Assembly: GCF_005222785.1 (NCBI RefSeq)
Contig: NZ_STGH01000001.1
Span: forward strand, 930,001-994,000
Direction of reading: 5' to 3'
DNA: 64,000 nucleotides
Source of the DNA: Rhodobacter sp. SY28-1
GTDB lineage: Bacteria > Pseudomonadota > Alphaproteobacteria > Rhodobacterales > Rhodobacteraceae
Part shown: positions 1 through 64,000 of the stretch, piece after piece
How the letters are laid out: the number at the start of each line of letters is the position of its first letter
Position numbering within the stretch: position 1 is the first letter of the stretch
Translations under genes and position numbers: made by a program
Notes under the pieces: model-generated
What the model was told of the DNA's origin: nothing
Databases searched by the model: none
Seen by the model: only the letters and a program-made list of their open reading frames with translations

Positions 1-2
1 GC

Positions 3-95
3 TTCTACCCCGCTTTCCAACTCGTCTCCTGGGGCGACCAGTCCCCGGCCGAAGCGATGAAAGTCGCCATTGCCGAGGCCTACGGCCGCGCCTAA
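3..95 (+). CDS. C-terminal end of a YbjN-like protein (partial)
   Basis: Only the last 30 codons are in the window, ending FYPAFQLVSWGDQSPAEAMK...GRA and TAA, 27 bp before proC. From memory, YbjN-domain proteins (type III chaperone-like fold) commonly precede proC in Rhodobacteraceae and end in a similar way. That assignment rests on context and a short tail, so it is tentative. The same direction and short gap suggest co-transcription with proC. Confidence 0.4.
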   Translation, partial: FYPAFQLVSWGDQSPAEAMKVAIAEAYGRA

Positions 96-122
96 CCTCT
101 CCCCCGGTTCAAGGGGGATTTC

Positions 123-935
123 ATGACATTGGAACGCGTGGCCCGGGATGGGCTGGTGCTGCTTGGCTGCGGCAAGATGGGAACGGCGCTCCTGACGGGC
201 TGGCTGGCCGCAGGCGTGCCACCGGGCTCCGTCTGGGTGATCGAGCCCAATCCAACCGACTGGCTGAAAGCCAGCGGCGTCCATCTGAACAAGGGTGTCC
301 CGAAGGCCCCCGCCGTGGCACTCCTTGCCGTGAAGCCGCAGATGATGGGGGCCGCACTCCCCTCCCTCCAGGCCCTTGGGAACGGCACGACCCTCTTCGT
401 CTCCATCGCCGCAGGCACCAAGATCGCAACCTTCGAGGACGTCCTGGGCACCCGCACCCCCATCGTCCGCACCATGCCGAACACCCCCGCCATGGTGGGC
501 CGGGGGATCACTGCGCTGTGCCGCAACGCCCATGTTCCGGACGCCGACCTGGCGCTTGCCCGTGACCTGATGGCTGCCGTGGGGCAGGTGGTGGACCTGT
601 CCAGCGAAGACCAGATCGACGCGGTCACCGCCGTTTCCGGCTCCGGCCCCGCCTACGTCTTCCACCTGATCGAGACGCTGGCCGCCGCCGGGGAAGCCGA
701 GGGCCTGCCTGCCGACGTCGCCATGCGGCTTGCCCGCGCGACGGTCTGCGGAGCAGGGGAGCTGGCCTTCCAAAGCTCTGAGACCGCCGCGCAACTGCGG
801 ATCAACGTCACCTCCCCCGGCGGCACCACCGCCGCCGCCTTGGGCGTCCTGATGGACCCAGAGACCGGCTTCCCCGCGCTCCTCAAACGCGCCGTCAAGG
901 CCGCCGCCGACCGGGGACGGGAGCTTGGCAAATGA
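123..935 (+). CDS. proC: pyrroline-5-carboxylate reductase
   Basis: A 270-residue protein of the usual family length that catalyses the last step of proline synthesis, NAD(P)H-dependent reduction of 1-pyrroline-5-carboxylate to proline, in the cytosol. The N-terminus has the Rossmann glycine motif ([10 protein letters not shown], about residues 15-24). The C-terminal half carries the P5CR signature ([11 protein letters not shown]) and the late [13 protein letters not shown] segment that forms the substrate/dimer region. The start is chosen at ATG 123 because the Rossmann strand follows directly. The stop overlaps the start of the next gene by 4 bp (ATGA), so the two are translationally coupled. 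Confidence 0.95.
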
Positions 936-1267
936 CCATCACCTATGCCGACTTCGAGAAGGTCGACATCCGCGTCGGCCGCATCACCCGGGCCGAGCCA
1001 TTTCCGGAGGCACGGAAGCCCGCCTACAAGCTGTGGGTCGATTTCGGCCCCGCGATTGGCGAGAAACGCTCCTCGGCCCAGATCACCAAACACTACACCA
1101 TCGACCAGCTGATCGGTCGCCAGGTGCTGGGCGTCGTCAACTTCCCGCCCCGCCAGATCGGCCCGGTCCTGTCCGAGGTCCTGATCCTTGGCCTGCCGGA
1201 TGAAGACGGCGCGGTCGTGCTGATCGGGCCGGGGCACGACGTTCCACTTGGGGGGAAACTGTTCTGA
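932..1267 (+). CDS. CsaA-like tRNA-binding protein
   Basis: A 111-residue single-domain OB-fold protein of the tRNA-binding (EMAP-II/CsaA) type. Visible hallmarks are the N-terminal VDIRVGRI strand, SSAQITKHY in the middle, and the [12 protein letters not shown]...LILG core with a closing [11 protein letters not shown]. Family members bind tRNA or act as export-related chaperones; the exact job is not known for most. It overlaps proC by ATGA and the next gene by one base (TGATG), giving a tight three-gene operon. Confidence 0.85.
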
Positions 1268-2223
1268 TGCAGAAGCTCTTGATCACCCGCCGCCTGCCCG
1301 ACAGCGTGCTCGACGCCGCCCGCGCGCATTTTGACGTCACCCTGCGCGACCGTACCGATGTTCTGACGCCCGAGGAACTCCGCGCGGCCCTGCGCGATTA
1401 CGATGCGGTCCTGCCCACCCTGGGTGACCGCTTCCAGGCCGATGTCTTCGCGGTCGTGCCAGCGCCTCGGGCCAGAATCCTTGCCAACTTCGGCGTCGGC
1501 TACAACCACATCGACGCCGAGGCTGCCAAGGCCTCTGGAATTGCCGTTTCCAATACGCCCGGGGCGGTGACGGATGCGACGGCCGATATCGCGCTTGGGC
1601 TGATCCTGATGACGGCCCGGCGCCTTGGCGAAGGGGAAAGGCTTCTGCGGTCGGGAGGATGGGAAGGCTGGCATCCGGTCCAGATGCTGGGCACCCACGT
1701 CACCGGCAAGCGGCTTGGCGTCATCGGTATGGGCCGGATCGGCAAGGCCATCGCCAAGCGCTGCCACTACGGCTTTGACATGGAGGTGGTGTTCTACAAT
1801 CGCTCTCCGGTGGCCGACCCGGGACTGCCTGCGAAACAGGTCGACATGGCCGAGGCGATGGGGGCAGATTTCGTTGTCGTCGCAGTACCGGGCGGCAAGG
1901 CCACGCACCACCTGATCGACGCCGCCGCCCTGGGGCAGATGAAGATGACCGGCATCTTCATCAACATCTCGCGCGGTGACGTGGTCGACGAACACGCGCT
2001 GATCGACGCCCTGCAGCAGGGCCGGATCGCAGGCGCGGGTCTGGACGTCTATGAGTTCGAGCCGAAGGTCCCTGTCGCCCTGATGGCAATGGAGAATGTG
2101 ACCCTTCTCCCCCATCTCGGCACCGCCTGCCTGGAGGTGCGCGAGAACATGGGGATGATGGCGGTCGACAACCTGATCGCCTGGGCCGAGGGCCGTGTGC
2201 CGCCGAACTTGGTCAACGCGTAA
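1267..2223 (+). CDS. D-isomer specific 2-hydroxyacid dehydrogenase (glyoxylate/hydroxypyruvate reductase-like)
   Basis: A 318-residue NAD(P)-dependent dehydrogenase. The nucleotide-binding motif is GVIGMGRIGKAIAKRC (about residues 158-173). Expected catalytic residues are present: Arg in NISRGDVVDE, Glu in VYEFEPKVP and His in LPHLGTA. The whole resembles D-glycerate dehydrogenase/glyoxylate reductase. It is the third gene of the proC operon, with a 1-bp overlap upstream. Glyoxylate is a product of the L-malyl-CoA lyase encoded convergently next door, so a glyoxylate-handling role is plausible but inferred. The substrate cannot be fixed from sequence. Confidence 0.85.
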   Translation: MQKLLITRRLPDSVLDAARAHFDVTLRDRTDVLTPEELRAALRDYDAVLPTLGDRFQADVFAVVPAPRARILANFGVGYNHIDAEAAKASGIAVSNTPGAVTDATADIALGLILMTARRLGEGERLLRSGGWEGWHPVQMLGTHVTGKRLGVIGMGRIGKAIAKRCHYGFDMEVVFYNRSPVADPGLPAKQVDMAEAMGADFVVVAVPGGKATHHLIDAAALGQMKMTGIFINISRGDVVDEHALIDALQQGRIAGAGLDVYEFEPKVPVALMAMENVTLLPHLGTACLEVRENMGMMAVDNLIAWAEGRVPPNLVNA

Positions 2224-2226
2224 GGG

Positions 2227-3183
2227 TCAGACCCCGATCAGTTCTGCCTGCCGCACGATGACCTCGGCTTGCCGCATTGACGCGATGTCGACCAGCCGCC
2301 CCTTGTAGACCGCAGCCCCCTGGCCAGCGGCCTTCGCCGCCTCCATAGCCGCCAGGATCTCGCGCGCCTCGGTCACTGCCGCCTCGGACGGTGTGAAGAC
2401 TTCGTTCGCCAGTGCGACCTGTTTCGGATGGATCGCCCATTTCCCGACCATTCCCAAGGTCGCCGACCGCCGTGCCTGCGCCCGGAAGCCCTCTTCGTCG
2501 CTGAAATCCCCAAACGGCCCGTCCACCGGCAGCACCCCATGCGTCCGGCAGGCCGCCACGATCGCCGCCTGCGCCCAGTGCCAGGGGTCTGACCAGTACT
2601 TCGCCCCCTCGCGGTGCATGTAGTAGTTTTCCTGCGTGCCGCCGATGCCGGTAGTCTGCATGCCCATGCTCGCCGCGAAATCCGCCGCCCCCAGGCTCAT
2701 CGCCTGCAGGCGCGGAGAGGAGGCCGCGATTTCCTCGACATGCGCGATCCCCGCCGCCGTCTCGATGATGACCTCAAGACTGATCCGCTTCGTCCTCCCC
2801 GCCGCCGCCTCACATGCCGTAACCAGTGCATCGACAGCATAGACATCCGCCGCGCACCCGACCTTGGGGATCATGATCTGGTCCAGCCGCTCACCCGCTT
2901 GCTCCAGAAGGTCGACCACGTCCCGGTACCAGAACGGCGTGTCGAGGCCATTGATCCGCACCGACAGCGTCTTGCGGCCCCAGTCGATGTCCGAGATCGC
3001 CTTGATGATGTTCGCCCGCGCTTGCGGCTTGTCGGCAGGGGCGACCGAGTCTTCGAGGTCGAGGTTGATGACGTCCGCCGCGCTGGCTGCCATCTTGGCA
3101 AACAATTCCGGCCGAGAGCCGGGGCCGAAAAGCTGGCACCGGTTCGGGCGGGCGGGGGCGGGGGGTTGCAGGCGGAAGCTCAT
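2227..3183 (-). CDS. mcl1: L-malyl-CoA/beta-methylmalyl-CoA lyase
   Basis: A 318-residue CitE-family lyase that cleaves beta-methylmalyl-CoA to glyoxylate and propionyl-CoA, and L-malyl-CoA to acetyl-CoA and glyoxylate, in the ethylmalonyl-CoA pathway. The sequence matches my recollection of R. sphaeroides Mcl1 throughout, with the same length. Signatures are the N-terminal CQLFGPGSRPELFAKM, the acidic metal-binding stretch NLDLEDSVAP, IIETAAGI with the catalytic Glu, and MSLGAADFAASMG. The start at MSFRLQ is preferred over the longer upstream extension because it is the family start. It is divergent from the epimerase gene. Confidence 0.93.
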   Translation of the reverse strand: MSFRLQPPAPARPNRCQLFGPGSRPELFAKMAASAADVINLDLEDSVAPADKPQARANIIKAISDIDWGRKTLSVRINGLDTPFWYRDVVDLLEQAGERLDQIMIPKVGCAADVYAVDALVTACEAAAGRTKRISLEVIIETAAGIAHVEEIAASSPRLQAMSLGAADFAASMGMQTTGIGGTQENYYMHREGAKYWSDPWHWAQAAIVAACRTHGVLPVDGPFGDFSDEEGFRAQARRSATLGMVGKWAIHPKQVALANEVFTPSEAAVTEAREILAAMEAAKAAGQGAAVYKGRLVDIASMRQAEVIVRQAELIGV

Positions 3184-3235
3184 GGGAATTCCTGTGGGTA
3201 AGGATATTGCTCGTGGTTCTGCATCACGGTTATAT

Positions 3236-3257
3236 TGTTGCGTGCCGCGGTGCAACA
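3236..3257. promoter_or_regulatory. inverted repeat in the mcl1/epimerase divergent promoter region
   Basis: TGTTGC, 10 bases, then GCAACA, lying in the 141-bp gap between the divergent mcl1 and dipeptide epimerase starts, beside an AT-rich stretch (ttatattg). The size and position fit a dimeric repressor or activator site. No regulator is assigned. Confidence 0.35.
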
Positions 3258-3324
3258 TCGCTTTTGCGCTTGCAGCAAGTCTCCTGCCTTTCCAATCGCT
3301 GCCCGGCCTCTTAAAGTCCGGCCC

Positions 3325-4287
3325 ATGATTACTACCCAGGCCGAGACTTTTCCCCTTCGCAACCCCTTCACCATCTCGCGCGGGTCGAAGACCGAGGCGC
3401 GGGTGGTGACCTGCACCATAACCCGGAATGGTCATCGCGGCTGGGGTGAGGGTCTGCCGTATCCCCGCTATGGCGAGACGGTGGAGGACGCCGTTGCCGC
3501 CATCCGGGCACTGCCCGAGGCGATCACCCGGACCGCCCTGCAAGAGGCGATGAGGCCCGGGGCGGCAAGGAATGCCGTGGACTGCGCGCTGTGGGATCTG
3601 GAGGCGAAGACCTTGGGTCGGCCGGTCTGGCAGATTGCGGGGCTGGCCGAGCCGAAGCCGGTCGAGATCGCCTTCACCCTGTCGCTCGACACGCCCCAGA
3701 AGATGCAGGAGGCGGCGGCGCGGAATGCCCATCGGGCGGTCCTGAAGGTCAAACTTGGCACGCCTTCGGACATGCCGCGGATCGAGGCGGTTCGCGCGGG
3801 TGCCCCCAAGGTCCGCCTGATCGTCGATGCGAACGAGGGCTGGACCCCCGAGGTCTACACCGACCTTGCGCCGCATCTAATTCAGTTGGGCGTGGAGATG
3901 GTGGAACAACCCTTCCCCGCAGGTCAGGATGACATGCTTGCCGAGATCGCCCGACCGCTTCCCGTCTGCGCGGATGAAAGCGCCCACGACGCGGCCTCGC
4001 TGCCCGGACTTCTCGGCAAGTACGACGTGGTGAACCTGAAGCTCGACAAGACCGGCGGCCTGACCGAGGCCCTGCGCGCGAAGGGTGAGGCGCGGCGGCT
4101 GGGGTTGAGGGTGATGGTGGGCTGCATGATCTCGACCTCGCTGTCGATGGCCCCGGCGGTGCTGGTCGCGCAGGGGGCCGACTGGTCCGACCTTGACGGC
4201 CCTGCCGACATGGCGCAGGACCGCGACCATCCGGTTGTCTATGATGACCGCCACATCCACCCGGCTTCGGCGCTTTTATGGGGATAA
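3325..4287 (+). CDS. L-Ala-D/L-Glu (dipeptide) epimerase, enolase superfamily
   Basis: A 320-residue enolase-superfamily protein that probably epimerises L-Ala-D-Glu to L-Ala-L-Glu during murein peptide recycling. Catalytic and metal residues are recognisable in order: Lys in VLKVKLGTP, Asp in LIVDANEGW, Glu in VEQPFPAGQ, Asp in VCADESAHD and Lys in VVNLKLDKTGG. The start at MITTQAETFPLRNPFTISRG is chosen because it opens the first strand of the family; the in-frame extension upstream is non-homologous-looking. The next gene, a D-amino-acid transaminase, begins 4 bp after the stop, which supports a D-amino-acid recycling unit. Confidence 0.85.
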   Translation: MITTQAETFPLRNPFTISRGSKTEARVVTCTITRNGHRGWGEGLPYPRYGETVEDAVAAIRALPEAITRTALQEAMRPGAARNAVDCALWDLEAKTLGRPVWQIAGLAEPKPVEIAFTLSLDTPQKMQEAAARNAHRAVLKVKLGTPSDMPRIEAVRAGAPKVRLIVDANEGWTPEVYTDLAPHLIQLGVEMVEQPFPAGQDDMLAEIARPLPVCADESAHDAASLPGLLGKYDVVNLKLDKTGGLTEALRAKGEARRLGLRVMVGCMISTSLSMAPAVLVAQGADWSDLDGPADMAQDRDHPVVYDDRHIHPASALLWG

Positions 4288-4291
4288 CAGC

Positions 4292-5155
4292 ATGACCCGC
4301 ACTGTCTATGTGAATGGCGACTACCTGCCCGAGGGCGAGGCCAAGGTGTCGATCTTCGACCGCGGCTTCCTGATGGCCGACGGGGTCTATGAGGTGACCT
4401 CGGTGCTGGATGGCAAGCTGATCGACTTCGACGGCCACATCCGGCGGCTGGAGCGGTCGCTGCGGGAGCTTGAGATGACCTGCCCGATCGGGGCGGAGGA
4501 GTTGCTGGCGATGCATCGGGAGCTGGTCCGGCTGAACGGGATCGACCAGGGGATGATCTACCTGCAGGTCACGCGGGGCAATCCGGGGGACCGGTCGTTC
4601 ATGTTCCCCGATGCTTCGGTCCCGGGCACCGTCGTGGCCTTCACCCAGAATATCCCGAACCTCGCGGATGCTCCGGCAGCGAAGACCGGGTTCAAAGTCA
4701 TCACCATCCCGGACCTGCGGTGGTCGCGCGTCGATATCAAGACGGTGCAGCTCCTGTATCCTTCCATGGGGAAGATGGCGGCGAAGAAGGCGGGGGTGGA
4801 TGACAGCTGGTTCACCGATGAAGACGGGGCGGTGACCGAGGGGACCTCGAACAACGCCTATATCGTGAAGGGGAACCGGATCATTACGCGGGCGCTGGGC
4901 AACGATATCCTGCACGGGATCACCCGGGCGGCTGTGCTTCGCTTTGCGGCGGAGGCTCAGTTTGAGGTGGAGGAGCGGGCCTTCACACCGGCCGAGGCTC
5001 AGGGGGCGGATGAGGCATTCTCCACCGCCGCGTCGATCTTCGTGATGCCGGTCGTGGAAGTGGATGGCAAGCCGGTGGGAACCGGCAAGCCGGGGCCGGT
5101 CGCGGTCCGGCTGCGGGAGATCTATCTGGACGAGATGCGAAAGGCGGCGATCTGA
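4292..5155 (+). CDS. dat: D-amino-acid transaminase (PLP fold type IV)
   Basis: A 287-residue branched-chain/D-amino-acid aminotransferase-family protein. It opens with YVNGDYLPEGEAKVSIFDRGF, typical of DAAT, and has the PLP lysine region RVDIKTVQLL, plus EGTSNNAYIV and the ITRAAVLR phosphate-binding segment. It would interconvert D-Ala and D-Glu with 2-oxo acids. The start at ATG 4292 lies 4 bp after the epimerase stop. A longer frame overlapping the epimerase is unlikely. An L-specific branched-chain transaminase is less likely because of the length and N-terminal motif. Confidence 0.85.
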   Translation: MTRTVYVNGDYLPEGEAKVSIFDRGFLMADGVYEVTSVLDGKLIDFDGHIRRLERSLRELEMTCPIGAEELLAMHRELVRLNGIDQGMIYLQVTRGNPGDRSFMFPDASVPGTVVAFTQNIPNLADAPAAKTGFKVITIPDLRWSRVDIKTVQLLYPSMGKMAAKKAGVDDSWFTDEDGAVTEGTSNNAYIVKGNRIITRALGNDILHGITRAAVLRFAAEAQFEVEERAFTPAEAQGADEAFSTAASIFVMPVVEVDGKPVGTGKPGPVAVRLREIYLDEMRKAAI

Positions 5156-5159
5156 CGGT

Positions 5160-5172
5160 GTCCACGGTGGAC
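5160..5172. repeat. 13-bp palindrome GTCCACGGTGGAC
   Basis: A perfect inverted repeat (GTCCAC-G-GTGGAC) starts 4 bp after the transaminase stop. It could be an operator or part of a transcription stop; there is no T-run. The rest of the 100-bp gap to the next gene shows only a purine-rich ribosome site at its end. Confidence 0.25.
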
Positions 5173-5258
5173 AAACGCGGCGTTTCCTTTGGGATCAAGG
5201 GCTTGCGATTTTCCGTTAGGGGTTTCTTAACACCTGTCCAAGGGGCCTTGGGGGCGGG

Positions 5259-5711
5259 ATGACGATCTATATCGACGCCGATGCCTGCCCGGTGAAGGCC
5301 GAGGCCGAGACGGTCGCCACCCGGCACAAGGTGCGGATGGTTGTGGTGTCGAACGGGGGCATCCGGCCCTCGCAGAACCCGCTGGTGGAGAGCGTCTTCG
5401 TCTCCAGCGAGCCGGACGAGGCCGACAAGTGGATCGCCGAGGCTTGCGGGCCGGGGGATGTGGTCGTCACCGGGGACATTCCGCTGGCTGCGAAATGCGT
5501 GGCGGCGGGGGCACGGGTGGTCAAGCACAATGGCGAGGAGCTGACGGCGGCCAATGTCGGGATGGCTTTGGCGACGCGGGACCTGATGCAGGATTTGCGG
5601 TCGGCCGATCCGTTCCGGCAGGGGGGCGGGAAGATGTTTTCCAAGGCGGACCGGAGCCGGTTTCTGGATGTGCTGGACCGGGTGCTGCGCGCGGCGGCGC
5701 GGGGGGCGTGA
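5259..5711 (+). CDS. YaiI/YqxD family (UPF0178) protein
   Basis: A 150-residue protein with the family start [17 protein letters not shown], the central VSNGG and [15 protein letters not shown], the invariant [12 protein letters not shown], and the basic C-terminal [14 protein letters not shown] segment. The fold is PIN-like with conserved acidic residues (IDAD, TGD), but no reaction is established. ATG 5259 is preceded by a G-rich ribosome site (gggggcggg). Confidence 0.9.
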
Positions 5712-5755
5712 GTGGCCCGGAGCCGGATGCGAGGACGCGGGTTGAGCGTGCGGAT

Positions 5756-5773
5756 GGTGCGCTTTAGCGCACC
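5756..5773. repeat. stem-loop GGTGCGC-TTTA-GCGCACC
   Basis: A 7-bp perfect stem with a 4-base loop lies 45 bp after the yaiI-like gene. It looks like a small extragenic palindrome or weak terminator. It stands in the 144-bp gap before azlC together with the palindrome at 5827. Confidence 0.4.
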
Positions 5774-5826
5774 TTGCGATGGGGTTGCGGTGGGGCTTCG
5801 CGGGTGCGCGGGTGGCAGGGCGAGGA

Positions 5827-5851
5827 GTCGGGGTGAACCCCGACCTACGGG
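5827..5851. repeat. REP-like palindrome followed by CTACGGG
   Basis: GTCGGGGTGAACCCCGAC forms a 7-bp stem, followed at once by CTACGGG, ending 4 bp before the azlC start codon. The architecture (GC palindrome plus CTACG edge) is shared with the elements at 20843 and 57413, so I read it as one member of a dispersed extragenic repeat set. Confidence 0.5.
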
Positions 5852-5855
5852 TACG

Positions 5856-6554
5856 ATGACGCGAGCGCTGTTCTCGCTCGACGGGTTCCGGCGCGGGGCG
5901 CGGGATGGGGTGCCGCTGGCGCTGTCGATCATTGCCTACGGCGTCGGGTTCGGGCTGGTCGCGGCGCAGGCCGGGTTTGGCGTCGGACAGGCAGTTGTCA
6001 CCAGCGCGGCAATCTATTCCGGCTCGGCGCAGCTGGCAGCGGTGAACCTGTTGCAGACCGGTGAGGCGACGCTGTGGGCGCTGTTCGCGACGATCCTGGT
6101 CATCAACGCACGGTATCTGCTGTTCGGCGCCACCCTGCAGCCATGGCTGTGGTCGGCGGGGCCCTTGCGGGCCTATAGCAGCCTTCTTCTGCTGGGCGAT
6201 GCCAACTGGCTGATGACGATGCGAGCCATTCGGGCGGGCGAAGTGGATCGGGCCTATCTGGCGGGCACGGGCCTGCCGATCACGCTGGGTTGGCTGGCCG
6301 GGACGGCGCTGGGGGCGGGAGCGGTTAGCGTGCTCCCCCGGCCAGAGGCGCTCGGGTTCGACATGATGCTCGCCTGCTTTGCGGCGGGGATGATGACGGC
6401 GATGGTCAAGGCGCGGGCGGACCTTTTGCCCGTGGTGGTTGGCGCGGGGACGGCGCTGGTCGTCGCCTATCTGGTCGGACCGGCACCGGCGATCATCGCA
6501 GCGGGGCTGGCGGGTGCTGCGGTGGCGGCGGCGGTGCACCGGGAGGCGGCATGA
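5856..6554 (+). CDS. azlC: AzlC family branched-chain amino acid exporter, large subunit
   Basis: A 232-residue membrane protein that pairs with AzlD to export branched-chain amino acids. The family core GVPLALSIIAYGVGFGLVAAQAGF is followed by SAAIYSGSAQLAAVNLL and by ATILVINARYLLFGATLQPWL. Several hydrophobic helices end in AIIAAGLAGAAVAAAV. The start is set at MTRALFSLDGFRRG (ATG 5856), which directly precedes the conserved region. It overlaps azlD by 4 bp (ATGA). Confidence 0.88.
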   Translation: MTRALFSLDGFRRGARDGVPLALSIIAYGVGFGLVAAQAGFGVGQAVVTSAAIYSGSAQLAAVNLLQTGEATLWALFATILVINARYLLFGATLQPWLWSAGPLRAYSSLLLLGDANWLMTMRAIRAGEVDRAYLAGTGLPITLGWLAGTALGAGAVSVLPRPEALGFDMMLACFAAGMMTAMVKARADLLPVVVGAGTALVVAYLVGPAPAIIAAGLAGAAVAAAVHREAA

Positions 6555-6850
6555 CGGAGAGCTTTCCTGTCCTCCTCGCGGTGATGGCAGCGGCGGCCTT
6601 CCTGTGCCGGGTCGCGGGCTTCACGCTGATGCGGTTCGTGCCGGTTTCGCCCCGGGTGGAGGCGGCGCTGCGGGCGACCCCTTTGGCGGTGATGGCGGGA
6701 ATCACGGCGCTGGCGGTTCAGGCGGGCGGGTTGGCAGAGGGACTGGCGCTGGCGTCGGTCGTGGGGCTGACACTGATCTTGCGGAGTGACGTGGCAGCGG
6801 CCTTGCTGGGGGTGGTCGTGGTGGCTGTGCTGCGCTGGGCGGGGATTTAG
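6551..6850 (+). CDS. azlD: AzlD family small subunit of the branched-chain amino acid exporter
   Basis: A 99-residue protein with about four hydrophobic helices. The family signature CRVAGFTLMRFVP follows the first helix, then AALRATPLAVMAGI. It overlaps azlC by ATGA, which is the classic azlCD arrangement. The 146-bp gap that follows holds only the convergent terminator of the atp operon and GC-rich sequence. Confidence 0.87.
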   Translation: MTESFPVLLAVMAAAAFLCRVAGFTLMRFVPVSPRVEAALRATPLAVMAGITALAVQAGGLAEGLALASVVGLTLILRSDVAAALLGVVVVAVLRWAGI

Positions 6851-6939
6851 CGCAGCGGCTCCTCGTGCGCCTTCGGCGTCTCGTCGTGGGTGACCGTCAG
6901 CGAGGAGGGCCCGCACAGGGTCCGACGAGCGCTGCCACA

Positions 6940-6972
6940 AAGCAAAACCGGCGGCCCTTGCGGGACCGCCGG
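6940..6972 (-). terminator. intrinsic terminator of the F0 operon
   Basis: A CCGGCGG...CCGCCGG stem (6948-6972), with an inner CCC/GGG extension, is followed on the minus strand by TTTTGCTTTG. It starts 25 bp downstream of the atpF stop, in the right place to end atpIBEXF transcription. Confidence 0.75.
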
Positions 6973-6996
6973 CTTGGAGGTGTTGACCACTACGGC

Positions 6997-7551
6997 TTAG
7001 TGCAGCCGGGCTTCGACCTGGGTGATGGCCTCGTCGATCGAGGCCGAGGCGGCATCTGCCGTCATCTGCTTCGACAGCACGTCGCCCGCAGCCGCGATGG
7101 CCACCGAGACGGCCTGTTCACGGACCTGACGGATCGCAGCGGCTTCGGCCGAGGCGATCTGTTCGGTCGCCGAAGCCAGACGGCGGGCGATAGAGGCCTT
7201 GAGGTCCTCTTTCGCCTGCGCAGCCGCGGCCAGAGCCTCGTCCCGGGCAGCGCTGACAATGCGGTCAGCCTGTTCCTGGACTTCCTTCTGGCGGCGTTCG
7301 TAGGTCGCGAGGATCGACTTGGCTTCCTCGCGCAGGGCGCGGGCTTCGTCGAGTTCCGCCTTGATCGTCGCCGCGCGGGCGTCGAGCATGCCGGTGATCT
7401 TCGCCGGGACCTTCATGTAGATCAGGATGCCGATGAAGGCGATGAAGGCCACCAGAACCACGAAGTTGGTGTTCTGGAGCGAGAAGAACGGACCCGTGGC
7501 CGCCATTGCGGGCGAGGCCAGAAGGGTCAGGAGGATGGAGAGCTTCTTCAT
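6997..7551 (-). CDS. atpF: ATP synthase F0 subunit b
   Basis: A 184-residue subunit of the peripheral stalk of F1F0 ATP synthase. It has an N-terminal signal-like hydrophobic stretch (MKKLSILLTLLASPAMA), one membrane helix (FVVLVAFIAFIGILIYM), then a long charged Ala/Glu/Lys/Arg coiled coil that contacts F1. It is the last gene of the operon, 4 bp after the b' gene. Paired b and b' subunits are typical of phototrophic and related alphaproteobacteria. Confidence 0.92.
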   Translation of the reverse strand: MKKLSILLTLLASPAMAATGPFFSLQNTNFVVLVAFIAFIGILIYMKVPAKITGMLDARAATIKAELDEARALREEAKSILATYERRQKEVQEQADRIVSAARDEALAAAAQAKEDLKASIARRLASATEQIASAEAAAIRQVREQAVSVAIAAAGDVLSKQMTADAASASIDEAITQVEARLH

Positions 7552-7555
7552 CGCC

Positions 7556-8080
7556 TTACCCTTTCAGCCGTGCGGTGACGGCAGCCGTCACGGTTTTCGC
7601 ATCTGCCGCGCCACCAAGTGCTGCGACCAGTTCGGCAGCAACGTCCTTGGCCACTTCGGACACTGCCGCAGCAGCGCCGTCGCGGATTTCGGCGATCGAC
7701 TTTTCCGACTCTGCCGCCTTGGCGGCGATTTCGACGTCAGCCTTTGCCGTCGCGGCGTCGAGGTCCTTCTGGATCTCGGCCTTGGCCTGGGCCACGATCT
7801 TGGCCGCCTCGGTCCGGGCGTTCGCAAGCGCGTCGTTATAGGCCTTTTCGGCGGCGACGGCCTTCTGCTTCAGCTCTTCGGCTGCGGCAAGGTCGTTGGT
7901 GATCGTGCTTTTCCGGTCCGCCAGCACCGCGCCGATGCGCGGCAGGGCGATCTTCGACAGCACGAAGTAGATCACGACCAGCGTGACCAGAAGCCAGAAG
8001 ATCTGGTTCGGCCAGGTCGAGAAGTCCAGCTGGGGCATCCCAACCGCCTGTCCCGCCTCGCCATGTGCTTCGGTTGCCAT
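7556..8080 (-). CDS. atpX: ATP synthase F0 subunit b' (AtpX/AtpG type)
   Basis: A 174-residue second b-type stalk subunit. A short hydrophilic start ([14 protein letters not shown]) precedes [29 protein letters not shown], the conserved b' membrane anchor, then [11 protein letters not shown] and a long Ala/Lys/Glu coiled coil. It would form the heterodimeric stator with AtpF. It lies 68 bp downstream of atpE and 4 bp upstream of atpF. Confidence 0.92.
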
Positions 8081-8148
8081 GTGGCCTCTCCTGAACTTTT
8101 GGAACCAAGGCCGGACTGTTGCCCGGCCCGGAAGTCAGCCCAAAAGGA

Positions 8149-8385
8149 TCAGACGGCGAACATCAGCAGGAGAGCGATCAGGAACGAGAAGATCCCGAGA
8201 GCTTCCGCGAATGCGATGCCGACGAAGAGGTTGGCCATCTGGCCGGGGGCAGCCGACGGGTTGCGCAGGGCGCCCGCCAGGAAGTTGCCGGCAATGTGGC
8301 CCACGCCGATGCCGGCGCCGCCGAGACCCATCGTTGCCAGACCGGCGCCGATGAACTTGCCCATTTCTGCGATATCGCCTTCCAT
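8149..8385 (-). CDS. atpE: ATP synthase F0 subunit c
   Basis: A 78-residue two-helix proteolipid that forms the rotating ring. Helix 1 is glycine-rich ([21 protein letters not shown]). The loop has the R-N/Q-P type turn ([11 protein letters not shown]). Helix 2 carries the proton-binding acid in [20 protein letters not shown]. The start at [11 protein letters not shown] is preferred because a strong ribosome site (AAAGGAGAG) sits just upstream; the longer in-frame extension would run back across the atpB stop. Confidence 0.95.
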
Positions 8386-8425
8386 GATGTCTCTCCTTTG
8401 GAATGCTGAGGTTGTTGTCCGGACC

Positions 8426-9181
8426 TTAGTGGTGGGCGTCGCCCACCGCGTCACGAAGGTAGACGCAGGTCAGAATGGTGAAGACGTAGGCCTGAACGGC
8501 CGCGACGAGGAGTTCGAGGCCATAGATCGCGGCGATGGCGGCGATCGGGACGACCGAGGCCACGCCCATGGCGCCAGCGAACCCTGCGAAGACCTTGATC
8601 ACGGCGTGACCGGCCATCAGGTTGCCGCCAAGACGGATGGAGTGGCTGAGCGGGCGCACGAAGTAGGAGATGAGTTCGATCACCGCGAGGATCGGGCGCA
8701 GGATCAGGGGCGCCGAGGAGACCCAGAACATCGACAGGAAGCCGATACCCTTGCGGTAGAAGCCGACCAGCGTGACGGTCAGGAACACCAGGAGCGCCAG
8801 GACCGCCGTGACGGCGATGTGCGAGGTGGTGGTGAAGGACATCGGGATCAGGCCCAGCATGTTCGACAGGAAGACGAACATGAAAAGCGTCATGATGTAG
8901 GGGAAGAACTTCAGGCCTTCGTGGCCGGCGACGTCTTCGACCATCTTGTGGATGAAGCCGTAGAACAACTCGGCCACCGACTGCCCGCGCGAGGGGACGA
9001 TGGCGCGGCGGCGGGTCGACAGGACCAGCAGCGCGATCATCGCGAGGACGGCAATGCCCATCCAGAGGGTGACGTTGGTGGGCGTGTACCACTCGATGGG
9101 GCCGTCGCCGAACAGCGGCTTGACCACGAATTGATCCATCGGGTGGATCTGCAGTCCGCCAGCGTGCTCTTCCGTCGCCAT
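8426..9181 (-). CDS. atpB: ATP synthase F0 subunit a
   Basis: A 251-residue membrane subunit that forms the proton half-channels against the c ring. The family start [11 protein letters not shown] is present. The essential Arg lies in [16 protein letters not shown], and later helices contain [20 protein letters not shown]. Its start lies 2 bp after the atpI stop. It is followed by atpE after 40 bp. Confidence 0.95.
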
Positions 9182-9183
9182 CG

Positions 9184-9510
9184 TCAGTTCCCTTCGTTCT
9201 TGGCGGCTGCTTCCGCCTTTCGTCCCAGTTCCTTCGCGGACCCCAGCATCGTCTTGACGCCTGCCGCGAAGCCGAAGAGCGAGAAGATCACCAGGAAGAT
9301 CGGGAGCGTGCCGAACAGCGCGTCAATCCCGTAACCGATGGCAGTTCCCAGCATGATGCCGGTCGCCAGTTCGATCACCATCCTCCAGGCCACCTCGCCC
9401 TGCGAGAAACCCTTGGCCGTGTTGGTCTGCGGCGGCGGTTCCTTCCCTTTTACCTTCTGCAGCTTCTCTTCGAGAGCCTTCAGACGGTCAGGATCGGGTT
9501 CGGACGCCAT
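9184..9510 (-). CDS. atpI: AtpI/AtpZ-like F0 assembly protein
   Basis: A 108-residue protein with a charged N-terminus ([14 protein letters not shown]) and two membrane helices ([38 protein letters not shown]). AtpI helps c-ring assembly and is not part of the final enzyme. It is the first gene of the F0 operon. F1 genes are not in this window. Confidence 0.88.
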
Positions 9511-9656
9511 CGGACAGGTCCTTTCACGGTCGCCGCGGTTCTACGGAGCGGGGGGTGCAGAGTCAAGTGCGCTGGCTGATGCGTAAGATGCTGGAATTGC
9601 TTGATTTCAATGCCGCCACCGGGGGCCGAAGGCCGCTTTGGTGCGGTTCTGCATAT

Positions 9657-9674
9657 TCAACCCCGTGGTTGACG
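9657..9674 (+). promoter_or_regulatory. candidate operator and -35 box for the ArsR-type gene
   Basis: TCAACC-CCGT-GGTTGA (9657-9672) is a perfect 6-bp inverted repeat 32 bp before the regulator start codon. It overlaps a TTGACG hexamer (9669-9674), followed 16 bases later by GAATAG. This is how autorepressed ArsR promoters often look. It lies in the 193-bp gap between divergent atpI and this gene. Confidence 0.4.
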
Positions 9675-9703
9675 ATTGTCGGGGGCCGCTGAATAGTTGC
9701 GCC

Positions 9704-10033
9704 ATGACCAATCGCCTGGACGCCGTCTTTGCCGCACTGTCCGACCCGACACGGCGGGCGATCCTGTCGATGCTGCTGGAAGACGACATGGCGGTTACCG
9801 ATGTGGCCGAACCCTTTGCCATGAGCCTTGCGGCGATTTCCAAGCACCTGGCTGTCCTGTCCGATGCGGGCCTCATCAGCCGGGAAAGGCGGGGCCGGGT
9901 GATCTGGTGCAAGCTGGAGCCAGAGGCGATGCGCGAGGCCTCGGTCTGGATGCGGGCCTTCGGACAGGTCGATCCGCTGGACCTCGACGCCTTCGAGCGG
10001 TTTCTGGAGCAGGAGCTGTCCGACGAAGACTAG
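9704..10033 (+). CDS. ArsR family winged-helix transcriptional regulator
   Basis: A 109-residue repressor-type DNA-binding protein. The opening FAALSDPTRRAILSML is the ArsR hallmark, followed by the recognition helix region MSLAAISKHLAVLSDAGLI and a wing (RERRGRVIWCKLEP). There is no CxC metal site, so it is not a classic metal sensor; it resembles the metal-free SdpR-type subgroup. The start at MTNRLDAVF is chosen from the family start. The stop codon is shared with the convergent gene in CTAG at 10030-10033. Confidence 0.85.
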   Translation: MTNRLDAVFAALSDPTRRAILSMLLEDDMAVTDVAEPFAMSLAAISKHLAVLSDAGLISRERRGRVIWCKLEPEAMREASVWMRAFGQVDPLDLDAFERFLEQELSDED

Positions 10034-10335
10034 CGTCTCCGCCAGCGCCGGAGCCAGCGTTGCGCCGACCGGCGACCCCGGATGATCGCCGCCGAGATCG
10101 GTCCGCGCAGGTGGGGCAGGTCGATGGCCAGGAGGAGGAGCCCCGCAGGCAGCATCCAGAGGCCGAGGACCGGCAGGAACCAGAAAAGTCCGCCGATGGT
10201 CAGGAGGACTGCAAGCGGAAAGCGGATGGGAAACCAGTGGCCCCGGCGCAGATGGGTCAGCGGCCCGCGCAATGGCGGGACCAGGCGTTCCAGCGCGTGG
10301 AACTGCCGATGAAACCTGCGCTCGCGTCGTGACAT
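10030..10335 (-). CDS. small basic membrane protein, copy 2 of a tandem pair
   Basis: A 101-residue protein of unknown function. It has an Arg-rich N-terminus (MSRRERRFHRQFHALERLVP), a conserved GHWFPIRFPLAV turn, one or two hydrophobic helices (LLTIGGLFWFLPVLGLWMLPAGLLLL), then LRGPISAAIIRGRR and an Arg/Trp-rich tail. It is clearly paralogous to the next gene upstream (10414-10740), aligning end to end without gaps that matter. It is probably an inner-membrane protein. Its stop codon overlaps that of the ArsR gene. Confidence 0.7.
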   Translation of the reverse strand: MSRRERRFHRQFHALERLVPPLRGPLTHLRRGHWFPIRFPLAVLLTIGGLFWFLPVLGLWMLPAGLLLLAIDLPHLRGPISAAIIRGRRSAQRWLRRWRRR

Positions 10336-10413
10336 GCGGGGGCGTCCTCTCCCGCGATCATGCGCCGGAACTGCGACAGGCGCGCGACAGTCGATCTTGC
10401 CGCGCGGTCAGGC

Positions 10414-10740
10414 CTAATGCCCTGAATGGCGCTGCCGCCAGCGCCGAAGCCACAGCTTGCCTTTGCGGCGCGTGCGGATGATAAGCACGGAGATCGGGCC
10501 GCGCAGCACCGGCAGGTCAACGGCCAGAAGCAGGAGGCCAAGGGGAAGCATCCAGATACCAAGGACCGGTAGAAAGGACAGAAGCCCCCCGATGATCAGC
10601 ATGATCGCAATGGGAAAGCGGATCGGGAACCAGCTGTCCTTCCGCAGGGTCGACATCGGACCGCGCAGGACCGGGACCAACCGTCCCAGCGCGTCGAACT
10701 GTCGTTGGAACCGGCGTTCCCGTCTTTGTTTGGCGGCCAT
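10414..10740 (-). CDS. small basic membrane protein, copy 1 of a tandem pair
   Basis: A 108-residue paralogue of the protein at 10030-10335, with the same block order: Arg-rich start, WFPIRFPIAIMLIIGG, FLPVLGIWMLPLGLLLLAVDLP, LRGPISVLIIRTRR, and a basic LWLRRWRQRH tail. The high identity between the copies and the identical orientation point to a tandem duplication. I do not recognise the family and propose no function beyond membrane location. Confidence 0.7.
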   Translation of the reverse strand: MAAKQRRERRFQRQFDALGRLVPVLRGPMSTLRKDSWFPIRFPIAIMLIIGGLLSFLPVLGIWMLPLGLLLLAVDLPVLRGPISVLIIRTRRKGKLWLRRWRQRHSGH

Positions 10741-10826
10741 CGAATAGAGATGGGTTGTCCGTGTCGTGCTTCAAGACGGGCAGAGCGGCCAAGGCTGCAA
10801 TCCGCCCGTCGTTCGGCGCACCGAGA

Positions 10827-10882
10827 TCCTCGAAGATGTCGAACCGGAGCCCTTGAAGGCTCCGATACGATGTCTTCGAGGA
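10827..10882. repeat. nested inverted repeat downstream of the GcvT oxidoreductase
   Basis: An outer 10-bp perfect repeat TCCTCGAAGA/TCTTCGAGGA encloses an inner stem CGGAGCC/GGCTCCG (10845-10864). It ends 6 bp past the stop codon of the minus-strand oxidoreductase, so it may act as its transcription stop, although no T-run follows. Confidence 0.4.
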
Positions 10883-10888
10883 AATCGC

Positions 10889-13387
10889 TTACCCGTCGAT
10901 GCGGATGCGGGCGTTTGTGGGGTCGAAGGGGCTGTCCTCGGTCACGACGGCGTCCCATTCCTTGAGCTGGATCTTGACCTTCAGCTTCTGGCCGGGTTCC
11001 GCCAGCGCCGCGGGGACATAGCCCATGCCGATCTGCTTGCCGAAGGCGACGGAGTAGCCGCCCGAAGTGAGGCGCCCGACCTTGATGCCGTCATGGATGA
11101 TGGCTTCCTTGCCCCACGGATCGGTGTCCGACGGCCCGTCGATCAGCAGGGTGACGCACTTGGCCCGGATGCCGGTGTCGAGCATCTTCTGCTTGCCGCG
11201 GAAGTCCTTCGTCAGGTCCACGAAGCGGTCGAGTGCGGCTTCCAGCGGGGTTGCGTCGCGGCCAAGCTCGGAGCCGAAGGCGCGGTAGGATTTTTCCTGG
11301 CGCAGCCAGTTCTGGGCGCGGGCGCCGACGCCTTTCAACCCGTGCCTTTCGCCGACCGACCAGATCAGGTCCCAAAGGTAGCGGCCGAATTCGATGGGGT
11401 AGTGGAGTTCCCAGCCGAGTTCCCCGGTGTAGGCGACGCGGACGGCGCGGACGGGGCACATGCCCAGTTCGATGTCGCGGTAGGACAGCCAGGGGAAGCG
11501 CTTGTTGCCAAGGACGGTGTCGGGGTCGGCGTCCTTGACGATGTCCTTCAGAAGCGCGCGGGCGTTGGGGCCGGCAAGGGCATAGACGCCCCATTGGGTG
11601 GTGACGTCGTGGATGTCGATGTGGCCGCGGCCCGAAGCCATCCAGTCGTCGGCGGCTTTCTGCAGGAAGTCATAGTCATAGGCCGTCCAGGCCCCGGCGG
11701 AGATCAGGTAGTATTCGTCCTGCTTGAGGCGGACGATGGTGTATTCCGTCCGCGTGGTGCCGTGGTCGGTGAGCGCATAGGTCAGGTTGATCCGGCCCAC
11801 GTTCGGCAGCTTGTTGCAGGTGAAGTGGTCGAGGAAGGCCGTCGCCCCCGGCCCACGGACAAGGTGCTTGGTGAAGGCGCTGGCGTCGATAATGCCGACG
11901 GTGTTGCGGACGGCTTCCGCTTCCGCTTTCGCATAAGGCCACCAGGTGCCACGGCGGAAGCTGCGGCCGTTGTGGTCGAAGTCGGCGGGCGCGTCCTTGG
12001 GCCCGTAGTAGTTCGGGCGTTCCCAGCCGTTCACCTGGCCGAACTGCGCGCCCATTTCCTTCTGGCGGTCATAGGCGGGGGCGGTCCGCAGGGGGCGGCA
12101 GGCTTCGCGTTCCTCATCCGGGTGGTGCAGGATGAAGACGTGGTCGTAGCACTCCTCGTTCTTGCGGGAGGCGTATTCGGTGGTCATCCAGCCGCCAAAG
12201 CGCTTGGGGTCGAGCGAGGCCATGTCGATCTCGGCCTCGCCTTGCGTCATCAGCTGGGCGAGGTAATAGCCGGTGCCGCCTGCCGCGGTGATGCCGAAGG
12301 AGAAGCCCTCCGCCAGCCACATGTTGCGCAGGCCCGGGGCGGGGCCGACCAGCGGGTTGCCGTCGGGGGTATAGCAGATCGGGCCGTTGTAGTCGTCCTT
12401 GAGGCCGACGGTTTCCGACGACGGAATCCGGTGGATGAAGGACATGTATTCCTGCTCGATCCGTTCGAGGTCGAGCGGGAAGAGGTCGGCGCGGAAGCTG
12501 TCGGGGACGCCGTACTGGAAGCGGGCGGGGGCGCCCTTTTCGTAGGGGCCGAGGATCCAGCCGCCGCGTTCTTCGCGGACGTACCACTTGGCGTCGGCGT
12601 CCCTCAGGACCGGGTGCTGGGGATTGGTCTTGCGCCATTCGACAAGGGCCGGGTCGGGCTCGGTCACGATGTACTGGTGTTCGACGACGACGGCGGGGGT
12701 CTTGATGCCGAGAAGCTTCGCCGTCCGCTGGGCGTGGTTGCCGGTGGCGGTGACGACGTGTTCGGCGGTGATGTCGAACTTGTCGTCGGTGGCGACGAGC
12801 ATGCCGCCTTTCTCTTCAAGCCGGGTGCAGGAGACGATCCATTCCGACCCCGTCCAGCGGTAGCCGTCGACCTGGATCTTGCGTTCGATGGTGGCACCCA
12901 ACTGGCGGGCGCCCTTGGCCATCGCCTGGGTCACGTCGGCCGGATTGATGTAGCCGTCCTGCGGGTGGTAGAGCGCGCCGATCAGGTCCTCGGTCCGCAC
13001 CAGCGGCCAGCGGTCCTTGATTTCCTTAGGCGTCAGGAACTCGTGGTAGACCCCGGCGGTTTCGGCGACAGAGGAATACAGCATGTATTCGTCCATCCGC
13101 TGCTGGTGCTGCGCCATCCGCAGGTTGCCGACGACGTAGAAGCCGGGGTTCAGGCCCGTCTCCGCCTCCAGGCCCTTGTAGAAGTCGACCGAGTACTTGT
13201 GGATGTGGGTCGTCGCGTAGGACATGTTGAACAGGGGCAGGAGGCCCGCGGCATGCCAGGTCGATCCTGCGGTCAGCTCGTCCCGCTCGACCAGCATGGT
13301 GTCCCAGCCCGCTTTCGCCAGGTGGTAGGCGATGCCGGTGCCGACGGCTCCGCCGCCGACGACCAGGGCTTTGACATGGGTTTTCAT
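10889..13387 (-). CDS. FAD-dependent oxidoreductase with C-terminal GcvT domain (dimethylglycine/sarcosine dehydrogenase family)
   Basis: An 832-residue two-part enzyme. The N-terminal half is a DAO-type FAD domain (VVGGGAVGTGIAYHLAKAGW near the start, and WHAAGLLPLFNMS where family members attach flavin to His). The C-terminal half, from about residue 430, is a GCV_T/aminomethyltransferase domain (PNARALLKDI, AYTGELGWELHYP, RQEKSYRAFGSEL) that passes one-carbon units to tetrahydrofolate. It probably oxidatively demethylates dimethylglycine, sarcosine or a related N-methyl compound. The start at MKTHVKALVVGGG places the Rossmann motif right at the N-terminus. It appears monocistronic. Confidence 0.88.
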   Translation of the reverse strand: MKTHVKALVVGGGAVGTGIAYHLAKAGWDTMLVERDELTAGSTWHAAGLLPLFNMSYATTHIHKYSVDFYKGLEAETGLNPGFYVVGNLRMAQHQQRMDEYMLYSSVAETAGVYHEFLTPKEIKDRWPLVRTEDLIGALYHPQDGYINPADVTQAMAKGARQLGATIERKIQVDGYRWTGSEWIVSCTRLEEKGGMLVATDDKFDITAEHVVTATGNHAQRTAKLLGIKTPAVVVEHQYIVTEPDPALVEWRKTNPQHPVLRDADAKWYVREERGGWILGPYEKGAPARFQYGVPDSFRADLFPLDLERIEQEYMSFIHRIPSSETVGLKDDYNGPICYTPDGNPLVGPAPGLRNMWLAEGFSFGITAAGGTGYYLAQLMTQGEAEIDMASLDPKRFGGWMTTEYASRKNEECYDHVFILHHPDEEREACRPLRTAPAYDRQKEMGAQFGQVNGWERPNYYGPKDAPADFDHNGRSFRRGTWWPYAKAEAEAVRNTVGIIDASAFTKHLVRGPGATAFLDHFTCNKLPNVGRINLTYALTDHGTTRTEYTIVRLKQDEYYLISAGAWTAYDYDFLQKAADDWMASGRGHIDIHDVTTQWGVYALAGPNARALLKDIVKDADPDTVLGNKRFPWLSYRDIELGMCPVRAVRVAYTGELGWELHYPIEFGRYLWDLIWSVGERHGLKGVGARAQNWLRQEKSYRAFGSELGRDATPLEAALDRFVDLTKDFRGKQKMLDTGIRAKCVTLLIDGPSDTDPWGKEAIIHDGIKVGRLTSGGYSVAFGKQIGMGYVPAALAEPGQKLKVKIQLKEWDAVVTEDSPFDPTNARIRIDG

Positions 13388-13583
13388 GGAAGGGACTCCC
13401 GCAATAGGTTTGCCCCTATGTGCCAGAGGCGCGGGAAAGCGGGCAAAGTTACGCGACCTTTGAGGTCCGAAAACGACATGCTGTCGCTCTTGCATCAGAT
13501 CGTGCCGACAGAGCGGCACGCCGGGCAGGGCTTTCCATCGCCTTGCCCAAGTCTTGCCCGTTTCTTGGATTTCAACCGGCCCC

Positions 13584-14900
13584 ATGGAATCGACAGAATC
13601 GTTCACACATCCGCCAGTATCTTCCCCCCGCCCAGCCCTTGTGGCCCTCGCGGCGATCGTCCTTTACTGGCTGTCCGAATATGCCGCTCAGGTCACGACC
13701 TTCGGCCCGGGCGGAGAGCTTTCACCCTGGGGTCTGCAGGTTGCCGTCGCACAAAGCGCAGTGGTGGTCGCCGGGCTGGTGGTCGCACTGGCGCTGGTCG
13801 GACGGCTCGACCTGCTGGTCCGGTCGGTGACGGTCCTGTTCCTTGTGGGCGGGGTGCTGAATCAGCTGCTCTGGACCCTGTTCCGCGAGGCGCCGCAGCT
13901 TTATGCGACCGAGGCGCGAGTCAGCCTTATCCGGGGCATCGTGCATCTGGTGCAGATCGCGCTGCTGGTTTGGCTTCTGCGTGCGCCCTTGCGCCAGTGG
14001 CTGCGGGCGGGGCTGGTGATGGCGGTGGTGTTCCTGGGGGCCAAGGAAATCGCGCTGCGCTGGTTCAGTGTCGATGAGTTCTATGTCTTCCCCGATGCGG
14101 CCTGGGCGGACGACTATACTCCGGTCGATGTCGAGGCGCTGTATGCGGCGCAAGATCGGCTGATGGGCGAGCAGATCGCTGCCCTTGCGCCCGGGGCGCC
14201 CGGAGAGCCGGATGTCTTTGCGCTGGCCCTGGGCGGGACGGCGGATCAGTCGGTGTTCCTGACCGAGGTCGAGAGTGTCGCGGGCATCCTGGATACTCAG
14301 TACGGCGCGGGGGCGCGGACCTTGCGGCTGGCCAACAGCCATGACCATCCGACCCGCTATCCGCTGGCGAACCGGGCGAACCTTGCCCGTGCCCTGTCCG
14401 AAATCGGCGCGCGGCAGGGGCAGGAGGACCTGGCCTTCCTGTTCCTCACTTCGCATGGCCGCGAGGACGAGTTCGCGCTGGAGTTCTACGAGGCGGGGAC
14501 GAAGAACCTGACCTCCGACGAGTTCAAGGCAATGCTGGACGACAGCGGCATCGGCCCGGCGGTGATTGTCGTTTCGGCCTGCTTCTCGGGGTCGTTCATC
14601 GACGATATCGAAGCGCCCGACAGGCTGGTGATCACCGCGGCGCGGGGGGACCGGACGTCTTTCGGCTGCCGCGACGGGGCGGAGTGGACCGAGTTCGGCG
14701 AGTCCTTCTTCGACCGCGCGCTGCGGGCGGACCCGGACCCGCGCAAGGCCTTCCCGGTTGCGGCAGAGGACGTGGCGCGGAAGGAAGCGGCGGACGGGCT
14801 GACGCCCAGCCTGCCGCAGGTCAGCGAAGGCGCCGAGATCGGCGCAGTGCTGGACCGGGTGCTGGCAGCACGCGCGCTGTCCACGCCAGGGGTCGATTGA
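13584..14900 (+). CDS. membrane-anchored peptidase C13 (legumain/caspase-like) family protein
   Basis: About 438 residues. The N-terminal part has four or five hydrophobic helices (ALAAIVLYWLSEYAA, VVVAGLVVALALVG, VTVLFLVGGVLNQLLW, IALLVWLL, AGLVMAVVFLGA). The C-terminal part is a clan CD protease domain with His291 in FLFLTSHGRED and Cys333 in VIVVSACFSGSFID. The later TAARGDRTSFGC also fits the family. The likely arrangement is membrane-embedded with the protease on one face. The start at MESTESFT is uncertain by ten codons. The substrate is unknown. The neighbours give no clue. Confidence 0.8.
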   Translation: MESTESFTHPPVSSPRPALVALAAIVLYWLSEYAAQVTTFGPGGELSPWGLQVAVAQSAVVVAGLVVALALVGRLDLLVRSVTVLFLVGGVLNQLLWTLFREAPQLYATEARVSLIRGIVHLVQIALLVWLLRAPLRQWLRAGLVMAVVFLGAKEIALRWFSVDEFYVFPDAAWADDYTPVDVEALYAAQDRLMGEQIAALAPGAPGEPDVFALALGGTADQSVFLTEVESVAGILDTQYGAGARTLRLANSHDHPTRYPLANRANLARALSEIGARQGQEDLAFLFLTSHGREDEFALEFYEAGTKNLTSDEFKAMLDDSGIGPAVIVVSACFSGSFIDDIEAPDRLVITAARGDRTSFGCRDGAEWTEFGESFFDRALRADPDPRKAFPVAAEDVARKEAADGLTPSLPQVSEGAEIGAVLDRVLAARALSTPGVD

Positions 14901-14965
14901 CCGGGATCAAGGCACCGCGCCCGGCCAGAGTGCAGTCTTGCCCAAGGTTCGTGGGGAGCATTGCG

Positions 14966-15643
14966 ATGGACGCCCGGTTCCCGGATCGCCGCGCGGCAGG
15001 TCAGGCGCTTGCGCCACGGTTGTCGCATCTAAGAGGACCAGGAACGCTGGTCCTTGGACTGCCGCGCGGCGGAGTGCCCGTCGCAGCCGAGGTGGCAACG
15101 GCCCTGAACGCGCCACTGGACATCCTGCTGGTGCGCAAGATCGGCATGCCGGAGAATCCGGAACTTGCGCTGGGTGCCATCGCCGGGCCTGCGGGCGAAA
15201 CGCTGATCCTGAACGAGGCGCTGGTTCTGCGGTCCGGGCTTGGGCCGGCGGGGATCGAGGCGAGGGCTGCGCCCGAGCGGGCGGAACTGGCACGGCGGCG
15301 GGCTCTGTGGGGTGGGGGCGTGGAAATGGGGGCCGTGCGGGGCAAGACGGTCATCCTGGTGGACGATGGGGTTGCAACCGGGGCCACCATGCGGGCCGCG
15401 ATCGCCGCGGTCCGGTCGGGTGAGCCCGCCCGCGTCGTGGTGGCAACGCCCGTTGCCCCGCCGGATGTGGTCGTGGCGCTGACCGGTCTGGCCGACGAGG
15501 TCGTGTGCCTTTTCTCACCCGCCGATTTCATCGCCGTGGGTCGGCATTATGCACTGTTCCCGCAGCTGCAGGATGACGAGGTGCGCCGCATCCTGGGTGC
15601 GGCGCGGCGTCCTGCGTCATCCGGTAGGTCGCAGGCGGGCTAG
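14966..15643 (+). CDS. phosphoribosyltransferase family protein
   Basis: A 225-residue type I PRTase-fold protein. The N-terminal VLGLPRGGVPVAAEVA and LDILLVRKIGMP, and the PRPP-binding motif VILVDDGVATGATMRAA, are all intact. This subgroup (often called DUF1269-adjacent or erythromycin esterase-adjacent PRTases) has no defined substrate. The start at MDARFPDRRAAG has a ribosome site (GGGGAG) 6 bp upstream. It is co-directional with the agmatinase gene 71 bp downstream. Confidence 0.82.
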   Translation: MDARFPDRRAAGQALAPRLSHLRGPGTLVLGLPRGGVPVAAEVATALNAPLDILLVRKIGMPENPELALGAIAGPAGETLILNEALVLRSGLGPAGIEARAAPERAELARRRALWGGGVEMGAVRGKTVILVDDGVATGATMRAAIAAVRSGEPARVVVATPVAPPDVVVALTGLADEVVCLFSPADFIAVGRHYALFPQLQDDEVRRILGAARRPASSGRSQAG

Positions 15644-15714
15644 GCGGCACGCTGCCTTCCGGCTAAAGCTGCAGCAGCCCGATGCAGGGGCGATGGTCGG
15701 GAAAGGCGCACAGG

Positions 15715-16689
15715 ATGACCCAGTTCAATCAACCCCTCGGCGGCAACGAGATGCCGCGTTTCGGCGGACCGGCTACGATGATGCGGCTGCCGGCAGCGAC
15801 CAGCGCCAAGGGGTTGGACGCGGCCTTCATCGGCATCCCGATGGATCATGGCACCAGCAATCGCCCGGGGACCCGCCTTGGCCCCCGGCAGATCCGGGAC
15901 GAGAGCCGCATGATCCGTCCCTACAACATGGCGACAGGGGCCGCCCCGTTCGAGCATCTGCAGGTCGCCGACCTGGGCGATGTGGCGATCAACACCTTCG
16001 ACCTGAAGAAGACGGTGGACATCATCACCGCCCATTACCGGGGAGTGCTGGCGGAAGGCGTCATCCCATTGACCCTCGGCGGCGACCACACGCTGACCTG
16101 GCCGATCCTGCGCGCGATCAAGGAACGGCATGGCCCTGTGGCGCTGATCCATGTCGATGCCCATGCCGACATCAACGACACGATGTTCGGCGAGACAGTG
16201 GCGCATGGCTGCCCCTTCCGCCGGGCCTGGGAGGATGGCTGTCTGCTGAGCGACAAGGTGTTCCAGATCGGCCTGCGCGCCACGGGGTATGCGGCGGACG
16301 ATTTCAACTGGGGCCGCGACAAGGGCTGGACGGTGGTGCAGGCCGAGGAATGCTGGCACAAGTCGCTGACGCCGCTGATGCGGATCGTGCGGGACAGGAT
16401 CGGCGATGCGCCGGTTTATCTGACCTATGACATCGACAGCCTGGATTCGGCCTTCGCGCCGGGCACGGGGACGGTCGAACCCGGCGGGCTGTCGACATGG
16501 CAGGGGTTGGAGATCATCCGGGGCTGCGCCGGGTTGAACCTAGTGGGCTGCGATCTGGTCGAGGTCTCGCCCCCCTACGACCCTTCGGGCAACACCGCGC
16601 TGATCGCGGCGAACTACCTGTACGAGATGCTGTGCGTCCTGCCCGGCGTGCCGCAGAACCCGTCGCGGTTTTCGGGGCTGACGTTCTGA
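15715..16689 (+). CDS. speB: agmatinase-family ureohydrolase
   Basis: A 324-residue Mn-dependent arginase-fold enzyme. All binuclear metal motifs are present in order: GGDHTLTWPI, HVDAHADIND and YDIDSLDSAFAPGTGT. The N-terminal GGNEMPRFGGPATMMRLP and GIPMDHGTSNRPGTRLGPRQIR are typical of agmatinases, which split agmatine into putrescine and urea. Guanidinobutyrase or guanidinopropionase activity cannot be excluded, because these share the same motifs. The start at MTQFNQPLGGNEMP follows caggatg with a purine stretch upstream. Confidence 0.85.
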   Translation: MTQFNQPLGGNEMPRFGGPATMMRLPAATSAKGLDAAFIGIPMDHGTSNRPGTRLGPRQIRDESRMIRPYNMATGAAPFEHLQVADLGDVAINTFDLKKTVDIITAHYRGVLAEGVIPLTLGGDHTLTWPILRAIKERHGPVALIHVDAHADINDTMFGETVAHGCPFRRAWEDGCLLSDKVFQIGLRATGYAADDFNWGRDKGWTVVQAEECWHKSLTPLMRIVRDRIGDAPVYLTYDIDSLDSAFAPGTGTVEPGGLSTWQGLEIIRGCAGLNLVGCDLVEVSPPYDPSGNTALIAANYLYEMLCVLPGVPQNPSRFSGLTF

Positions 16690-16692
16690 CCG

Positions 16693-17721
16693 TCAGCCCT
16701 CGGTCGCGCCGACCTTGCAGCGCTTGACGCCGTCCTTGCTGGTCGTGCAGTCCGCGTCCTTCGGTTCCGGCTTGGCTGCCGGTGCCGGTTCTTCGGCCTT
16801 GGGTTCGTTTCCGCCGAACAGGCTGCCGATCATGTCGCTGATCCCGACATCTTCCGCCGCCGCGCCTGACGCGGCCTCGGCCTCCGCGGCCTTGCGACCG
16901 GCTTCCTCACGTCTGGCTTCTTCTTCCGCTCGCGCGGTGCGGGCGGCGTAGTAGGCATCGCGGTCCGTATCCGCCATGGCCGAGGCCAGCAGGATCACCG
17001 GCACCTTCCCCAGCCCCTCGGCCTTGTCGATCACGCTGGCATTCATCGCCTCGACATGCAGGGTTTCGAAGAAGGCCACCAGTTCGGCATCCTTCATCCG
17101 CTTGGGCGCCAGCACCCGCAGGTGGATCTGCGCGCCGACATCGGCCAGGAACAGCCGTCCCCGGAACCCTTCGGGCAGAAGATCCTCGGTCACGTCCAGG
17201 CCGCGGACGGTCATGAACGGGGTCCCGCGGAACTGCGCGCCCATGTCCTGCAGGTTCTTGCGCTGGTCCAGCGCCGCAAAGCCGGTGAAGATCAGGTTCG
17301 GATAGCGCACCGCGCGGATCAGTACAGTCCGGTCGCCCTTCTGATAGGCGAGGGTCGCGACCTCGGTGCCTTCGCCCGAATCGGTCTTCAGCAGGGACTC
17401 AAGCGCCGCAACGGCAGCCTTGTCGGCCTTCTTTTTCGAGCTGGGCAGGAACGGGTCGATATCCTCGGGGGCCACGGCACGGGCTTTCCAGCCTTCGGGC
17501 GGGCGTGGCAGCATGTCGGCCAGCTTGGTCGGCAGACCGCTTGTGCTGGCTGCGGCGGACAGACCGGCCACCCGGCCGGACAGATGCGACAGGTACTCGG
17601 AGAACGTCAGCTCCTGTGCGCTGTCGCCGCCGGCCATGCGCGCGGACATCTTGTAGTCGTAGAACATGTAGCCGCCCGCCGTGGTGGTGAGCATGAGAAG
17701 GGTGCCGATGAGCCGTATCAC
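16693..17721 (-). CDS. unknown exported/membrane-anchored protein with Ala/Glu-rich tail
   Basis: 342 residues of unrecognised family. It has an N-terminal signal anchor (MIRLIGTLLMLTTTAGGYMFYDYK), a globular middle with APEDIDPFLPSSKKK and MTVRGLDVTEDLLPEGFRGRLFLADVG, a charged coiled-coil stretch rich in E/A/R (about residues 260-290), a Pro/Ala/Lys linker, and a cysteine-containing end (DCTTSKDGVKRCKVG). It is probably periplasmic. It is convergent with the agmatinase gene (3-bp gap) and is not obviously tied to the zinc genes upstream. Confidence 0.6.
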   Translation of the reverse strand: MIRLIGTLLMLTTTAGGYMFYDYKMSARMAGGDSAQELTFSEYLSHLSGRVAGLSAAASTSGLPTKLADMLPRPPEGWKARAVAPEDIDPFLPSSKKKADKAAVAALESLLKTDSGEGTEVATLAYQKGDRTVLIRAVRYPNLIFTGFAALDQRKNLQDMGAQFRGTPFMTVRGLDVTEDLLPEGFRGRLFLADVGAQIHLRVLAPKRMKDAELVAFFETLHVEAMNASVIDKAEGLGKVPVILLASAMADTDRDAYYAARTARAEEEARREEAGRKAAEAEAASGAAAEDVGISDMIGSLFGGNEPKAEEPAPAAKPEPKDADCTTSKDGVKRCKVGATEG

Positions 17722-17802
17722 GAGTCAGTCCTTGTCTGCGCGCGCGTCAGGAATAGCCGGGAAATTGGGCAAGCTTCGGGCAAGGCGAAAAGATTCTTCC
17801 GG

Positions 17803-18585
17803 TCATGCCCGACGCCAGGCCGTGGACAGCGCGAAAAGCGTGGCCGCGATCACGATGATCGACGGCCCGGTCGGCGTGTCTTGCCAGAGCGACAGCGCCA
17901 GCCCGCCCAGACCCGACAGCGCGCCCACGGCAATCGCCAGAAGCGCCATCGCCTCGGGGGTCCGGGCCAGGCTGCGGGCGGTGGCGGCGGGGATGATGAG
18001 CATCGCCGCGATCAGAAGCGCGCCGACGATTTTCAGCGCGACCGCGACGACCAGGGCAAGGGCGATCGTCAGGACCAGCCGCTCGCGGTCGGGGTTGATC
18101 CCGGCGGCATGGGCAAGGTCTTCCGACAGGGTGGCGGTCAGCAGCCGCTGCCAGCGCCAGGCCATGAGGGCGAGGACGGCAAGCGATCCCGCCCAGACCA
18201 GCGCCAGGTCGGGCCGCGAGACGGCAAGGATGTCGCCGAAAAGGTAGCTCGACAGGTCGGTGCGGACGGCAGGGAAGAAGCTGACGGCGACAAGGCCGAA
18301 GGCGAGCGCCGAATGGGCGAGGACGCCAAGCGTCGTGTCCATCGCCCAGCCGCGTGCGGACAGGCCCGCAACGGTGACAGCCATGGCCAGCGCGACGGTG
18401 AGGGTGCCGATCCCGATGGGCAGGTCGGTGGCCAGCGCCAGCGCCACGCCCAGGACGGCGGCATGGGCGGTCGCATCGCCGAAGTAGGCCATGCGGCGCC
18501 AGACCACGAACGACCCGAGCGGCCCGGTGGCAAGCGACAGGCCGACAGCCGCCAGACCGGCGCGGACCAGGAAATCGTCAAGCAT
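17803..18585 (-). CDS. znuB: zinc ABC transporter permease
   Basis: A 260-residue integral membrane protein of the ABC-3 family with about eight helices. The start MLDDFLVRAGLAAVGLSLATGPLGSFVVWRRMAYFGDATAHAA is characteristic of ZnuB/MntB, with the AHAA motif that contacts the binding protein side. It imports Zn2+ with ZnuA and ZnuC. It begins inside the end of znuC (8-bp overlap), so the two are coupled. Longer frames upstream would read the ZnuC His tail in another frame and are rejected. Confidence 0.93.
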   Translation of the reverse strand: MLDDFLVRAGLAAVGLSLATGPLGSFVVWRRMAYFGDATAHAAVLGVALALATDLPIGIGTLTVALAMAVTVAGLSARGWAMDTTLGVLAHSALAFGLVAVSFFPAVRTDLSSYLFGDILAVSRPDLALVWAGSLAVLALMAWRWQRLLTATLSEDLAHAAGINPDRERLVLTIALALVVAVALKIVGALLIAAMLIIPAATARSLARTPEAMALLAIAVGALSGLGGLALSLWQDTPTGPSIIVIAATLFALSTAWRRA

Positions 18586-19336
18586 GGTCGTGCTCGTGGT
18601 GGTGATGATGGTGGTGCGGGTGGCCGTCTTCGTGATCGTGGTCATGTTCGTGGCGGTAGAGCGCCAGCGCGCCTTGCGTGCCAAGGCCGAACAGGGCGCG
18701 GTATTCCGGTGCGGTGGACACGACGCGGGGCGTGCCTTCGCAGCAGATATGGCCGTTCAGGCAGATCACCCGGTCGCTGGCGGCCATCACCACATGCAGG
18801 TCGTGGCTGATCATCAGGACCGCCGCCCCTGTCTCGGCCCGAACCTCCTCGATCAGCCGGTAGAAGGCGGCCTCGCCCAGCTGGTCAAGGCCCGAGGTCG
18901 GCTCGTCCAGCATCAGGAGTTGCGGCTTGCCCAGAAGGGCGCGGGCCAGAAGCACCCGCTGCAGCTGCCCGCCCGACAGGGTGGTCATCTGCTCCCGCTC
19001 CTGCCCCGCCATGCCGACGCGCGCCAGGGCCTCGGCGGCGGCATGATCGGTGACGCGGGTCGGCAGGGACAGGAACCGCCGGACAGTGATCGGCATCGTG
19101 CGGTCGACGGTCAGCTTCTGCGGGACATAGCCCACGCGCAGCCCCGCCTCGCGTAGGATGCGACCCTCGGCCACCGGGACGATGCCCAGAAGCGCGCGGA
19201 GGAGGGTGGACTTTCCGGAGCCGTTGGGACCGAGGATCGTGACGATCTCGCCCGGGTCGATCTTCAGGCTGATGTCGTGCAGCACTTCATCCGCCCCGAA
19301 GCGGACGCAGACATGGTCGGCGGACAGAAGGCTCAT
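18578..19336 (-). CDS. znuC: zinc ABC transporter ATP-binding protein with His-rich tail
   Basis: A 252-residue ATPase with Walker A GPNGSGKST, signature LSGGQLQRV, Walker B LLMLDEPTSGLD and the switch His in MISHDLHVV. The last 24 residues are almost entirely His/Asp/Glu (13 His), a cytosolic metal-binding tail found in some ZnuC proteins. The start at MSLLSADHV overlaps the zur stop by ATGA. It probably responds to Zur through the upstream shared promoter. Confidence 0.93.
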   Translation of the reverse strand: MSLLSADHVCVRFGADEVLHDISLKIDPGEIVTILGPNGSGKSTLLRALLGIVPVAEGRILREAGLRVGYVPQKLTVDRTMPITVRRFLSLPTRVTDHAAAEALARVGMAGQEREQMTTLSGGQLQRVLLARALLGKPQLLMLDEPTSGLDQLGEAAFYRLIEEVRAETGAAVLMISHDLHVVMAASDRVICLNGHICCEGTPRVVSTAPEYRALFGLGTQGALALYRHEHDHDHEDGHPHHHHHHHEHDHA

Positions 19337-19842
19337 GCCTGCCCCCGGCAGTTCGGGCACAGGCCAAGCGCCTCGATGGTGGTGCGTTCGACCTGGAACC
19401 CGGCGCGGGCGGCCTCGGCCTCCAGCGACTGGCGGGCACCACTGGCTTCGGCCTCGGCGACCGTGTGACAGGCGCGGCAGATCAGGAAGGCGGGGGCATG
19501 GTCCTCGCCCGGGTGGACGCAGGCGGTGAAGGCATTCAGGCGCTGGATGCGGTGAGCAAGGCCCTGTTCCACCAGGAACTCCAGCGCGCGGTAGGCGACG
19601 GGTGGCTGGTTGCCGAAGCCTTCGGCCGCAAGCCGCGCCAGGACGTCATAGGCGCCAAGCGCCTTGTGTTCCTCCAGGAGGATCTCCAGCGCCCGCCGCC
19701 GCACCGGGGTCAGCCGGGCACCGGTGGCGGCTGTCAGCGCCTCGGCCCGTTCCAGCGCGTCATGCGAGCAATGAGCGTGGTCATGCGCGGCAAAGGCCAG
19801 ATCGGGGGCCGCACAGCCTGGGCAGTCGTGGGTGTCGGGCAT
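19333..19842 (-). CDS. zur: zinc uptake regulator, Fur family
   Basis: A 169-residue repressor. It has an N-terminal Cys/His-rich extension (CPGCAAPDLAFAAHDHAHCSH), the Fur winged helix (TPVRRRALEILLEEHKALGAYDVLARL...PVAYRALEFLVEQGL), then Zn-binding CRACHTVAEAE and a final CPNC pair. It sits first in zur-znuC-znuB and is divergent from znuA, so it probably represses both transcripts under zinc sufficiency from the box at 19858. The extra N-terminal CxxC/His cluster is unusual and may be an additional zinc site. Confidence 0.92.
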   Translation of the reverse strand: MPDTHDCPGCAAPDLAFAAHDHAHCSHDALERAEALTAATGARLTPVRRRALEILLEEHKALGAYDVLARLAAEGFGNQPPVAYRALEFLVEQGLAHRIQRLNAFTACVHPGEDHAPAFLICRACHTVAEAEASGARQSLEAEAARAGFQVERTTIEALGLCPNCRGQA

Positions 19843-19857
19843 CGGCGGCTCTTGACC

Positions 19858-19872
19858 TGTTATGATATTACA
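19858..19872. promoter_or_regulatory. probable Zur box between zur and znuA
   Basis: TGTTATGATATTACA is a near-palindrome (10 of 14 outer positions paired). It is AT-rich in an otherwise GC-rich gap of 66 bp and centred between the divergent zur and znuA starts. It agrees with the alphaproteobacterial Zur site style (TGTTAT...ATAACA). Confidence 0.65.
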
Positions 19873-19908
19873 TACATAGAGCGGATCATGTCAGAAGGAA
19901 CCCGCCCG

Positions 19909-20835
19909 ATGCGTTATATCATTACTCTTTTTGCCACCGCCACCCCCGCACTGGCAGAGGTCCCCAAGGTGGTTGCCGATATCCCGCCGGTTCATGCGCT
20001 GGTGGCGCAGGTGATGGGCGATCTGGGCCAACCGGACCTCTTGCTGGCCAAGGGCGCGGACGAACATGACTTTCAGCTGAAGCCCAGCCAGGCAGGCGCG
20101 GTGGCGGATGCGGACCTGGTGGTCTGGATCGGGCCGGAGCTGACCCCGTGGCTGGACGGCGCGATGGACAGCCGTCCCGAGGGCGCTTCGGCACTGGCGC
20201 TGCTGGATGCCGAGGGCACGGTGCGGCGTCCCTATGGTGAGGCGAAGACGGACGACCACGGGCACGAAGATGAACATGCCGATGAGGCGGGGCATGACCA
20301 CGGGCACGATCATGGATCGGAAGACCCGCATGCCTGGCTTGACCCCGGCAATGCGCAGGTCTGGCTGGGGTTGATCGCGGCCGATCTGGGCAAGCTGGAC
20401 CCGGATAATGCCGCGACCTACACGGCCAATGCGGCTGCGGCAAGCGAGCAGATCGCGGCGCTGGATGCCGAGTTGCAGGCGCTGCTGGCTCCGGTCAAGG
20501 ACAAGCCGTTTGTGGCCTTCCACGACGCCTATGGCTATTTCGTCGATCATTATGGCCTGAAGCAGATGGGCAGCATTGCCGAAGGCGACGCAGCCTCGCC
20601 CGGGGCCGCACGGCTGGCGGACCTGCGCGCCACGCTGGAAGCGGGCGAGGTCCTGTGCATCTTCCCCGAGGTGCAGCACGACCCGGCTTTGGTGAGCCAG
20701 ATGGCCGAAGGGACCGGCGCGAAGGTCGGCGGGGCGCTGGACCCGGTGGGCTCGTCGCTGGAGCCGGGTCCGGGGGCCTATGCCGCGTTGTTGCGCGGGT
20801 TGGCGCAGACGATCGCGGATTGTGCGGGCAGCTAA
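19909..20835 (+). CDS. znuA: zinc ABC transporter substrate-binding protein
   Basis: A 308-residue periplasmic protein with signal peptide MRYIITLFATATPALA. The zinc site His residues lie in IPPVHALVAQVMGD, GADEHDFQLKPSQ and FVAFHDAYGYF. The flexible His/Asp/Glu loop (DDHGHEDEHADEAGHDHGHD, about residues 115-135) is typical of ZnuA. The start at ATG 19909 is preferred over 19888 because AGAAGGA lies 8-14 bp upstream and the signal peptide then starts correctly. It is divergent from zur-znuCB. Confidence 0.94.
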   Translation: MRYIITLFATATPALAEVPKVVADIPPVHALVAQVMGDLGQPDLLLAKGADEHDFQLKPSQAGAVADADLVVWIGPELTPWLDGAMDSRPEGASALALLDAEGTVRRPYGEAKTDDHGHEDEHADEAGHDHGHDHGSEDPHAWLDPGNAQVWLGLIAADLGKLDPDNAATYTANAAAASEQIAALDAELQALLAPVKDKPFVAFHDAYGYFVDHYGLKQMGSIAEGDAASPGAARLADLRATLEAGEVLCIFPEVQHDPALVSQMAEGTGAKVGGALDPVGSSLEPGPGAYAALLRGLAQTIADCAGS

Positions 20836-20842
20836 GGACGAA

Positions 20843-20867
20843 GGTGGGCGGAATCGCCCGCCCTACG
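20843..20867. repeat. REP-like palindrome supplying the cobQ stop codon
   Basis: GGTGGGCG-GAAT-CGCCCGCC followed by CTACG. Read on the minus strand, the CGTAG edge contains the TAG stop of cobQ (20863-20865). The hairpin lies between convergent znuA and cobQ and may also end both transcripts. It is nearly the same as the element at 57413. Confidence 0.6.
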
Positions 20868-22305
20868 CCTGTGCCAAGGCCAGAAGCCTGTCGCAGTCGA
20901 CATGCGCGGCAAGGTGGTCGGCCAGGGCGTCCAGCGTCTCCTCGACTGTCCGGTCGTAGCTGACGTTGCCGGGTGTGGCGCCAAGGCTGGCAAGGAAGGC
21001 GCGGCGGAAGGCGTCTTCGGTGAACATGCCGTGAAGGTAGCTGCCCATGACGCGGCCATCGGGGCGCACGGCACCTTCGGGCTGGCCGTTCACAGTGAAC
21101 ATGGGCTGCGTCCGGTCGGGGCCGGAGGTCGCGCCGAGGTGGATTTCGTAGCCTCTGACCCGGGTGCCCGAGGCGGAGTGCAGCGCCTCGGTTTCCGTGA
21201 CGCGCTTGTCGGGGGTCATTGTGGTCGTCAGGTCGAGAAGGCCGAGGCCGGGGACGGAGCCGGGCTTGCCCTCGATCCCTTCCGGATCGGAGATTTCGCG
21301 GCCAAGCATCTGGTAGCCGCCGCAGAGGCCGAGGACCTTTGCGCCGCGTCTCAGGGCGGCGGCGAGGTCGATGTCCCAGCCTTGGGCGCGGAAGTAGCTC
21401 AGGTCGGCGATGGTCGCCTTCGAGCCGGGGAGGATGATGAGGTCGGCCTCGACCGGCAGGGGCTGGCCGGGTTTGATGATCCTGAGGGTGACACCGGGTT
21501 CCTGCGCCAACGGGTCCAGGTCGTCGAAATTGGCGATGCGGTTCAGGTGCGGGACGGCGATCAGGAAGTCTCCGGTCCCCCGCGTGCCGCCAAGGTCGGC
21601 GGCGTCTTCGGCGGGGAGCTTGTGGGCATGGGCGAACCAGGGGATGACGCCGAGGCCGGGCCAGCCGGTGCGCTGCTCGATTAGGCGATAGCCGTCGTCG
21701 AAAAGCCGGGGGTCGCCGCGGAACTTGTTGATGAGGAAGCCCCGCATCATCGCCGCGTCTTGCGGGTCAAGGACGGCCTGGGTGCCCACGAGTTGCGCGA
21801 TGACGCCGCCGCGGTCGATGTCTCCGGTCAGGATCACCGGAGTCTGTGAGGCGATGGCGAAGCCCATGTTGGCGATGTCGCCCGCGCGCAGGTTCACCTC
21901 GGCCGGGCTTCCGGCGCCCTCGACGATCACCAGATCGGCTTCGCCGTGCAGGCGGTGGAAGCTGTCGAGGACCGGGGCCATCAGCTGCGGCTTCAGGGCG
22001 GCGTAATCCTTTGCGCGGACGGTGGTGAGCCGCTTGCCCTGGACGATGACCTGCGCGCCGGTTTCCGACTCGGGCTTCAGGAGGACCGGGTTCATGTCGA
22101 CATGCGGCTGCACCCCGCAGGCACGGGCCTGCAAGGCCTGAGCGCGGCCGATTTCGCCCCCGGTGGCGACGGCGGCGTTGTTCGACATGTTCTGCGGCTT
22201 GAAGGGGCGGACGGTCAGGCCCTGGCGGCTGAAATGGCGGCAGAGGCCCGCGACCAGCAGCGACTTGCCGACGTTCGAGCCTGCGCCCTGGATCATGATC
22301 CTCAT
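20863..22305 (-). CDS. cobQ: cobyric acid synthase
   Basis: A 480-residue amidotransferase that adds four amide groups to the cobyrinate a,c-diamide derivative in cobalamin synthesis or salvage. The N-terminal dethiobiotin-synthetase-like ATPase has [18 protein letters not shown]. The C-terminal class I glutaminase domain has the nucleophile Cys in [12 protein letters not shown] and His in GSYLHGMF. It overlaps the upstream permease gene by ATGA and is the last gene of the B12-riboswitch operon. Its stop codon lies in a dispersed repeat. Confidence 0.94.
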
Positions 22306-23357
22306 GTCTTGCGCGCCATGAGCCCGAGGAAGAACACCCCGCCGACAAGGCCGGTGACGACGCCGATCGGCATGTCCTCGGGTGCCATGACGACGCGAGC
22401 GACGGTGTCGGCACCGACAAGGAAGATGGCCCCGGCAAGGGCGGAGAGGGGGAGAACGCGGGCGTTGTCTCCCCCCACGGCGAAGCGGACGAGGTGGGGC
22501 ATCATCAGGCCCACAAAGCCGATGAGGCCGGAGAAGGCGACCATCACGCCGGTGATGAGGGCGCCTGCGACGAAGACGGTCAGCCGGAAACGGGCAACGG
22601 GGATGCCAAGCGAGGCGGCGGTTTCATCGCCGAGGCTCATGGCGTTCAGGGCACCGCTTTGGCTCCAGAGCCAGAGGCCCGCGGGGAGGAGGACGGCCAG
22701 CGGATAGATCAGGTGCGACCATTGGGCGAGGCCGAGGCCGCCGAGCATCCAGAAGACGACCGTGTGGGTGGCCTTGGGATCGCCGAGGAAGATCAGCACA
22801 TTGGCCCCGGCCATGATGATGAAGCTGACGGCGACACCCGCCAGGACGAGGCGGTCGGCGCTGGTTGCCCCCGTCACCCGGGCCACGGCCAGGACAAGGA
22901 CTGTGGCGGCAAGCGCTCCGCCAAAGGCCATGAGGGGGACGGTGAGGAGGCCGAGAAAAAGCCCGGTGTGGAGGAGCGCGGCAATCGCCCCGAAGGCCCC
23001 GCCCGAGGAGATGCCGAGAAGGTGGGGGTCGGCCAAGGGGTTGCGGGTCACGGACTGTAGGGCGGCGCCGGTGATCCCGAGGCCCGCGCCGACGAGGGCG
23101 GCGAGGAGGGCGCGGGGGAAGCGGATGTCCCAGACGATGGCCTCACGCCCTTCGGTCCAGTCGGGGGTGACGAGGCCGGGGACGAGGTGGTTCGCCAGGA
23201 CACCCCAGACGGTGGAAAGGGGCACGGGGACAGCCCCGACCGACACGGCGAGGAGGATGGCGAGGAGGAGGACGCCGCCGCCGCCAAGCGCGAAGCCCGC
23301 GCGGCGGGTGAGGCGGAGGGTGGCGGAGGTGGGGACGGTGAGGGGCGTTTCGGTCAT
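22302..23357 (-). CDS. FecCD/BtuC family ABC transporter permease
   Basis: A 351-residue permease with about ten helices. Family features include [46 protein letters not shown] near the coupling helix, and a last helix [14 protein letters not shown]. It presumably forms the channel for the ATPase at 25738 and the binding protein at 24808. The riboswitch and cobQ context suggest cobalamin or a corrinoid as substrate rather than a siderophore; that is inference. The N-terminal 20 residues before the first helix are uncertain. Confidence 0.85.
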
Positions 23358-23460
23358 GGGTGGCCCCCGGGGGCGACTCGTCCTGCGCCATCGGCTTCTC
23401 CTCGCGGGGTGGCCAGATAAGAGCGGCGAACCATGGGGATGAGCGGGGCGCGGGGCTGCG

Positions 23461-24801
23461 TCATTCGGCCTTCCCCAGGATCGTGCGGGCGGCCGTCTGG
23501 CCGGAGAGGTATGCGCCGTGGGCGGTGCCTGAATAGTCGGGCTCGGTCGCTTCGCCGGCGAAGATCAGGCGGCCGTCCCAGTCGGTCCCGGCAAAGGCGC
23601 GGCGGGTCTTGGGCGAGGTGTCGGGGGCGTGGAAGGAGTAGGAGCCGAGCGCGAAGGGGTCTTGCGACCAGCGGGTGATCTGGGCCGCAAGGGGGGCGGG
23701 GAAGGCGGTGCCGAACATGGATTTCAGCGCGGCATGCGCCTCGGCCATCATCGAGGCGTCGTCGAGGGCTTCCTTTTCGGCGGCCTGCGATCCGGCGTGG
23801 AAGGCGAGGAGGACGGGGGCCTTCAGTGCTCGGCCAAGGCTGACCCATTGCGACCAGTGGCCGTCCATTGGGGAAAGCCATTCGATCCAGTCGACGCTGT
23901 CGTCCCAGGCGATGCGGTCGAAGCGCAGCCAGCATTTGTTCAGAAGGCCCATGCCGAGGCTGTCGATGGCGGCTTGCCGGGCGGGGGCGAGAGGTTCGGC
24001 AAGGGTGACCTGCCCGGATTGCAGGACGCCGAGGGGCAGGGTGACGATGGCCTGGTCGGCGGCGATGGTGGTGCCGTCGGCCAGGGTCGCCGCGACGCCT
24101 CTGGCGGTGGGCGCGAGCGCGGTGACGGTTTGGCCGAGGCGGATGGTCAGGCTTTTTGCGAGGTGGGCCGCAAGCCGGTCGATGCCGGCGGGAAAGAGGA
24201 CATCGGGGCCGTCGAACTCTTCCGCGGTGTCGACGTACCAGGCGGAGGTCTTGGTCCAGTCGCCCGAGTATTCCTGTTCGAAAGCGCCGTTGATGTAGTG
24301 GCGGACCTTGCGACGGGTCTGGGGGTCGGCCTCGGCCCAGCCGGGGGAAGACTGGACAGCTTCGGCCAGGGAGACATCTGCCGAAAGGTCCTCGGCTGCG
24401 GCACGGGCGTCTTCGACGAGCGCTTCGGCGTCGTCATGGCCAAGGTCGGCCTCTTGCCCATCGGGGCCAAGGGAGAGGCTGCGGTCGTAGGAGGTGGTGA
24501 TGCGCTGTGCCCCGGCCTCGTCGGCCAACGCGGTCAGGGGGTTGCCCTTGGTGCCGTGGATCCAGCTGGCGCCGAGGTCCATGGGCAGGTCGGGCCAGAG
24601 ACGCGAGGTGTGGAGGCGCCCGCCGATCCGGTCGCGCGCCTCGATCACGGTAACCTGATGCCCCATAGCCTGCAGGTCGCGCGCGGCGGTTAGGCCCGCG
24701 AGACCCGCGCCGATGACCATTACACGCCGCTGCGTCTGCGCGCGCGCCCGAGACGCCAGAAGCGCTGCGGGCAGAAGGGACAGGGCCTGGCGGCGGTGCA
24801 T
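23461..24801 (-). CDS. flavin monoamine oxidase family protein, exported by Tat-like signal
   Basis: A 446-residue FAD amine oxidase. The signal MHRRQALSLLPAALLASRARA has twin Arg like a Tat leader. It is followed by VMVIGAGLAGLTAARDLQAMG, the ADP-binding motif, then DRIGGRLHTSRLW and, near the C-terminus, IFAGEATEPDYSGTAHGAYLSG. It would oxidise an amine in the periplasm. It sits inside the B12-riboswitch transport operon between the binding protein (6-bp gap) and the permease, an unexpected neighbour whose substrate is unknown. Confidence 0.82.
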   Translation of the reverse strand: MHRRQALSLLPAALLASRARAQTQRRVMVIGAGLAGLTAARDLQAMGHQVTVIEARDRIGGRLHTSRLWPDLPMDLGASWIHGTKGNPLTALADEAGAQRITTSYDRSLSLGPDGQEADLGHDDAEALVEDARAAAEDLSADVSLAEAVQSSPGWAEADPQTRRKVRHYINGAFEQEYSGDWTKTSAWYVDTAEEFDGPDVLFPAGIDRLAAHLAKSLTIRLGQTVTALAPTARGVAATLADGTTIAADQAIVTLPLGVLQSGQVTLAEPLAPARQAAIDSLGMGLLNKCWLRFDRIAWDDSVDWIEWLSPMDGHWSQWVSLGRALKAPVLLAFHAGSQAAEKEALDDASMMAEAHAALKSMFGTAFPAPLAAQITRWSQDPFALGSYSFHAPDTSPKTRRAFAGTDWDGRLIFAGEATEPDYSGTAHGAYLSGQTAARTILGKAE

Positions 24802-24807
24802 CGGTGG

Positions 24808-25737
24808 TCAGTTCCCCCAGAAGCCCGCCACCAGCTTTTCCACCGCGCGGATGTTGCGGGGGCCGGGCGTGGCCTCGACGTATTCCAGCACCAAATAGCG
24901 GTCGTTCTTCACCGCGTCGATGCCCGCAAAGGCCGGATTGCCTTCAAGGAAGGCGATCTTCTGCTCGGCCGTCACATCGCCGTAGTTGACGATGACGATG
25001 ACCTCGGGATTGCGTTCCACCACCGGCTCCCAGGCGACGGTGGCCCAGCTTTTATCGAGGTCGTCCATGATGTTCCGGCCGCCAGCGGCCTCGATCATCG
25101 CGGTGGGGATGGCATAGGCCCCGGCGGTGAAGGGCGTTTCCTCACCCGAATCGTAGACGAAGACGCGCAGGGGCTGGTTGCGGTCGACGCTTGCGGTGAC
25201 CTCGGCGATTTTCGCCTTGTAGCCGTCCACCAGCGCCTGCGCCCGATCCTCGACCCCGAAGATCGTGCCGAGGTTCAGCAGGTCATTGTACATGTCGTCC
25301 ATGCTGGACTTGGCTTTGGGGCCGATATGGATGCAGCTTTCGGTCAATTCGTAGGTCTTGATGCCCAAGGGTTCCAGCGTTTCCGGCGTGACCTCGCCAC
25401 CGACCTTCATGCCGTAGTTCCAGCCGGCGAAGAAGAAGTCGGGCTCGGCCCCCAGCAGGACCTCGCGGGTGGGATACTGGGCGGACAGTTCCGGCAGTTC
25501 GGTGATGCCGGCGCGCAGTTCCTCGTCCAGCGTCTTCCAGCCCGAGACGCCGGTATAGCCGACCATCCGGTCGCGCAGGCCAAGGGCCAGCATCATCTCG
25601 ATCAGGTTCACGTCATTGGCGATGGCGCGGGCAGGGGGCGCGTCGAACGTGACCTGCCGGTTGCAACTTGGCACGGTGACCGTGAAGGCCAGCGCGGGGG
25701 TGGAGAGGAGGAAGACGGCGAGGAGGGCGGTTTTCAT
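24808..25737 (-). CDS. periplasmic binding protein for cobalamin/corrinoid or metal complex
   Basis: A 309-residue protein with signal MKTALLAVFLLSTPALA and a class III binding fold: RVMGYTGV-like first lobe (DRMVGYTGVSGW), GAEPDFFFAGW, LGIKTYEL, linking helix LNLGTIFGVEDRAQAL, and VNYGDVTAEQKIAFL in the second lobe. It partners the adjacent FecCD-type permease and the ATPase. Specificity cannot be read from sequence; the riboswitch argues for B12 or a precursor. It starts one base after the ATPase gene. Confidence 0.82.
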   Translation of the reverse strand: MKTALLAVFLLSTPALAFTVTVPSCNRQVTFDAPPARAIANDVNLIEMMLALGLRDRMVGYTGVSGWKTLDEELRAGITELPELSAQYPTREVLLGAEPDFFFAGWNYGMKVGGEVTPETLEPLGIKTYELTESCIHIGPKAKSSMDDMYNDLLNLGTIFGVEDRAQALVDGYKAKIAEVTASVDRNQPLRVFVYDSGEETPFTAGAYAIPTAMIEAAGGRNIMDDLDKSWATVAWEPVVERNPEVIVIVNYGDVTAEQKIAFLEGNPAFAGIDAVKNDRYLVLEYVEATPGPRNIRAVEKLVAGFWGN

Positions 25738-26505
25738 TCAGTGGTCCGTGAGGTGGAAAGAGAAACGGGGGGTGGAGCCGGTGCGGTCGATCCGGGTCGC
25801 AACCTGGAAGGCGCGGGCAATGGTGGCTTCGGTCAGGGCCGCATCGGGCGTGGCATCGGCGATGACGCGGCCCTGATCCAGGATCAGGACGCGGTCGGCG
25901 AATTCGGCGGCCAGCGTCAGGTCGTGCAGCGTGCAGACCACGGCCAGCCCAAGGCCGCGCAGAAGCCTCAGGAGTTCCAGCTGATGCCGGATGTCGAGGT
26001 GGTTGGTCGGTTCGTCCAGCACCAGGATGCGGGGTTCCTGCGCCAGCGCGCGGGCGACCATGACCCGCTGACGCTCGCCCCCCGACAGGGTGCCAAAGCG
26101 GCGATCGGCCAGATGGGCCAGGTCCATGCGAACCATCGCGGCATCGGTGATGGCCTTGTCGCGGGACCCCGGACCCATGCCCTGCCGGTGCGGCAGGCGG
26201 CCAAGCGCGACAATGTCGCGGGTGGTCAGGGCAAAGTCGGTCGGCTGTTCCTGCAACACCGCCGCGACGGTGCGTGCGGCCTGGCGGGCGGGGGTGAGCC
26301 AGAGGTCGCGGCCCTCGACGATGACCGACCCGGAGAGGGGGGCCTGATGCCGGTAAAGGAGCCGCAACAGCGAGGATTTCCCCGCCCCGTTCGCCCCGCA
26401 GATCGCCAGCACCTCGCCCTCGGCCAGGCTGAAGGAAATGTCGTGCAGGATCGCGGGCGTGCGCTTCGGCCCCCAGGTGACGTTGCGCAGTTCGAGGACG
26501 GTCAC
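25738..26505 (-). CDS. ABC transporter ATP-binding protein (BtuD/FecE type)
   Basis: A 255-residue ATPase with Walker A GANGAGKSS, signature LSGGERQRV, Walker B ILVLDEPTNHLD and switch region TLHDLTLAAEFAD. The start is GTG at 26505, overlapping the upstream stop as GTGA; longer frames upstream read through the DUF1636 gene and are rejected. It would energise the FecCD permease encoded at 22302. Confidence 0.88.
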   Translation of the reverse strand: MTVLELRNVTWGPKRTPAILHDISFSLAEGEVLAICGANGAGKSSLLRLLYRHQAPLSGSVIVEGRDLWLTPARQAARTVAAVLQEQPTDFALTTRDIVALGRLPHRQGMGPGSRDKAITDAAMVRMDLAHLADRRFGTLSGGERQRVMVARALAQEPRILVLDEPTNHLDIRHQLELLRLLRGLGLAVVCTLHDLTLAAEFADRVLILDQGRVIADATPDAALTEATIARAFQVATRIDRTGSTPRFSFHLTDH

Positions 26506-26945
26506 TGGATCGCCCCTTCCCGGGTGACGATCATCGCAGCCGGGATGCGGGCCAGCGTGGTGTCGCACAGGCGCTGCGGCAGGTCGCGCCCGGTCATCCA
26601 GCCGTCGTCGACGGCGGCGTAACTGCGGGCGAAATCCACCAGATCGTCCAGAGGTTGATCGGGATCGATATCGCCGAACAGCCAGGTGGCCTTTTCGGTG
26701 GCGCGGTAGCCGACGACGCAAGGCGCGCCATGATCGGGGACGCAGCCCGCAAGGCAGGCGGTGCCCGAAACCTCGAATGTCTCGCCAAGATCGGCGGCAG
26801 CGATTGCCGCGTGCAGCTTCTTCAACAGGTCGAAGCCCGGCTTGCAGGCATCACCCTTGTGCTTGCAGGCCTTGCACACAAGGATCTGGTGCGGTGCGGA
26901 TTGCGCCACGGAATAGGATCGGGCCTTGGGCCGCGGGTCGTCCAT
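26502..26945 (-). CDS. DUF1636 family cysteine-rich (ferredoxin-like) protein
   Basis: A 147-residue protein with Cys pairs suited to a 2Fe-2S or metal centre: ILVCKACKHKGDACKPG, then GTACLAGCVPDHGAPCVVGYRA. The latter part (GDIDPDQPLDDLVDFARSY) is typical of DUF1636. It is the first gene after the cobalamin riboswitch; a strong ribosome site (GGAAGGAG) precedes ATG 26945. A role in metal or cobalamin handling is suggested only by genomic context here and in relatives. Confidence 0.82.
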   Translation of the reverse strand: MDDPRPKARSYSVAQSAPHQILVCKACKHKGDACKPGFDLLKKLHAAIAAADLGETFEVSGTACLAGCVPDHGAPCVVGYRATEKATWLFGDIDPDQPLDDLVDFARSYAAVDDGWMTGRDLPQRLCDTTLARIPAAMIVTREGAIQ

Positions 26946-26989
26946 CGAACACTCCTTCCGGGGCACCCCGCCCGGGTCTGGTCGGCTTC

Positions 26990-27172
26990 GATGGCAGGTC
27001 TCCTGACTTCGCGGGTCACAGCTTTCCCCCACCTTCCCGGCTGTCGCCAGTGGCTTCGGAGGGTCGCTCGCCGCTTACAGTTGCGGGGGCAGTCGGGGAT
27101 TTGGCGGCTGATGCCTACACCTCACCCCATTCCCTTTTCACCCGGCGGCGCTTTGCGCTGTGCCGGGAACCA
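26990..27172 (-). ncRNA. cobalamin (B12) riboswitch
   Basis: On the minus strand the conserved elements appear in order: GGTTCCC, GAAAAGGGAATGGGGTGAGG, the B12 box CCCCCGCAACTGTAAGCGG, GCCACTGG, and the closing AGTCAGGAGACCTGCC. It ends about 45 bp before the DUF1636 start codon. By analogy it turns expression of the six-gene transport/cobQ operon down when adenosylcobalamin is abundant. Confidence 0.93.
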
Positions 27173-27306
27173 TCGCCCCCTGTGTGCGCCGGAACGGCAG
27201 GCCGATCAAGACGGAAAGCGACACAGTGCGCGCTGCCCGCGCCAGGCGGTCGGCATGCGTGACATGCACACGCACGACAGGCGGTTTCTGGACGGATCGG
27301 GGGAGG

Positions 27307-27323
27307 AGTGGTGGCGAGGGAGG
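27307..27323 (+). repeat. left attachment site (attL)
   Basis: AGTGGTGGCGAGGGAGG, identical to 41309-41325. From 27309 the site reads TGGTGGC-GAGGGAG-GCCACCA: two 7-bp inverted arms around a 7-bp spacer, the layout of a tyrosine-recombinase core site. The 15 bases from 27309 are the left-behind copy of the tRNA 3' end. Confidence 0.8.
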
Positions 27324-27431
27324 CCACCAAACTACCATTCAACCTTGTCTCACATAGCCCCACTTTGTCCTTATTTTATTGAACTATAGTTTGGTTCCCT
27401 ATATCAAGCTATCTCATGTGGGTTCATGCAA

Positions 27432-27465
27432 TCCCACCGAAATAGGTGGGATAATCGGTGGGATA
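27432..27465 (+). promoter_or_regulatory. candidate integrase arm-type sites, left end
   Basis: TCCCACC (27432), then GGTGGGATA at 27445 and again at 27457, spaced 12 bp, immediately before the integrase start codon. The same GGTGGG core occurs twice, 12 bp apart, near the right end (41236 and 41248). Position and spacing suggest integrase arm binding and autoregulation of int. Confidence 0.5.
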
Positions 27466-27471
27466 GTAGCG

Positions 27472-28671
27472 ATGGGGAAGTTCACTGACAGAGGGGTGAG
27501 GGGCAAGCTGGCCCCAGGGCTACATGCTGATGGCGACGGGCTTTATCTCTCTGTGTCAACGGCTGACGCCCGATCATGGATCTTTCGGAGCACCATCAAG
27601 GGCCGCACAACAGGCAAGGGGACACCTTACCGAGTTGAGATCGGGCTAGGGTCGCTCAAGGACATTGGTCTTGCGGAGGCGCGCGAGAAAGCCGCGCAGA
27701 TGCGGAAGCAATGTCGAGCAGGCGTTAACCCGCTGGATCAGAAGCGCCGTGAACGCCAGACGTTTGAGCAAGTCGCGTTACAGCTCTACGCTAAGGAAGA
27801 GCCTACTTGGGCCGCGAGTCATGCGAAGCGGTGGCTGGCAAGTCTTGAGGTCTATGCCTTCCCGAAGATTGGAGGTCGTCCCATCGAGGACATTCGCAGG
27901 CCGGACGTCGTCGACGTGCTGGAGCCCCTTTGGCGCAGTAGGCACGAGACGGCCCGGAAGCTGAAAATCCGTCTGGCGCAAGTGATCGACTACGCGACGG
28001 ATCGCGGCCAGTATCACGAAGCGAACCCCGCGCGGGGTACGATCCGCTCACTTGAGACTTTCGATCGGAAGCCCGTGCACATGGCCGCGATGCCTTGGCC
28101 TGACCTGCCAGCCTTCATGGATCAACTGGGCGAGCGTGAGGGTGTGTCGGCCCGGGCCCTGGAGTTCGCGATCCTCACCTGCGCCAGAAGCGGAGAGGTG
28201 CGCGGCGCGACGTGGAGCGAGATCGACGAGAAGGCCAAGGTCTGGACCGTGCCGGCCGAGAGGATGAAGGCCCGCAGGGTGCATCGCGTGCCGCTCTCCG
28301 AGGCCGCTCTCGCCGTGCTCGCGAAGGTGCGCGGGCTGGAGTCTGAACTGATCTTCCCCAGCGCTCAGCGCGATAGTGAGGGCAGAGCAAAGGTTATGTC
28401 TGACATGGCCTTCAAAGCGCTCTACGGGCGGATGAAGATCGAGGGCATCACGACCCACGGCTTCCGGTCGTGCTTTCGCGATTGGTGTTCCGAAAGCGCC
28501 CGGGCCGACTTCGAGATTGCCGAGGCTGCGCTGGCCCATTCGGTCGGCACAACCGTTGCAAGGGCCTATGCGAGATCCGACCTGTTCGAGCGGCGGCGCG
28601 ACCTGATGGACGTTTGGGCGCGCTATGCGACTGGGCAGGCAGGGCAAGTCGTGCAACTGGTGCGCGCATGA
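27472..28671 (+). CDS. int: P4-type tyrosine integrase
   Basis: A 399-residue site-specific recombinase. The N-terminal DUF4102 arm-binding domain (GLHADGDGLYLSVS...WIFRSTIKGR...IGLGSLKDIGLAEARE) is followed by a core-binding SAM-like domain and the catalytic domain with Arg in TCARSGEVRGATW, HGFR in THGFRSCFRDW, His in AALAHSVG and the nucleophile Tyr in VARAYARSD. The start at MGKFTDRGVRGK is favoured because the preceding in-frame codons run through the arm repeats. It overlaps the next gene by ATGA. Confidence 0.92.
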   Translation: MGKFTDRGVRGKLAPGLHADGDGLYLSVSTADARSWIFRSTIKGRTTGKGTPYRVEIGLGSLKDIGLAEAREKAAQMRKQCRAGVNPLDQKRRERQTFEQVALQLYAKEEPTWAASHAKRWLASLEVYAFPKIGGRPIEDIRRPDVVDVLEPLWRSRHETARKLKIRLAQVIDYATDRGQYHEANPARGTIRSLETFDRKPVHMAAMPWPDLPAFMDQLGEREGVSARALEFAILTCARSGEVRGATWSEIDEKAKVWTVPAERMKARRVHRVPLSEAALAVLAKVRGLESELIFPSAQRDSEGRAKVMSDMAFKALYGRMKIEGITTHGFRSCFRDWCSESARADFEIAEAALAHSVGTTVARAYARSDLFERRRDLMDVWARYATGQAGQVVQLVRA

Positions 28672-29342
28672 CGCCGGAAGTCGAGGCCGAACTGAACAAG
28701 ATCGGCTGGGCGCGGGTCGTCGATCCATGGCAGCGAGCTTGGTTTTCGACTACACTGAAAGTCTACGGCGGCTTGGTCGCGCCTAGCCCAAAAGCAGCAG
28801 TGGCGGCAGCCAAGCGGCATCGCAGACTTTGCGTTGCGATCCTTGCGAGTGTCGAGGGCCTGACCGCACTCTCAGACGATGCACGAGGCACGATCAATCT
28901 GGAGTCGACGCCAGTTGACCATCGGGATGAAGGCTGGCCTGATCATGTCGGAGTTGCCATTGAGGCTCTTCATGCGATTAGCCCAGGCCTGCTCCGCTGG
29001 GAAGAGTTTCTGAAGCACGAAGAAGAGAGGGCCAAACGCGGGCGACCGAAAAATGAACCCGCTTATCGGATTGCATCTGCACTGGCTGAGATTCACCTGA
29101 TCGGCAAAGGGAAACCACCGAAGGTCGGCCGACTTGAGGATGGGGGCGGCCCAAGCGGCATCTACGGGCAGACCGTGGCGAACGTTTGTGCGCTGCTGGG
29201 TATCAAAGTTGCAGATGTGGTCCCCCCTTGCCTAGAGGCAGTCAAAGGACTGACACCGGAGCGGATTGCTGCGATTCGAATTGCTGTGAATCCTCGATCC
29301 ACTTCTCAATCAGACGCGCGAATGGAGAAATTCGCCCGCTGA
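28668..29342 (+). CDS. unknown protein co-transcribed with the integrase
   Basis: 224 residues, no recognised domain. It opens with MTPEVEAELNKIGWARVVDPWQRAW. A charged helix (EEFLKHEEERAKRGRPKNE) precedes ASALAEIHLIGKGKPP and a Gly/Pro-rich turn (EDGGGPSGIYGQTVANVC). Its start overlaps the int stop by ATGA, so it is translated with the integrase and may help excision or regulation. It is probably cytosolic and soluble. Confidence 0.65.
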   Translation: MTPEVEAELNKIGWARVVDPWQRAWFSTTLKVYGGLVAPSPKAAVAAAKRHRRLCVAILASVEGLTALSDDARGTINLESTPVDHRDEGWPDHVGVAIEALHAISPGLLRWEEFLKHEEERAKRGRPKNEPAYRIASALAEIHLIGKGKPPKVGRLEDGGGPSGIYGQTVANVCALLGIKVADVVPPCLEAVKGLTPERIAAIRIAVNPRSTSQSDARMEKFAR

Positions 29343-29421
29343 CCCTGCGTTTCTCCATTTGGACCGGGGGAGACGGACCTGACACCTTTGGCGGCAGATG
29401 AAACCGCAAGAGGTCCTTCCG

Positions 29422-29604
29422 ATGACGCCCGAACCCCTCTACCTCTCTGTCCGTGAAGTTGCCGCGCACTTTGGTTGCGGCGTTTCGACTGTCTGGCGCT
29501 GGGTCAAGCTCGGCTCCTTTCCGGCTCCGATGAAGATCGGGGGCCTGACACGATGGCATCGCAGCACCATCGACGCCTTTGCCATGACGCGGCGCGCAGC
29601 CTGA
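29422..29604 (+). CDS. AlpA-like MerR-type excisionase/regulator
   Basis: A 60-residue single HTH protein. LYLSVREVAAHFGCGVSTVWRWVKLGSFPAPMKIGGLTRW is the typical AlpA/helix_turn_helix_17 arrangement. AlpA proteins activate the integrase of cryptic prophages and P4-like islands and can act as excisionase. ATG 29422 with AGAGG upstream is preferred over 29398. It is followed 2 bp later by a small gene in another frame. Confidence 0.85.
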   Translation: MTPEPLYLSVREVAAHFGCGVSTVWRWVKLGSFPAPMKIGGLTRWHRSTIDAFAMTRRAA

Positions 29605-29606
29605 TC

Positions 29607-29825
29607 ATGACGCGCGCCGAGGTCCGACGACTCTTAAACAACTGGCCTCTGGTCTTGCGGCTAGCCACTGATCCGTGGGCCAAAGAGTTTGCTGAGTCGG
29701 TCTGGAAACAGGCCGGGAACGACATGCGCTGGATGCCCAGCCGCAAGCAACTTCGGATCATGCGCACAATGGTTCGGGAAGCTGAGGCCCAGCGCGAAGA
29801 TGACTTCGTGTTGATCGAGGACTGA
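29607..29825 (+). CDS. small unknown protein next to AlpA
   Basis: A 72-residue helical charged protein (MTRAEVRRLLNNWPLVLRLATDPWAKEFAES...RKQLRIMRTMVREAEAQREDDFVLIED). The start lies 2 bp after the AlpA-like stop, so translation is probably coupled. I recognise no family. Similar small acidic-tailed proteins occur in integrase-proximal regions of rhodobacterial islands as far as I recall. Confidence 0.55.
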   Translation: MTRAEVRRLLNNWPLVLRLATDPWAKEFAESVWKQAGNDMRWMPSRKQLRIMRTMVREAEAQREDDFVLIED

Positions 29826-30307
29826 ATTTAAGTGGCCCACCGCACTTGTTCGGCGGGCCGGTCAGCGGTCGGTAGGCTCTGGACGGGCTGGACGGTGGCG
29901 CTGATCGGAAGAGGTTTACCATGGGGTGCCCCCGAAGACCAGACTGCAGTCCGAAAGGCCGAAGCAGGGGGGCCGGTGCCAGTGATTGAAGGCGTCGGAA
30001 GTAGCGGCCAACCGGAGGGCGAAAATCACGCGCACCTTCGGGCCCTAAGCGGCGGCCAGGCTCCGTTGAGCAGGCAAGATCGCGCGGGCATGGGGACTTA
30101 CCCGAGCCAGTTGGCTGGGGTAGGTCGTCCTATGCCCGCCACAGCAGCCTCACCATTGAGCAGGCCAAAGAGGCAAGAGCGAACGATGACGTCGATCAAC
30201 CTCAGCGCGGTCGAACGAGCGGCGATTTCCCAAACATACTCGGTCGACCGGATCCGCGAAAAAGTCGCGCCAGTGCCTACAAAGTGCAGCCGGTCGCTGA
30301 TGCGCAG
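29826..30307. other. non-coding stretch of the island, left part
   Basis: No convincing gene. A 159-codon open frame on the plus strand (29832-30311) lacks a ribosome site and protein-like sequence; only its last 41 codons (from ATG 30186) look faintly coding. A GC stem (GGCCCACCG/CGGCGGGCC, 29832-29857) follows the last small gene and may terminate it. The hairpin at 30084 is the main structure. Confidence 0.5.
30084..30139 (+). ncRNA. long three-tier hairpin, candidate structured RNA
   Basis: Outer stem GCGGGCAT/ATGCCCGC, middle stem ACTTACCC/GGGTAGGT (one wobble), and inner stem AGCCA/TGGCT give a 56-base nearly continuous hairpin. It is flanked by a direct repeat TTGAGCAGGC (30066 and 30156). 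No T-run follows, so it is not a plain terminator. The strand is not known. Confidence 0.4.
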
Positions 30308-30439
30308 CTAGCAGTCGGTCGCGTGCTGGCTGAAATAGTAGCAGTCGCCGCTGTCTCTGGTGGCCGCAGAATAGATGCCGAAGATCACCCAAGCGGCCGC
30401 AAAAATCGTCAGGATGGGATGCTTGTGGAATTCATTCAT
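30308..30439 (-). CDS. 43-residue single-pass membrane mini-protein
   Basis: The open frame MNEFHKHPILTIFAAAWVIF... ends in CYYFSQHATDC. One hydrophobic helix (ILTIFAAAWVIFGIYSA) is followed by a short polar tail with two cysteines. An excellent ribosome site (GGAGG, 6 bases before ATG 30439) makes it a believable gene although it is tiny. It lies alone on the minus strand between the integrase genes and the restriction enzyme. No family is recognised; a toxin-like or envelope role is speculative. Confidence 0.55.
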   Translation of the reverse strand: MNEFHKHPILTIFAAAWVIFGIYSAATRDSGDCYYFSQHATDC

Positions 30440-30886
30440 GGCATACCTCCGAACTCACTTTGGCGACACTGTCTTGCGCGTCAGCCATAGCAGAGTTCTT
30501 CCCCGTCCTCGCCCACTTTCTGGCGCCGCCGCACTCGCCACCGAGCCAGAGGTCGGCCCGCGCGTGAGGAGCACCACCCGCCGTCCACCTTTTCATCCCG
30601 TGCGGTTTTGTTCGGGCCTTTTCTTGTTGATCTGGGCCGCGAAGAAGACGGGTTGACCAGTTGTCGCATGGCAGACGCTGGAAGTAAGCCTTGAAGCCTG
30701 TTTTCGGCCACTGTGGAGCGTGTGGTGAGGCTCCCCGGTCGCCAAGCACTCTCCCCCCACTCCGCAGGGTTGACGCTCTCCTTTCCGCGTCCTGCTAGGC
30801 GGGAATCCTCTCCTACTACTTCAGCAGTCAGCGTTGACGCTGGACATCGCGGACTGTCTATTGGGTTTGTCCAGTAGAGGCATTTC
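30440..30886. other. 447-bp non-coding leader before the restriction-modification gene
   Basis: No frame here has both a start signal and protein-like content. The last 60 bp hold the probable promoter listed at 30834. The stretch is otherwise unremarkable, with pyrimidine-rich patches (ctctccccccac). Confidence 0.4.
30834..30862 (+). promoter_or_regulatory. candidate sigma-70 promoter for the restriction-modification genes
   Basis: TTGACG (30834-30839), a 17-base spacer, then TCTATT (30857-30862), 24 bp before the ATG of the MmeI-like gene. A second TTGACG occurs at 30770. The -35 match and spacing are good; the -10 is moderate. Confidence 0.45.
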
Positions 30887-33736
30887 ATGACGCCGCAAGA
30901 GTTCATCGCCAAATGGCGCACCGTCGAACTGAAGGAACGCTCTGCCAGCCAATCCCATTTCAACAACTTATGCGCACTTCTCGGCCTCAAGGAACCGACA
31001 TCTGAAGACCCCAAGGGCGAATGGTTCACCTTCGAAAAAGGCGCCTCGAAATCATCGGGTGGCGAAGGCTGGGCCGATGTCTGGCGCAAGGACTGCTTCG
31101 CCTGGGAATACAAGGGCAAGCGCAAGGACCTGAACGCCGCCTTCGCCCAGCTTCAGCAATACGCTATCGCGCTGGAAAACCCGCCTTTGCTGATTGTGTC
31201 CGACATGGACCGCATCCGCATCCACACCAACTGGACCAACACCGTCCAGAAGGTGCACGAGATCACCCTGGAAGACCTGCTTGACGGGGCCAAGCGCGAC
31301 CTTCTCAAGGCCTGCTTCATCGACCCCGAACGCCTCAAGCCCCAGAAGACCCGCCAGGTCCTGACCGAGGAAGCTGCCAATCGCTTTGCCCAGATCGCCC
31401 AGCGGCTGCGCGCCCGCGGCCATGATCCGCAGGCCGTCGCCCATTTCGTCAATCGCCTTGTGTTTTGCATGTTCGCGGAAGACGTCAACCTTCTGCCGCC
31501 GAAGATGTTTGAGCGGATGATCCGGGCCGCCCGGCCCAAGCCAGAAACCTTCGCCACCCTTGCCGCCACCCTGTTTGCCGCAATGCGGACCGGCGGGCTG
31601 GTCGGCTTTGAACACGTCGAATGGTTCAACGGTGGGCTTTTCGACACCGACGACACCCTCCCCCTGACCTGGGAGGATATGGACGATCTGATCCGCGCCA
31701 CCGACATGGATTGGTCGGATATCGACCCCTCAATCCTTGGCACCCTCTTTGAACGCGGCCTTGACCCGGACAAGCGCAGTCAGTTGGGCGCACACTATAC
31801 CGACCGCGACAAGATCATGCAGATCGTGCGGCCGGTGATCGTGGAGCCCCTTCTAACCGAGTGGGAGGGCGTAAAGGCCCGGATCGTGGCCGAACTCGAC
31901 AAGGCTGAAACCCTGACCGGCAAGGCAGCCACCAAGGCAAGGGCCGAGGGCCAGCGCCTTCGCAGCGAATTCGGCGAAAAGCTGCTGAACTTCCGAGTGC
32001 TAGACCCGGCCTGCGGATCGGGGAACTTCCTATATCTCGCGCTTCTGGAACTGAAGAACATCGAACACCGGGTGAACCTAGAGGCCGAGGCGCTGGGCCT
32101 GCCCCGCGAATTCCCCCGCATCGGACCCGAGGCTGTGCTGGGAATCGAGCTGAACCCTTATGCCGCCGAACTGGCCCGCGTGTCGGTCTGGATCGGGGAA
32201 ATCCAGTGGATGCGCCGCAACGGGTTCGAAGCCGCGAAGAACCCGATCCTCAAGACGCTGGACACGATCCAGAACCGGGATGCCGTTCTGAATGCCGATG
32301 GAACGCGGGCAGACTGGCCCAAGGCCGATGTGGTCGTGGGCAACCCGCCGTTCCTGGGCAACAAGAAGATGATCCGCGAACTGGGTGAGGATTACCCGGT
32401 CGCCCTGCGCAAGGCGTGGGGCAACGTGCCAGGCGGGGCCGATCTGGTGTGCTACTGGTTCGCCAAAGCTTGGCAGCAGATGCAGGCGGGCGACTTGTCC
32501 CGCGCCGGCCTGGTCGCCACCAATTCCATCCGGGGTGGGGCGAACCGCGAGGTGCTTCGACCCATAGTCGAAGGCGGGCGCATCTATGAAGCGTTGAGCG
32601 ATGAAGGCTGGACAGTCGACGGTGCTGCCGTGCGCGTGTCGCTTGTCTGTTTCGATAGTGACAGAGGTGGGGCAGCGAGTCTCGATGGGAGAAAGGTCGA
32701 TGTGATTTACTCGGACCTTTCGGCGAGCGTCAGTGGAATAGACATCAGCAGTGCGTCGCAGCTGCAAGCCAATAGAAACGTAATGTTTCAGGGCGTAAAA
32801 TTTGTCGGAAGTTTCGATATCGATGAAGCAATCGCCGTCGACTGGCTTCGCGCCCCTTTGAATCCAAATGGCAGGCCCAATTCTGATGTTCTAAGGCTCT
32901 GGTTCAATGGTATGGATGTAACACGCCGCGCCGAGCGGCGATGGGTAGTGGATTTTGGACCATACGCAACGTTTGCGGACTCAGTTCTATATGAGCAGCC
33001 TTTTGAGCATGTGAGAAAATTTGTGAAGCCAGTTAGGGACAACGTCCGAATGGCTTCGCGGCGAGACTTTTGGTGGCGGTATGGTCGACCTTCGGAGGGG
33101 ATACGGGATTGCATGAAGAAAGACCGGTTCATTTCCACACCGGAAGTTTCTAAACATCGGGTCTTTGTTTGGAAGTATAAGGGCATGCTTCCCACGGGAT
33201 CTGTCTATGGAATCGCGCGCGACGATGACACCACCTTCGGCATCCTGCACTCACGGTTCCATGAACTCTGGGCGCTGCGCATGGGCACCTCACTGGAGGA
33301 TCGGCCCCGCTACACCCCCTCCACCACCTTCGAAACCTTCCCCTTCCCCGAAGGTCTAACCCCCAACATTCCCGCCGCCGACTATTCTGCCGACCCCCGC
33401 GCGCAGAAGATCGCCGCCGCCGCCGCCCGGCTGAACGAGCTTCGCGAAAACTGGCTGAACCCGCCGGACCTTGTGCAGCGCGTCGCCGAGGTCGTCCAAG
33501 GCTATCCGGACCGCATCCTGCCCAAAGACGCTAAGGCCGAAGCCGAGTTGAAGAAGCGCACCCTGACCAACCTCTATAACGCCCGCCCAGCTTGGCTGAC
33601 CCTTGTCCACAATGCCGTGGATGAAGCTGTAGCCGAGGCCTACGGATGGGGCGATGATTGGCACGCGGGCAAACTCACCGACGACGAAATCCTCGCCCGC
33701 TTGTTCCACCTGAACCAAGAACGGGCAACAGCCTAG
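30887..33736 (+). CDS. MmeI-like single-chain restriction-modification enzyme (type IIL/IIG)
   Basis: 949 residues. The N-terminal domain holds a PD-(D/E)xK nuclease motif: Asp64 in GWADVW, then Glu74-Tyr-Lys76 in FAWEYKGK (D-X9-E-X-K as in MmeI). A helical linker leads to a gamma-type N6-adenine methyltransferase with motif I VLDPACGSGNF (about residue 371) and motif IV VVGNPPF (about 486). Residues about 585-780 should be the target recognition domain, and DNA for this part (32640-33230) is visibly less GC-rich than the rest. The protein would cut and methylate the same site. The partner gene follows after 25 bp. Confidence 0.82.
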   Translation: MTPQEFIAKWRTVELKERSASQSHFNNLCALLGLKEPTSEDPKGEWFTFEKGASKSSGGEGWADVWRKDCFAWEYKGKRKDLNAAFAQLQQYAIALENPPLLIVSDMDRIRIHTNWTNTVQKVHEITLEDLLDGAKRDLLKACFIDPERLKPQKTRQVLTEEAANRFAQIAQRLRARGHDPQAVAHFVNRLVFCMFAEDVNLLPPKMFERMIRAARPKPETFATLAATLFAAMRTGGLVGFEHVEWFNGGLFDTDDTLPLTWEDMDDLIRATDMDWSDIDPSILGTLFERGLDPDKRSQLGAHYTDRDKIMQIVRPVIVEPLLTEWEGVKARIVAELDKAETLTGKAATKARAEGQRLRSEFGEKLLNFRVLDPACGSGNFLYLALLELKNIEHRVNLEAEALGLPREFPRIGPEAVLGIELNPYAAELARVSVWIGEIQWMRRNGFEAAKNPILKTLDTIQNRDAVLNADGTRADWPKADVVVGNPPFLGNKKMIRELGEDYPVALRKAWGNVPGGADLVCYWFAKAWQQMQAGDLSRAGLVATNSIRGGANREVLRPIVEGGRIYEALSDEGWTVDGAAVRVSLVCFDSDRGGAASLDGRKVDVIYSDLSASVSGIDISSASQLQANRNVMFQGVKFVGSFDIDEAIAVDWLRAPLNPNGRPNSDVLRLWFNGMDVTRRAERRWVVDFGPYATFADSVLYEQPFEHVRKFVKPVRDNVRMASRRDFWWRYGRPSEGIRDCMKKDRFISTPEVSKHRVFVWKYKGMLPTGSVYGIARDDDTTFGILHSRFHELWALRMGTSLEDRPRYTPSTTFETFPFPEGLTPNIPAADYSADPRAQKIAAAAARLNELRENWLNPPDLVQRVAEVVQGYPDRILPKDAKAEAELKKRTLTNLYNARPAWLTLVHNAVDEAVAEAYGWGDDWHAGKLTDDEILARLFHLNQERATA

Positions 33737-33761
33737 AGATTACCATACGGGAGGAAGTCTC

Positions 33762-34931
33762 ATGTTTCGTGTGGATCGTGGCGCCAACCGCATCTCGCGA
33801 CTAACTCAGAAGCGCTTTGGTGATCTAGGTCTGCGCGAGCGTGACCATCTCCAAGAATGGCTTGTGCATCAGCCCGATGCGTTGGGTGAAGAACTGCTGA
33901 TCCTGCAGAAGGAGTTTGATGGATTCGACGAGACCCGCGAGCGGCTGGACCTTCTGGCACTAGACAAGGCCGGCAACCTGGTGGTGATCGAGAACAAGCT
34001 TGATGACTCGGGCCGTGACGTGACTTGGCAAGCGCTCAAGTACGCTGCCTACGTCTCCACACTTAAGGCCGTGCAGATCGTCGAGGTCTTTCAGAAATAT
34101 CTTGATCGATACTGCGGAGGGGGCTCGGCCAGTGAGCTGATCTGCGAGTTTCTTGAAGTTGAGGAACTGCAGGAAGCGAAGTTGAACCCGTCGACCGGGC
34201 AAAGGATGATCTTTATCGCTGCGAACTTCCGGCGAGAGGTGACTGCGACTGCCATGTGGTTGATCGGCCGCGGCATCGCTATGCAGTGTTTCCGCGTTAC
34301 CCCGTTTGCATTCGGCGACGAGCTTTTCCTCGACCTGCAGCAGATTATCCCCCCGCCAGAAGCCGCTGACTATATGATCGGTATCTCTTCCAAAGAAGTG
34401 GAGGAGACCGCCGTTCAAGGAACGCAGAAGAGGCGCCACGATTTGCGGCTTCAGTTCTGGGCGCAGGCTCTGGAGCGGCTGCGAGCCGACGGAGTGCGGC
34501 TTTTTGAAAATGTGAGCCCCGCGAGCTCTCATTGGCTGAATGCCGGGTCGGGAGTGAGGTCATGCCCATATGCGATGGTTTTTGGACTAAGCGAAGCCCG
34601 CGTTGAACTCAGTCTCAATCGTCCGGACGCCTCAGAAAACAAGCGACTGTTCGATCAACTCCTGGCAAGCCGGAAGGAGATTGAGGCCGCATTCGGCCAC
34701 CAACTCGACTGGCGACGAATGGATAGCAAGAAGCAAAGCCGCATCGTGTTTTCCAAGGAATTCGATGGGTTGGACAAGGATAGTTGGCCTGCCATAACAG
34801 CCTGGTTGTCCAACCACATCAAATCCCTTGAAGCTGCATTCTCGGGTCCATTGACCAAGGTCGGACGTATGGTCCGTCTCAAGGACGAAGACGACGAGTC
34901 TGAACAAGATCTCGATCGAGTGCAGAAGTGA
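33762..34931 (+). CDS. DUF4268 protein with N-terminal NucS-like PD-(D/E)xK nuclease domain
   Basis: 389 residues. RLDLLALDKAGNLVVIENKLDDSGRDV contains a D...ExK nuclease core as in NucS/DUF91 proteins. The C-terminal part (FWAQALERLRADG..., ELSLNRPDASENKRLFDQLL, DGLDKDSWPAITAWL) matches the DUF4268 style. A good ribosome site (GGGAGGAAG) precedes the ATG. It is 25 bp behind the restriction-modification gene, so probably co-expressed; it may be an accessory or modification-dependent nuclease. Confidence 0.75.
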   Translation: MFRVDRGANRISRLTQKRFGDLGLRERDHLQEWLVHQPDALGEELLILQKEFDGFDETRERLDLLALDKAGNLVVIENKLDDSGRDVTWQALKYAAYVSTLKAVQIVEVFQKYLDRYCGGGSASELICEFLEVEELQEAKLNPSTGQRMIFIAANFRREVTATAMWLIGRGIAMQCFRVTPFAFGDELFLDLQQIIPPPEAADYMIGISSKEVEETAVQGTQKRRHDLRLQFWAQALERLRADGVRLFENVSPASSHWLNAGSGVRSCPYAMVFGLSEARVELSLNRPDASENKRLFDQLLASRKEIEAAFGHQLDWRRMDSKKQSRIVFSKEFDGLDKDSWPAITAWLSNHIKSLEAAFSGPLTKVGRMVRLKDEDDESEQDLDRVQK

Positions 34932-35065
34932 GACTTCGTTGCTCGCAAACCTCTGACCGCTCCCTATGCTAAGCCAGTCTGCGCATTGCTGCCATATTGC
35001 TCCCCTTACGCGCCAACTGTGACGCAGCGCACACTGAGAGAGCTGCGGGATGCCGGATCGTTCTC

Positions 35066-35518
35066 TCAAACACCTGCAGCCTTGTCGCTCGTCCGGCTAT
35101 CGATCATTTGCTGAGGCCGAATGTACCTGTAGCCCGAAGGGACTTCGACCTGACGCGCGTCGACATGAACCGAAACCGGAGAGACCTTTGCATCGGACCC
35201 GAGGAATTCAACCATGCGAGCGCGGATAGTCTCGTTCTTGGCATTCAGCATGAGATCGAGGCCCACCTCCAGCGCCTTCACCTTGAGATAGGCCTTCTTT
35301 GCCTCTGCGGTCTCAACAAGCTCGCGACGGAGTTCACGGATTAACTCTTGGACGTCGGGAGCCTTACGGGCCTTGTAGTAGGCCGCCCGGCTGTATCCGA
35401 CCTTCGCGCAGGCATCAGTGACAGACATGCCCTCGATCTCGTGAAGGCGAAGGACCGCACGGAACTTCTTTGATATCCGGGCAGGGCGATGGTTTGCGAG
35501 TGCGAGGGTTTGCGGCAT
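35066..35518 (-). CDS. HTH-domain protein, terminase-small-subunit-like
   Basis: A 150-residue basic protein. An N-terminal helix-turn-helix (FRAVLRLHEIEGMSVTDACAKVGYSRAAYYKARKAPDV) is followed by a long helix (IRELRRELVETAEAKKAYLKVKALEVGLDLML) and VEFLGSDAKVSPVSVHV. This resembles small phage packaging or regulator proteins. No large terminase is nearby, so a DNA-binding regulator is equally possible. It is divergent from the gene at 35748 over a 229-bp gap that otherwise shows nothing. Confidence 0.55.
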   Translation of the reverse strand: MPQTLALANHRPARISKKFRAVLRLHEIEGMSVTDACAKVGYSRAAYYKARKAPDVQELIRELRRELVETAEAKKAYLKVKALEVGLDLMLNAKNETIRARMVEFLGSDAKVSPVSVHVDARQVEVPSGYRYIRPQQMIDSRTSDKAAGV

Positions 35519-35747
35519 GCGCCCAAAGTACTTTCCTCGGGGACTGCAGCAAATGCACGGTCAGTTTCGGGGAGCAGTCCGGTCAACTGTTATCGGCGAA
35601 CTCACTGGACGCCATAGGTTGCTCACCGCTCAAAGCAGCCGGCTCAAAGTATGCAATTGCTTCCGCGCGAATTGTCGTCAGACTTCCGTCCATGTTGACG
35701 GCCATGCCCTTATCGGGTCTGCTTTGGCGTCAAATGTCGGAGTTAAC

Positions 35748-36674
35748 ATGTTCCAGGAATTGAAGCTCTTTTTCACAGATTATCCACGGCAGATCCTGGA
35801 GATGCAGGGGGTGAGGCCAGCCGAGCTGCCCGCGGGCCTGATGGATCGACTACTGGACTATCGGGATAGGTCTCTCGCCATCCTTGAGGACGCCCAAGTC
35901 TTTCGTATCGATGTCGATGCGTATTGGATGATGAGCGAGCTGATCAATGAGATGAAGCGGGAAGGCCTAGACGAGCTCTTCTCCCAGGTTCAACTGCCGT
36001 TCCCGACTATGATTATTATGCCACCTCTCGTGGGGGCGGATGGGATCATGCGGCAGAATGATGGCTCGGTGTTCGGCCTCGTCACGCAGGTTGACGACGA
36101 AATCTACACCCAGCGTTTCGCCATTCGCCAGAATACCGTCGGCCCGAGCGCCTACTGTATGATCACCAAGGGCATGGGAGCCTCGGCCGTCCCGACGCCC
36201 ACCCGCGAGCTGTTCGAAGCTGTAGGAATGCCGGTTTTGGATGGCCTGATTGAGGAAGAACTGGCCATGAGCCGAAACTTCCTTGGTTTGGCCGTCGCGA
36301 TAGCCACCCTGCTGCGCCATCATGGCATGCTGGATGTCCAGCAAGTTTCGCTCCACCCCAGGCACGAAAGGCGCCAAGCTGAGCGGTCCGGTAAAGTACT
36401 TCCTGACACACTCATCACGAAGATCGCCTTGGGCAAGGCCGGGCGCGGACAAGTCGAGGCTATGCAGGAAGGCATATCGACTGACGAGCGAAAAGGCTCG
36501 CCTCGAAGGACTCATTGGGTCAGGGGGCACTATATGAAAGGCAGGTCGGGCAAGATCGTGTGGCGCATGCCCCATTTGCGCGGCGCGGGCCCGTTGGTTC
36601 CTCAGCTGCGCCAAGTGACTGGCTCCGCATCGGCCAGCGGTCCAGCGACAACTCAGCAGGTCAATGACACCTAA
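35748..36674 (+). CDS. unknown island protein with AcrVA2-like C-terminal motif
   Basis: 308 residues. The N-terminal region MFQELKLFFTDYPRQILEMQGV is followed by a mostly alpha/beta middle (PFPTMIIMPPLVGADGIMRQ, AYCMITKGMGA, LDGLIEEELAMSRNFLGLAVAI) and a basic C-terminus (RRTHWVRGHYMKGRSGKIVW then RMPHLRGAG). The H..RGH....GK..W...PH..G pattern recalls, from memory, the end of AcrVA2 and its many relatives in phages and islands, whose functions are mostly unknown. ATG 35748 has GGAG upstream; longer frames upstream look non-coding. The 231 bp after it hold nothing clear. Confidence 0.55.
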   Translation: MFQELKLFFTDYPRQILEMQGVRPAELPAGLMDRLLDYRDRSLAILEDAQVFRIDVDAYWMMSELINEMKREGLDELFSQVQLPFPTMIIMPPLVGADGIMRQNDGSVFGLVTQVDDEIYTQRFAIRQNTVGPSAYCMITKGMGASAVPTPTRELFEAVGMPVLDGLIEEELAMSRNFLGLAVAIATLLRHHGMLDVQQVSLHPRHERRQAERSGKVLPDTLITKIALGKAGRGQVEAMQEGISTDERKGSPRRTHWVRGHYMKGRSGKIVWRMPHLRGAGPLVPQLRQVTGSASASGPATTQQVNDT

Positions 36675-36905
36675 ATGGTCCTTTGGACTATGCCACGCGC
36701 ATTTTAGAGTTCAGCCCTTGGCGGACATATGTCCATTAGTTCTACGCCGCGGTGCAGCTTCTCCGAACCAGCCATTCCTTGCACTATGCTACACGGTCCG
36801 GCGGGGCCCGATTAGCAGACGTTTAGCAACGCTATCCATGCGCCTCCGGCTCACGCAAAGTTCTGGGCGATTGTTCCATCACCGAAGAGAGACTCATTGC
36901 TAGGA

Positions 36906-39260
36906 TTAGGCACGTACCTGCACGCGCTCACGAACACGGTTGTAGATCCTGATCTCCGGTTGATGCTCGAGTTCCACAACAACTGCGAACCGCTGATCGA
37001 GAACCTGGTCCAGTGCCCAATGTGAAAGGCATCGAACGACGAGATAGTAGACTTCGCCATAGTAATTGGTGTCACGCTTGAAAGTGATTGAGGCCGTCTG
37101 AAGCGTGTTACTCGCCCGCTCATCCGATCCGGGTTGGAGCTTGCACTTAAACCTTTCTGGAACGTCTGGTGCTGCCCCCTCCAGCGCCTTGTCCCTTTCG
37201 CGGAAATGCTCAAAGAGCTCTGCCTCGTCGATGCCGCGCAGAAGACGGAAATCCATCTTGGTGCCCAGATAGTCACTCCGGGTGCGGCGGACGGGCGGGT
37301 CATAGGAGAGGGAGACCCGGATCGTCCGGGCGCCTCCCGTTCGGAACTCGGGTGGTATGGGCAGGCGGTAGACTGCGAACTGATCCATCTCCAAGGCGTC
37401 CTCGGCGTAGAGGACTACACGATGCTCATCCGAGTATGCAGCGCGGATGGGATCGACGACCCCGTTGCCTCCGATCCTGACTCGCTCGGTGGCGGACATT
37501 GCGGCCAACCGTCGTTCGAAGGCGTCGGGTGAGCGAGCCGCGCCCACGAGGAGCGCGCGTAAGAGGTTGGCGGATGCATTGGGCATACGGCGTAGCAGCT
37601 GTGCTGCCTTGCGGATCAACAGCGGCGCTGCAAAGGATGTGCCTCCGGCGGCCGTGAGAAACTGCTCGGTATAGCGATGGTTCAGCGTTATAACACCAGC
37701 TGCAGGCAGATGTGGTGCGCCAGTTAAGCTGATAGAGGGCACATCAAAGACAACCGTCCCGCCGAGGTCGACGACATCGGGTTTTCTCGCACCGCCTGCC
37801 CCAGGTCCAACCCGCGTGAAGGGCGAAGGCTCGCCCCATTCCCGCGTGATCGGCCGAACGTTTGCATCTCGCTCATGCCGGGCATCGAGGCCGGTTCCTC
37901 CCGCCACCGCTCCAACCGTCAGGACGTTTGCCGCGCCTGCGGGCTCAGCCAGCCGGTTTTCTGGCTCAAGCAGATAGGTTGGGTATACGGTTACAAGTTC
38001 TTCGGACGTTGCCGATCTGAAGGGTCTTGGCCGCCCCCGATTGCCGGCGGACACGACAATTAGTACGTCAAGCTCGCGGGCGAGTGCGTCAAGGGTAGCG
38101 GCCCAAGGACCGACCCGACCCTGTGGAAGGTTGGCGTTTGTATCGCCAAGAGACAGTACGAACAGTCGACAACCTTGGTCTGTATGCAGTGTGCGGATCG
38201 CGGAATCCATTAGATTTGGAACGGTGCGTCGGTCTGGGAACCGGCCGTTGTCGCCAACGACCTTGGCCACCGCTAGCCGTCCAACCGGTTCTAAAGCGCC
38301 CGTGGGAATCGCGTCGCGCAGGTCACCAAAAAGTGCTGTTCCAGCGACTGATGTGCCGTGTCCCCAAACATCGGCAGAGTCCGCGATTCCCTCGCCGAGG
38401 TAATGCCCCACGATTAGCCCGTCCAGCAATGGATGATCATTCACGCCGCTGTCGAGGACGCCGATGACCGGCGCACCATCCGCAGGACTGCGGACGGATG
38501 GGACCCCACTCGCTTCTAGGGCCACCATTGGCTGGGCTGTGAGATCCGGCTCCGGAGGTAGGTCAATTACTGCGACCTCTGGCACGCCGAGGAGAGGGCG
38601 GATGCCACGCCCCGTAGCTTCTACACGCATCACGGTGATGGATGGTCCGATATAGGTGTCGTAGACGGCCCCGCCTTGAGCAATCAGGAACTGTTCGATC
38701 TCCGCCACTTTCGCTTCGCGCCGGGCCCGGATGCCAAACTCCCAGAGCTCAATGTCGAGGACGTAGCGAACATCGTCCTGAAGATCCTCGGCTTCGGTGA
38801 AGCCTTCGGCTCTAATCTTCGGCCCCAGTCGATCCCGCGGGGCGAGCCAGCCGATCTCGTCGATCCGTCCCACGAGGCCGGCATAGTTCGGATTCTTTTG
38901 ACCTGGGTTTGCGGGCGGAGCGTCGAACTTGCCGAGGCGGTCGACGAACTCAGTCAAGTCGCCTGTTGAAGAGAAAAGCAGGACTGTGCGATCGGCATCG
39001 CTGGAGACCACCGACAGGCCGAGTTTCTCCCACTCGCTCTCTGCGATATGCCCTTCTACTTGGACGCGAAGGAGTAGAGAGGGATCGACGAAGGCGGCTG
39101 GCTTGGCAGCTCGCTGCTCCGCCACTGCAGCTTGGGTCTTGGTCTGAAGTGCACCGCCGTGACCTCCGCCGCGTCCAGGTGGCGCACCGCCGCCACCGGT
39201 CTTGCGCCGCGCGATCGGCACACGGGCACGGATTAGTTGCAAGTGGTCGAGCTGGGCCAT
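36906..39260 (-). CDS. subtilisin-like (S8) serine protease of an AAA+/protease pair, IteS-like
   Basis: 784 residues. The long N-terminal region starts with a Gly-rich basic segment. The S8 domain has an intact triad: Asp270 in VIGVLDSGVND, His301 in WGHGTSVAG and Ser542 in AGGTSFAAPLL, with oxyanion Asn407 in SAGNRG. About 200 residues follow, including RTIRVSLSYDPPVRRTRSDYLG. There is no signal peptide, so it is cytosolic. The ATPase gene lies 9 bp upstream in the same direction. Such S8/ATPase pairs are recorded as predicted anti-phage modules (IteS/IteA, name from memory). Confidence 0.8.
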   Translation of the reverse strand: MAQLDHLQLIRARVPIARRKTGGGGAPPGRGGGHGGALQTKTQAAVAEQRAAKPAAFVDPSLLLRVQVEGHIAESEWEKLGLSVVSSDADRTVLLFSSTGDLTEFVDRLGKFDAPPANPGQKNPNYAGLVGRIDEIGWLAPRDRLGPKIRAEGFTEAEDLQDDVRYVLDIELWEFGIRARREAKVAEIEQFLIAQGGAVYDTYIGPSITVMRVEATGRGIRPLLGVPEVAVIDLPPEPDLTAQPMVALEASGVPSVRSPADGAPVIGVLDSGVNDHPLLDGLIVGHYLGEGIADSADVWGHGTSVAGTALFGDLRDAIPTGALEPVGRLAVAKVVGDNGRFPDRRTVPNLMDSAIRTLHTDQGCRLFVLSLGDTNANLPQGRVGPWAATLDALARELDVLIVVSAGNRGRPRPFRSATSEELVTVYPTYLLEPENRLAEPAGAANVLTVGAVAGGTGLDARHERDANVRPITREWGEPSPFTRVGPGAGGARKPDVVDLGGTVVFDVPSISLTGAPHLPAAGVITLNHRYTEQFLTAAGGTSFAAPLLIRKAAQLLRRMPNASANLLRALLVGAARSPDAFERRLAAMSATERVRIGGNGVVDPIRAAYSDEHRVVLYAEDALEMDQFAVYRLPIPPEFRTGGARTIRVSLSYDPPVRRTRSDYLGTKMDFRLLRGIDEAELFEHFRERDKALEGAAPDVPERFKCKLQPGSDERASNTLQTASITFKRDTNYYGEVYYLVVRCLSHWALDQVLDQRFAVVVELEHQPEIRIYNRVRERVQVRA

Positions 39261-39269
39261 CCCGCCTTC

Positions 39270-40268
39270 CTAAAGGGAGGTGGCCGACGTGCCACCGTTC
39301 TGCGTCCTCGCACGCCGGCGCTCTGAATTGCGCAGGGCTGAGCGCAGATGGCCGTCCGTCACACCCGTGTTGCCATCGAGGATCGACATCTTGATCGCTT
39401 GTTGGGTAATTCGGGCCAGTTCCGCATAGGAGCATCCCGTCAGACGCTCGACATAGGTCGTCGGATCAATAGACTTAGCTACATTGCGAAAGGCGTGGCG
39501 CAGGTAGGTCTCGATCATCCGGGCGTCTGGTAGGTCGAACCAGACCACCTCGTCGAACCTTCTCCAAATCGCTGGATCGAGCTGACTGGCAAGGTTCGTC
39601 GCTGCTATCAGAAATCCGCCAGGCTCGATCTGCTCGATGAACATCAAAAGGCTATTGACCACACGGCGCAACTCGCCAGTCTCGGTCGCATCCTCTCGCG
39701 AGCGCGCCAGCGCATCGAACTCGTCGAAGAAGAGAACGCAAGGCTGGCGCCGCGCGAACTCGAAGGTTTTGCGGATGTTGGTTGCCGTCTCGCCGAGATA
39801 GGACGACACGAGGCTGTCGAGACGTACATGGAAGAATGGCAGTCCCAACTCGCCGGCGAACACCTCGGCGCACATGGTCTTCCCGGTCCCCGGCGGGCCA
39901 CAGAAAAGCAGTTTAGATCGAACTTCGAGACCATGGCGGCGTAGGCGGTCCGCCTGCCGGTACTCGCGGATTATGCCGGCAAAAAGCTCGGTGTTCTCCT
40001 GAGACAGGTGAAGCTCGGTCGGCGTGCGGCGTGGCTCCACCCGCTGGATAAACTCGCGTGCTTCGTCCGGAAAGGGCAAGAGCTTAGTTGCGGGAGCCGC
40101 TCGGGTTGCACCTTCACCGAGGTGATCAAGAGACCTACGCAAAGAATCTGCGAGCACTCGATTGCCCTTGCGCTCTTCCTCGCCAATTATCTGCTCGAAC
40201 ACGGTGCGGAACTTATCGTCGCGACCGTAGCTCGTTATGAGCTTCTTCATCAGTTCGCCGCGCGCCAT
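39270..40268 (-). CDS. AAA+ ATPase of an AAA+/subtilisin pair, IteA-like
   Basis: 332 residues, FtsH/spastin-type AAA core: Walker A GPPGTGKT (124-131), Walker B VLFFDEFDAL (178-187), sensor 1 AATN (Asn225) and Arg fingers in WRRFDEVVW (236-237). The N-terminal 110 residues are helical and charged and may recognise a partner or target; the lid domain follows (CSYAELARITQQAI). It is 9 bp upstream of the protease gene. The ATPase probably senses or unfolds a target for, or restrains, the protease. An ordinary chaperone is less likely given the island setting. Confidence 0.82.
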   Translation of the reverse strand: MARGELMKKLITSYGRDDKFRTVFEQIIGEEERKGNRVLADSLRRSLDHLGEGATRAAPATKLLPFPDEAREFIQRVEPRRTPTELHLSQENTELFAGIIREYRQADRLRRHGLEVRSKLLFCGPPGTGKTMCAEVFAGELGLPFFHVRLDSLVSSYLGETATNIRKTFEFARRQPCVLFFDEFDALARSREDATETGELRRVVNSLLMFIEQIEPGGFLIAATNLASQLDPAIWRRFDEVVWFDLPDARMIETYLRHAFRNVAKSIDPTTYVERLTGCSYAELARITQQAIKMSILDGNTGVTDGHLRSALRNSERRRARTQNGGTSATSL

Positions 40269-40287
40269 GTCACCTCCCGTTTCCCAT

Positions 40288-40578
40288 CTACCCTAGCTGT
40301 TCAAGAAAGGCCTTGCCAACAATAACTGAAGTCTTGAAGTTCCAGGAGCCAGATGCACTCGGGTTCGGATCATTGGACGCAGTTAGAACGGGCCCTGCAA
40401 AGAAAGACGCTATCGCCCTTAAGACGTACGCCGCGGCTCGGCCGAGCTGATCGACGATTATCGTGGCGCCGCTGCCAACTATCCTGGCGTTGTGGCGGAA
40501 AAGTCCAGAACCAAATGGAACCGTCTGCTGCATCCGCAGCCCGTATCGAAGCAGCCACCTTAGTGCACTTTGCAGCAT
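40288..40578 (-). CDS. possible small protein upstream of the AAA+ gene
   Basis: A 96-residue frame (MLQSALRWLLRYGLRMQQTV ... GSWNFKTSVIVGKAFLEQLG) ends 19 bp before the ATPase start on the same strand. The second half (DQLGRAAAYVLRAIASFFAGPVL) looks protein-like, but there is no clear ribosome site and no known family. It could be a third component of the protease module, a degraded gene, or chance. Confidence 0.3.
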   Translation of the reverse strand: MLQSALRWLLRYGLRMQQTVPFGSGLFRHNARIVGSGATIIVDQLGRAAAYVLRAIASFFAGPVLTASNDPNPSASGSWNFKTSVIVGKAFLEQLG

Positions 40579-40620
40579 CCTGAAAACTCGGCTGGCAACT
40601 GTTGCGCAGCGGCCCGGCAC

Positions 40621-41308
40621 CTATCTGGACTCTATGTGCCGACAGAGTCCCCCTTCGTCCGCCTCCGTACATTACGCGCAATCACCTCGCCTCGGCGGCG
40701 AATGACCGAACTCCGTCAGATCAATCTTTTCTCTATATCCATGTAATATAATAAAAAATTGCGAAAAACTTGTTCGCGAAAGCTGGAGTGGAGTACTCCA
40801 ATCGCGCGGTCAGTTCTTCCCCCACCCCCCCGCGCGCGACCCCCGCGGGGTCTGTGCGCACGATCGCCGACATACATGGCCGGTTTTTGGGCGCCAGTTC
40901 CACCAGCCGCAGGGAGGTCGTACAGAAGCCGCACCAACCGGTCGAACGGGCGCCGCCTTTCTTTCGGTGTCCAGCGGCCAACTAAGGAGTGGAGATCCTC
41001 GACATCGCAATCGCGCGCGTATGGCGAGTTCACCGCCGCCGCTTCCTACAGGACGTCCTCAAGGGATTCCAGGAAGCCGTCGACCAACTGATCGCACCTC
41101 CGGTTTCATTGTGCGCCTTCGTAGGTCTTCGGGAATCACAGCCATTTTGCTCTCCTCCAACGCGCCAACAGGATGGAGCGCACAAGCCGCATGCAGGACG
41201 AGATGCTATCTTTTTCGGGTAACTGAGTGAGCGCTGGTGGGAAAACCGGTGGGTCAAACCCCAGATGGTCCGATATTCCCTTGGGATTACAGAACCTTAT
41301 GTAAGTTT
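40621..41308. other. non-coding right end of the island
   Basis: About 690 bp without a credible gene. It contains a markedly AT-rich patch at 40730-40765 (TGTAATATAATAAAAAATTG) that includes TATAAT-like hexamers and could be a promoter. It also contains the GGTGGG arm-like motifs at 41236 and 41248. Open frames here (e.g. 40716-41033, minus) have biased Arg/Gly/Pro content expected from chance in GC-rich DNA. Confidence 0.45.
41236..41254 (+). promoter_or_regulatory. candidate integrase arm-type sites, right end
   Basis: GGTGGGA (41236-41242) and GGTGGGT (41248-41254), 12 bp apart as at the left end, 55-75 bp inside the right attachment site. See the left-end entry at 27432. Confidence 0.45.
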
Positions 41309-41325
41309 AGTGGTGGCGAGGGAGG
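41309..41325 (+). repeat. right attachment site (attR) inside the tRNA 3' end
   Basis: AGTGGTGGCGAGGGAGG, direct repeat of 27307-27323. Fifteen of the 17 bases form the CCA end, the 3' acceptor strand and the start of the T stem of the tRNA gene, so the island restores the full tRNA sequence here. Confidence 0.8.
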
Positions 41326-41387
41326 GACTCGAACCCTCGACCTCGCGATTATGAGTCGCGCGCTCTAACCAGCTGAGCTACCTAGCC
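41311..41387 (-). tRNA. tRNA-Met (CAT anticodon, elongator type)
   Basis: 77 nt with encoded CCA: D arm GCTC...GAGC, anticodon stem CGCGA/TCGCG around loop CTCATAA, variable AGGTC, T arm GAGGG-TTCGAGT-CCCTC. The body resembles elongator tRNA-Met (GGCTA.GTAGCTCAG); tRNA-Ile2 (CAT, lysidine) cannot be fully excluded. In the acceptor stem, position 4 (T) faces C at 69, a mismatch. The 3' end doubles as the island attachment site. Confidence 0.9.
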
Positions 41388-41494
41388 ACTGCGGCGCGAA
41401 TTAAGGGGGGCCGGGGCAGAGGTCAAGGGTGAATCCGACGCAAGTGCAGACTTGCCGGATTGACCGGGTCCGCCCGCGCCTGCAGCATCGCGGG

Positions 41495-42310
41495 ATGTTC
41501 GCCGATGACTTTTCCAGCCGCCAGGCCCTGGCCGATCTTGAACGCGCCGCTGGGGGCGACCCCTTGGCGGATGACACAAGTGCTGCCTTTGACCGCGCAG
41601 CCCTGCCGGACCGAGTCTGGGCGGCCACGGCCAGCCTTTTGTGGCAGGCGATGGCGGGCGGACGGCGGGACCCGTTTCTGGAGGACATCTGGGACCAGTG
41701 GCAGGCAGAGCTGCTGGCGGCACCGGCCCCGATCCGCGCCGCGCTGATGAACGGTTTCCAGCGCTTGCGCGACCTTGGCCTTCTGGAGGAGAGGTGCAAG
41801 CCGCTGCCGGACCATCGGGTGACCCATCCCCGCAGCAGTGTGGATGCCGCCCTGAAGACCATCGCGCGGGCGATGACCCTGCCCGAGATGGACCACATCG
41901 CGCGCGCCGATTACGGGATGGATGTCGCGCGCCACCGGGATGCCCTGGTTGCCCTGCTGGCCGATCCCGACGTGGCCTATCCCCCGGGTGAATTCTGGTA
42001 TCCTGCGGAAGTGGTTGAACTTGTCGCGCATGTGCCGAAATCGACAGGCTACATTCCCTGCATGGCCATCGTGCTGCTGGACGCCCTGCGGACGGGTGAC
42101 ATGCAGGACAACGCCACCTTCCGCCTGCAGGGCCAATGGGCCGAATTGTTCGCCCTGCCGCAAAGGGCAAGGGATTCCTTCCTTGCCGCCTACCGGCATC
42201 TCTATGAGACCGATATCCTGGGCTCGCCAAACTTGCCCAAGACCTTCACCTTGCCCTGGGTCGAAAACATCGGGCCCGCGCCAGCGAAGAGCGACCGCAG
42301 GAAGCGATGA
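41495..42310 (+). CDS. unknown cytosolic protein
   Basis: 271 residues, no family recognised. It starts MFADDFSSRQALADLERAAGG and is mostly helical: VWAATASLLWQAMAGGRRDPFLEDIWDQWQAELL, a His/Arg stretch (DHRVTHPRSS), then GEFWYPAEVVELVAHVPKSTGYIPCMAIVLLDALR near the C-terminal third. ATG 41495 is chosen over an upstream in-frame start at 41429 because the latter sequence is Arg-rich and unlike protein. Its stop is 9 bp from the convergent hydantoinase gene. Confidence 0.6.
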   Translation: MFADDFSSRQALADLERAAGGDPLADDTSAAFDRAALPDRVWAATASLLWQAMAGGRRDPFLEDIWDQWQAELLAAPAPIRAALMNGFQRLRDLGLLEERCKPLPDHRVTHPRSSVDAALKTIARAMTLPEMDHIARADYGMDVARHRDALVALLADPDVAYPPGEFWYPAEVVELVAHVPKSTGYIPCMAIVLLDALRTGDMQDNATFRLQGQWAELFALPQRARDSFLAAYRHLYETDILGSPNLPKTFTLPWVENIGPAPAKSDRRKR

Positions 42311-42318
42311 GCGGCCCG

Positions 42319-44319
42319 TCAGTGCGCCACCCTTGGCCGCCCCGACGCCGTGGCCGTGACCTTCGCCTCGATGAACATCTGGCGACCCTCGATCTCGACC
42401 TCTTTCAACTCGCGGTCGACGGTGACGCGCAGGTCCACCGCGCCTGCCTCCCTGGCGCGGGCTGACGCCTCGGTCACCAGCGCTGCCTCCAGCGCCGAAA
42501 GCGCCGCCTCGGAACTGGAGAACACCTGCAGCCCGTCCGCCAGATGCGCGACGAAGCGCCCTTCGGCGGGCGAGGACACCGTTCCCGTCACCCGCTGGCT
42601 GACCTGACCCGCGACCGCGCCGATGGCGTTGGCGACCCCGGCATGTTCGGGCAGGATCATCGGGCAGTGCAACCTTTCGCCAACCGCGCCGTAGTAGGAC
42701 GGGGCCGAGGCGCCGAGGCCGATCACGGGGACGCCCAGCCTGACAGAAACCTCGATCACGCCGCGATGCTGGCCAAGGCCCGCCTTCGTCAGCGCATGGC
42801 GGGCAAGCGTCTCGGGTACTTCGCTTGCAAAGCCTGTATCCTCGCCAAAGGCGGCTTCCAGCAGGCAATCGACGGTCTGCTGGGTCAGCTGGTCCACCAC
42901 GGCCTGCGCAAAGACCTCTGGCCCCGTGGCAAAGCGTTCCCCCGCGCCGGTCCGCCGCTTGGCGATCAGCCGCAGCGCCTTTTCCGCCGCCGCCGCGTCC
43001 CAACTGTCCAGCCGACCCAGCACATGGCTTGCGTCCGAGGGCGTGACGCCCGAAATCATCACCAGCCCCCGCGCCACCAGCCGTTCCAGCGCCGCGACCT
43101 CCAGCCGCGAGGTCAGGGCGTTCACCATCGGCATCGGATGGGTGATCCGGTCCAGCACCGCGATGTCGCGGGCGTTCAACCCGCCGCGCTGTCCGGACAT
43201 CGGCACGACGAAACGGCCGTCCATCTCGCCCACCGCTTCCGACGAAAGCCACCGGTCCAGCGCCGCATGCACCATCGGCCCATGTTCCACCGCCAGCAGT
43301 GACACCGGCATCAAGCGGCGGGGGCCAAGGCGGAGGCCACCCTTCAGCCCTTCGGTCACCAGATGCACCTCGCTGTCGCCGCCAAGGCCGGTGGTGCGCA
43401 TCGCCACGGCCTCGACCATGGTGCGGAACCCGCCGACGCGGGCGCCTTCGGGGTCGATCTCGGGCAGGCCATCGCGGAGGAGGGCCACGTCGGTCGTCGT
43501 TCCGCCGATGTCGCTGACCAGCGCATCCGAGGCCCCGGTCAGCCAGCGCGCGCCGACGATGCTGGCTGCGGGGCCGGAGAGGATCGTCTCGATCGGGCGT
43601 TCGCGCACCATGGCCGCCGAGATCAGCGCCCCGTCGCCGCGCACGACCATCAGGGGCGCGTCGATGCCCACCGCAAGAAGGTGGCGTTCGCAGGCCGCGA
43701 CAAGCCGGTCGATCATGCCGATCAGGCGCGCGTTCAGCACCGCCGTCAGCGCGCGTTTCGGGCCGTTGAGGTTCGCGGACAGCTCGTGCGAACAGGTCAC
43801 CGGGCGGCCCGTCACCCGACGGATCAGGTCGCGCGCTGCGATCTCGTGTGCGGGGTTGCGGGTGGCGAACTGGGAGGCCACGGCAAAGCCCGAGACCTCG
43901 TCGCCCAGCTCGCGCACCATCAGTTCCAGCAGCGACAGGTCCAGCGCCGTGACCTCGGCCCCCGCATGAGTATGCCCGCCCGGCAGGCGGACCACCGGAT
44001 CGCCCTTCAGCGCCTCGGTCAGCCCGCCCCGGCCCAGATCGGCGTCGTCAAAGCCGATGAACACCAGCGCCACGCGGGCGCCCTGGCCTTCGACCAGCGC
44101 ATTGGTGGCAAGCGTCGTAGAGAGCGACACCAGCGCCACGTCGGCGGCCTTCACCCCCGCTGCCGCAATCGCCGCATCGACGGCCTGCCCGATCCCCACC
44201 GCAAGATCGTGGCGCGAGGTCAGAGCCTTGGCCTTGCCGAGCACGGCATTCGCGGCCTCATCCAGGATCACCGCATCGGTGTAGGTGCCCCCGGTATCGA
44301 CACCCAGAAAGATCGCCAT
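42319..44319 (-). CDS. hydantoinase/oxoprolinase family protein (HyuA-like)
   Basis: 666 residues with an ASKHA-type ATPase fold. It opens FLGVDTGGTYTDAVILD, the phosphate-1 motif. Later are SLSTTLATNALVEGQG, the central LVSDIGGTTTDVALLRDG, and GLGASAPSYYGAVGERL near the end. Members hydrolyse cyclic amides (N-methylhydantoin, 5-oxoproline) or carboxylate ketones with ATP, often with a HyuB partner; none is adjacent, so the partner, if needed, is elsewhere. Substrate unknown. Confidence 0.82.
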   Translation of the reverse strand: MAIFLGVDTGGTYTDAVILDEAANAVLGKAKALTSRHDLAVGIGQAVDAAIAAAGVKAADVALVSLSTTLATNALVEGQGARVALVFIGFDDADLGRGGLTEALKGDPVVRLPGGHTHAGAEVTALDLSLLELMVRELGDEVSGFAVASQFATRNPAHEIAARDLIRRVTGRPVTCSHELSANLNGPKRALTAVLNARLIGMIDRLVAACERHLLAVGIDAPLMVVRGDGALISAAMVRERPIETILSGPAASIVGARWLTGASDALVSDIGGTTTDVALLRDGLPEIDPEGARVGGFRTMVEAVAMRTTGLGGDSEVHLVTEGLKGGLRLGPRRLMPVSLLAVEHGPMVHAALDRWLSSEAVGEMDGRFVVPMSGQRGGLNARDIAVLDRITHPMPMVNALTSRLEVAALERLVARGLVMISGVTPSDASHVLGRLDSWDAAAAEKALRLIAKRRTGAGERFATGPEVFAQAVVDQLTQQTVDCLLEAAFGEDTGFASEVPETLARHALTKAGLGQHRGVIEVSVRLGVPVIGLGASAPSYYGAVGERLHCPMILPEHAGVANAIGAVAGQVSQRVTGTVSSPAEGRFVAHLADGLQVFSSSEAALSALEAALVTEASARAREAGAVDLRVTVDRELKEVEIEGRQMFIEAKVTATASGRPRVAH

Positions 44320-44391
44320 TTCGCCGTTGTCCCAGTCCCGTTTCCTGCCAGCTAGTGCAGGATCAGGGGACTGTCAGCCCCGGAAACGACA

Positions 44392-45639
44392 TCAGGCCCG
44401 TCGCCTGCGCCGATGCGCGGGGGGCAGGTTCAGCATCGCCCGATATTTCGCCACCGTGCGCCGGGCGATTGGCGCGCCGCCGTCGGCCAGCGCTTCGGCC
44501 AGCGCGTCGTCGGACAGGGGGTGATCGGGGTCCTCGTCGGCCACCAGCCGGGCCAGCCGGTCGCGCAGCGCCCCGGCCGAAGGCCCGCCCTCACGCGGGG
44601 CCTTGGTGAACAGCGCCCGCAGCCACCAGGTCCCCCGCGGCGTATCTACTGCCGTCCCCGCGACGACCCGGCTGATCGTGCTTTCGTGCAGACCCAGCGC
44701 TTCGGCCACTTCGGCCATCGTCATCGGCACCAGCGCTCCCAGGCCTGCCTCAAGCGCGGCGGTCTGCCGGGTCAGGATGTTCTGCCCGACCGACAGCAAC
44801 GTGGCGTTGCGTCCCTCGATCATCTTGATCAGCGCCCGCGCCTCGGCCCGGCCCTTGCCCCGGCCTTCAGCGACCGAGACCGAGGGCAGGGCCGAGCGGT
44901 TCAGCGACACGATCCAGCCCGAGGCGCCCTTTTCGGCGATCAGGTCGGGTTCGCGGACCGGGGCGGCAAAGGGCTCGAACCCCGCGCCGGGCTTCGGGTC
45001 ATAGCTGCGCAGCCGCCCGAAGGCCTGACGCAGATCGGCAAGCTCCAGCCCCGCCTCGCGGGCGATACGCTCGATCTCGCCCTTGGCCAGAAGGTCCAGC
45101 CGGTCGAGCAGCGCCTGCATCGGCCGGTCAAGCTCGTCCGCTTCCTCTGCCTGCAGCCGCAGGCAGTCGGCCAGGTTGCGGGCGAAAAGGCCGGTGGGCT
45201 CGGCGCGCGCCTGCAGCCGGTGCAGCACGCTTTCCACGACGGAGAGGTGGACACCCAACTGCCCGGCGATGGCGGGCAGCGACCGGCTGATCCAGCCCGA
45301 AGGCTCCAGCGCCTCGGCCAGCGCCATGGCGATCCGCGTCTCGGCCTCGTCCAGGCGCAGCGCCTCGATCATCCCCAGGACATGGGCGACAAGACTGGGA
45401 CCGGCGGCTTCCTGTTCCGGGCGCTCGGCATCCGAGCCGAAGGCGGATTTCCAGCGCGGGATCCAGTCCTGCACCTGCGGGCGGGTCAGGATGATCTGCG
45501 GGTTCTCCGCCGCCTGTTCCTCCAGATAGCGCGACAGCCCCGCCGCATCGGCGCGCAGGATGCGGATCGAGGTCGCAAGCCCGGTGGTCAGCGCCATGCG
45601 CTGGGTCTGCAGGACGGAAATGCGGTTTCTGGACTTCAT
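44392..45639 (-). CDS. rpoN: divergent RNA polymerase sigma-54 factor
   Basis: 415 residues. The C-terminal RpoN box is ARRTVAKYR, and the HTH region (MTMAEVAEALGLHESTISRVVAGTAVDTPRGTW) plus FTKAPREGG are intact. The N-terminal region I (SVLQTQRMALTTGLATSIRIL) is short and lacks the Gln-rich run usual in RpoN. No nif genes or typical RpoN-linked genes (rpfH, ptsN) flank it, so it may be one of the several specialised RpoN copies of Rhodobacteraceae. GTG 45654 is a possible earlier start. Confidence 0.85.
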   Translation of the reverse strand: MKSRNRISVLQTQRMALTTGLATSIRILRADAAGLSRYLEEQAAENPQIILTRPQVQDWIPRWKSAFGSDAERPEQEAAGPSLVAHVLGMIEALRLDEAETRIAMALAEALEPSGWISRSLPAIAGQLGVHLSVVESVLHRLQARAEPTGLFARNLADCLRLQAEEADELDRPMQALLDRLDLLAKGEIERIAREAGLELADLRQAFGRLRSYDPKPGAGFEPFAAPVREPDLIAEKGASGWIVSLNRSALPSVSVAEGRGKGRAEARALIKMIEGRNATLLSVGQNILTRQTAALEAGLGALVPMTMAEVAEALGLHESTISRVVAGTAVDTPRGTWWLRALFTKAPREGGPSAGALRDRLARLVADEDPDHPLSDDALAEALADGGAPIARRTVAKYRAMLNLPPAHRRRRRA

Positions 45640-45687
45640 TCCGCGATGGTTCACACGGACACATGGCTATCGCAAGGCCATGCTGTG

Positions 45688-47364
45688 TCAGGAAAACACC
45701 CCTTCGCAATACCACTGGTCGGTCACCGCACCGCCGCGCCCGAAGAAGAGCCACAGCCGTTCGCCGCCTTCAGTTTCCACCCGCCAGTAGTCGCGGGTGC
45801 CGCCGCGCCAGTCGGGATCCTCGAACCACCATTCCGGTTGCAACCGTTCCGGTCCCGCCGCCATCCGCATGGCGAACTCGCGCCGCCGCCAGCGAAAGCG
45901 GGTGGGCAGGTCGGGCACCCCGGGCGCGTCCACCGGCTCGGGGCGGAACATGACCAGAGGGCGCGGGGCGGTGGGCGCGGGCCAGGGGCCGTCATGCGGC
46001 TGGCTCCAGGCGGCCATCAGGGTCTTGGCGGATTTGGCGGGGACGTGGCTGTCGGCGGGGTGAAGTCGCAGGACCGCCTCGGTCCCCAGCCTTGCGCCAA
46101 GCCGGCCGATCAGATCCTCCAGCGCCTGGGCCGAGCCGACCGGGGCCGGCCCCAGATTGGCCAGCGCATGCGCCGTCACCTCAAGCTGCCCGCGATGCTG
46201 GACGGCGCTGACGGCTTCGGTCGCCAGCGCCTCAAGCCGCAGGCAGTCGATGCCAAACCCTGGGTCGATCTGGTCCAGCTTCAGGTGCAGAAGCGGGCGG
46301 ATGCGGTCGGGGCTGTCGCTGGCCCGCGCAAGGCCCACTTCGACCGAAGCCACCCCGCCATCGGCGCGGAAACCCTGGAACAGCACCCGCCGCACGCCCC
46401 GCCCCTTGGCTTTCAGCTTCTCGCAGAAGGGCGGCAGCAGGCGGTCCAGCGCCGCCTCGACATCGGAGCGCAGGCCGATGGGGTCGGGAAGGGTCAGGCG
46501 CACGGCGAAATGCATCGGCGGGCGGACGGGGCTGACGGGCTCGGGTTCCAGCCCCAGCGCCTGATCCAGACGGCGCAGCGTGTCGGCGCCAAAGCGGCGG
46601 GCAAGGGCCGCGCGGGGGATGCCCGAAATCTCGCCGATCCGGCGCAGGCCAAGGCGGTTCAGGCGGTCGACCACATCCCCTGGCAACCGCAGGGCAGCGA
46701 GCGGCAGGTCGGCCAAGGCCTCGTACAGCCGACCGGGCGGGGCGATCACCGCGGCTTCGGCCCCCCGGGCGGTGACGACGCGGGGCGGGCCGCCGCCGCG
46801 CTCCCAGCCCCGGCGTTTGGCCGCGCGCGACCGGGTCGCCCGCGCCTCCTGGTCGATGGCATCGCCGGACCGCAAGGGTGCAACCCCGGCCCTGGCATAG
46901 CGCGCCAGCGCCCAGGCCGCCCCCGGCGTGTCGGCAATCGCGGCGCGCACCGTCAGCCCCAAGCCTTCGCAATCCTCGGCCACCCGGGCCAGCACACCCT
47001 CTTCCCCGCCATGCAGATGCGCCGAGCCGGTCAGGTCGATCATCAGCCCGGCAGGGGGTTCCTCGGCCACCCAGGGCGAAAAGCGCCCAGCCCAGCGGCG
47101 CAGGGTCATCAGGAACTGCGCCTCGCCCGGGGGATCGGCGGGGACGGTCAGCAGGGCAGGGCAGATCGCCGTGGCATCGCGCAGGGGCTGTCCCAGGGCC
47201 AGACCCGCAGCCTCGGCCTCGACCGACAGCGACACCAGCACCTGCGCCCCGTTCCGGTCACCCACCACGGCCAGCGGCGTCGGCACCGCATCCCCGCGAC
47301 GCCGGGCGATCCGGTCCGCCGCGAGGCGCGGAAACCACAGGGACAGGATGCGCCGACCCGCCAT
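45688..47364 (-). CDS. imuB: ImuB-like Y-family DNA polymerase homologue
   Basis: A 558-residue protein of the mutasome that links DnaE2 to the clamp during SOS mutagenesis. It opens RRILSLWFPRLAADRIAR. The Y-family palm is recognisable (GLMIDLTGSAHLHGGEEGVL), followed by a helix-hairpin-helix (LNRLGLRRIGEISGIPRAALARRFG) and the little-finger region. The C-terminal end is Trp-rich (WWFEDPDWRGGTRDYWRV). ATG 47364 lies 13 bp below an SOS box. Neither imuA nor dnaE2 is next to it, unlike the usual imuA-imuB-dnaE2 cassette. Confidence 0.88.
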   Translation of the reverse strand: MAGRRILSLWFPRLAADRIARRRGDAVPTPLAVVGDRNGAQVLVSLSVEAEAAGLALGQPLRDATAICPALLTVPADPPGEAQFLMTLRRWAGRFSPWVAEEPPAGLMIDLTGSAHLHGGEEGVLARVAEDCEGLGLTVRAAIADTPGAAWALARYARAGVAPLRSGDAIDQEARATRSRAAKRRGWERGGGPPRVVTARGAEAAVIAPPGRLYEALADLPLAALRLPGDVVDRLNRLGLRRIGEISGIPRAALARRFGADTLRRLDQALGLEPEPVSPVRPPMHFAVRLTLPDPIGLRSDVEAALDRLLPPFCEKLKAKGRGVRRVLFQGFRADGGVASVEVGLARASDSPDRIRPLLHLKLDQIDPGFGIDCLRLEALATEAVSAVQHRGQLEVTAHALANLGPAPVGSAQALEDLIGRLGARLGTEAVLRLHPADSHVPAKSAKTLMAAWSQPHDGPWPAPTAPRPLVMFRPEPVDAPGVPDLPTRFRWRRREFAMRMAAGPERLQPEWWFEDPDWRGGTRDYWRVETEGGERLWLFFGRGGAVTDQWYCEGVFS

Positions 47365-47377
47365 CACCGACTCGATT

Positions 47378-47392
47378 GTTCATGCTATGTTC
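47378..47392. promoter_or_regulatory. LexA (SOS) box of imuB
   Basis: GTTC-ATGCTAT-GTTC fits the alphaproteobacterial LexA site GTTC-N7-GTTC exactly. It lies 13 bp before the imuB start codon, implying a very short or absent leader, and about 170 bp from the divergent cytochrome gene. Confidence 0.8.
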
Positions 47393-47560
47393 CAGTGATG
47401 CCAGCCCGCCGCGCCCCTGTCGAGTCCTGTCCATAATGACAACCCCGTGAAGCCGGTGGCACAACCGCAGATGACAAGTGCGTGAGTGCACAACTCCTGT
47501 GCTATCGCGACCGATTGTCACGTCTATAGTGAGCGCGCAGGCCAGCGAGGGAGCCAGTAT

Positions 47561-48001
47561 ATGAAGTTTGTCAAAGCCATAATGATCGGTGCAGTCGTGA
47601 TTGCCGGGGCAGCCTATGCCAAGGGTGACCGCACAGACCCGAATGCCAAGGCGCGGTCCGACCTGATGCGCGACATCGGCAAGAACACCGGGATCCTCGG
47701 TGACATGGCCGGTGGCAAGACCGCCTATGACGCCGCCGCCGCCGAAGCGGCGAAGGCCGCGCTGATCGCGGACGCCGCCGCCATCGAGGCCGCCTTCAAG
47801 GACCAGGGCGGTGCCGACCCGGCCTCGGAAGCCAAGCCGGAAATCTGGGCGAACTGGGATGCCTTCCTGGCCGATGCCAAGGCCCTTGGCGATGCCGCGA
47901 CCGCGATGGACGTCGCCTCGGCCGAGACGATCGGCGCCGGGATGGGTGCGCTTGGCGGGGCCTGCAAGGACTGCCACACCGACTTCCGCGCGATGAACTG
48001 A
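47561..48001 (+). CDS. cytochrome c' (class II cytochrome c)
   Basis: 146 residues: signal peptide MKFVKAIMIGAVVIAGAAYA, then a four-helix-bundle type sequence (DLMRDIGKNTGILGDMAGG...), and the heme attachment site CKDCH close to the C-terminus, as in class II cytochromes. These periplasmic proteins bind NO or serve minor electron transfer. ATG 47561 has the ribosome site GAGGGAG. A strong terminator follows. Confidence 0.87.
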   Translation: MKFVKAIMIGAVVIAGAAYAKGDRTDPNAKARSDLMRDIGKNTGILGDMAGGKTAYDAAAAEAAKAALIADAAAIEAAFKDQGGADPASEAKPEIWANWDAFLADAKALGDAATAMDVASAETIGAGMGALGGACKDCHTDFRAMN

Positions 48002-48023
48002 CCTCTGCCCACCGGCAGCGAAA

Positions 48024-48052
48024 GGGCCCCGGTCATCTGACCGGGGCCTTCT
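48024..48052. terminator. bidirectional intrinsic terminator
   Basis: AGGCCCCGGTCA/TGACCGGGGCCT-like stem (GGCCCCGGTCA-TC-TGACCGGGGCC) followed by TTCTTT on the plus strand and preceded by GAAAGG. It separates convergent cytochrome c' and I78 genes and can serve both. Confidence 0.8.
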
Positions 48053-48334
48053 TTATCCGCAGGTCACCACCGTGATCGTGTCGTATTCCAGAAGCTCGAT
48101 GACCAGCCGTTCGGGCACAAGATCCGCGGGCACTGGCGAAGCCGGATCAAGGACAAGGACCTCCTGCCTGAAGCGCATCCCGTCCAGCACCGACCGAGGC
48201 TGACCCACCAGGTTCTGCAACTTGTCCGCGCCGCAAGCCGCCAAATCCACGGGCGTCGTCGGCATGTAAAGCTCGTCCAACTCTGGCGTGCACCCCGCCA
48301 ACCCGAGGGCCAGAAGGGCGATAGCCGCCCGCAT
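48053..48334 (-). CDS. I78 family peptidase inhibitor lipoprotein, second copy
   Basis: 93 residues with lipoprotein signal MRAAIALLALGLAGC. The I78 pattern is CGADKLQNLVGQP, LDGMRFRQEV, and a terminal beta hairpin ending VTCG. I78 members are predicted serine protease inhibitors on the envelope. Its start overlaps the upstream copy by ATGA. It differs most in the middle (LVLDPASPVPADLVPERLVI), which may alter the target. Confidence 0.8.
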   Translation of the reverse strand: MRAAIALLALGLAGCTPELDELYMPTTPVDLAACGADKLQNLVGQPRSVLDGMRFRQEVLVLDPASPVPADLVPERLVIELLEYDTITVVTCG

Positions 48335-48615
48335 CAACCGCAGGTCACGCGTTCGATGACATCGCGCCGATCCAGCCAGATGTTCAGGCGGTTCGCGTTG
48401 TAGTCCATCGTCACCGCCATGCCGTACTGGATCACCCGCACGTCCTGGCTGAACCGCATCCCGTCCAGCACCACGCCCGGCCGACCGACCAGATACTGCA
48501 GGTCGTCCGCGCCACAGGACGCAAGGGTGTCATCGGGAGGCATCGGAACCGGCTCCATCACGCAGGCCGACAGCAGAAGCGGGGCGCAGAGCAGAAGGGG
48601 AAAGGCACGTTTCAT
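48334..48615 (-). CDS. I78 family peptidase inhibitor lipoprotein, first copy
   Basis: 93 residues; lipoprotein signal MKRAFPLLLCAPLLLSAC. It shows CGADDLQYLVGRPGVVLDGM, VRVIQYGMAVTMDYNANRLNI and a final ERVTCG, all characteristic of I78. It is identical in length to the downstream copy and coupled to it. It is divergent from adhI across 94 bp. The start is chosen at the signal peptide; a longer frame to 48918 would run into adhI. Confidence 0.85.
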   Translation of the reverse strand: MKRAFPLLLCAPLLLSACVMEPVPMPPDDTLASCGADDLQYLVGRPGVVLDGMRFSQDVRVIQYGMAVTMDYNANRLNIWLDRRDVIERVTCG

Positions 48616-48709
48616 TGTCGCATCCTCATGGGTCGGGAGTCGCATCCCGCATTGCTTTACGCGCCAGTTTGGCACAGGTTCCGAAAAATCGTTAAGGGAG
48701 GAATACCAG

Positions 48710-49840
<1,131 letters not shown>

Positions 49841-50093
49841 CCCCGGAAGAAGGGTCGCCGGCCGGCTGTCTGACGCCTGATTACGCCGTGCCCCGGCCGG
49901 ACTGCCCGCGCGGCACCGGCGTAAGTGTCGCCGACTGGCCGGACGACACTTCTGACCCGTTGGATCGACACCCGCACCCTGTTGCCGCTGCCACGTCCGG
50001 CCCGCCGCATGCATGACAAGTGCGGCTCTTTCTGCTATCCTCAAACTCCATTGCACTGCCCGACTTTTCTCTTGTCATTCAACGGAGACGATC

Positions 50094-50816
50094 ATGACTC
50101 TGGCATCCATTCTTCCAGTCCTGACCCTTGCCCTCTCGGGTCTGTCCGCCTGGAGCGCCTACGAGGCCCGCATTGCTGCCGAAAGCCTGAACGAGCGGAA
50201 GTTCGACAACGAAGCGACCCTGCGCCTTTTGGCCGAGTCCTGGGAAGAGCTGGAAAAGGCAAACGGTTGCGATCCGAAGCGCGCCGTGTTCATCACGACG
50301 CTGCTCCGTGCCGAGCTTAAGGCCGATACCAGCGAACCCTTGCTGGTGCACCAGTTCGTCGAAGACCTGAAGTCGCAAGGCCTCTGGTCGGCCAACTGTG
50401 ACGTGGTGGCCGAGGCAGCCTTGGCGCCCGCGACCGAAGGTAGCCCGACGTTGGACGCCATCGTCAGCCGCCCCGAAACGCCCGAGCCGGGACAATGGCA
50501 CGCAGTGATTGCCTCCTATGACGTAACGGCTGAGGGCTGCGCTCTGGCAAAGGACGATATCTCCGAGTTTGCCAACCTGCTGCAAGCTCAGGTCGACGCA
50601 GGCATCCGCCTATCCGTGCTGCAGACAAGAGTATCCGGTCACTATGCCGTAACACTCGATGCGGGCGACGACCAGAATGCAGCCTTGCGACTGCGCGACC
50701 AGGTGAGAGCCGTATCCGAGAATTCGGCTGACGGACGCACGGGGCGCGACAGCTTCGTCCAGCGCAGCCGCGAGTGGGTCGCACCTCAGGATTGTGCGGC
50801 CGGCCACACGTTCTGA
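50094..50816 (+). CDS. unknown membrane-anchored or exported protein
   Basis: 240 residues of unknown family. The N-terminal hydrophobic segment TLASILPVLTLALSGLSAWSAY is a signal anchor; then come charged helices (EARIAAESLNERKFDNEATLRLLAESW), two cysteines in the middle (NGCDPKR, SANCDVV), and a SPOR-like compact end (WHAVIASYDVTAEGCAL ... AGIRLSVLQTRVSGHYAVTLDAGDDQNAALRLRDQV). The last part looks like a SPOR/peptidoglycan-binding fold, a guess from strand pattern only. GGAGACG lies before ATG 50094. The 253-bp gap before it is empty. Confidence 0.55.
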   Translation: MTLASILPVLTLALSGLSAWSAYEARIAAESLNERKFDNEATLRLLAESWEELEKANGCDPKRAVFITTLLRAELKADTSEPLLVHQFVEDLKSQGLWSANCDVVAEAALAPATEGSPTLDAIVSRPETPEPGQWHAVIASYDVTAEGCALAKDDISEFANLLQAQVDAGIRLSVLQTRVSGHYAVTLDAGDDQNAALRLRDQVRAVSENSADGRTGRDSFVQRSREWVAPQDCAAGHTF

Positions 50817-50943
50817 CGGCCCCCGCTGCCCGCAGCAGTCAGCCGCAAGGGAGATCTCGATAAGGCTTGGAAAATCCTGCCCCCCCCTTGCACCTCGCCG
50901 CCCCCTCGGCCACGCTCCGGCCATTAACAAGAGGGAGTTTGCC

Positions 50944-51537
50944 ATGCTGACCACGCTTCTTGACGATACCCGTGCGCAAAAGGACGACGGCCCTCGCGGT
51001 GCCATCGACCAGCTGTTCTTCAAGTCCCGCAGCGTCATCATCACCGGCGAGATCAACGACAAGGTCGCCGCCCGCGCCGTGACCCATCTCCTCGCCCTGG
51101 CCGAGGAAAGCGACGACCCGATCAACCTCTACATCTCTTCGCCCGGCGGGCATGTGGAATCGGGCGACATGGTGCATGACGTGATCGGCTTAATCCGCCC
51201 CCGCGTCCGCACCATCGGCTCGGGCTGGGTCTCCAGCGCCGGCGCGCTGATCTTCGTCGGTGCCCCGGTCGAGGACCGCTACTGCCTGCCGAACACCCGC
51301 TTCCTCTTGCACCAGCCCTCGGGCGGGATCGGCGGCACGGCGTCCGACATGGCGATCCAGGCCCGCCAGATCGAGATCATGCAGGACCGGTTCCACCACC
51401 TCTTCGCCAGGGCCACCGGCCAGACCCCCGAACGCATCGCGCAGGACACCCGCCGCGACTTCTGGCTGACCACGCGTGAGGCGCTGGACTATGGTCTGGT
51501 TGGTCAGGTCATCAACTCGATCGACGCGCTGAAATGA
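50944..51537 (+). CDS. ClpP-family serine protease, paralogue not linked to clpX
   Basis: 197 residues. Catalytic Ser lies in GSGWVSSAGALIFVG, His in FLLHQPSGGIGGTASDM and Asp in QDTRRDFWLT. INLYISSPGGHVESGDMVHD is the canonical strand-turn. The active-site Ser block (WVSSAGA instead of the AASMGA of housekeeping ClpP) and the lack of clpX mark it as a secondary ClpP. A hairpin (51544-51563) follows the stop. Confidence 0.85.
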   Translation: MLTTLLDDTRAQKDDGPRGAIDQLFFKSRSVIITGEINDKVAARAVTHLLALAEESDDPINLYISSPGGHVESGDMVHDVIGLIRPRVRTIGSGWVSSAGALIFVGAPVEDRYCLPNTRFLLHQPSGGIGGTASDMAIQARQIEIMQDRFHHLFARATGQTPERIAQDTRRDFWLTTREALDYGLVGQVINSIDALK

Positions 51538-51543
51538 CGAAAG

Positions 51544-51563
51544 GCGGGCCGGAAACGGCCCGC
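51544..51563 (+). terminator. GNRA-type hairpin after the clpP paralogue
   Basis: GCGGGCCG-GAAA-CGGCCCGC: an 8-bp perfect stem with a GAAA tetraloop, 6 bp after the clpP stop and 7 bp before the ybaK start. There is no T-run, so it is more likely an mRNA stabiliser or weak terminator. Confidence 0.5.
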
Positions 51564-51570
51564 GCATCCC

Positions 51571-52041
51571 ATGTCCTCAACCCCCGCCCTTCGCGCGCTG
51601 GCCGCCCTTGGCATCGAGGTCGCGCTGCACCCCTATCCTTACGACCCCAAGGCCGATGCCGTGGGCCTTCAGGCTGCCGAGGCCCTGGGGATCGACCCCG
51701 CCGTTATGCTGAAGACCCTGATGGTCGAGGTTGACGGCAAGCCCGCCTGCTGCGTCATCCCCTCGGACCGGCACTTGTCCATGAAAAAGGTCGCCACAGC
51801 CTTCGGTGGCAAATCCGCCGCCATGATGCCCGCCCCCAAGGCCGAGAAAATGACCGGCTACCATGTCGGCGGCATCTCTCCCTTCGGGCAGAAGCGCGCC
51901 GTTCCGACAGCCATCGAGGCCACTGCCTGCACCGCCCCCCAGGTCTGGATCAACGCCGGGCAGCGCGGGCTCCTCCTCTCGCTGCCGCCTGAAGCGGCAC
52001 TCCGGGCGCTTGTCGCCAAGGCCTTGCCGCTGATCGCCTGA
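51571..52041 (+). CDS. ybaK: YbaK/EbsC-type Cys-tRNA(Pro) deacylase
   Basis: 156 residues; hydrolyses mischarged Cys-tRNA(Pro). Family features include VMLKTLMVEVDGKPACCVIPSD, the catalytic Lys near MKKVATAFGGKSAAMM, and GYHVGGISPFGQKRAVPT with the closing WINAGQRGLLLSLPP. ATG 51571 is 7 bp after the hairpin. Confidence 0.9.
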   Translation: MSSTPALRALAALGIEVALHPYPYDPKADAVGLQAAEALGIDPAVMLKTLMVEVDGKPACCVIPSDRHLSMKKVATAFGGKSAAMMPAPKAEKMTGYHVGGISPFGQKRAVPTAIEATACTAPQVWINAGQRGLLLSLPPEAALRALVAKALPLIA

Positions 52042-52077
52042 CTTGCCGGACGCACCGGCCATGCTACCCTTCGCCCC

Positions 52078-52461
52078 ATGCGCAGCCTCGTCCTCATCGC
52101 CTTGTTGGCAGCTCCGGCCCAGGCCGAAGTCCCGCGCATCAGCCTGATCTTCGGCCCCGACGCCCTTAACGCCGCGCCCGAGGACATCCGGTCCGTCCGC
52201 CGGATCGACGAAGGTGACCGGGGTGCCGCGCTGGTGATCCGCCTCTCCGGCAGCTTTGACCGGCTGATGTCCGACTTGACCGCGGCCCATGTCGGCGAGA
52301 CGGGAAAGCTTCTGATCTGCAACGAGCTTGCGGTCGAGCCCTACCTGAACGCGCCGATCAACGAGGCGATGTTTGTCATCTCTGACACCGATATCGCCCG
52401 ACTCGACCGGTTGCAGGCGCTGCTGACCGGGCCGCGCTGCGCTGAAGTGCCGGACAGCTAG
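52078..52461 (+). CDS. exported protein resembling the SecD P1-head subdomain
   Basis: 127 residues, signal peptide MRSLVLIALLAAPAQA. The remaining domain (LVIRLSGSFDRLMSDLTAAHVGETGKLLICNELAVEPYLNAPINE) follows the pattern of the SecD periplasmic P1 head (FADLT..NVG..LAIVLDG.VLSAPVINEPI), so it is a stand-alone copy of that fold. Function unknown. The stop codon TAG is shared with the convergent acyltransferase in CTAG (52458-52461). Confidence 0.6.
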   Translation: MRSLVLIALLAAPAQAEVPRISLIFGPDALNAAPEDIRSVRRIDEGDRGAALVIRLSGSFDRLMSDLTAAHVGETGKLLICNELAVEPYLNAPINEAMFVISDTDIARLDRLQALLTGPRCAEVPDS

Positions 52462-53444
52462 CGGCCCTTGGCCCAGGCGCGGTAGGGCCGCTCCAGCCAA
52501 AGGGTTGCCGCGACCGACACTGCAATCGACAGCATGCCCAGCCCCAGCATCACCGGCACGGACCCATAGGGTGCGACGCCCGCCATGCGCAACAGCGTCC
52601 CCGCGACCGAAAAGACCAGAATATGCAAAAGGTAAAGCAGGTAGGACGCCTCGCCCCAGACCAGCGTCCAGCCGGGCATCCGCCAGCCGCCCGCCACCAG
52701 CGCGTAGACCAGCGCCGCCGAGGGCAGGCCCGCCACCCATTCCCGGCCCCAGGCGAACGGCAGAAGGCCCGCGACCACTGCGGCCAACCCCAGCGTTCCG
52801 ACCACCAGCGCGGGAACCGCCCCGCGCCGCCAGCCCGCCGCATGGGCCAGCGCGATCAGCCCGCCGAACAGGAACTCGATCACCCCGGAATAAAGCACCA
52901 GCCCCAGCCAGCCCGGCAGCCCCGGCGACCAGACCTTCAGCCCCTGCGTGACCAGCGCCCAGATCGCCAGCGCCAGGATCGCCCCCCGCGCGCCAAAGCG
53001 GAAGAAGGTCGCGGCAAAGACCAGGTAGAACAGGCCTTCGACCGTCAGCGTCCAGGCCACGGCCATCACCTGATCGGGCAGGGGCAGCAAGAGGGCCGAG
53101 ACCAGGAGCTGCCCGGCCGCGGGCCACTCCGACCAATCCCCGCGGATCAGCGACAGCCCGGCCAGCGCCAGCAGCGTCAGCCCCAGCGCCGCCCAATAGG
53201 GCGGAACGATCCGCCAGAACCGCTGCCGCAGGAACCAGCCCGCGCCCCGGTCCTGCCTGCCCTGCACGGCGTGAAAGATCACGAAGCCCGACAGGACGAA
53301 GAACACGTCGACCCCGGCTTCGCCGAAGCGGAACCAGCGCAGGAAACCCGGATCGTGACCCTCGGCCACTGCCGCCGCCTGCAGATGGAACAGGACGACC
53401 AGCGTGGCGGCCACCCCGCGCAGCATCTGCAAGCCACCGATCAT
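52458..53444 (-). CDS. acyltransferase 3 family membrane protein
   Basis: 328 residues with about ten helices. The family start IGGLQMLRGVAATLVVLFHLQAA with the catalytic His, then FGEAGVDVFFVLSGFVIFH and FLRQRFWRIVPPYW are typical. It O-acylates a cell-surface sugar or lipid from the cytosolic face. ATG 53444 is chosen; GTG 53450 is a possible alternative. No polysaccharide genes lie nearby. Confidence 0.87.
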   Translation of the reverse strand: MIGGLQMLRGVAATLVVLFHLQAAAVAEGHDPGFLRWFRFGEAGVDVFFVLSGFVIFHAVQGRQDRGAGWFLRQRFWRIVPPYWAALGLTLLALAGLSLIRGDWSEWPAAGQLLVSALLLPLPDQVMAVAWTLTVEGLFYLVFAATFFRFGARGAILALAIWALVTQGLKVWSPGLPGWLGLVLYSGVIEFLFGGLIALAHAAGWRRGAVPALVVGTLGLAAVVAGLLPFAWGREWVAGLPSAALVYALVAGGWRMPGWTLVWGEASYLLYLLHILVFSVAGTLLRMAGVAPYGSVPVMLGLGMLSIAVSVAATLWLERPYRAWAKGR

Positions 53445-53567
53445 CCGCACCGCCCCACACTGACCGGCGCGATGTTGCCCGGCACCCGTCCCAAGTCAAC
53501 CGACCGATTGCGCTTTCCTTGCGGCCCGGGCTCGGCGACAAAGGGGCAACCGTGCCCCGGAGGCCCC

Positions 53568-54308
53568 ATGCCCGCTGATACCCGTACCCCGCGCCTTGCC
53601 GTCCTGATCGACGCGGACAACATCCCCGCCCGCCACATCGAAGCGGTGCTGGACGAAATCGCCGGACTGGGTGAGCCTTCCGTCCGTCGGGTCTATGGCG
53701 ACTGGTCGTCCTCCGCCCTGTCGCAATGGAAGGAAAAGGCCCGCAGCCTGGGCCTGGTGATGCACCAGCAGTCCGCCAACACCAAGGGCAAGAACGCCAG
53801 CGACATCGGCCTTGTCATCGACGCGATGGACATCCTGCACGCCGGCAAGGTCGACGGCTTCGTCCTCGTCTCCTCGGACAGCGATTTCACCCGCCTCGCC
53901 TCCCGCATCCGCGAGGACGGGCTGCAGGTGATAGGCGTGGGCGAGAAGAAGACCCCGGAATCGCTAAGGAACGTCTGCAACCGCTTCCTCTTCCTCGAAA
54001 ACCTCACCGCCGCGCCCGAAGCCGTCGATGCCCCCACACCGGCGAAACCCGCGACTTCGCCGGCCAAGGCAGAAAAGGACCCGCCCTCCAAGGCGATCCC
54101 GCTGATCCTGGCCGCGATGAAGAAGATCGGGATCGAGGAGGACAGCTATCCCCTCGGCCAGCTTGGCCAGGTCCTGACCCAGCTTTACCCCGACTTCGAC
54201 AGCCGCAGCTATGGCAGCGCGCGGCTGTCCGACCTGTTGAAACGCACCGGCCGTTTCGACGTGCAGAAGGGCGACGGCAGTCAGCTCATGGTCCGCGACA
54301 AGGCGTGA
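53568..54308 (+). CDS. NYN-domain (PIN-like) protein with OST-HTH/LOTUS C-terminus
   Basis: 246 residues. The N-terminal NYN/LabA domain opens LAVLIDADNIPARHIEAVLDEI, and the acidic residues in KNASDIGLVIDAMDIL and VLVSSDSDFTRLASRIREDG are those of a predicted metal-dependent RNase. A Pro/Ala/Lys linker leads to a LOTUS-type winged helix (LILAAMKKIGIEEDSYPLGQLGQVL...YGSARLSDLLKRTGRFDV). A ribosome site GGAGG precedes the ATG. The stop codon falls inside a 14-bp tandem repeat. Confidence 0.85.
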   Translation: MPADTRTPRLAVLIDADNIPARHIEAVLDEIAGLGEPSVRRVYGDWSSSALSQWKEKARSLGLVMHQQSANTKGKNASDIGLVIDAMDILHAGKVDGFVLVSSDSDFTRLASRIREDGLQVIGVGEKKTPESLRNVCNRFLFLENLTAAPEAVDAPTPAKPATSPAKAEKDPPSKAIPLILAAMKKIGIEEDSYPLGQLGQVLTQLYPDFDSRSYGSARLSDLLKRTGRFDVQKGDGSQLMVRDKA

Positions 54309-54350
54309 AGTCCGAGGCGTGAAGACCCGGGCGTGAAGTTCGGGGCGTGA
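54302..54350 (+). repeat. 14-bp tandem repeat, three and a half copies
   Basis: Units GGCGTGAAGTCCGA, GGCGTGAAGACCCG, GGCGTGAAGTTCGG, then GGCGTGA. The first unit contains the stop codon of the NYN gene; the last reaches within 4 bp of the convergent LysR gene. It is too short and too regular for CRISPR and fills the whole gap between the two genes. Confidence 0.7.
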
Positions 54351-54354
54351 CGCC

Positions 54355-55218
54355 TCAAAAGATCGTCTGCAGCCAGCCCGCGAAGGCCTCCACCACCGGA
54401 CGGCGGGGACCCCGCGGCAGGACCGCCGCATAGGTCACCACTGGCAATCCGGACAGGGGCAGGCGGACCAGCCGTCCCGCCTCCAGATCCGCCCGACAGA
54501 TGATCTCGGTCGCGGTGCCCGCCCCCAGACCCTGGCGGCAGGCCGACATTTCCAGATGCGGGCTGCCGACTTCGACGCGCTTGAGGCGCGACACATCGAG
54601 GCCCGCGCCCTGGACCTCGATCAGGTCCAGATGCTTGTCCGCACCGATCACCCAGGGCATGTCCTGCGGGGAAAGGCCCGACTGCGCCAGCGACGGCGCA
54701 CAGACCGCGATGACCTGCGACCGGCAAAGCGGGCGGATCTCCTCGTCTGGCCCCTCGACCCAGCCGTCCGACAAGGCCCGGATCGCCATGTCGAACCCGT
54801 CCCGCGCCAGGTCGATCTTGGCGGGGCTGGGCGACAAGGCCACTTCCACGCCCGGATGCTGCGCCCAGAAGCCCGGAAGACGCGGCATGACGTAGGTTTC
54901 CGCAATGAACGTGGTTGTCGTAACCCGCACCACCCGCCGCGCCTCGGACCGGCGCAGCGCCTCCACCCCGCTGGCAATGGTGCCGAACCCGTCCGCAAGG
55001 CTGCGCGCCAGTGCCGCGCCCGCTTCGGTCAGCGCGACGGTCCGCCCCGCCCGCTGCACAAGCTGCACCCCCAATTCCGCCTCCAACCCGCGCACGGCCT
55101 GTGTCACCGCCGCATGGGTCACGTTCAGCATGCGCCCGGCCTCGGCAAAGCTGCCGCTGCGGGCGGTGGCGTCAAAGGCCCGCAAGGCCGAAAGGGATGG
55201 CAGGTCGCGCCAGCGCAT
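54355..55218 (-). CDS. LysR family transcriptional regulator
   Basis: 287 residues. The N-terminal winged HTH (LSALRAFDATARSGSFAEAGRMLNVTHAAVTQAVRGLEAELGVQLVQR) resembles the GcvA/AmpR branch; the effector domain follows (VTTTTFIAETYVMPRLPGFWAQHPGVEVALS). It is divergent from a tiny gene at 55316, 97 bp away, which may be its target. Confidence 0.9.
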   Translation of the reverse strand: MRWRDLPSLSALRAFDATARSGSFAEAGRMLNVTHAAVTQAVRGLEAELGVQLVQRAGRTVALTEAGAALARSLADGFGTIASGVEALRRSEARRVVRVTTTTFIAETYVMPRLPGFWAQHPGVEVALSPSPAKIDLARDGFDMAIRALSDGWVEGPDEEIRPLCRSQVIAVCAPSLAQSGLSPQDMPWVIGADKHLDLIEVQGAGLDVSRLKRVEVGSPHLEMSACRQGLGAGTATEIICRADLEAGRLVRLPLSGLPVVTYAAVLPRGPRRPVVEAFAGWLQTIF

Positions 55219-55315
55219 GACGTAAGCTCAGCTTTCGTTCCAGCTATTTTCCTGATTCGAAGTATCGCAGGTTTTCTGGCATTCCAAAGGGGCAATCCAC
55301 TTTGGGACGAAAGCC

Positions 55316-55513
55316 ATGCACGGCGTCAACCTCGACCTTCTCCGCGCCACCGTCCGCCCGACGGACCGCCATGCCCACCACAAGTCAGACCATCTGGCTG
55401 ACCTGCGCGAAGCCCGCCGCCAGCACTGGCTGGACCGCTTCGCCCGCGTGCGCGCCCTCTTCGACCAGCATCGCGCACCCGCACCGCAACCCTGCCCCGA
55501 ACAAGCCCCCTGA
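55316..55513 (+). CDS. small unknown protein divergent from the LysR gene
   Basis: A 65-residue hydrophilic protein rich in His/Arg/Asp (MHGVNLDLLRATVRPTDRHA, then SDHLADLREARRQHWLDRF and a Pro-rich end). Conserved-looking start and divergence from a LysR regulator support it, but the ribosome site is weak and no family is known. The 113 bp after it include an Arg/Gly-type palindrome (GGGGCGGCGCCCCGGGG) near 55550 and nothing else. Confidence 0.45.
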   Translation: MHGVNLDLLRATVRPTDRHAHHKSDHLADLREARRQHWLDRFARVRALFDQHRAPAPQPCPEQAP

Positions 55514-55626
55514 TTTGCCCATGTGCAAAATACTCCGGGGTCCGGGGCGGCGCCCCGGGGGGATCACCGGGTGCATCGCCAGACAACCGCGAAGCGACGA
55601 GGAGGCGCAGCCACAACGAGGAGCCG

Positions 55627-56109
55627 TCATTCCACCTCGACCGTGACCCAGGTCTCGAAACAGACCCCGTTCGCCAGCGCCATCACCCCGATCGTCGCCC
55701 GGCCCCCAAGGCCCCGCTCGGGACCGAAGACCTCGACAAACAGGTCCGACAGGCCGGATGACACCTTGTGCACCTCCTCGAACTCCGGCGAGCAGACGAC
55801 AAAGTTCAGGCTGCGCACGATCCCCTTCACCCGGTCCAGCGACCCCACCGCCTGCCGGATGCCGCCCAGCACGTTCAGTCCCGTCCGCCGCGCCGCCTGA
55901 TAGCCTTCTTCGACCGTCACATTGGCTCCCAGACGCCCCTTGTGCGTGATCTCCGTGCCCTGCTGCGCCACATGGCCGGACAGGAACAGCAGGCTCCCGA
56001 CCCGGTGAAAGGGTTTCATCGTGCCGTAGTCCGCGCCGTAATAGCCGTCGCGGTCAAAGTCGGGGATGTCGAGGCCCATCCGGATGGCCAGGCTTTCGGG
56101 TGTGGTCAT
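55627..56109 (-). CDS. RidA family protein (enamine/imine deaminase-like)
   Basis: 160 residues, longer than classic RidA (about 130). It shows GSLLFLSGHVAQQG, ANVTVEEGYQAARRTGLNVLGGIRQAVGSLD, and LSDLFVEVFGPERGLGGRATIGVMALANGVCFETWVTVEV, the usual trimer-interface and active-site blocks, with the Arg in GRATIGV. The subgroup (YjgF-like, long form) probably removes reactive enamines or acts on an unknown acid. ATG 56109 follows AAGGAG. Confidence 0.85.
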   Translation of the reverse strand: MTTPESLAIRMGLDIPDFDRDGYYGADYGTMKPFHRVGSLLFLSGHVAQQGTEITHKGRLGANVTVEEGYQAARRTGLNVLGGIRQAVGSLDRVKGIVRSLNFVVCSPEFEEVHKVSSGLSDLFVEVFGPERGLGGRATIGVMALANGVCFETWVTVEVE

Positions 56110-56175
56110 GGCAGTCTCCTTCGCCGCCAACCTGCCCCGCCGGGCGATTCGCCGCCATGGTTAATCGGGCGCAGC

Positions 56176-56228
56176 GCATACGCGCGTATGCATCCGATGT
56201 AGACGCGCCATAGACGTGATGTAGACGC
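56176..56228. promoter_or_regulatory. 16-bp palindrome and 22-bp-spaced repeat between ridA-like and LLM genes
   Basis: GCATACGCGCGTATGC (56176-56191) is a perfect palindrome. GATGTAGACGC occurs at 56196 and again at 56218, 22 bp (two helix turns) apart, with a partial copy between. They lie in the 261-bp divergent gap and look like operator sites for one or two regulators. Confidence 0.45.
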
Positions 56229-56370
56229 CCGGATCGGCGCGGCCTGCAGCAATTAATCCAGCGTCCGCAAGCACTTGCGCCATCCCGTGCGCCTTTGAAC
56301 CGCACCTCTCTCCAAATCCGCATTCATTTCCCGTCAACCACTCCCTACCTTGGCGGCAAAGGAGCATCCC

Positions 56371-57408
56371 ATGACCCATGTTTCCCTCGGCCTCGACACG
56401 TTCGGCGACGTTTCGCACGGGCAGGACGGCAAGCCGCAACAGATGGACGTGACCCTGCGCGAGGTCCTGGACCAGGCCACGCTCGCCGATGAAATTGGCA
56501 TCGATTTCATTGGTTTGGGCGAACACCACCGCGCCGACTTCGCGATTTCCGCGCCGGAAATCGTGCTGGCCGCCATCGCGGGCCGGACCCATCGCATCAA
56601 GCTTGGCACCGCCGTCACGGTCCTGTCGACCGACGACCCGGTTCGCGTGTTCCAGCGGTTTTCCACCCTGAACGCGCTGTCCAACGGCCGGGCCGAGCCG
56701 ATCCTGGGGCGCGGGTCCTTCACCGAAAGCTATCCGCTGTTCGGCCACGACCTGCAGGACTATGACCAGCTTTTCGAGGAACGCCTTGAAATCTTTGCGA
56801 AACTCCTGCGCGAACCCCGCATCACCTGGTCAGGCCAGACCCGGAGCCCGCTGAACAACCAGCCGGTTTTCCCGACTCTTGGCCAGCCGATGACCACCTG
56901 GGTCGGCGTCGGCGGGTCCCCGGAAAGCGTGGTCCGCGTGGTCCGGCAGGACCTGCAACTGATGCTTGCCATCATCGGCGGCGACGCCTCGCGCTTCGCC
57001 CCTTACGTCGATCTTTACCAGCGCGCCTGCGCGCAACTGGGTAAACCCCTGCGCCCAATCGGCGTCCACTCCCCCGGCTTTGTCGCGGAAAGCGATGAAA
57101 TCGCACAGGAAAAGCTCTGGCCGCACTACGCCGACATGTTCGGCCGGATCGGGCGTGAGCGTGGTTGGCCCCCGGTGACCAAGGATCGCTACCTTAACGA
57201 AGTCCACCACGGTGCGCTCTATGTTGGCAGCCCGGAAACGGTAGCGCGGAAGATCGCACGGACGGTGAAGGTGTTGGGGATCCAGCGGTTCGACATGAAG
57301 TACTCGACCGGCCCGATGCCGCATGGCGACCTGATGGAGTGCATCCGGCTTTACGGTGAGAAGGTCATTCCGATGGTGCAGGACATGCTGGCGGACCAGG
57401 CCGCCTGA
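56371..57408 (+). CDS. LLM class flavin-dependent oxidoreductase (putative FMN-dependent luciferase-like)
   Basis: 345 residues. The bacterial-luciferase-like TIM barrel is seen in GIDFIGLGEHHRADFAISAPEIVLAAIAGRTHRIKLGTAVTVLST, RFSTLNALSNGRAEPILGRGSF and YDQLFEERLEIFAKLL. It resembles the Atu2307/SP_0267 subgroup. It probably uses FMNH2 or NADPH/FMN to oxidise a small substrate, which is unknown. Ribosome site AAAGGAG precedes the ATG. It is divergent from the RidA gene, a frequent pairing for degrading reactive intermediates (inferred). Confidence 0.87.
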   Translation: MTHVSLGLDTFGDVSHGQDGKPQQMDVTLREVLDQATLADEIGIDFIGLGEHHRADFAISAPEIVLAAIAGRTHRIKLGTAVTVLSTDDPVRVFQRFSTLNALSNGRAEPILGRGSFTESYPLFGHDLQDYDQLFEERLEIFAKLLREPRITWSGQTRSPLNNQPVFPTLGQPMTTWVGVGGSPESVVRVVRQDLQLMLAIIGGDASRFAPYVDLYQRACAQLGKPLRPIGVHSPGFVAESDEIAQEKLWPHYADMFGRIGRERGWPPVTKDRYLNEVHHGALYVGSPETVARKIARTVKVLGIQRFDMKYSTGPMPHGDLMECIRLYGEKVIPMVQDMLADQAA

Positions 57409-57412
57409 TCAG

Positions 57413-57441
57413 CGTAGGGTGGGCGACACGCCCACCTTACG
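57413..57441. repeat. REP-like palindrome supplying the trhO stop codon
   Basis: CGTAGG-GTGGGCG-ACA-CGCCCAC-CTTACG (29 bp), 4 bp after the LLM stop. On the minus strand CGTAAG holds the TAA stop of trhO (57437-57439). It has the same core as the element at 20843 and may terminate both convergent genes. Confidence 0.65.
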
Positions 57442-58348
57442 ATGAGGAAAACCCCAGATGCTGTGTGCCGCGCTTGGCGGACAGCAACATCTGGTGGTGG
57501 CGCTCCCGGAATCGCTCACGGTCCGCTGCGGAATACTCGTTCACGCAAGCCGGGCAGCAGACCCCGTCCTCATAACTGGGGTGCGCCTGCTCCGCCTCGG
57601 TCACCGGCCTCCGGCACGCCCCGCAGGACTTCAGGCCGCCGGGTTGCAGCCCATGCCCGACCGAGACCCGGTCGTCGAAGACAAAGCACTGACCCTGCCA
57701 GAGGCTGGCCTCCTCCGGCACCTCTTCCAGGTATTTCAGGATCCCCCCCTTCAGGTGGAATACCTGGTTAACCCCTTGACCCAGAAGATAATTCGTCGAC
57801 TTCTCGCAGCGGATGCCCCCGGTGCAGAACATCGCGATCCGCTTGCCCTGAAAGCGGTCGCGGTTCGCCTGCCACCAGTCCGGAAACTCGCCAAAGGCCC
57901 GTGTCCCCGGGTCCACCGCGCCCTGAAACGTCCCGATGGCGACCTCGTAATCGTTGCGGGTGTCGATCACCACGGTCTCGGGGTCCGAAATCAGCGAGTT
58001 CCAGTCCCGGGCCGAGACGTAGTTCCCCACCCGAGCCAATGGGTCCACATCGGGCTGCCCCATGGTCACGATCTCGCGCTTCAGCTTCACCTTCATCCGC
58101 CCGAAAGGCATTGAGTCGGCGAAGCTTTCCTTCCACTCCAGCCCGGCACACCCCGGCAACGCCCGGATCGCCGCAAGCGCCGCGTCGATCCCCTCCCGCG
58201 TCCCGGCGATGGTCCCGTTGATCCCCTCGGGCGCGAGCAGAAGCGAGCCCTTCACCCCGTGTGAAACGCAGACTTCCGCAAGTCCCGGCTTCAGCGCGGC
58301 GGGGTCGGGAAAGCGGGTGAAATGATAAAGGGCAGCAACCGTCAGCAT
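57437..58348 (-). CDS. trhO: tRNA uridine-34 hydroxylase, rhodanese family
   Basis: 303 residues, forms 5-hydroxyuridine at tRNA position 34 in an O2-dependent way (TrhO/YceA). N-terminal VAALYHFTRFPDPAALKPGL and GSLLLAPEGINGTIAGTREG; rhodanese domain with DWNSLISDPETVVIDTRNDYEVAIG and the active Cys in AMFCTGGIRCEKST; a C-terminal Cys-rich segment (KSCGACRRPV, VCCPACVNEY) that probably binds zinc. The stop codon lies in a dispersed palindromic repeat. Confidence 0.92.
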   Translation of the reverse strand: MLTVAALYHFTRFPDPAALKPGLAEVCVSHGVKGSLLLAPEGINGTIAGTREGIDAALAAIRALPGCAGLEWKESFADSMPFGRMKVKLKREIVTMGQPDVDPLARVGNYVSARDWNSLISDPETVVIDTRNDYEVAIGTFQGAVDPGTRAFGEFPDWWQANRDRFQGKRIAMFCTGGIRCEKSTNYLLGQGVNQVFHLKGGILKYLEEVPEEASLWQGQCFVFDDRVSVGHGLQPGGLKSCGACRRPVTEAEQAHPSYEDGVCCPACVNEYSAADRERFRERHHQMLLSAKRGTQHLGFSSS

Positions 58349-58447
58349 GGCTCCCCTTTGCGCCCATCCCCCCGAAATTTCAAGCGCTTCGCTTGACGCA
58401 CCCCGGACCCACCCTTACGCAAGGGGAAACACCACGGGGAGGCCGCC

Positions 58448-59053
58448 ATGAAACCCGCAACGGATGCGTTGATCGTGATCGACGTGCAGAACGACTTCTG
58501 CCCCGGCGGCGCGTTGGCCGTGGCGGGGGGCGACGAAATCATCAGCCGGATCAACGGGTTGATGGGGGATTTCGCCACGGTGGTCCTGACGCAGGACTGG
58601 CACCCGGCCAATCATGCCTCGTTCGCCGCGAACCATCCCGGGGCCGAGCCGTTCAGCCTGACGACCATGCCCTACGGCCCCCAGGTCCTGTGGCCGACGC
58701 ATTGCGTGCAGGGGACAGCGGGGGCGGAGTTCCACAAGGACCTCCGCACGGATCCCGCCCAGCTTGTCATCCGCAAGGGCTTTCGGCCCGAGATCGACAG
58801 CTATTCGGCCTTCTTCGAGAATGACCACAATACGCCCACGGGCCTTGAGGGCTATCTTCGCAGCCGGGGGGTGACGGCACTGACGCTGGTCGGCCTCGCC
58901 ACGGATTACTGCGTCGCCTATTCCGCGCTGGATGCGGCACGCCTGGGGTTCAATGTGACGGTCCTTGAGGGCGCGACCCGGGCCATCGACCTGAACGGCT
59001 CGCTCGCAGCAGCGCGGGCCGAGATGCAGGCTGCGGGTGTGCGCCTGACATGA
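58448..59053 (+). CDS. pncA: nicotinamidase
   Basis: 201 residues; converts nicotinamide to nicotinate for NAD salvage. Catalytic Asp in IVIDVQNDFCPGGALAV, Lys in LVIRKGFRP and Cys in LVGLATDYCVAYSALDA; the metal site DWHPANHASF is present. The next gene overlaps by ATGA, and pncB follows it, so the salvage steps are grouped. Confidence 0.94.
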   Translation: MKPATDALIVIDVQNDFCPGGALAVAGGDEIISRINGLMGDFATVVLTQDWHPANHASFAANHPGAEPFSLTTMPYGPQVLWPTHCVQGTAGAEFHKDLRTDPAQLVIRKGFRPEIDSYSAFFENDHNTPTGLEGYLRSRGVTALTLVGLATDYCVAYSALDAARLGFNVTVLEGATRAIDLNGSLAAARAEMQAAGVRLT

Positions 59054-59805
59054 CCCGGGCAGGCTGCCTTGCGCTTGTCCTCTTTGGTCTTGCACGGGCC
59101 CCTGCAGCCTTTGCCGAATCGACCTGCGCTTCCCACCCCTATGCGGAAGCCACCGGTGCGCTGTCGGACTTGTCAGACCGACTGGACCGGACGGTTGCGG
59201 CTTTCCCGTCACTGGAACGGGCGCTGAAGCAGCAGGCGCCCGTCCTGTGTCTGGATGACGGGTTGGTCGAGGAGCAAGGCTACTATGAGCCGAAGACGAA
59301 CCGCATCGTCCTGAACTCCAGGCTCGACCAGGACTTCCAACTGGCCATCCTGCTGCACGAGATCCGGCATCTGGAGCAGTTTGATCGGGGCTATTGCCCG
59401 ACAATTGCTGACAGGCTTTCGGACTACATCCGCGTCCGACTGGCACTTGAGGCGGACGCCTCGGCGATCGGGGTCTTTACTGCCTGGAAGCTGCGTGAGG
59501 GTGGAGATCCCGGGCCTTGGGACAGCCTGTCTACCTGGCCGACGCATGATGACCTGGTCAGCCGTTTTGCCGACGAAATCGCCGCGGGAGCGGACGAGGT
59601 GGCCGCAACTTCGGCAACCTTCGCTCAGTGGTTTGAACGGGCGGAGCGGCGCGAGATCTACACATTCGCGATCTGTTCGAACTATCTGGACGCACTGGAC
59701 CGCGAGAAGGTGGACCCGGGGGCAAAGACCGTTCCGCCTGACTTCGCCAGCCTGCTGTGCAGGATGCCTGACGGACGTCCCTACGATTGCACTATACCGC
59801 CATGA
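59050..59805 (+). CDS. exported DUF6782-like protein with HExxH zinc-protease motif
   Basis: 251 residues, signal peptide (MTRAGCLALVLFGLARAPAAFA). It contains ILLHEIRHLEQFDRGYCP, an HEIRH motif as in zincin metallopeptidases, preceded by PKTNRIVLNSRLDQDFQLA. Six cysteines suggest a periplasmic, disulphide-bonded protein. I match it to DUF6782 only from memory. It sits between pncA (4-bp overlap) and pncB (93 bp), with no evident link to NAD metabolism. Confidence 0.65.
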   Translation: MTRAGCLALVLFGLARAPAAFAESTCASHPYAEATGALSDLSDRLDRTVAAFPSLERALKQQAPVLCLDDGLVEEQGYYEPKTNRIVLNSRLDQDFQLAILLHEIRHLEQFDRGYCPTIADRLSDYIRVRLALEADASAIGVFTAWKLREGGDPGPWDSLSTWPTHDDLVSRFADEIAAGADEVAATSATFAQWFERAERREIYTFAICSNYLDALDREKVDPGAKTVPPDFASLLCRMPDGRPYDCTIPP

Positions 59806-59898
59806 TGCACAGGAACCGGGCGGACCGGCTTGGCTGGGCTGATCAGGCATTGGACAAGACTACAACCCGCGACAGCGGTTCGAGGTGAGGAATAGGCA

Positions 59899-61191
59899 AT
59901 GGTCGACATCGCAACCCGCGTCTGGAACCACAAGTGGAAGATCGATCCGATCGTGCGGTCGCTGATCGACACAGACTTTTACAAGCTTTTGATGTGTCAA
60001 TCTATTTTCCGGAACAAGCCGGATACGACCGTGGTTTTCTCGCTCATCAACCGCTCGACCAAGGTGCGCCTCGCTGACCTGATCGACGAGGGCGAGTTGC
60101 GCGAGCAGCTGGACCATGTCCGGTCCCTCAGTCTCACCCGCGGCGAAAGCACCTGGCTGCGCGGCAACACTTTCTACGGCAAGCGGCAGATGTTCCGGTC
60201 GGACTTCATGGAGTGGTTCGAGGGCCTGCGCCTGCCCGCCTACCACCTGGAAAAACGTGACGGGCAGTTCGAACTGACCTTCGAGGGTCGCTGGCCCGAG
60301 GTGATGCTGTGGGAAATCCCGGCGCTGGCCGTGCTGATGGAGCTGCGCAGCCGTGCGGTCCTGAACGACATGGGCAAGTTCGAGCTGCAGGTGCTGTACG
60401 CGCGCGCCATGACGCGGCTGTGGGAAAAGATCGAGCGGCTGCGCCGGATCGAGGGCCTGCGGATCGCCGATTTCGGCACGCGGCGACGGCACGGGTTCCT
60501 CTGGCAGGACTGGTGCGTGCAGGCGATGCAAGAGGGGCTGGGCGCGCAGTTCATCGGCACCTCGAACTGCCGCATCGCGATGCGCCGCGACATCGAGGCC
60601 ATTGGCACCAACGCGCATGAATTGCCAATGGTTTACAGCGCCTTGGCCGATACCGACGAAGAACTGCGCCAGGCGCCCTACCGCGTTCTGGCGGATTGGC
60701 ACGAAGAGCATGACGGCAACCTGCGGATCATGCTGCCCGACACCTATGGCACCGAGGGGTTCCTGAAGAACGCGCCCGATTGGCTGGCGGGATGGACCGG
60801 GATCCGGATCGACTCTGGTGACCCGGCCAAGGGCGCCGAGACGGCGATCCGCTGGTGGAAGGAACGCGGCGAGGACCCGACGAAGAAGCTGGTGATCTTC
60901 TCGGACGGATTGGATGTCGAGAAGATCGAAGAGCTGTACGCCCAGTTCAGCGGGCGGGTGAAGGTGTCCTTCGGCTGGGGCACGATGCTGACGAACGATT
61001 TTCGGGGTCTGGTTGCCAATGACGCGCTGGCGCCGTTCAGCCTGGTCTGCAAGGCGCTGTCGGCGAACGGACGGCCGACGGTCAAGCTGTCGGACAATCC
61101 CGCCAAGGCGATGGGACCGGCAGACCAGATCGAGCGTTACAAGCGGGTGTTCGGCGTGGGCGAGCAGCAGGTGCAGGAGGTTCTGGTCTAG
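59899..61191 (+). CDS. pncB: nicotinate phosphoribosyltransferase
   Basis: 430 residues, a typical PncB length; makes nicotinate mononucleotide from nicotinate and PRPP. Motifs include LIDTDFYKLLMCQSIFRN at the start, the active site His region RRRHGFLWQDW, FIGTSNC, IRIDSGDPAKGAE, and FGWGTMLTNDF. With pncA it completes nicotinamide-to-NaMN salvage. The stop codon is shared with the phosphate transporter gene in CTAG (61188-61191). Confidence 0.94.
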   Translation: MVDIATRVWNHKWKIDPIVRSLIDTDFYKLLMCQSIFRNKPDTTVVFSLINRSTKVRLADLIDEGELREQLDHVRSLSLTRGESTWLRGNTFYGKRQMFRSDFMEWFEGLRLPAYHLEKRDGQFELTFEGRWPEVMLWEIPALAVLMELRSRAVLNDMGKFELQVLYARAMTRLWEKIERLRRIEGLRIADFGTRRRHGFLWQDWCVQAMQEGLGAQFIGTSNCRIAMRRDIEAIGTNAHELPMVYSALADTDEELRQAPYRVLADWHEEHDGNLRIMLPDTYGTEGFLKNAPDWLAGWTGIRIDSGDPAKGAETAIRWWKERGEDPTKKLVIFSDGLDVEKIEELYAQFSGRVKVSFGWGTMLTNDFRGLVANDALAPFSLVCKALSANGRPTVKLSDNPAKAMGPADQIERYKRVFGVGEQQVQEVLV

Positions 61192-62666
61192 CCGATCGCG
61201 CGCAAGGCCAGGAAGACCAGCGCCGACAGACCCGCCGTCAATGGCACGGTGATAATCCAGGCCGCCCCGATCGACAGGACATGTGCGCGGCGCACCAGTT
61301 TGCGGCGGCGGCGCTCCTCGGGCATCACCGGCGTGCCCTTCTGCAGGTTCAGAGCGCGCGCTTTCCGCTCGGCCTCCCATTCGCGGTAGAAGCCGACGCC
61401 GAATACCCCGCCCACCGCGATATGGGTCGAGGACACAGGCAACCCCAGCCAGGATGCGATAATGACGGTGATCGCTGCCGACAGCGCCACGCAATAGGCG
61501 CGGATCGGGTTCAGCTTGGTGATTTCCTGCCCGACCATGCGAATGAGCTTCGGACCGTACAGCATCAGGCCGAAGGAAATCCCGAAAGCCCCGATCAGCA
61601 TCACCCAGAGCGGGATCGAGACCTTGTCGGCGGTGCCATGGTCCTGCACGGCATGGACGATGGCTGCCAGCGGCCCGACCGCGTTGGCGACGTCGTTTGC
61701 GCCATGGGCAAAAGACAAAAGCGCGGCCGACAGGATCAGCGGCACGCCGAACAGCTTCTTCAGCGATTTCTTGCGGTTCTCCATCCCCTCGGACTGACGG
61801 TGGATGATCGGGCGCATGACAAGGGTCGTCACCACCCCGATGACAAGGCCGATCAGAAGCGCATTGCCCAGCGAGACGTCGAACAGTTTTTTCAGCCCCT
61901 TCATCGCCAGGTAGGCCGCGAAGGCCCCGGCCATGATCCCGATCAGCAAGGGGACCCAGCGCCGGGCCGCGCCGATCTTGTCGGGGACGTCGTTCACCTT
62001 GGCCTTGATGAAGGCCAGGAACAGCGCCGCGATCACGCCGCCCATCACCGGAGAGATCACCCAGCTGGCGGCGATCTGGCCCATCTTGCCCCAGTCCACC
62101 GCGCCAAAGCCCGCCGCCGTGATCCCCGCCCCCATCACCCCGCCAACGATGGAGTGGGTGGTCGAGACCGGCGCGCCCAGCCAGGTTGCCAGATTCAGCC
62201 AAAGCGCCGCCGAGATCAGTGCCGCCATCATCGCCCAGACGAAGACCTTTGGCTCGTCCACCGCTTCGGGGGCGACGATCCCGCCGGAGATCGTGTTGAC
62301 CACATCGCCCCCGGCGATCAGCGCGCCGGCGGTCTCGAAGACGACGGCGATCAGGATCGCGCCGCCCATGGTCAGCACCTTGGCGCCGACCGCCGGACCC
62401 ATGTTGTTGGCGACATCGTTCGCGCCGATGTTCAGCGCCATATAGGCGCCGAAGGCCGCCGCGACGACGATGACAAGATTGCCCGACTGGTGGCCAGTCA
62501 GCACGAAGGCGACCAGGGCCGAGACGACGACGAAGACGAAGGCGATGCCAATGGCCACCACCGGGCGACCGATGGCGGCGGTCGCGGCTTCAAGCTGGCT
62601 GAACCGGGCAAGATCCTTGTCCAGCGTCTTCCACTGGTTGACCGGGGGGGTGGTCTGGTCTGTCAT
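61188..62666 (-). CDS. pit: inorganic phosphate transporter, PiT family
   Basis: 492 residues, about ten to twelve helices. The two PiT repeats are clear: LNIGANDVANNMGPAVGAKV and AHGANDVANAVGPLAAIVHA, each followed by helices. The N-terminal cytosolic part (MTDQTTPPVNQWKTLDKDLARFSQLEAATAAI) is a short extension seen in this subgroup. It is a low-affinity metal-phosphate/H+ symporter. No PhoU-type (DUF47) partner is adjacent. Confidence 0.9.
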   Translation of the reverse strand: MTDQTTPPVNQWKTLDKDLARFSQLEAATAAIGRPVVAIGIAFVFVVVSALVAFVLTGHQSGNLVIVVAAAFGAYMALNIGANDVANNMGPAVGAKVLTMGGAILIAVVFETAGALIAGGDVVNTISGGIVAPEAVDEPKVFVWAMMAALISAALWLNLATWLGAPVSTTHSIVGGVMGAGITAAGFGAVDWGKMGQIAASWVISPVMGGVIAALFLAFIKAKVNDVPDKIGAARRWVPLLIGIMAGAFAAYLAMKGLKKLFDVSLGNALLIGLVIGVVTTLVMRPIIHRQSEGMENRKKSLKKLFGVPLILSAALLSFAHGANDVANAVGPLAAIVHAVQDHGTADKVSIPLWVMLIGAFGISFGLMLYGPKLIRMVGQEITKLNPIRAYCVALSAAITVIIASWLGLPVSSTHIAVGGVFGVGFYREWEAERKARALNLQKGTPVMPEERRRRKLVRRAHVLSIGAAWIITVPLTAGLSALVFLALRAIG

Positions 62667-62720
62667 GGAATCGTCACGCCGCTGTTACCTGCCGCGGTGA
62701 ATATCCATTCGCAAACCCTG

Positions 62721-63629
62721 TCACAAGCGATTCAATACCCGTCCAGCGCAGGTCATGGCGCGCTTGAGATGGCTTTTGTGGATCGGATCACCCGGTTCAA
62801 GCCTTGGCATCGTCCAACCGACCGAGGCAAGCGTGCGGGCCAGGGTGAAGGCTTCGACCATCGCGACATCGCTGGTGCCGTAGCCTGCCATCAGTGCATC
62901 GCGCAGTTGCGGGTGCTCGGGATGCTCGACAGTCTGGAGCAGCGCGGTGCCAAGGTCATGCAGGCGAAAGCCGAAGCCAGAGTCGTCGAAGTCGATCAGG
63001 GATACCGAACGACCGTTCACCAATACATTCTCGCGCAGCACGTCGGCGTGAATCAGGCCGATCTCTCCGGACAGCCTTTCGCGCAGTGCATCCCGGGCAC
63101 GGATCAGCATGGCGCGTTGGTCGGGACTGGCGGCGGGATGCTCCCAGAACCGGCCCCAGAGCGGGCTTTCCCCGACGAGTCCGTCAAGATCCCAGCGCGG
63201 ACGGGTAAAGTCGGGCGGCAGGATCAGCCCGTCGGTCACGCTGTGGACCTGGGCAAGTAGGGCGCCAAGCGATTGGTAAAGGTCAAGCACCTCGGGCAGC
63301 GGCCGGGTGAAGGGACGCGCCGCCTCGCCCAGGGCATCACCCTCCATCCAGGCGATGACCGAGGCATGGCGGCCGTCCGACAGCGGCACCAGAAACGTGC
63401 CATCCCGGGTGGGCAGGGCGGCGGGGACGGGAAGCCCGGCCTTCGCCAGTTCCGCACACCACCAAAGCTCGGACCGGATGGCCGCGGGGGACCGATAGCC
63501 CGCGCGATGCAGGCGCAGGGCGGCGCGACCCTGCGGGGTCTCCATCTCGAACACATGGTTCTCGCGGTCGCGGAGCAGGCGGAGGATGCGGCCCTCCCAG
63601 TGACCAGCGGCCTCTTCGGCGGGGGTCAT
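62721..63629 (-). CDS. APH/choline kinase-like phosphotransferase
   Basis: 302 residues, protein-kinase-like fold of the aminoglycoside phosphotransferase family. Catalytic loop GLIHADVLRENVLVNG and metal Asp in VSLIDFDDSGFG are intact; the N-lobe has YRSPAAIRSELWWCAELAKAGLPVP. This subgroup includes homoserine kinase type II-like and YihE/SrkA-like stress kinases; the substrate is undetermined. It overlaps the arfB-like gene by 4 bp. Confidence 0.85.
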   Translation of the reverse strand: MTPAEEAAGHWEGRILRLLRDRENHVFEMETPQGRAALRLHRAGYRSPAAIRSELWWCAELAKAGLPVPAALPTRDGTFLVPLSDGRHASVIAWMEGDALGEAARPFTRPLPEVLDLYQSLGALLAQVHSVTDGLILPPDFTRPRWDLDGLVGESPLWGRFWEHPAASPDQRAMLIRARDALRERLSGEIGLIHADVLRENVLVNGRSVSLIDFDDSGFGFRLHDLGTALLQTVEHPEHPQLRDALMAGYGTSDVAMVEAFTLARTLASVGWTMPRLEPGDPIHKSHLKRAMTCAGRVLNRL

Positions 63630-64000
63630 TCTTCGTCCCCGACCTTGCCGCGGAGCGCCTTCACCTCGCCCCGGGCGGTCTTGGCTGCAATGCGACGGCG
63701 CTGGCTGCCCAGCGTGGGTTTGGTAGCGATCCGGCGTTTGGGGGCCACCAGCGCGGCGCGGATCAGTTCGACCAGACGCTCGCGGGCGATCTCGCGGTTT
63801 TGGGCCTGGCTGCGGGTATCCTCGACCTGCAGGACGATGGCACCTTCGGTCGTCCAGCGCCGCCCGGCCAGTTTCTTCAGCCGCGCCTTCACCCCGGGGG
63901 CAAGATGGGGCGACCGTTCCGCCTCGAAGCGCAGTTCGACCGCCGTCGAGACCTTGTTGACGTTCTGCCCGCCGGGACCCGAAGCCCGCATGAAGCTTTC
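63626..64000 (-). CDS. arfB: peptidyl-tRNA hydrolase ArfB (partial, 5' end outside the window)
   Basis: The visible 124 codons contain MRASGPGGQNVNKVSTAVELRF, with the release-factor GGQ motif, and the basic C-terminal tail (APKRRIATKPTLGSQRRRIAAKTARGEV) that enters the ribosomal mRNA channel. ArfB rescues stalled ribosomes. The start is beyond position 64000. It is followed by the kinase gene with an ATGA overlap. Confidence 0.9.
   Translation of the reverse strand, partial: ESFMRASGPGGQNVNKVSTAVELRFEAERSPHLAPGVKARLKKLAGRRWTTEGAIVLQVEDTRSQAQNREIARERLVELIRAALVAPKRRIATKPTLGSQRRRIAAKTARGEVKALRGKVGDEE

Follow-up and report, generated by a model that had tools for sequence, protein, structure and literature searches.

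Gene content and limits of the island

The window analysed here, a stretch of 64,000 nucleotides from Rhodobacter sp. SY28-1, carries a segment of 14.0 kb that ends at a tRNA-Met gene. Its features are as follows (position, strand where one applies, and evidence; G stands for a genome and L for a contig or locus used for comparison):

27301..27466: stretch beside the distal attachment site, in part conserved in other islands (BLASTN matches to G367, G321 and G256)
27307..27323: tRNA-distal attachment site, 17-bp copy of the tRNA-Met 3′ end (repeat, genome count, empty-site alignment)
27379..28671, plus: P4-type tyrosine integrase, start codon uncertain (Pfam Phage_int_M, Arm-DNA-bind_3, Phage_integrase)
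28668..29342, plus: iolg-like gene, 224 aa, ATGA overlap with int (position and overlap; 29% identity to the G321 equivalent, E 9e-13)
29398..29604, plus: AlpA-like HTH protein (HTH_17 43.4 bits; Phage_AlpA 20.2 bits, just below the cut-off of 21)
29607..29825, plus: 72-aa ORF (open reading frame)
29879..30167: stretch outside recognised genes, conserved with the G256 island (69% over 298 columns)
30545..30785: stretch outside recognised genes, conserved with the G004 island (69% over 245 columns)
30887..33736, plus: MmeI-like type IIG restriction enzyme-methyltransferase (Pfam MmeI domains; PADLOC REase_MTase_IIG 1037 bits)
33762..34931, plus: PDC-S11/DUF4268 protein, nuclease-type (DUF4268 121.5 bits; PADLOC PDC-S11 557.7 bits; weak NucS match)
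35066..35518, minus: terminase small subunit, TerS (PHROG phrog_4102; homologues precede TerL in phage-type contigs)
35748..36674, plus: 308-aa protein, termed AcrVA2-like in a preliminary description of this DNA (family of relatives)
36906..39260, minus: IetS, S8 peptidase (PADLOC IetS 391.9 bits; NCBIfam IteS 85.5 bits, below the cut-off of 900)
39270..40268, minus: IetA, AAA ATPase (PADLOC IetA 280.4 bits; NCBIfam IteA 245.6 bits, below the cut-off of 510)
40745..40894, plus: conserved TerS-associated site, candidate packaging (cos/pac) site (profile, control, leave-one-out, geometry)
41309..41325: tRNA-proximal attachment site, identical 17 bp (repeat, genome count, empty-site alignment)
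41311..41387, minus: intact tRNA-Met (CAT) (ARAGORN; Rfam tRNA)

The segment is bounded by the 17-bp direct repeat AGTGGTGGCGAGGGAGG (27307-27323 and 41309-41325), which comprises the last 15 bases of tRNA-Met(CAT) plus two more bases. A whole-genome search found exactly two copies of this 17-mer in 4,281,633 bases, both at the island ends, and a same-strand 15-bp copy of the tRNA-Met end within 20 kb arose in 0/2000 mononucleotide shuffles. The GC content of 1-kb bins is 0.555-0.637 across 27001-41000, as compared to 0.618-0.739 in the remaining bins.

Both flanks were searched against 31 other genomes of the genus, and the resulting counts are minima. The left flank and tRNA-Met lie at most about 10 kb apart on one contig in at least 9 of the 31, and at least three (G024, G015, G010) have an empty tRNA-Met site, with contiguous flanks that align in one piece across the junction; in G010, the full 17-bp core is present there once. 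In six genomes among the matches listed, the interval between flank and tRNA is occupied by other genes, whose translations, as inspected by eye, are of gnd/SMP-30/SDR type in four genomes, transposase-like in one and of other kinds in one. A scan for six 10-base variants of the tRNA end detected no second copy in these six, apart from one look-alike in L060. The flank and the tRNA of G007 are separated by about 2 Mb. The island itself was absent, among the matches listed, from all of the 31 genomes searched. The preliminary description had proposed that the repeats at both ends are attachment sites and that the tRNA is left intact, which agrees with these results. Hence, the island is almost certainly mobile DNA inserted at tRNA-Met.

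Rfam (E ≤ 1) identified no RNA within the island other than the tRNA itself and, on the opposite strand of that gene, a single match below the threshold, and a promoter and terminator scan near the tRNA gave no signal above chance.

Integration and regulation genes

The gene adjoining the distal end encodes, as previously suggested, a P4-type integrase, as judged by its Pfam domains, and the partly conserved stretch at 27301-27466 may be its arm region. A tRNA gene lies directly upstream of int at 22 of the 29 loci of the nearest integrases. Int is followed by the iolg-like and alpA-like genes; the likeness of the former to iolg consists in this order and in the ATGA overlap, which is missing in the G256 island and in a different register in that of G367. 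The 224-aa iolg-like protein matched no family in Pfam, NCBIfam, PHROG or PADLOC, and a longer reading of the 72-aa ORF (29475-29825) matched none in the latter three. The AlpA-like protein has homologues in six islands.

Defence cargo

The cargo is best read as two putative defence bays, one with the type IIG enzyme and PDC-S11, the other with IetAS. The type IIG chain contains nuclease, spacer, methyltransferase and target recognition modules (MmeI_N, MmeI_hel, MmeI_Mtase and MmeI_TRD at or above the Pfam cut-off). This enzyme, the nuclease-type protein encoded next to it (DUF4268, PDC-S11) and an AAA+/protease pair had all been named in the preliminary description. PADLOC identifies the pair as neighbouring IetA and IetS. 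Like in known IetAS, the ATPase and the S8 peptidase are encoded side by side, and the PADLOC matches span nearly the full length; unlike in known IetAS, both proteins score below the NCBIfam cut-offs, and thus the pair is a divergent member.

The 308-aa protein has a C-terminal motif that we take to be shared with AcrVA2. However, the AcrVA2-like label found no sequence, profile, NCBIfam or fold-search support and was dropped, although the two may still be remotely related. Structures of AcrVA2 have been reported in print (7CI1/7CI2), and PDB searches with the single sequence and with a six-member family profile did not retrieve AcrVA2 from a copy of the database that may or may not include these entries. 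Of 23 family members, none had a meaningful NCBIfam match, and three matched phrog_10678 (no function). Foldseek found nothing in the PDB at E ≤ 0.001; among viral models, nine proteins reached this threshold, but with TM-scores of 0.17-0.43. The alignment of the family (A2) omits partial sequences and L123, which has an internal stop. The gene adjoins IetAS in the window and, with a changed order, in Citreimonas salinaria, and in 0/31 other loci compared (flanks up to 7 kb), such that a single unit of the two was dropped as a rule. L129, L141, L150 and L152 showed weak matches to int or AlpA.

A terminase small subunit and its associated site

To call the locus a defence island, as was done previously, is correct with respect to its cargo, but incomplete, because TerS, the int-overlapping gene, the AlpA-like gene and a conserved site near the tRNA end were overlooked. 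For TerS from the window, G004, G256 and G328, phrog_4102 is the best PHROG match, with modest scores (E 5e-6 to 5e-4), and in contig L179 a homologue is followed by TerL, a connector and a major head protein. A search of the TerS profile against the PDB gave no meaningful match. Foldseek of a single-sequence model (pLDDT 64.9) gave no significant hit either, the best being the phage protein 2ao9 (E 0.16), with E217 TerS at rank 30, and was given no weight. The window TerS matched nothing in phages or plasmids at E ≤ 0.01. More distant matches among phage records were four Enterococcus phages for the window (E 2-3) and five records for G004 (E 0.5-6), neither of use, then exclusively Streptococcus satellites for G328 (13/13, E 9e-3 to 0.2) and, for G256, satellites in 6/12, the others being four records of Vibrio viruses, noted as having a PM2-type capsid, and two of Streptomyces phages. 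This faintly hints that such matches may be mainly satellites. In the TerS tree, only window plus G014 and L304 plus L229 are well supported, and one versus several captures is not resolved. G437 has a truncated TerS gene.

Strong TerS matches were found in seven genomes, in five as islands with both repeats and in two on contigs that break off, next to a tRNA; this count leaves aside 20 of the 25 family genomes, whose TerS matches had E 1.2e-6 to 1e-3, and two other weak matches. Each of the five islands runs from a tRNA to a second copy of the 3′ end of that tRNA, and int lies at the end remote from the tRNA. All seven genomes share the non-coding site that lies at 40745-40894 in the window. 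A profile built from four islands and run on 225 loci plus the window (1.54 Mb) found five further TerS elements, namely the other three TerS genomes and two viral contigs with TerS, and no other match at E ≤ 1; the 20 weaker TerS loci (flanks of about 1.5 kb) were likewise without a site at this threshold. The reversed-sequence control gave no match at E ≤ 10, and each site was recovered upon leave-one-out. Folding of the site as single-stranded DNA was inconspicuous (z -1.24).

In four viral (phage-type) contigs, the site lies 56-101 bp after terS, and before terL wherever terL was found. Three of these were recovered via the site alone; all carry TerS, and two also TerL. In the islands, the site is upstream of terS, as opposed to downstream in phages, and in three of them 4.6-5.2 kb with cargo separate the two. 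We consider it rather probable that 40745-40894 is a packaging site. Alternatively, the TerS-like protein could be a regulator that binds DNA, with the site as its operator or as an origin. This would fit HTH_23, the sole Pfam match of TerS to exceed the cut-off, the position of the site ahead of the gene in the islands, and a packaging role that is so far a prediction. However, the homologues hold the terS position in phage-type contigs, with the site between terS and terL in the spacing given above, and the several kilobases of cargo between site and gene in three islands are at odds with an operator, so that we regard this alternative as improbable.

Across the seven genomes, TerS has stayed paired with the site at five tRNA genes (Met, Ala, two Ser, two Arg loci), and the cargo differs. 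This bears on the simplest rival to a satellite, a plain integrative defence island that is excised by Int and AlpA and spreads passively by transformation, generalised transduction or gene transfer agents, with TerS as an idle phage gene. Such an island would be consistent with the chiefly defensive cargo, the lack of a recognised replication gene in the window, the truncated gene of G437 and the transporter-type cargo of the G014 island. An idle gene, however, would not retain its site, which renders this explanation unlikely. Since TerS, the ATGA-overlapping gene, the AlpA-like gene and the conserved site occur together, a phage satellite is the likelier reading.

Comparison with known satellites

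Phage-inducible chromosomal islands (PICIs) are described as small, with their own attachment site, a terminal int, an AlpA-type regulator and accessory genes, and with TerS in some members (PMC6092414). Further marks of PICIs are that the regulator is of AlpA or MerR type, that a replication module with primase or rep and an origin is present, that some members with no TerS hijack a packaging site, that phage structural and lysis genes are lacking, and that induction, interference and packaging into infectious particles depend on a phage. The island resembles them in size, in its attachment site and integrase, in int at one end, in its accessory genes and in an AlpA-type regulator (HTH_17 above, Phage_AlpA just below the cut-off), and furthermore in TerS with a candidate packaging site, whose function is putative, and in that structural or lysis genes were not recognised (PMC6092414). 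It differs in that TerS is on the strand opposite to int and no primase or rep gene was recognised, whereas the related G367 island has a replication-initiation-like gene, next to a repressor; also unlike PICIs, the relatives G004 and G256 hold one virion-type and one tail-fibre-like gene, respectively (PMC6092414). The likeness is one of genes and sites as read from the DNA.

PICMIs are described as minimalist Vibrio satellites in which int, iolg and alpA are each needed for excision (PMC10803314). The island shares with them the order of int, an ATGA-overlapping gene and alpA, and accessory cargo of defence genes, but it lies at tRNA-Met rather than beside fis, has TerS and no recognised primase instead of a primase without TerS, and measures 14 kb as compared to about 6 kb (PMC10803314).

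Like P4-type islands borne on tRNA genes, the island has a P4-type integrase and an AlpA-like gene at a tRNA 3′ end; unlike in these, int is at the tRNA-distal end. The core genes of P4 are primase alpha, psu, delta and sid, and general family scans of the window proteins (Pfam, NCBIfam, PHROG) yielded none of these names.

The same scans, which covered the window proteins and part of the short ORFs, recognised no replication gene, and no phage structural or lysis genes were among the family matches. If the island were a prophage that decayed and acquired defence genes afterwards, this would account for int, the AlpA-like gene and TerS, and for the virion-type and tail-fibre-like genes in the G004 and G256 islands. 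However, the window proteins scanned yielded no family match to TerL, portal, capsid or lysis proteins, and repeated decay to one small layout at different tRNAs is unlikely; we thus give this origin very little weight.

A probable satellite with defence cargo

Taken together, we put the probability that the 14.0-kb island at tRNA-Met is a PICI-like phage satellite with defence cargo at roughly 0.7. The sequence features that support a satellite are the attachment sites, the empty site, the integrase, the ATGA-overlapping gene, the AlpA-like gene, TerS and the site that accompanies it. Because antiviral genes accompany a packaging gene and a matching packaging-type site, the island probably travels in virus particles. 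The trigger would be a helper phage, either infecting or induced. Together with Int and the iolg-like protein, AlpA would then excise the island as a circle, and the satellite TerS would bind 40745-40894 and guide the TerL of the helper to load satellite DNA into the particles of the helper. The recipient cell would gain the satellite along with its cargo, which may act against competing phages. Phages in which terS, the site, terL, connector and capsid genes form a cassette, as in contigs L179, L304 and L310, are candidate helpers. The genome that carries the island also has two TerL-like genes (G000:C3), which may be part of a helper prophage or of a gene transfer agent.

The odds lean slightly towards a previously undescribed family of tRNA-borne satellites in Rhodobacteraceae and their kin. 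These would have a portable TerS and cognate site in common with connector/capsid-type phages, the site having moved from behind terS to before it and cargo having been loaded in between. Defence systems, IetAS among them, would thereby ride inside the packaging module. A search of full texts of the open-licence literature found no description of phage satellites from Rhodobacteraceae or Alphaproteobacteria.

How defence islands move is often unexplained, and a TerS gene with its DNA site suggests a route, namely packaging by helper phages. If this is true, a TerS-type satellite family would be added for the Rhodobacteraceae, TerS and the site would serve as a sequence tag for finding further members and their helper phages, and the compact design would be one that places antiviral cargo within the packaging module.

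Borders and gene content of the island

The island (window 27307-41325) lies between two 17-bp copies, both of which we found at the positions given in the preliminary description; the 17-mer, present in two copies, appears nowhere else in the genome. The copy at 41309-41325 is made up of the tRNA-Met 3′ end and two further bases. Measured core to core, the element is 14,002 bp long, and GC content is lower between the two copies than outside. The remaining 31 same-genus genomes were searched with both flanks. Among the matches listed, at least nine of these genomes carry the left flank and the tRNA on one contig, no more than about 10 kb apart; in three of them (G024, G015, G010) the flanks adjoin without the island and align in one piece with the joined flanks. 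A comparison with relatives lacking the island had been proposed beforehand, and these three empty sites bear it out. The remaining six have other genes between left flank and tRNA, and no second copy of the tRNA end was seen there.

In same-genus loci fetched at this spot (L056-L059), gnd/SMP-30/SDR-type genes, named by eye from translations, lie between left flank and tRNA-Met, with no second core copy. The left flank itself contains a Cobalamin riboswitch (27000-27189 (-); Rfam RF00174, 93.8 bits, clipped by the edge of the searched stretch) in front of a DUF1636 gene.

Features of the island, in order
27379-28671, int, P4-type integrase
224-aa ORF, its start overlapping the int stop codon by ATGA
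AlpA-like HTH gene, next after the 224-aa ORF
MmeI-like type IIG enzyme, after the AlpA-like gene
PDC-S11/DUF4268 protein, after the type IIG enzyme
35066-35518 (-), terminase small subunit (TerS) gene, on the strand opposite to the preceding genes
35748-36674 (+), 308-aa gene, after TerS, previously labelled AcrVA2-like
IetS (S8 peptidase) with IetA (AAA ATPase), after the 308-aa gene
40745-40894 (+), conserved non-coding stretch, candidate packaging site

PADLOC models match IetA and IetS over most of their length, with NCBIfam scores below the cut-offs. AcrVA2, for which structures 7CI1 and 7CI2 are reported, is described as reading nascent Cas12a (PMC13131331); the proposed likeness of the 308-aa protein to it was not supported: PDB search, NCBIfam and Foldseek found no AcrVA2. 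Relatives of the 308-aa gene occur in 9 of 295 family-sample genomes (own genome counted in) and at 30 loci, mostly Rhodobacteraceae by title, in one scan of named genomes, the closest (84% identity) being from Rhodobacter maris and a Paracoccus. Of 32 loci compared, one (Citreimonas salinaria) has IetAS near the gene, and four show weak int or AlpA matches. A single row of IetA, IetS, a 298-aa gene and a relative of the 308-aa gene is seen in L130 and L087 (Citreimonas salinaria / G102).

Two more stretches outside any recognised gene (29879-30167 and 30545-30785) are conserved with other islands (69%) and may represent an origin, a regulatory site or a lost gene. The genome harbors two further P4-type integrases (G000:C1:1082388-1083551, with an AlpA-like gene nearby, and G000:C2:560121-561317).

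The integrase end

Among the nearest integrases, 22 of 29 loci have int immediately preceded by a tRNA in the same orientation; int of the window sits at the island end away from the tRNA. This int-distal plan is also found in G314 (tRNA-Met, 16-bp repeat), G321 (tRNA-Ala, 17 bp), G004 (tRNA-Ala, 20 bp), G256 (tRNA-Ser, 19 bp), G367 (tRNA-Met, 16 bp) and, with a more distant integrase, G014 (tRNA-Arg, 40 bp). The G314 and G321 islands gave no TerS match. The G314 island (L154 8746-19541) is loaded differently: it encodes a cytosine methyltransferase and a HATPase protein, and one gene weakly matches type IV restriction.

Four of these elements (window, G314, G321, G004) share an arrangement in which int and an ORF of 195-230 aa overlap by ATGA; the four proteins fall into two homologous pairs. 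They account for 4 of the 10 loci in a first set, one ordinary locus (L220) being among the ten; a second set showed the overlap in 2 of 24 (L107, L115). In a satellite of the minimalist Vibrio type (PICMI; PMC10803314), iolg occupies the corresponding position, and excision needs each of iolg, int and alpA.

TerS and the conserved site

The best PHROG match of TerS from the window, G004, G256 and G328 is phrog_4102 (terminase small subunit; E 5e-6 to 5e-4), and in viral contig L179 a homologue precedes the terminase large subunit (TerL), connector and major head protein. The scores are modest, and the case for TerS is carried by gene context. A profile built from four proteins matched strongly (E<=4.3e-20) in five of the 394 family-level genomes and three of the 32 genus-level ones, i.e., seven distinct genomes with the own one counted once, and weakly in 20 further family-level genomes. 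In five of the seven (window, G004, G256, G367, G014) the island has both of its repeats; in G328 and G437, the latter with a truncated terS, the elements start at a contig end with a tRNA within about 1 kb.

The G014 island (L215/L216) has a TerS 73% identical to that of the window and cargo resembling a transporter gene set, and the G256 island encodes a tail-fibre-like and a DprA-type protein (L176 7734-10644). Viral contig L178 (117-917) and the G004 island (L167 4987-7491), both with TerS, each encode a virion structural protein (phrog_684).

BLASTN between islands revealed a stretch near the tRNA end common to the window, G004, G014 and G256. A profile of these four copies was searched in the window and 225 loci (1.54 Mb, partly overlapping) that had been collected ahead of all searches with the site. 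At E<=1 it matched its sources and five others: G437 (6.7e-9), G367 (5.2e-8), L179 (8.6e-5), L178 (8.5e-4) and G328 (1.3e-3). All nine, and no other element in these loci and the window, have a strong TerS (E<=1.7e-21). Reversed sequences gave no site match at E<=10, and leave-one-out recovered every training copy (window 3.8e-8, G004 1.2e-15, G256 1.2e-4, G014 4e-17). Within the genus, a simple site pattern occurs once in each of the three strong-TerS genomes and is absent from the other 29; only this absence is a test, because the pattern was derived from the three.

Two site patterns run on IMG/VR contigs yielded 77 and 15 stretches. Three of these 92 (L304, L310, L229) match the site profile at E<1e-3, and the same three alone have TerS at E<1e-10. 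TerL is present in the L304 and L310 records (53% and 63% identity to L179 TerL); the record search found none for L229, L178 and L179, though the L179 TerL protein scores 8e-16 when tested directly.

Each of the four phage-type contigs has the site antiparallel to terS and 56-101 bp behind the gene; in each of the seven islands it is likewise antiparallel and precedes terS by 31 bp to 5.2 kb. The L178 copy lies 7.2 kb behind terS. Between TerS and site sit the 308-aa gene, IetS and IetA in the window, and, judged from translations apart from one G256 kinase, transporter-type genes in G014 and kinase- and regulator-type genes in G256. The site may be a cos site, a pac site or an operator.

A probable PICI-like element

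Phage-inducible chromosomal islands (PICIs) are described as comprising int, a regulator and a replication module, with TerS in some (PMC6092414). We recognised no replication gene in the window and therefore call the element PICI-like rather than a PICI proper. In the G367 island, whose integrase shares about 55% identity, AlpA and TerS are accompanied by a replication-initiation-like and a repressor-type gene.

The genome that harbors the island also contains two TerL-like matches (G000:C3:16622-17581 and G000:C3:841326-841805; 3.6e-17 and 3.9e-6), which possibly belong to a prophage or gene transfer agent.

At the level of sequence, integration, the empty site, the gene order and the TerS-site pairing are established. 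Int, the iolg-like protein and AlpA would excise the island, TerS may recognise the candidate site, the TerL of a helper would pack the island DNA, and the cargo would protect.
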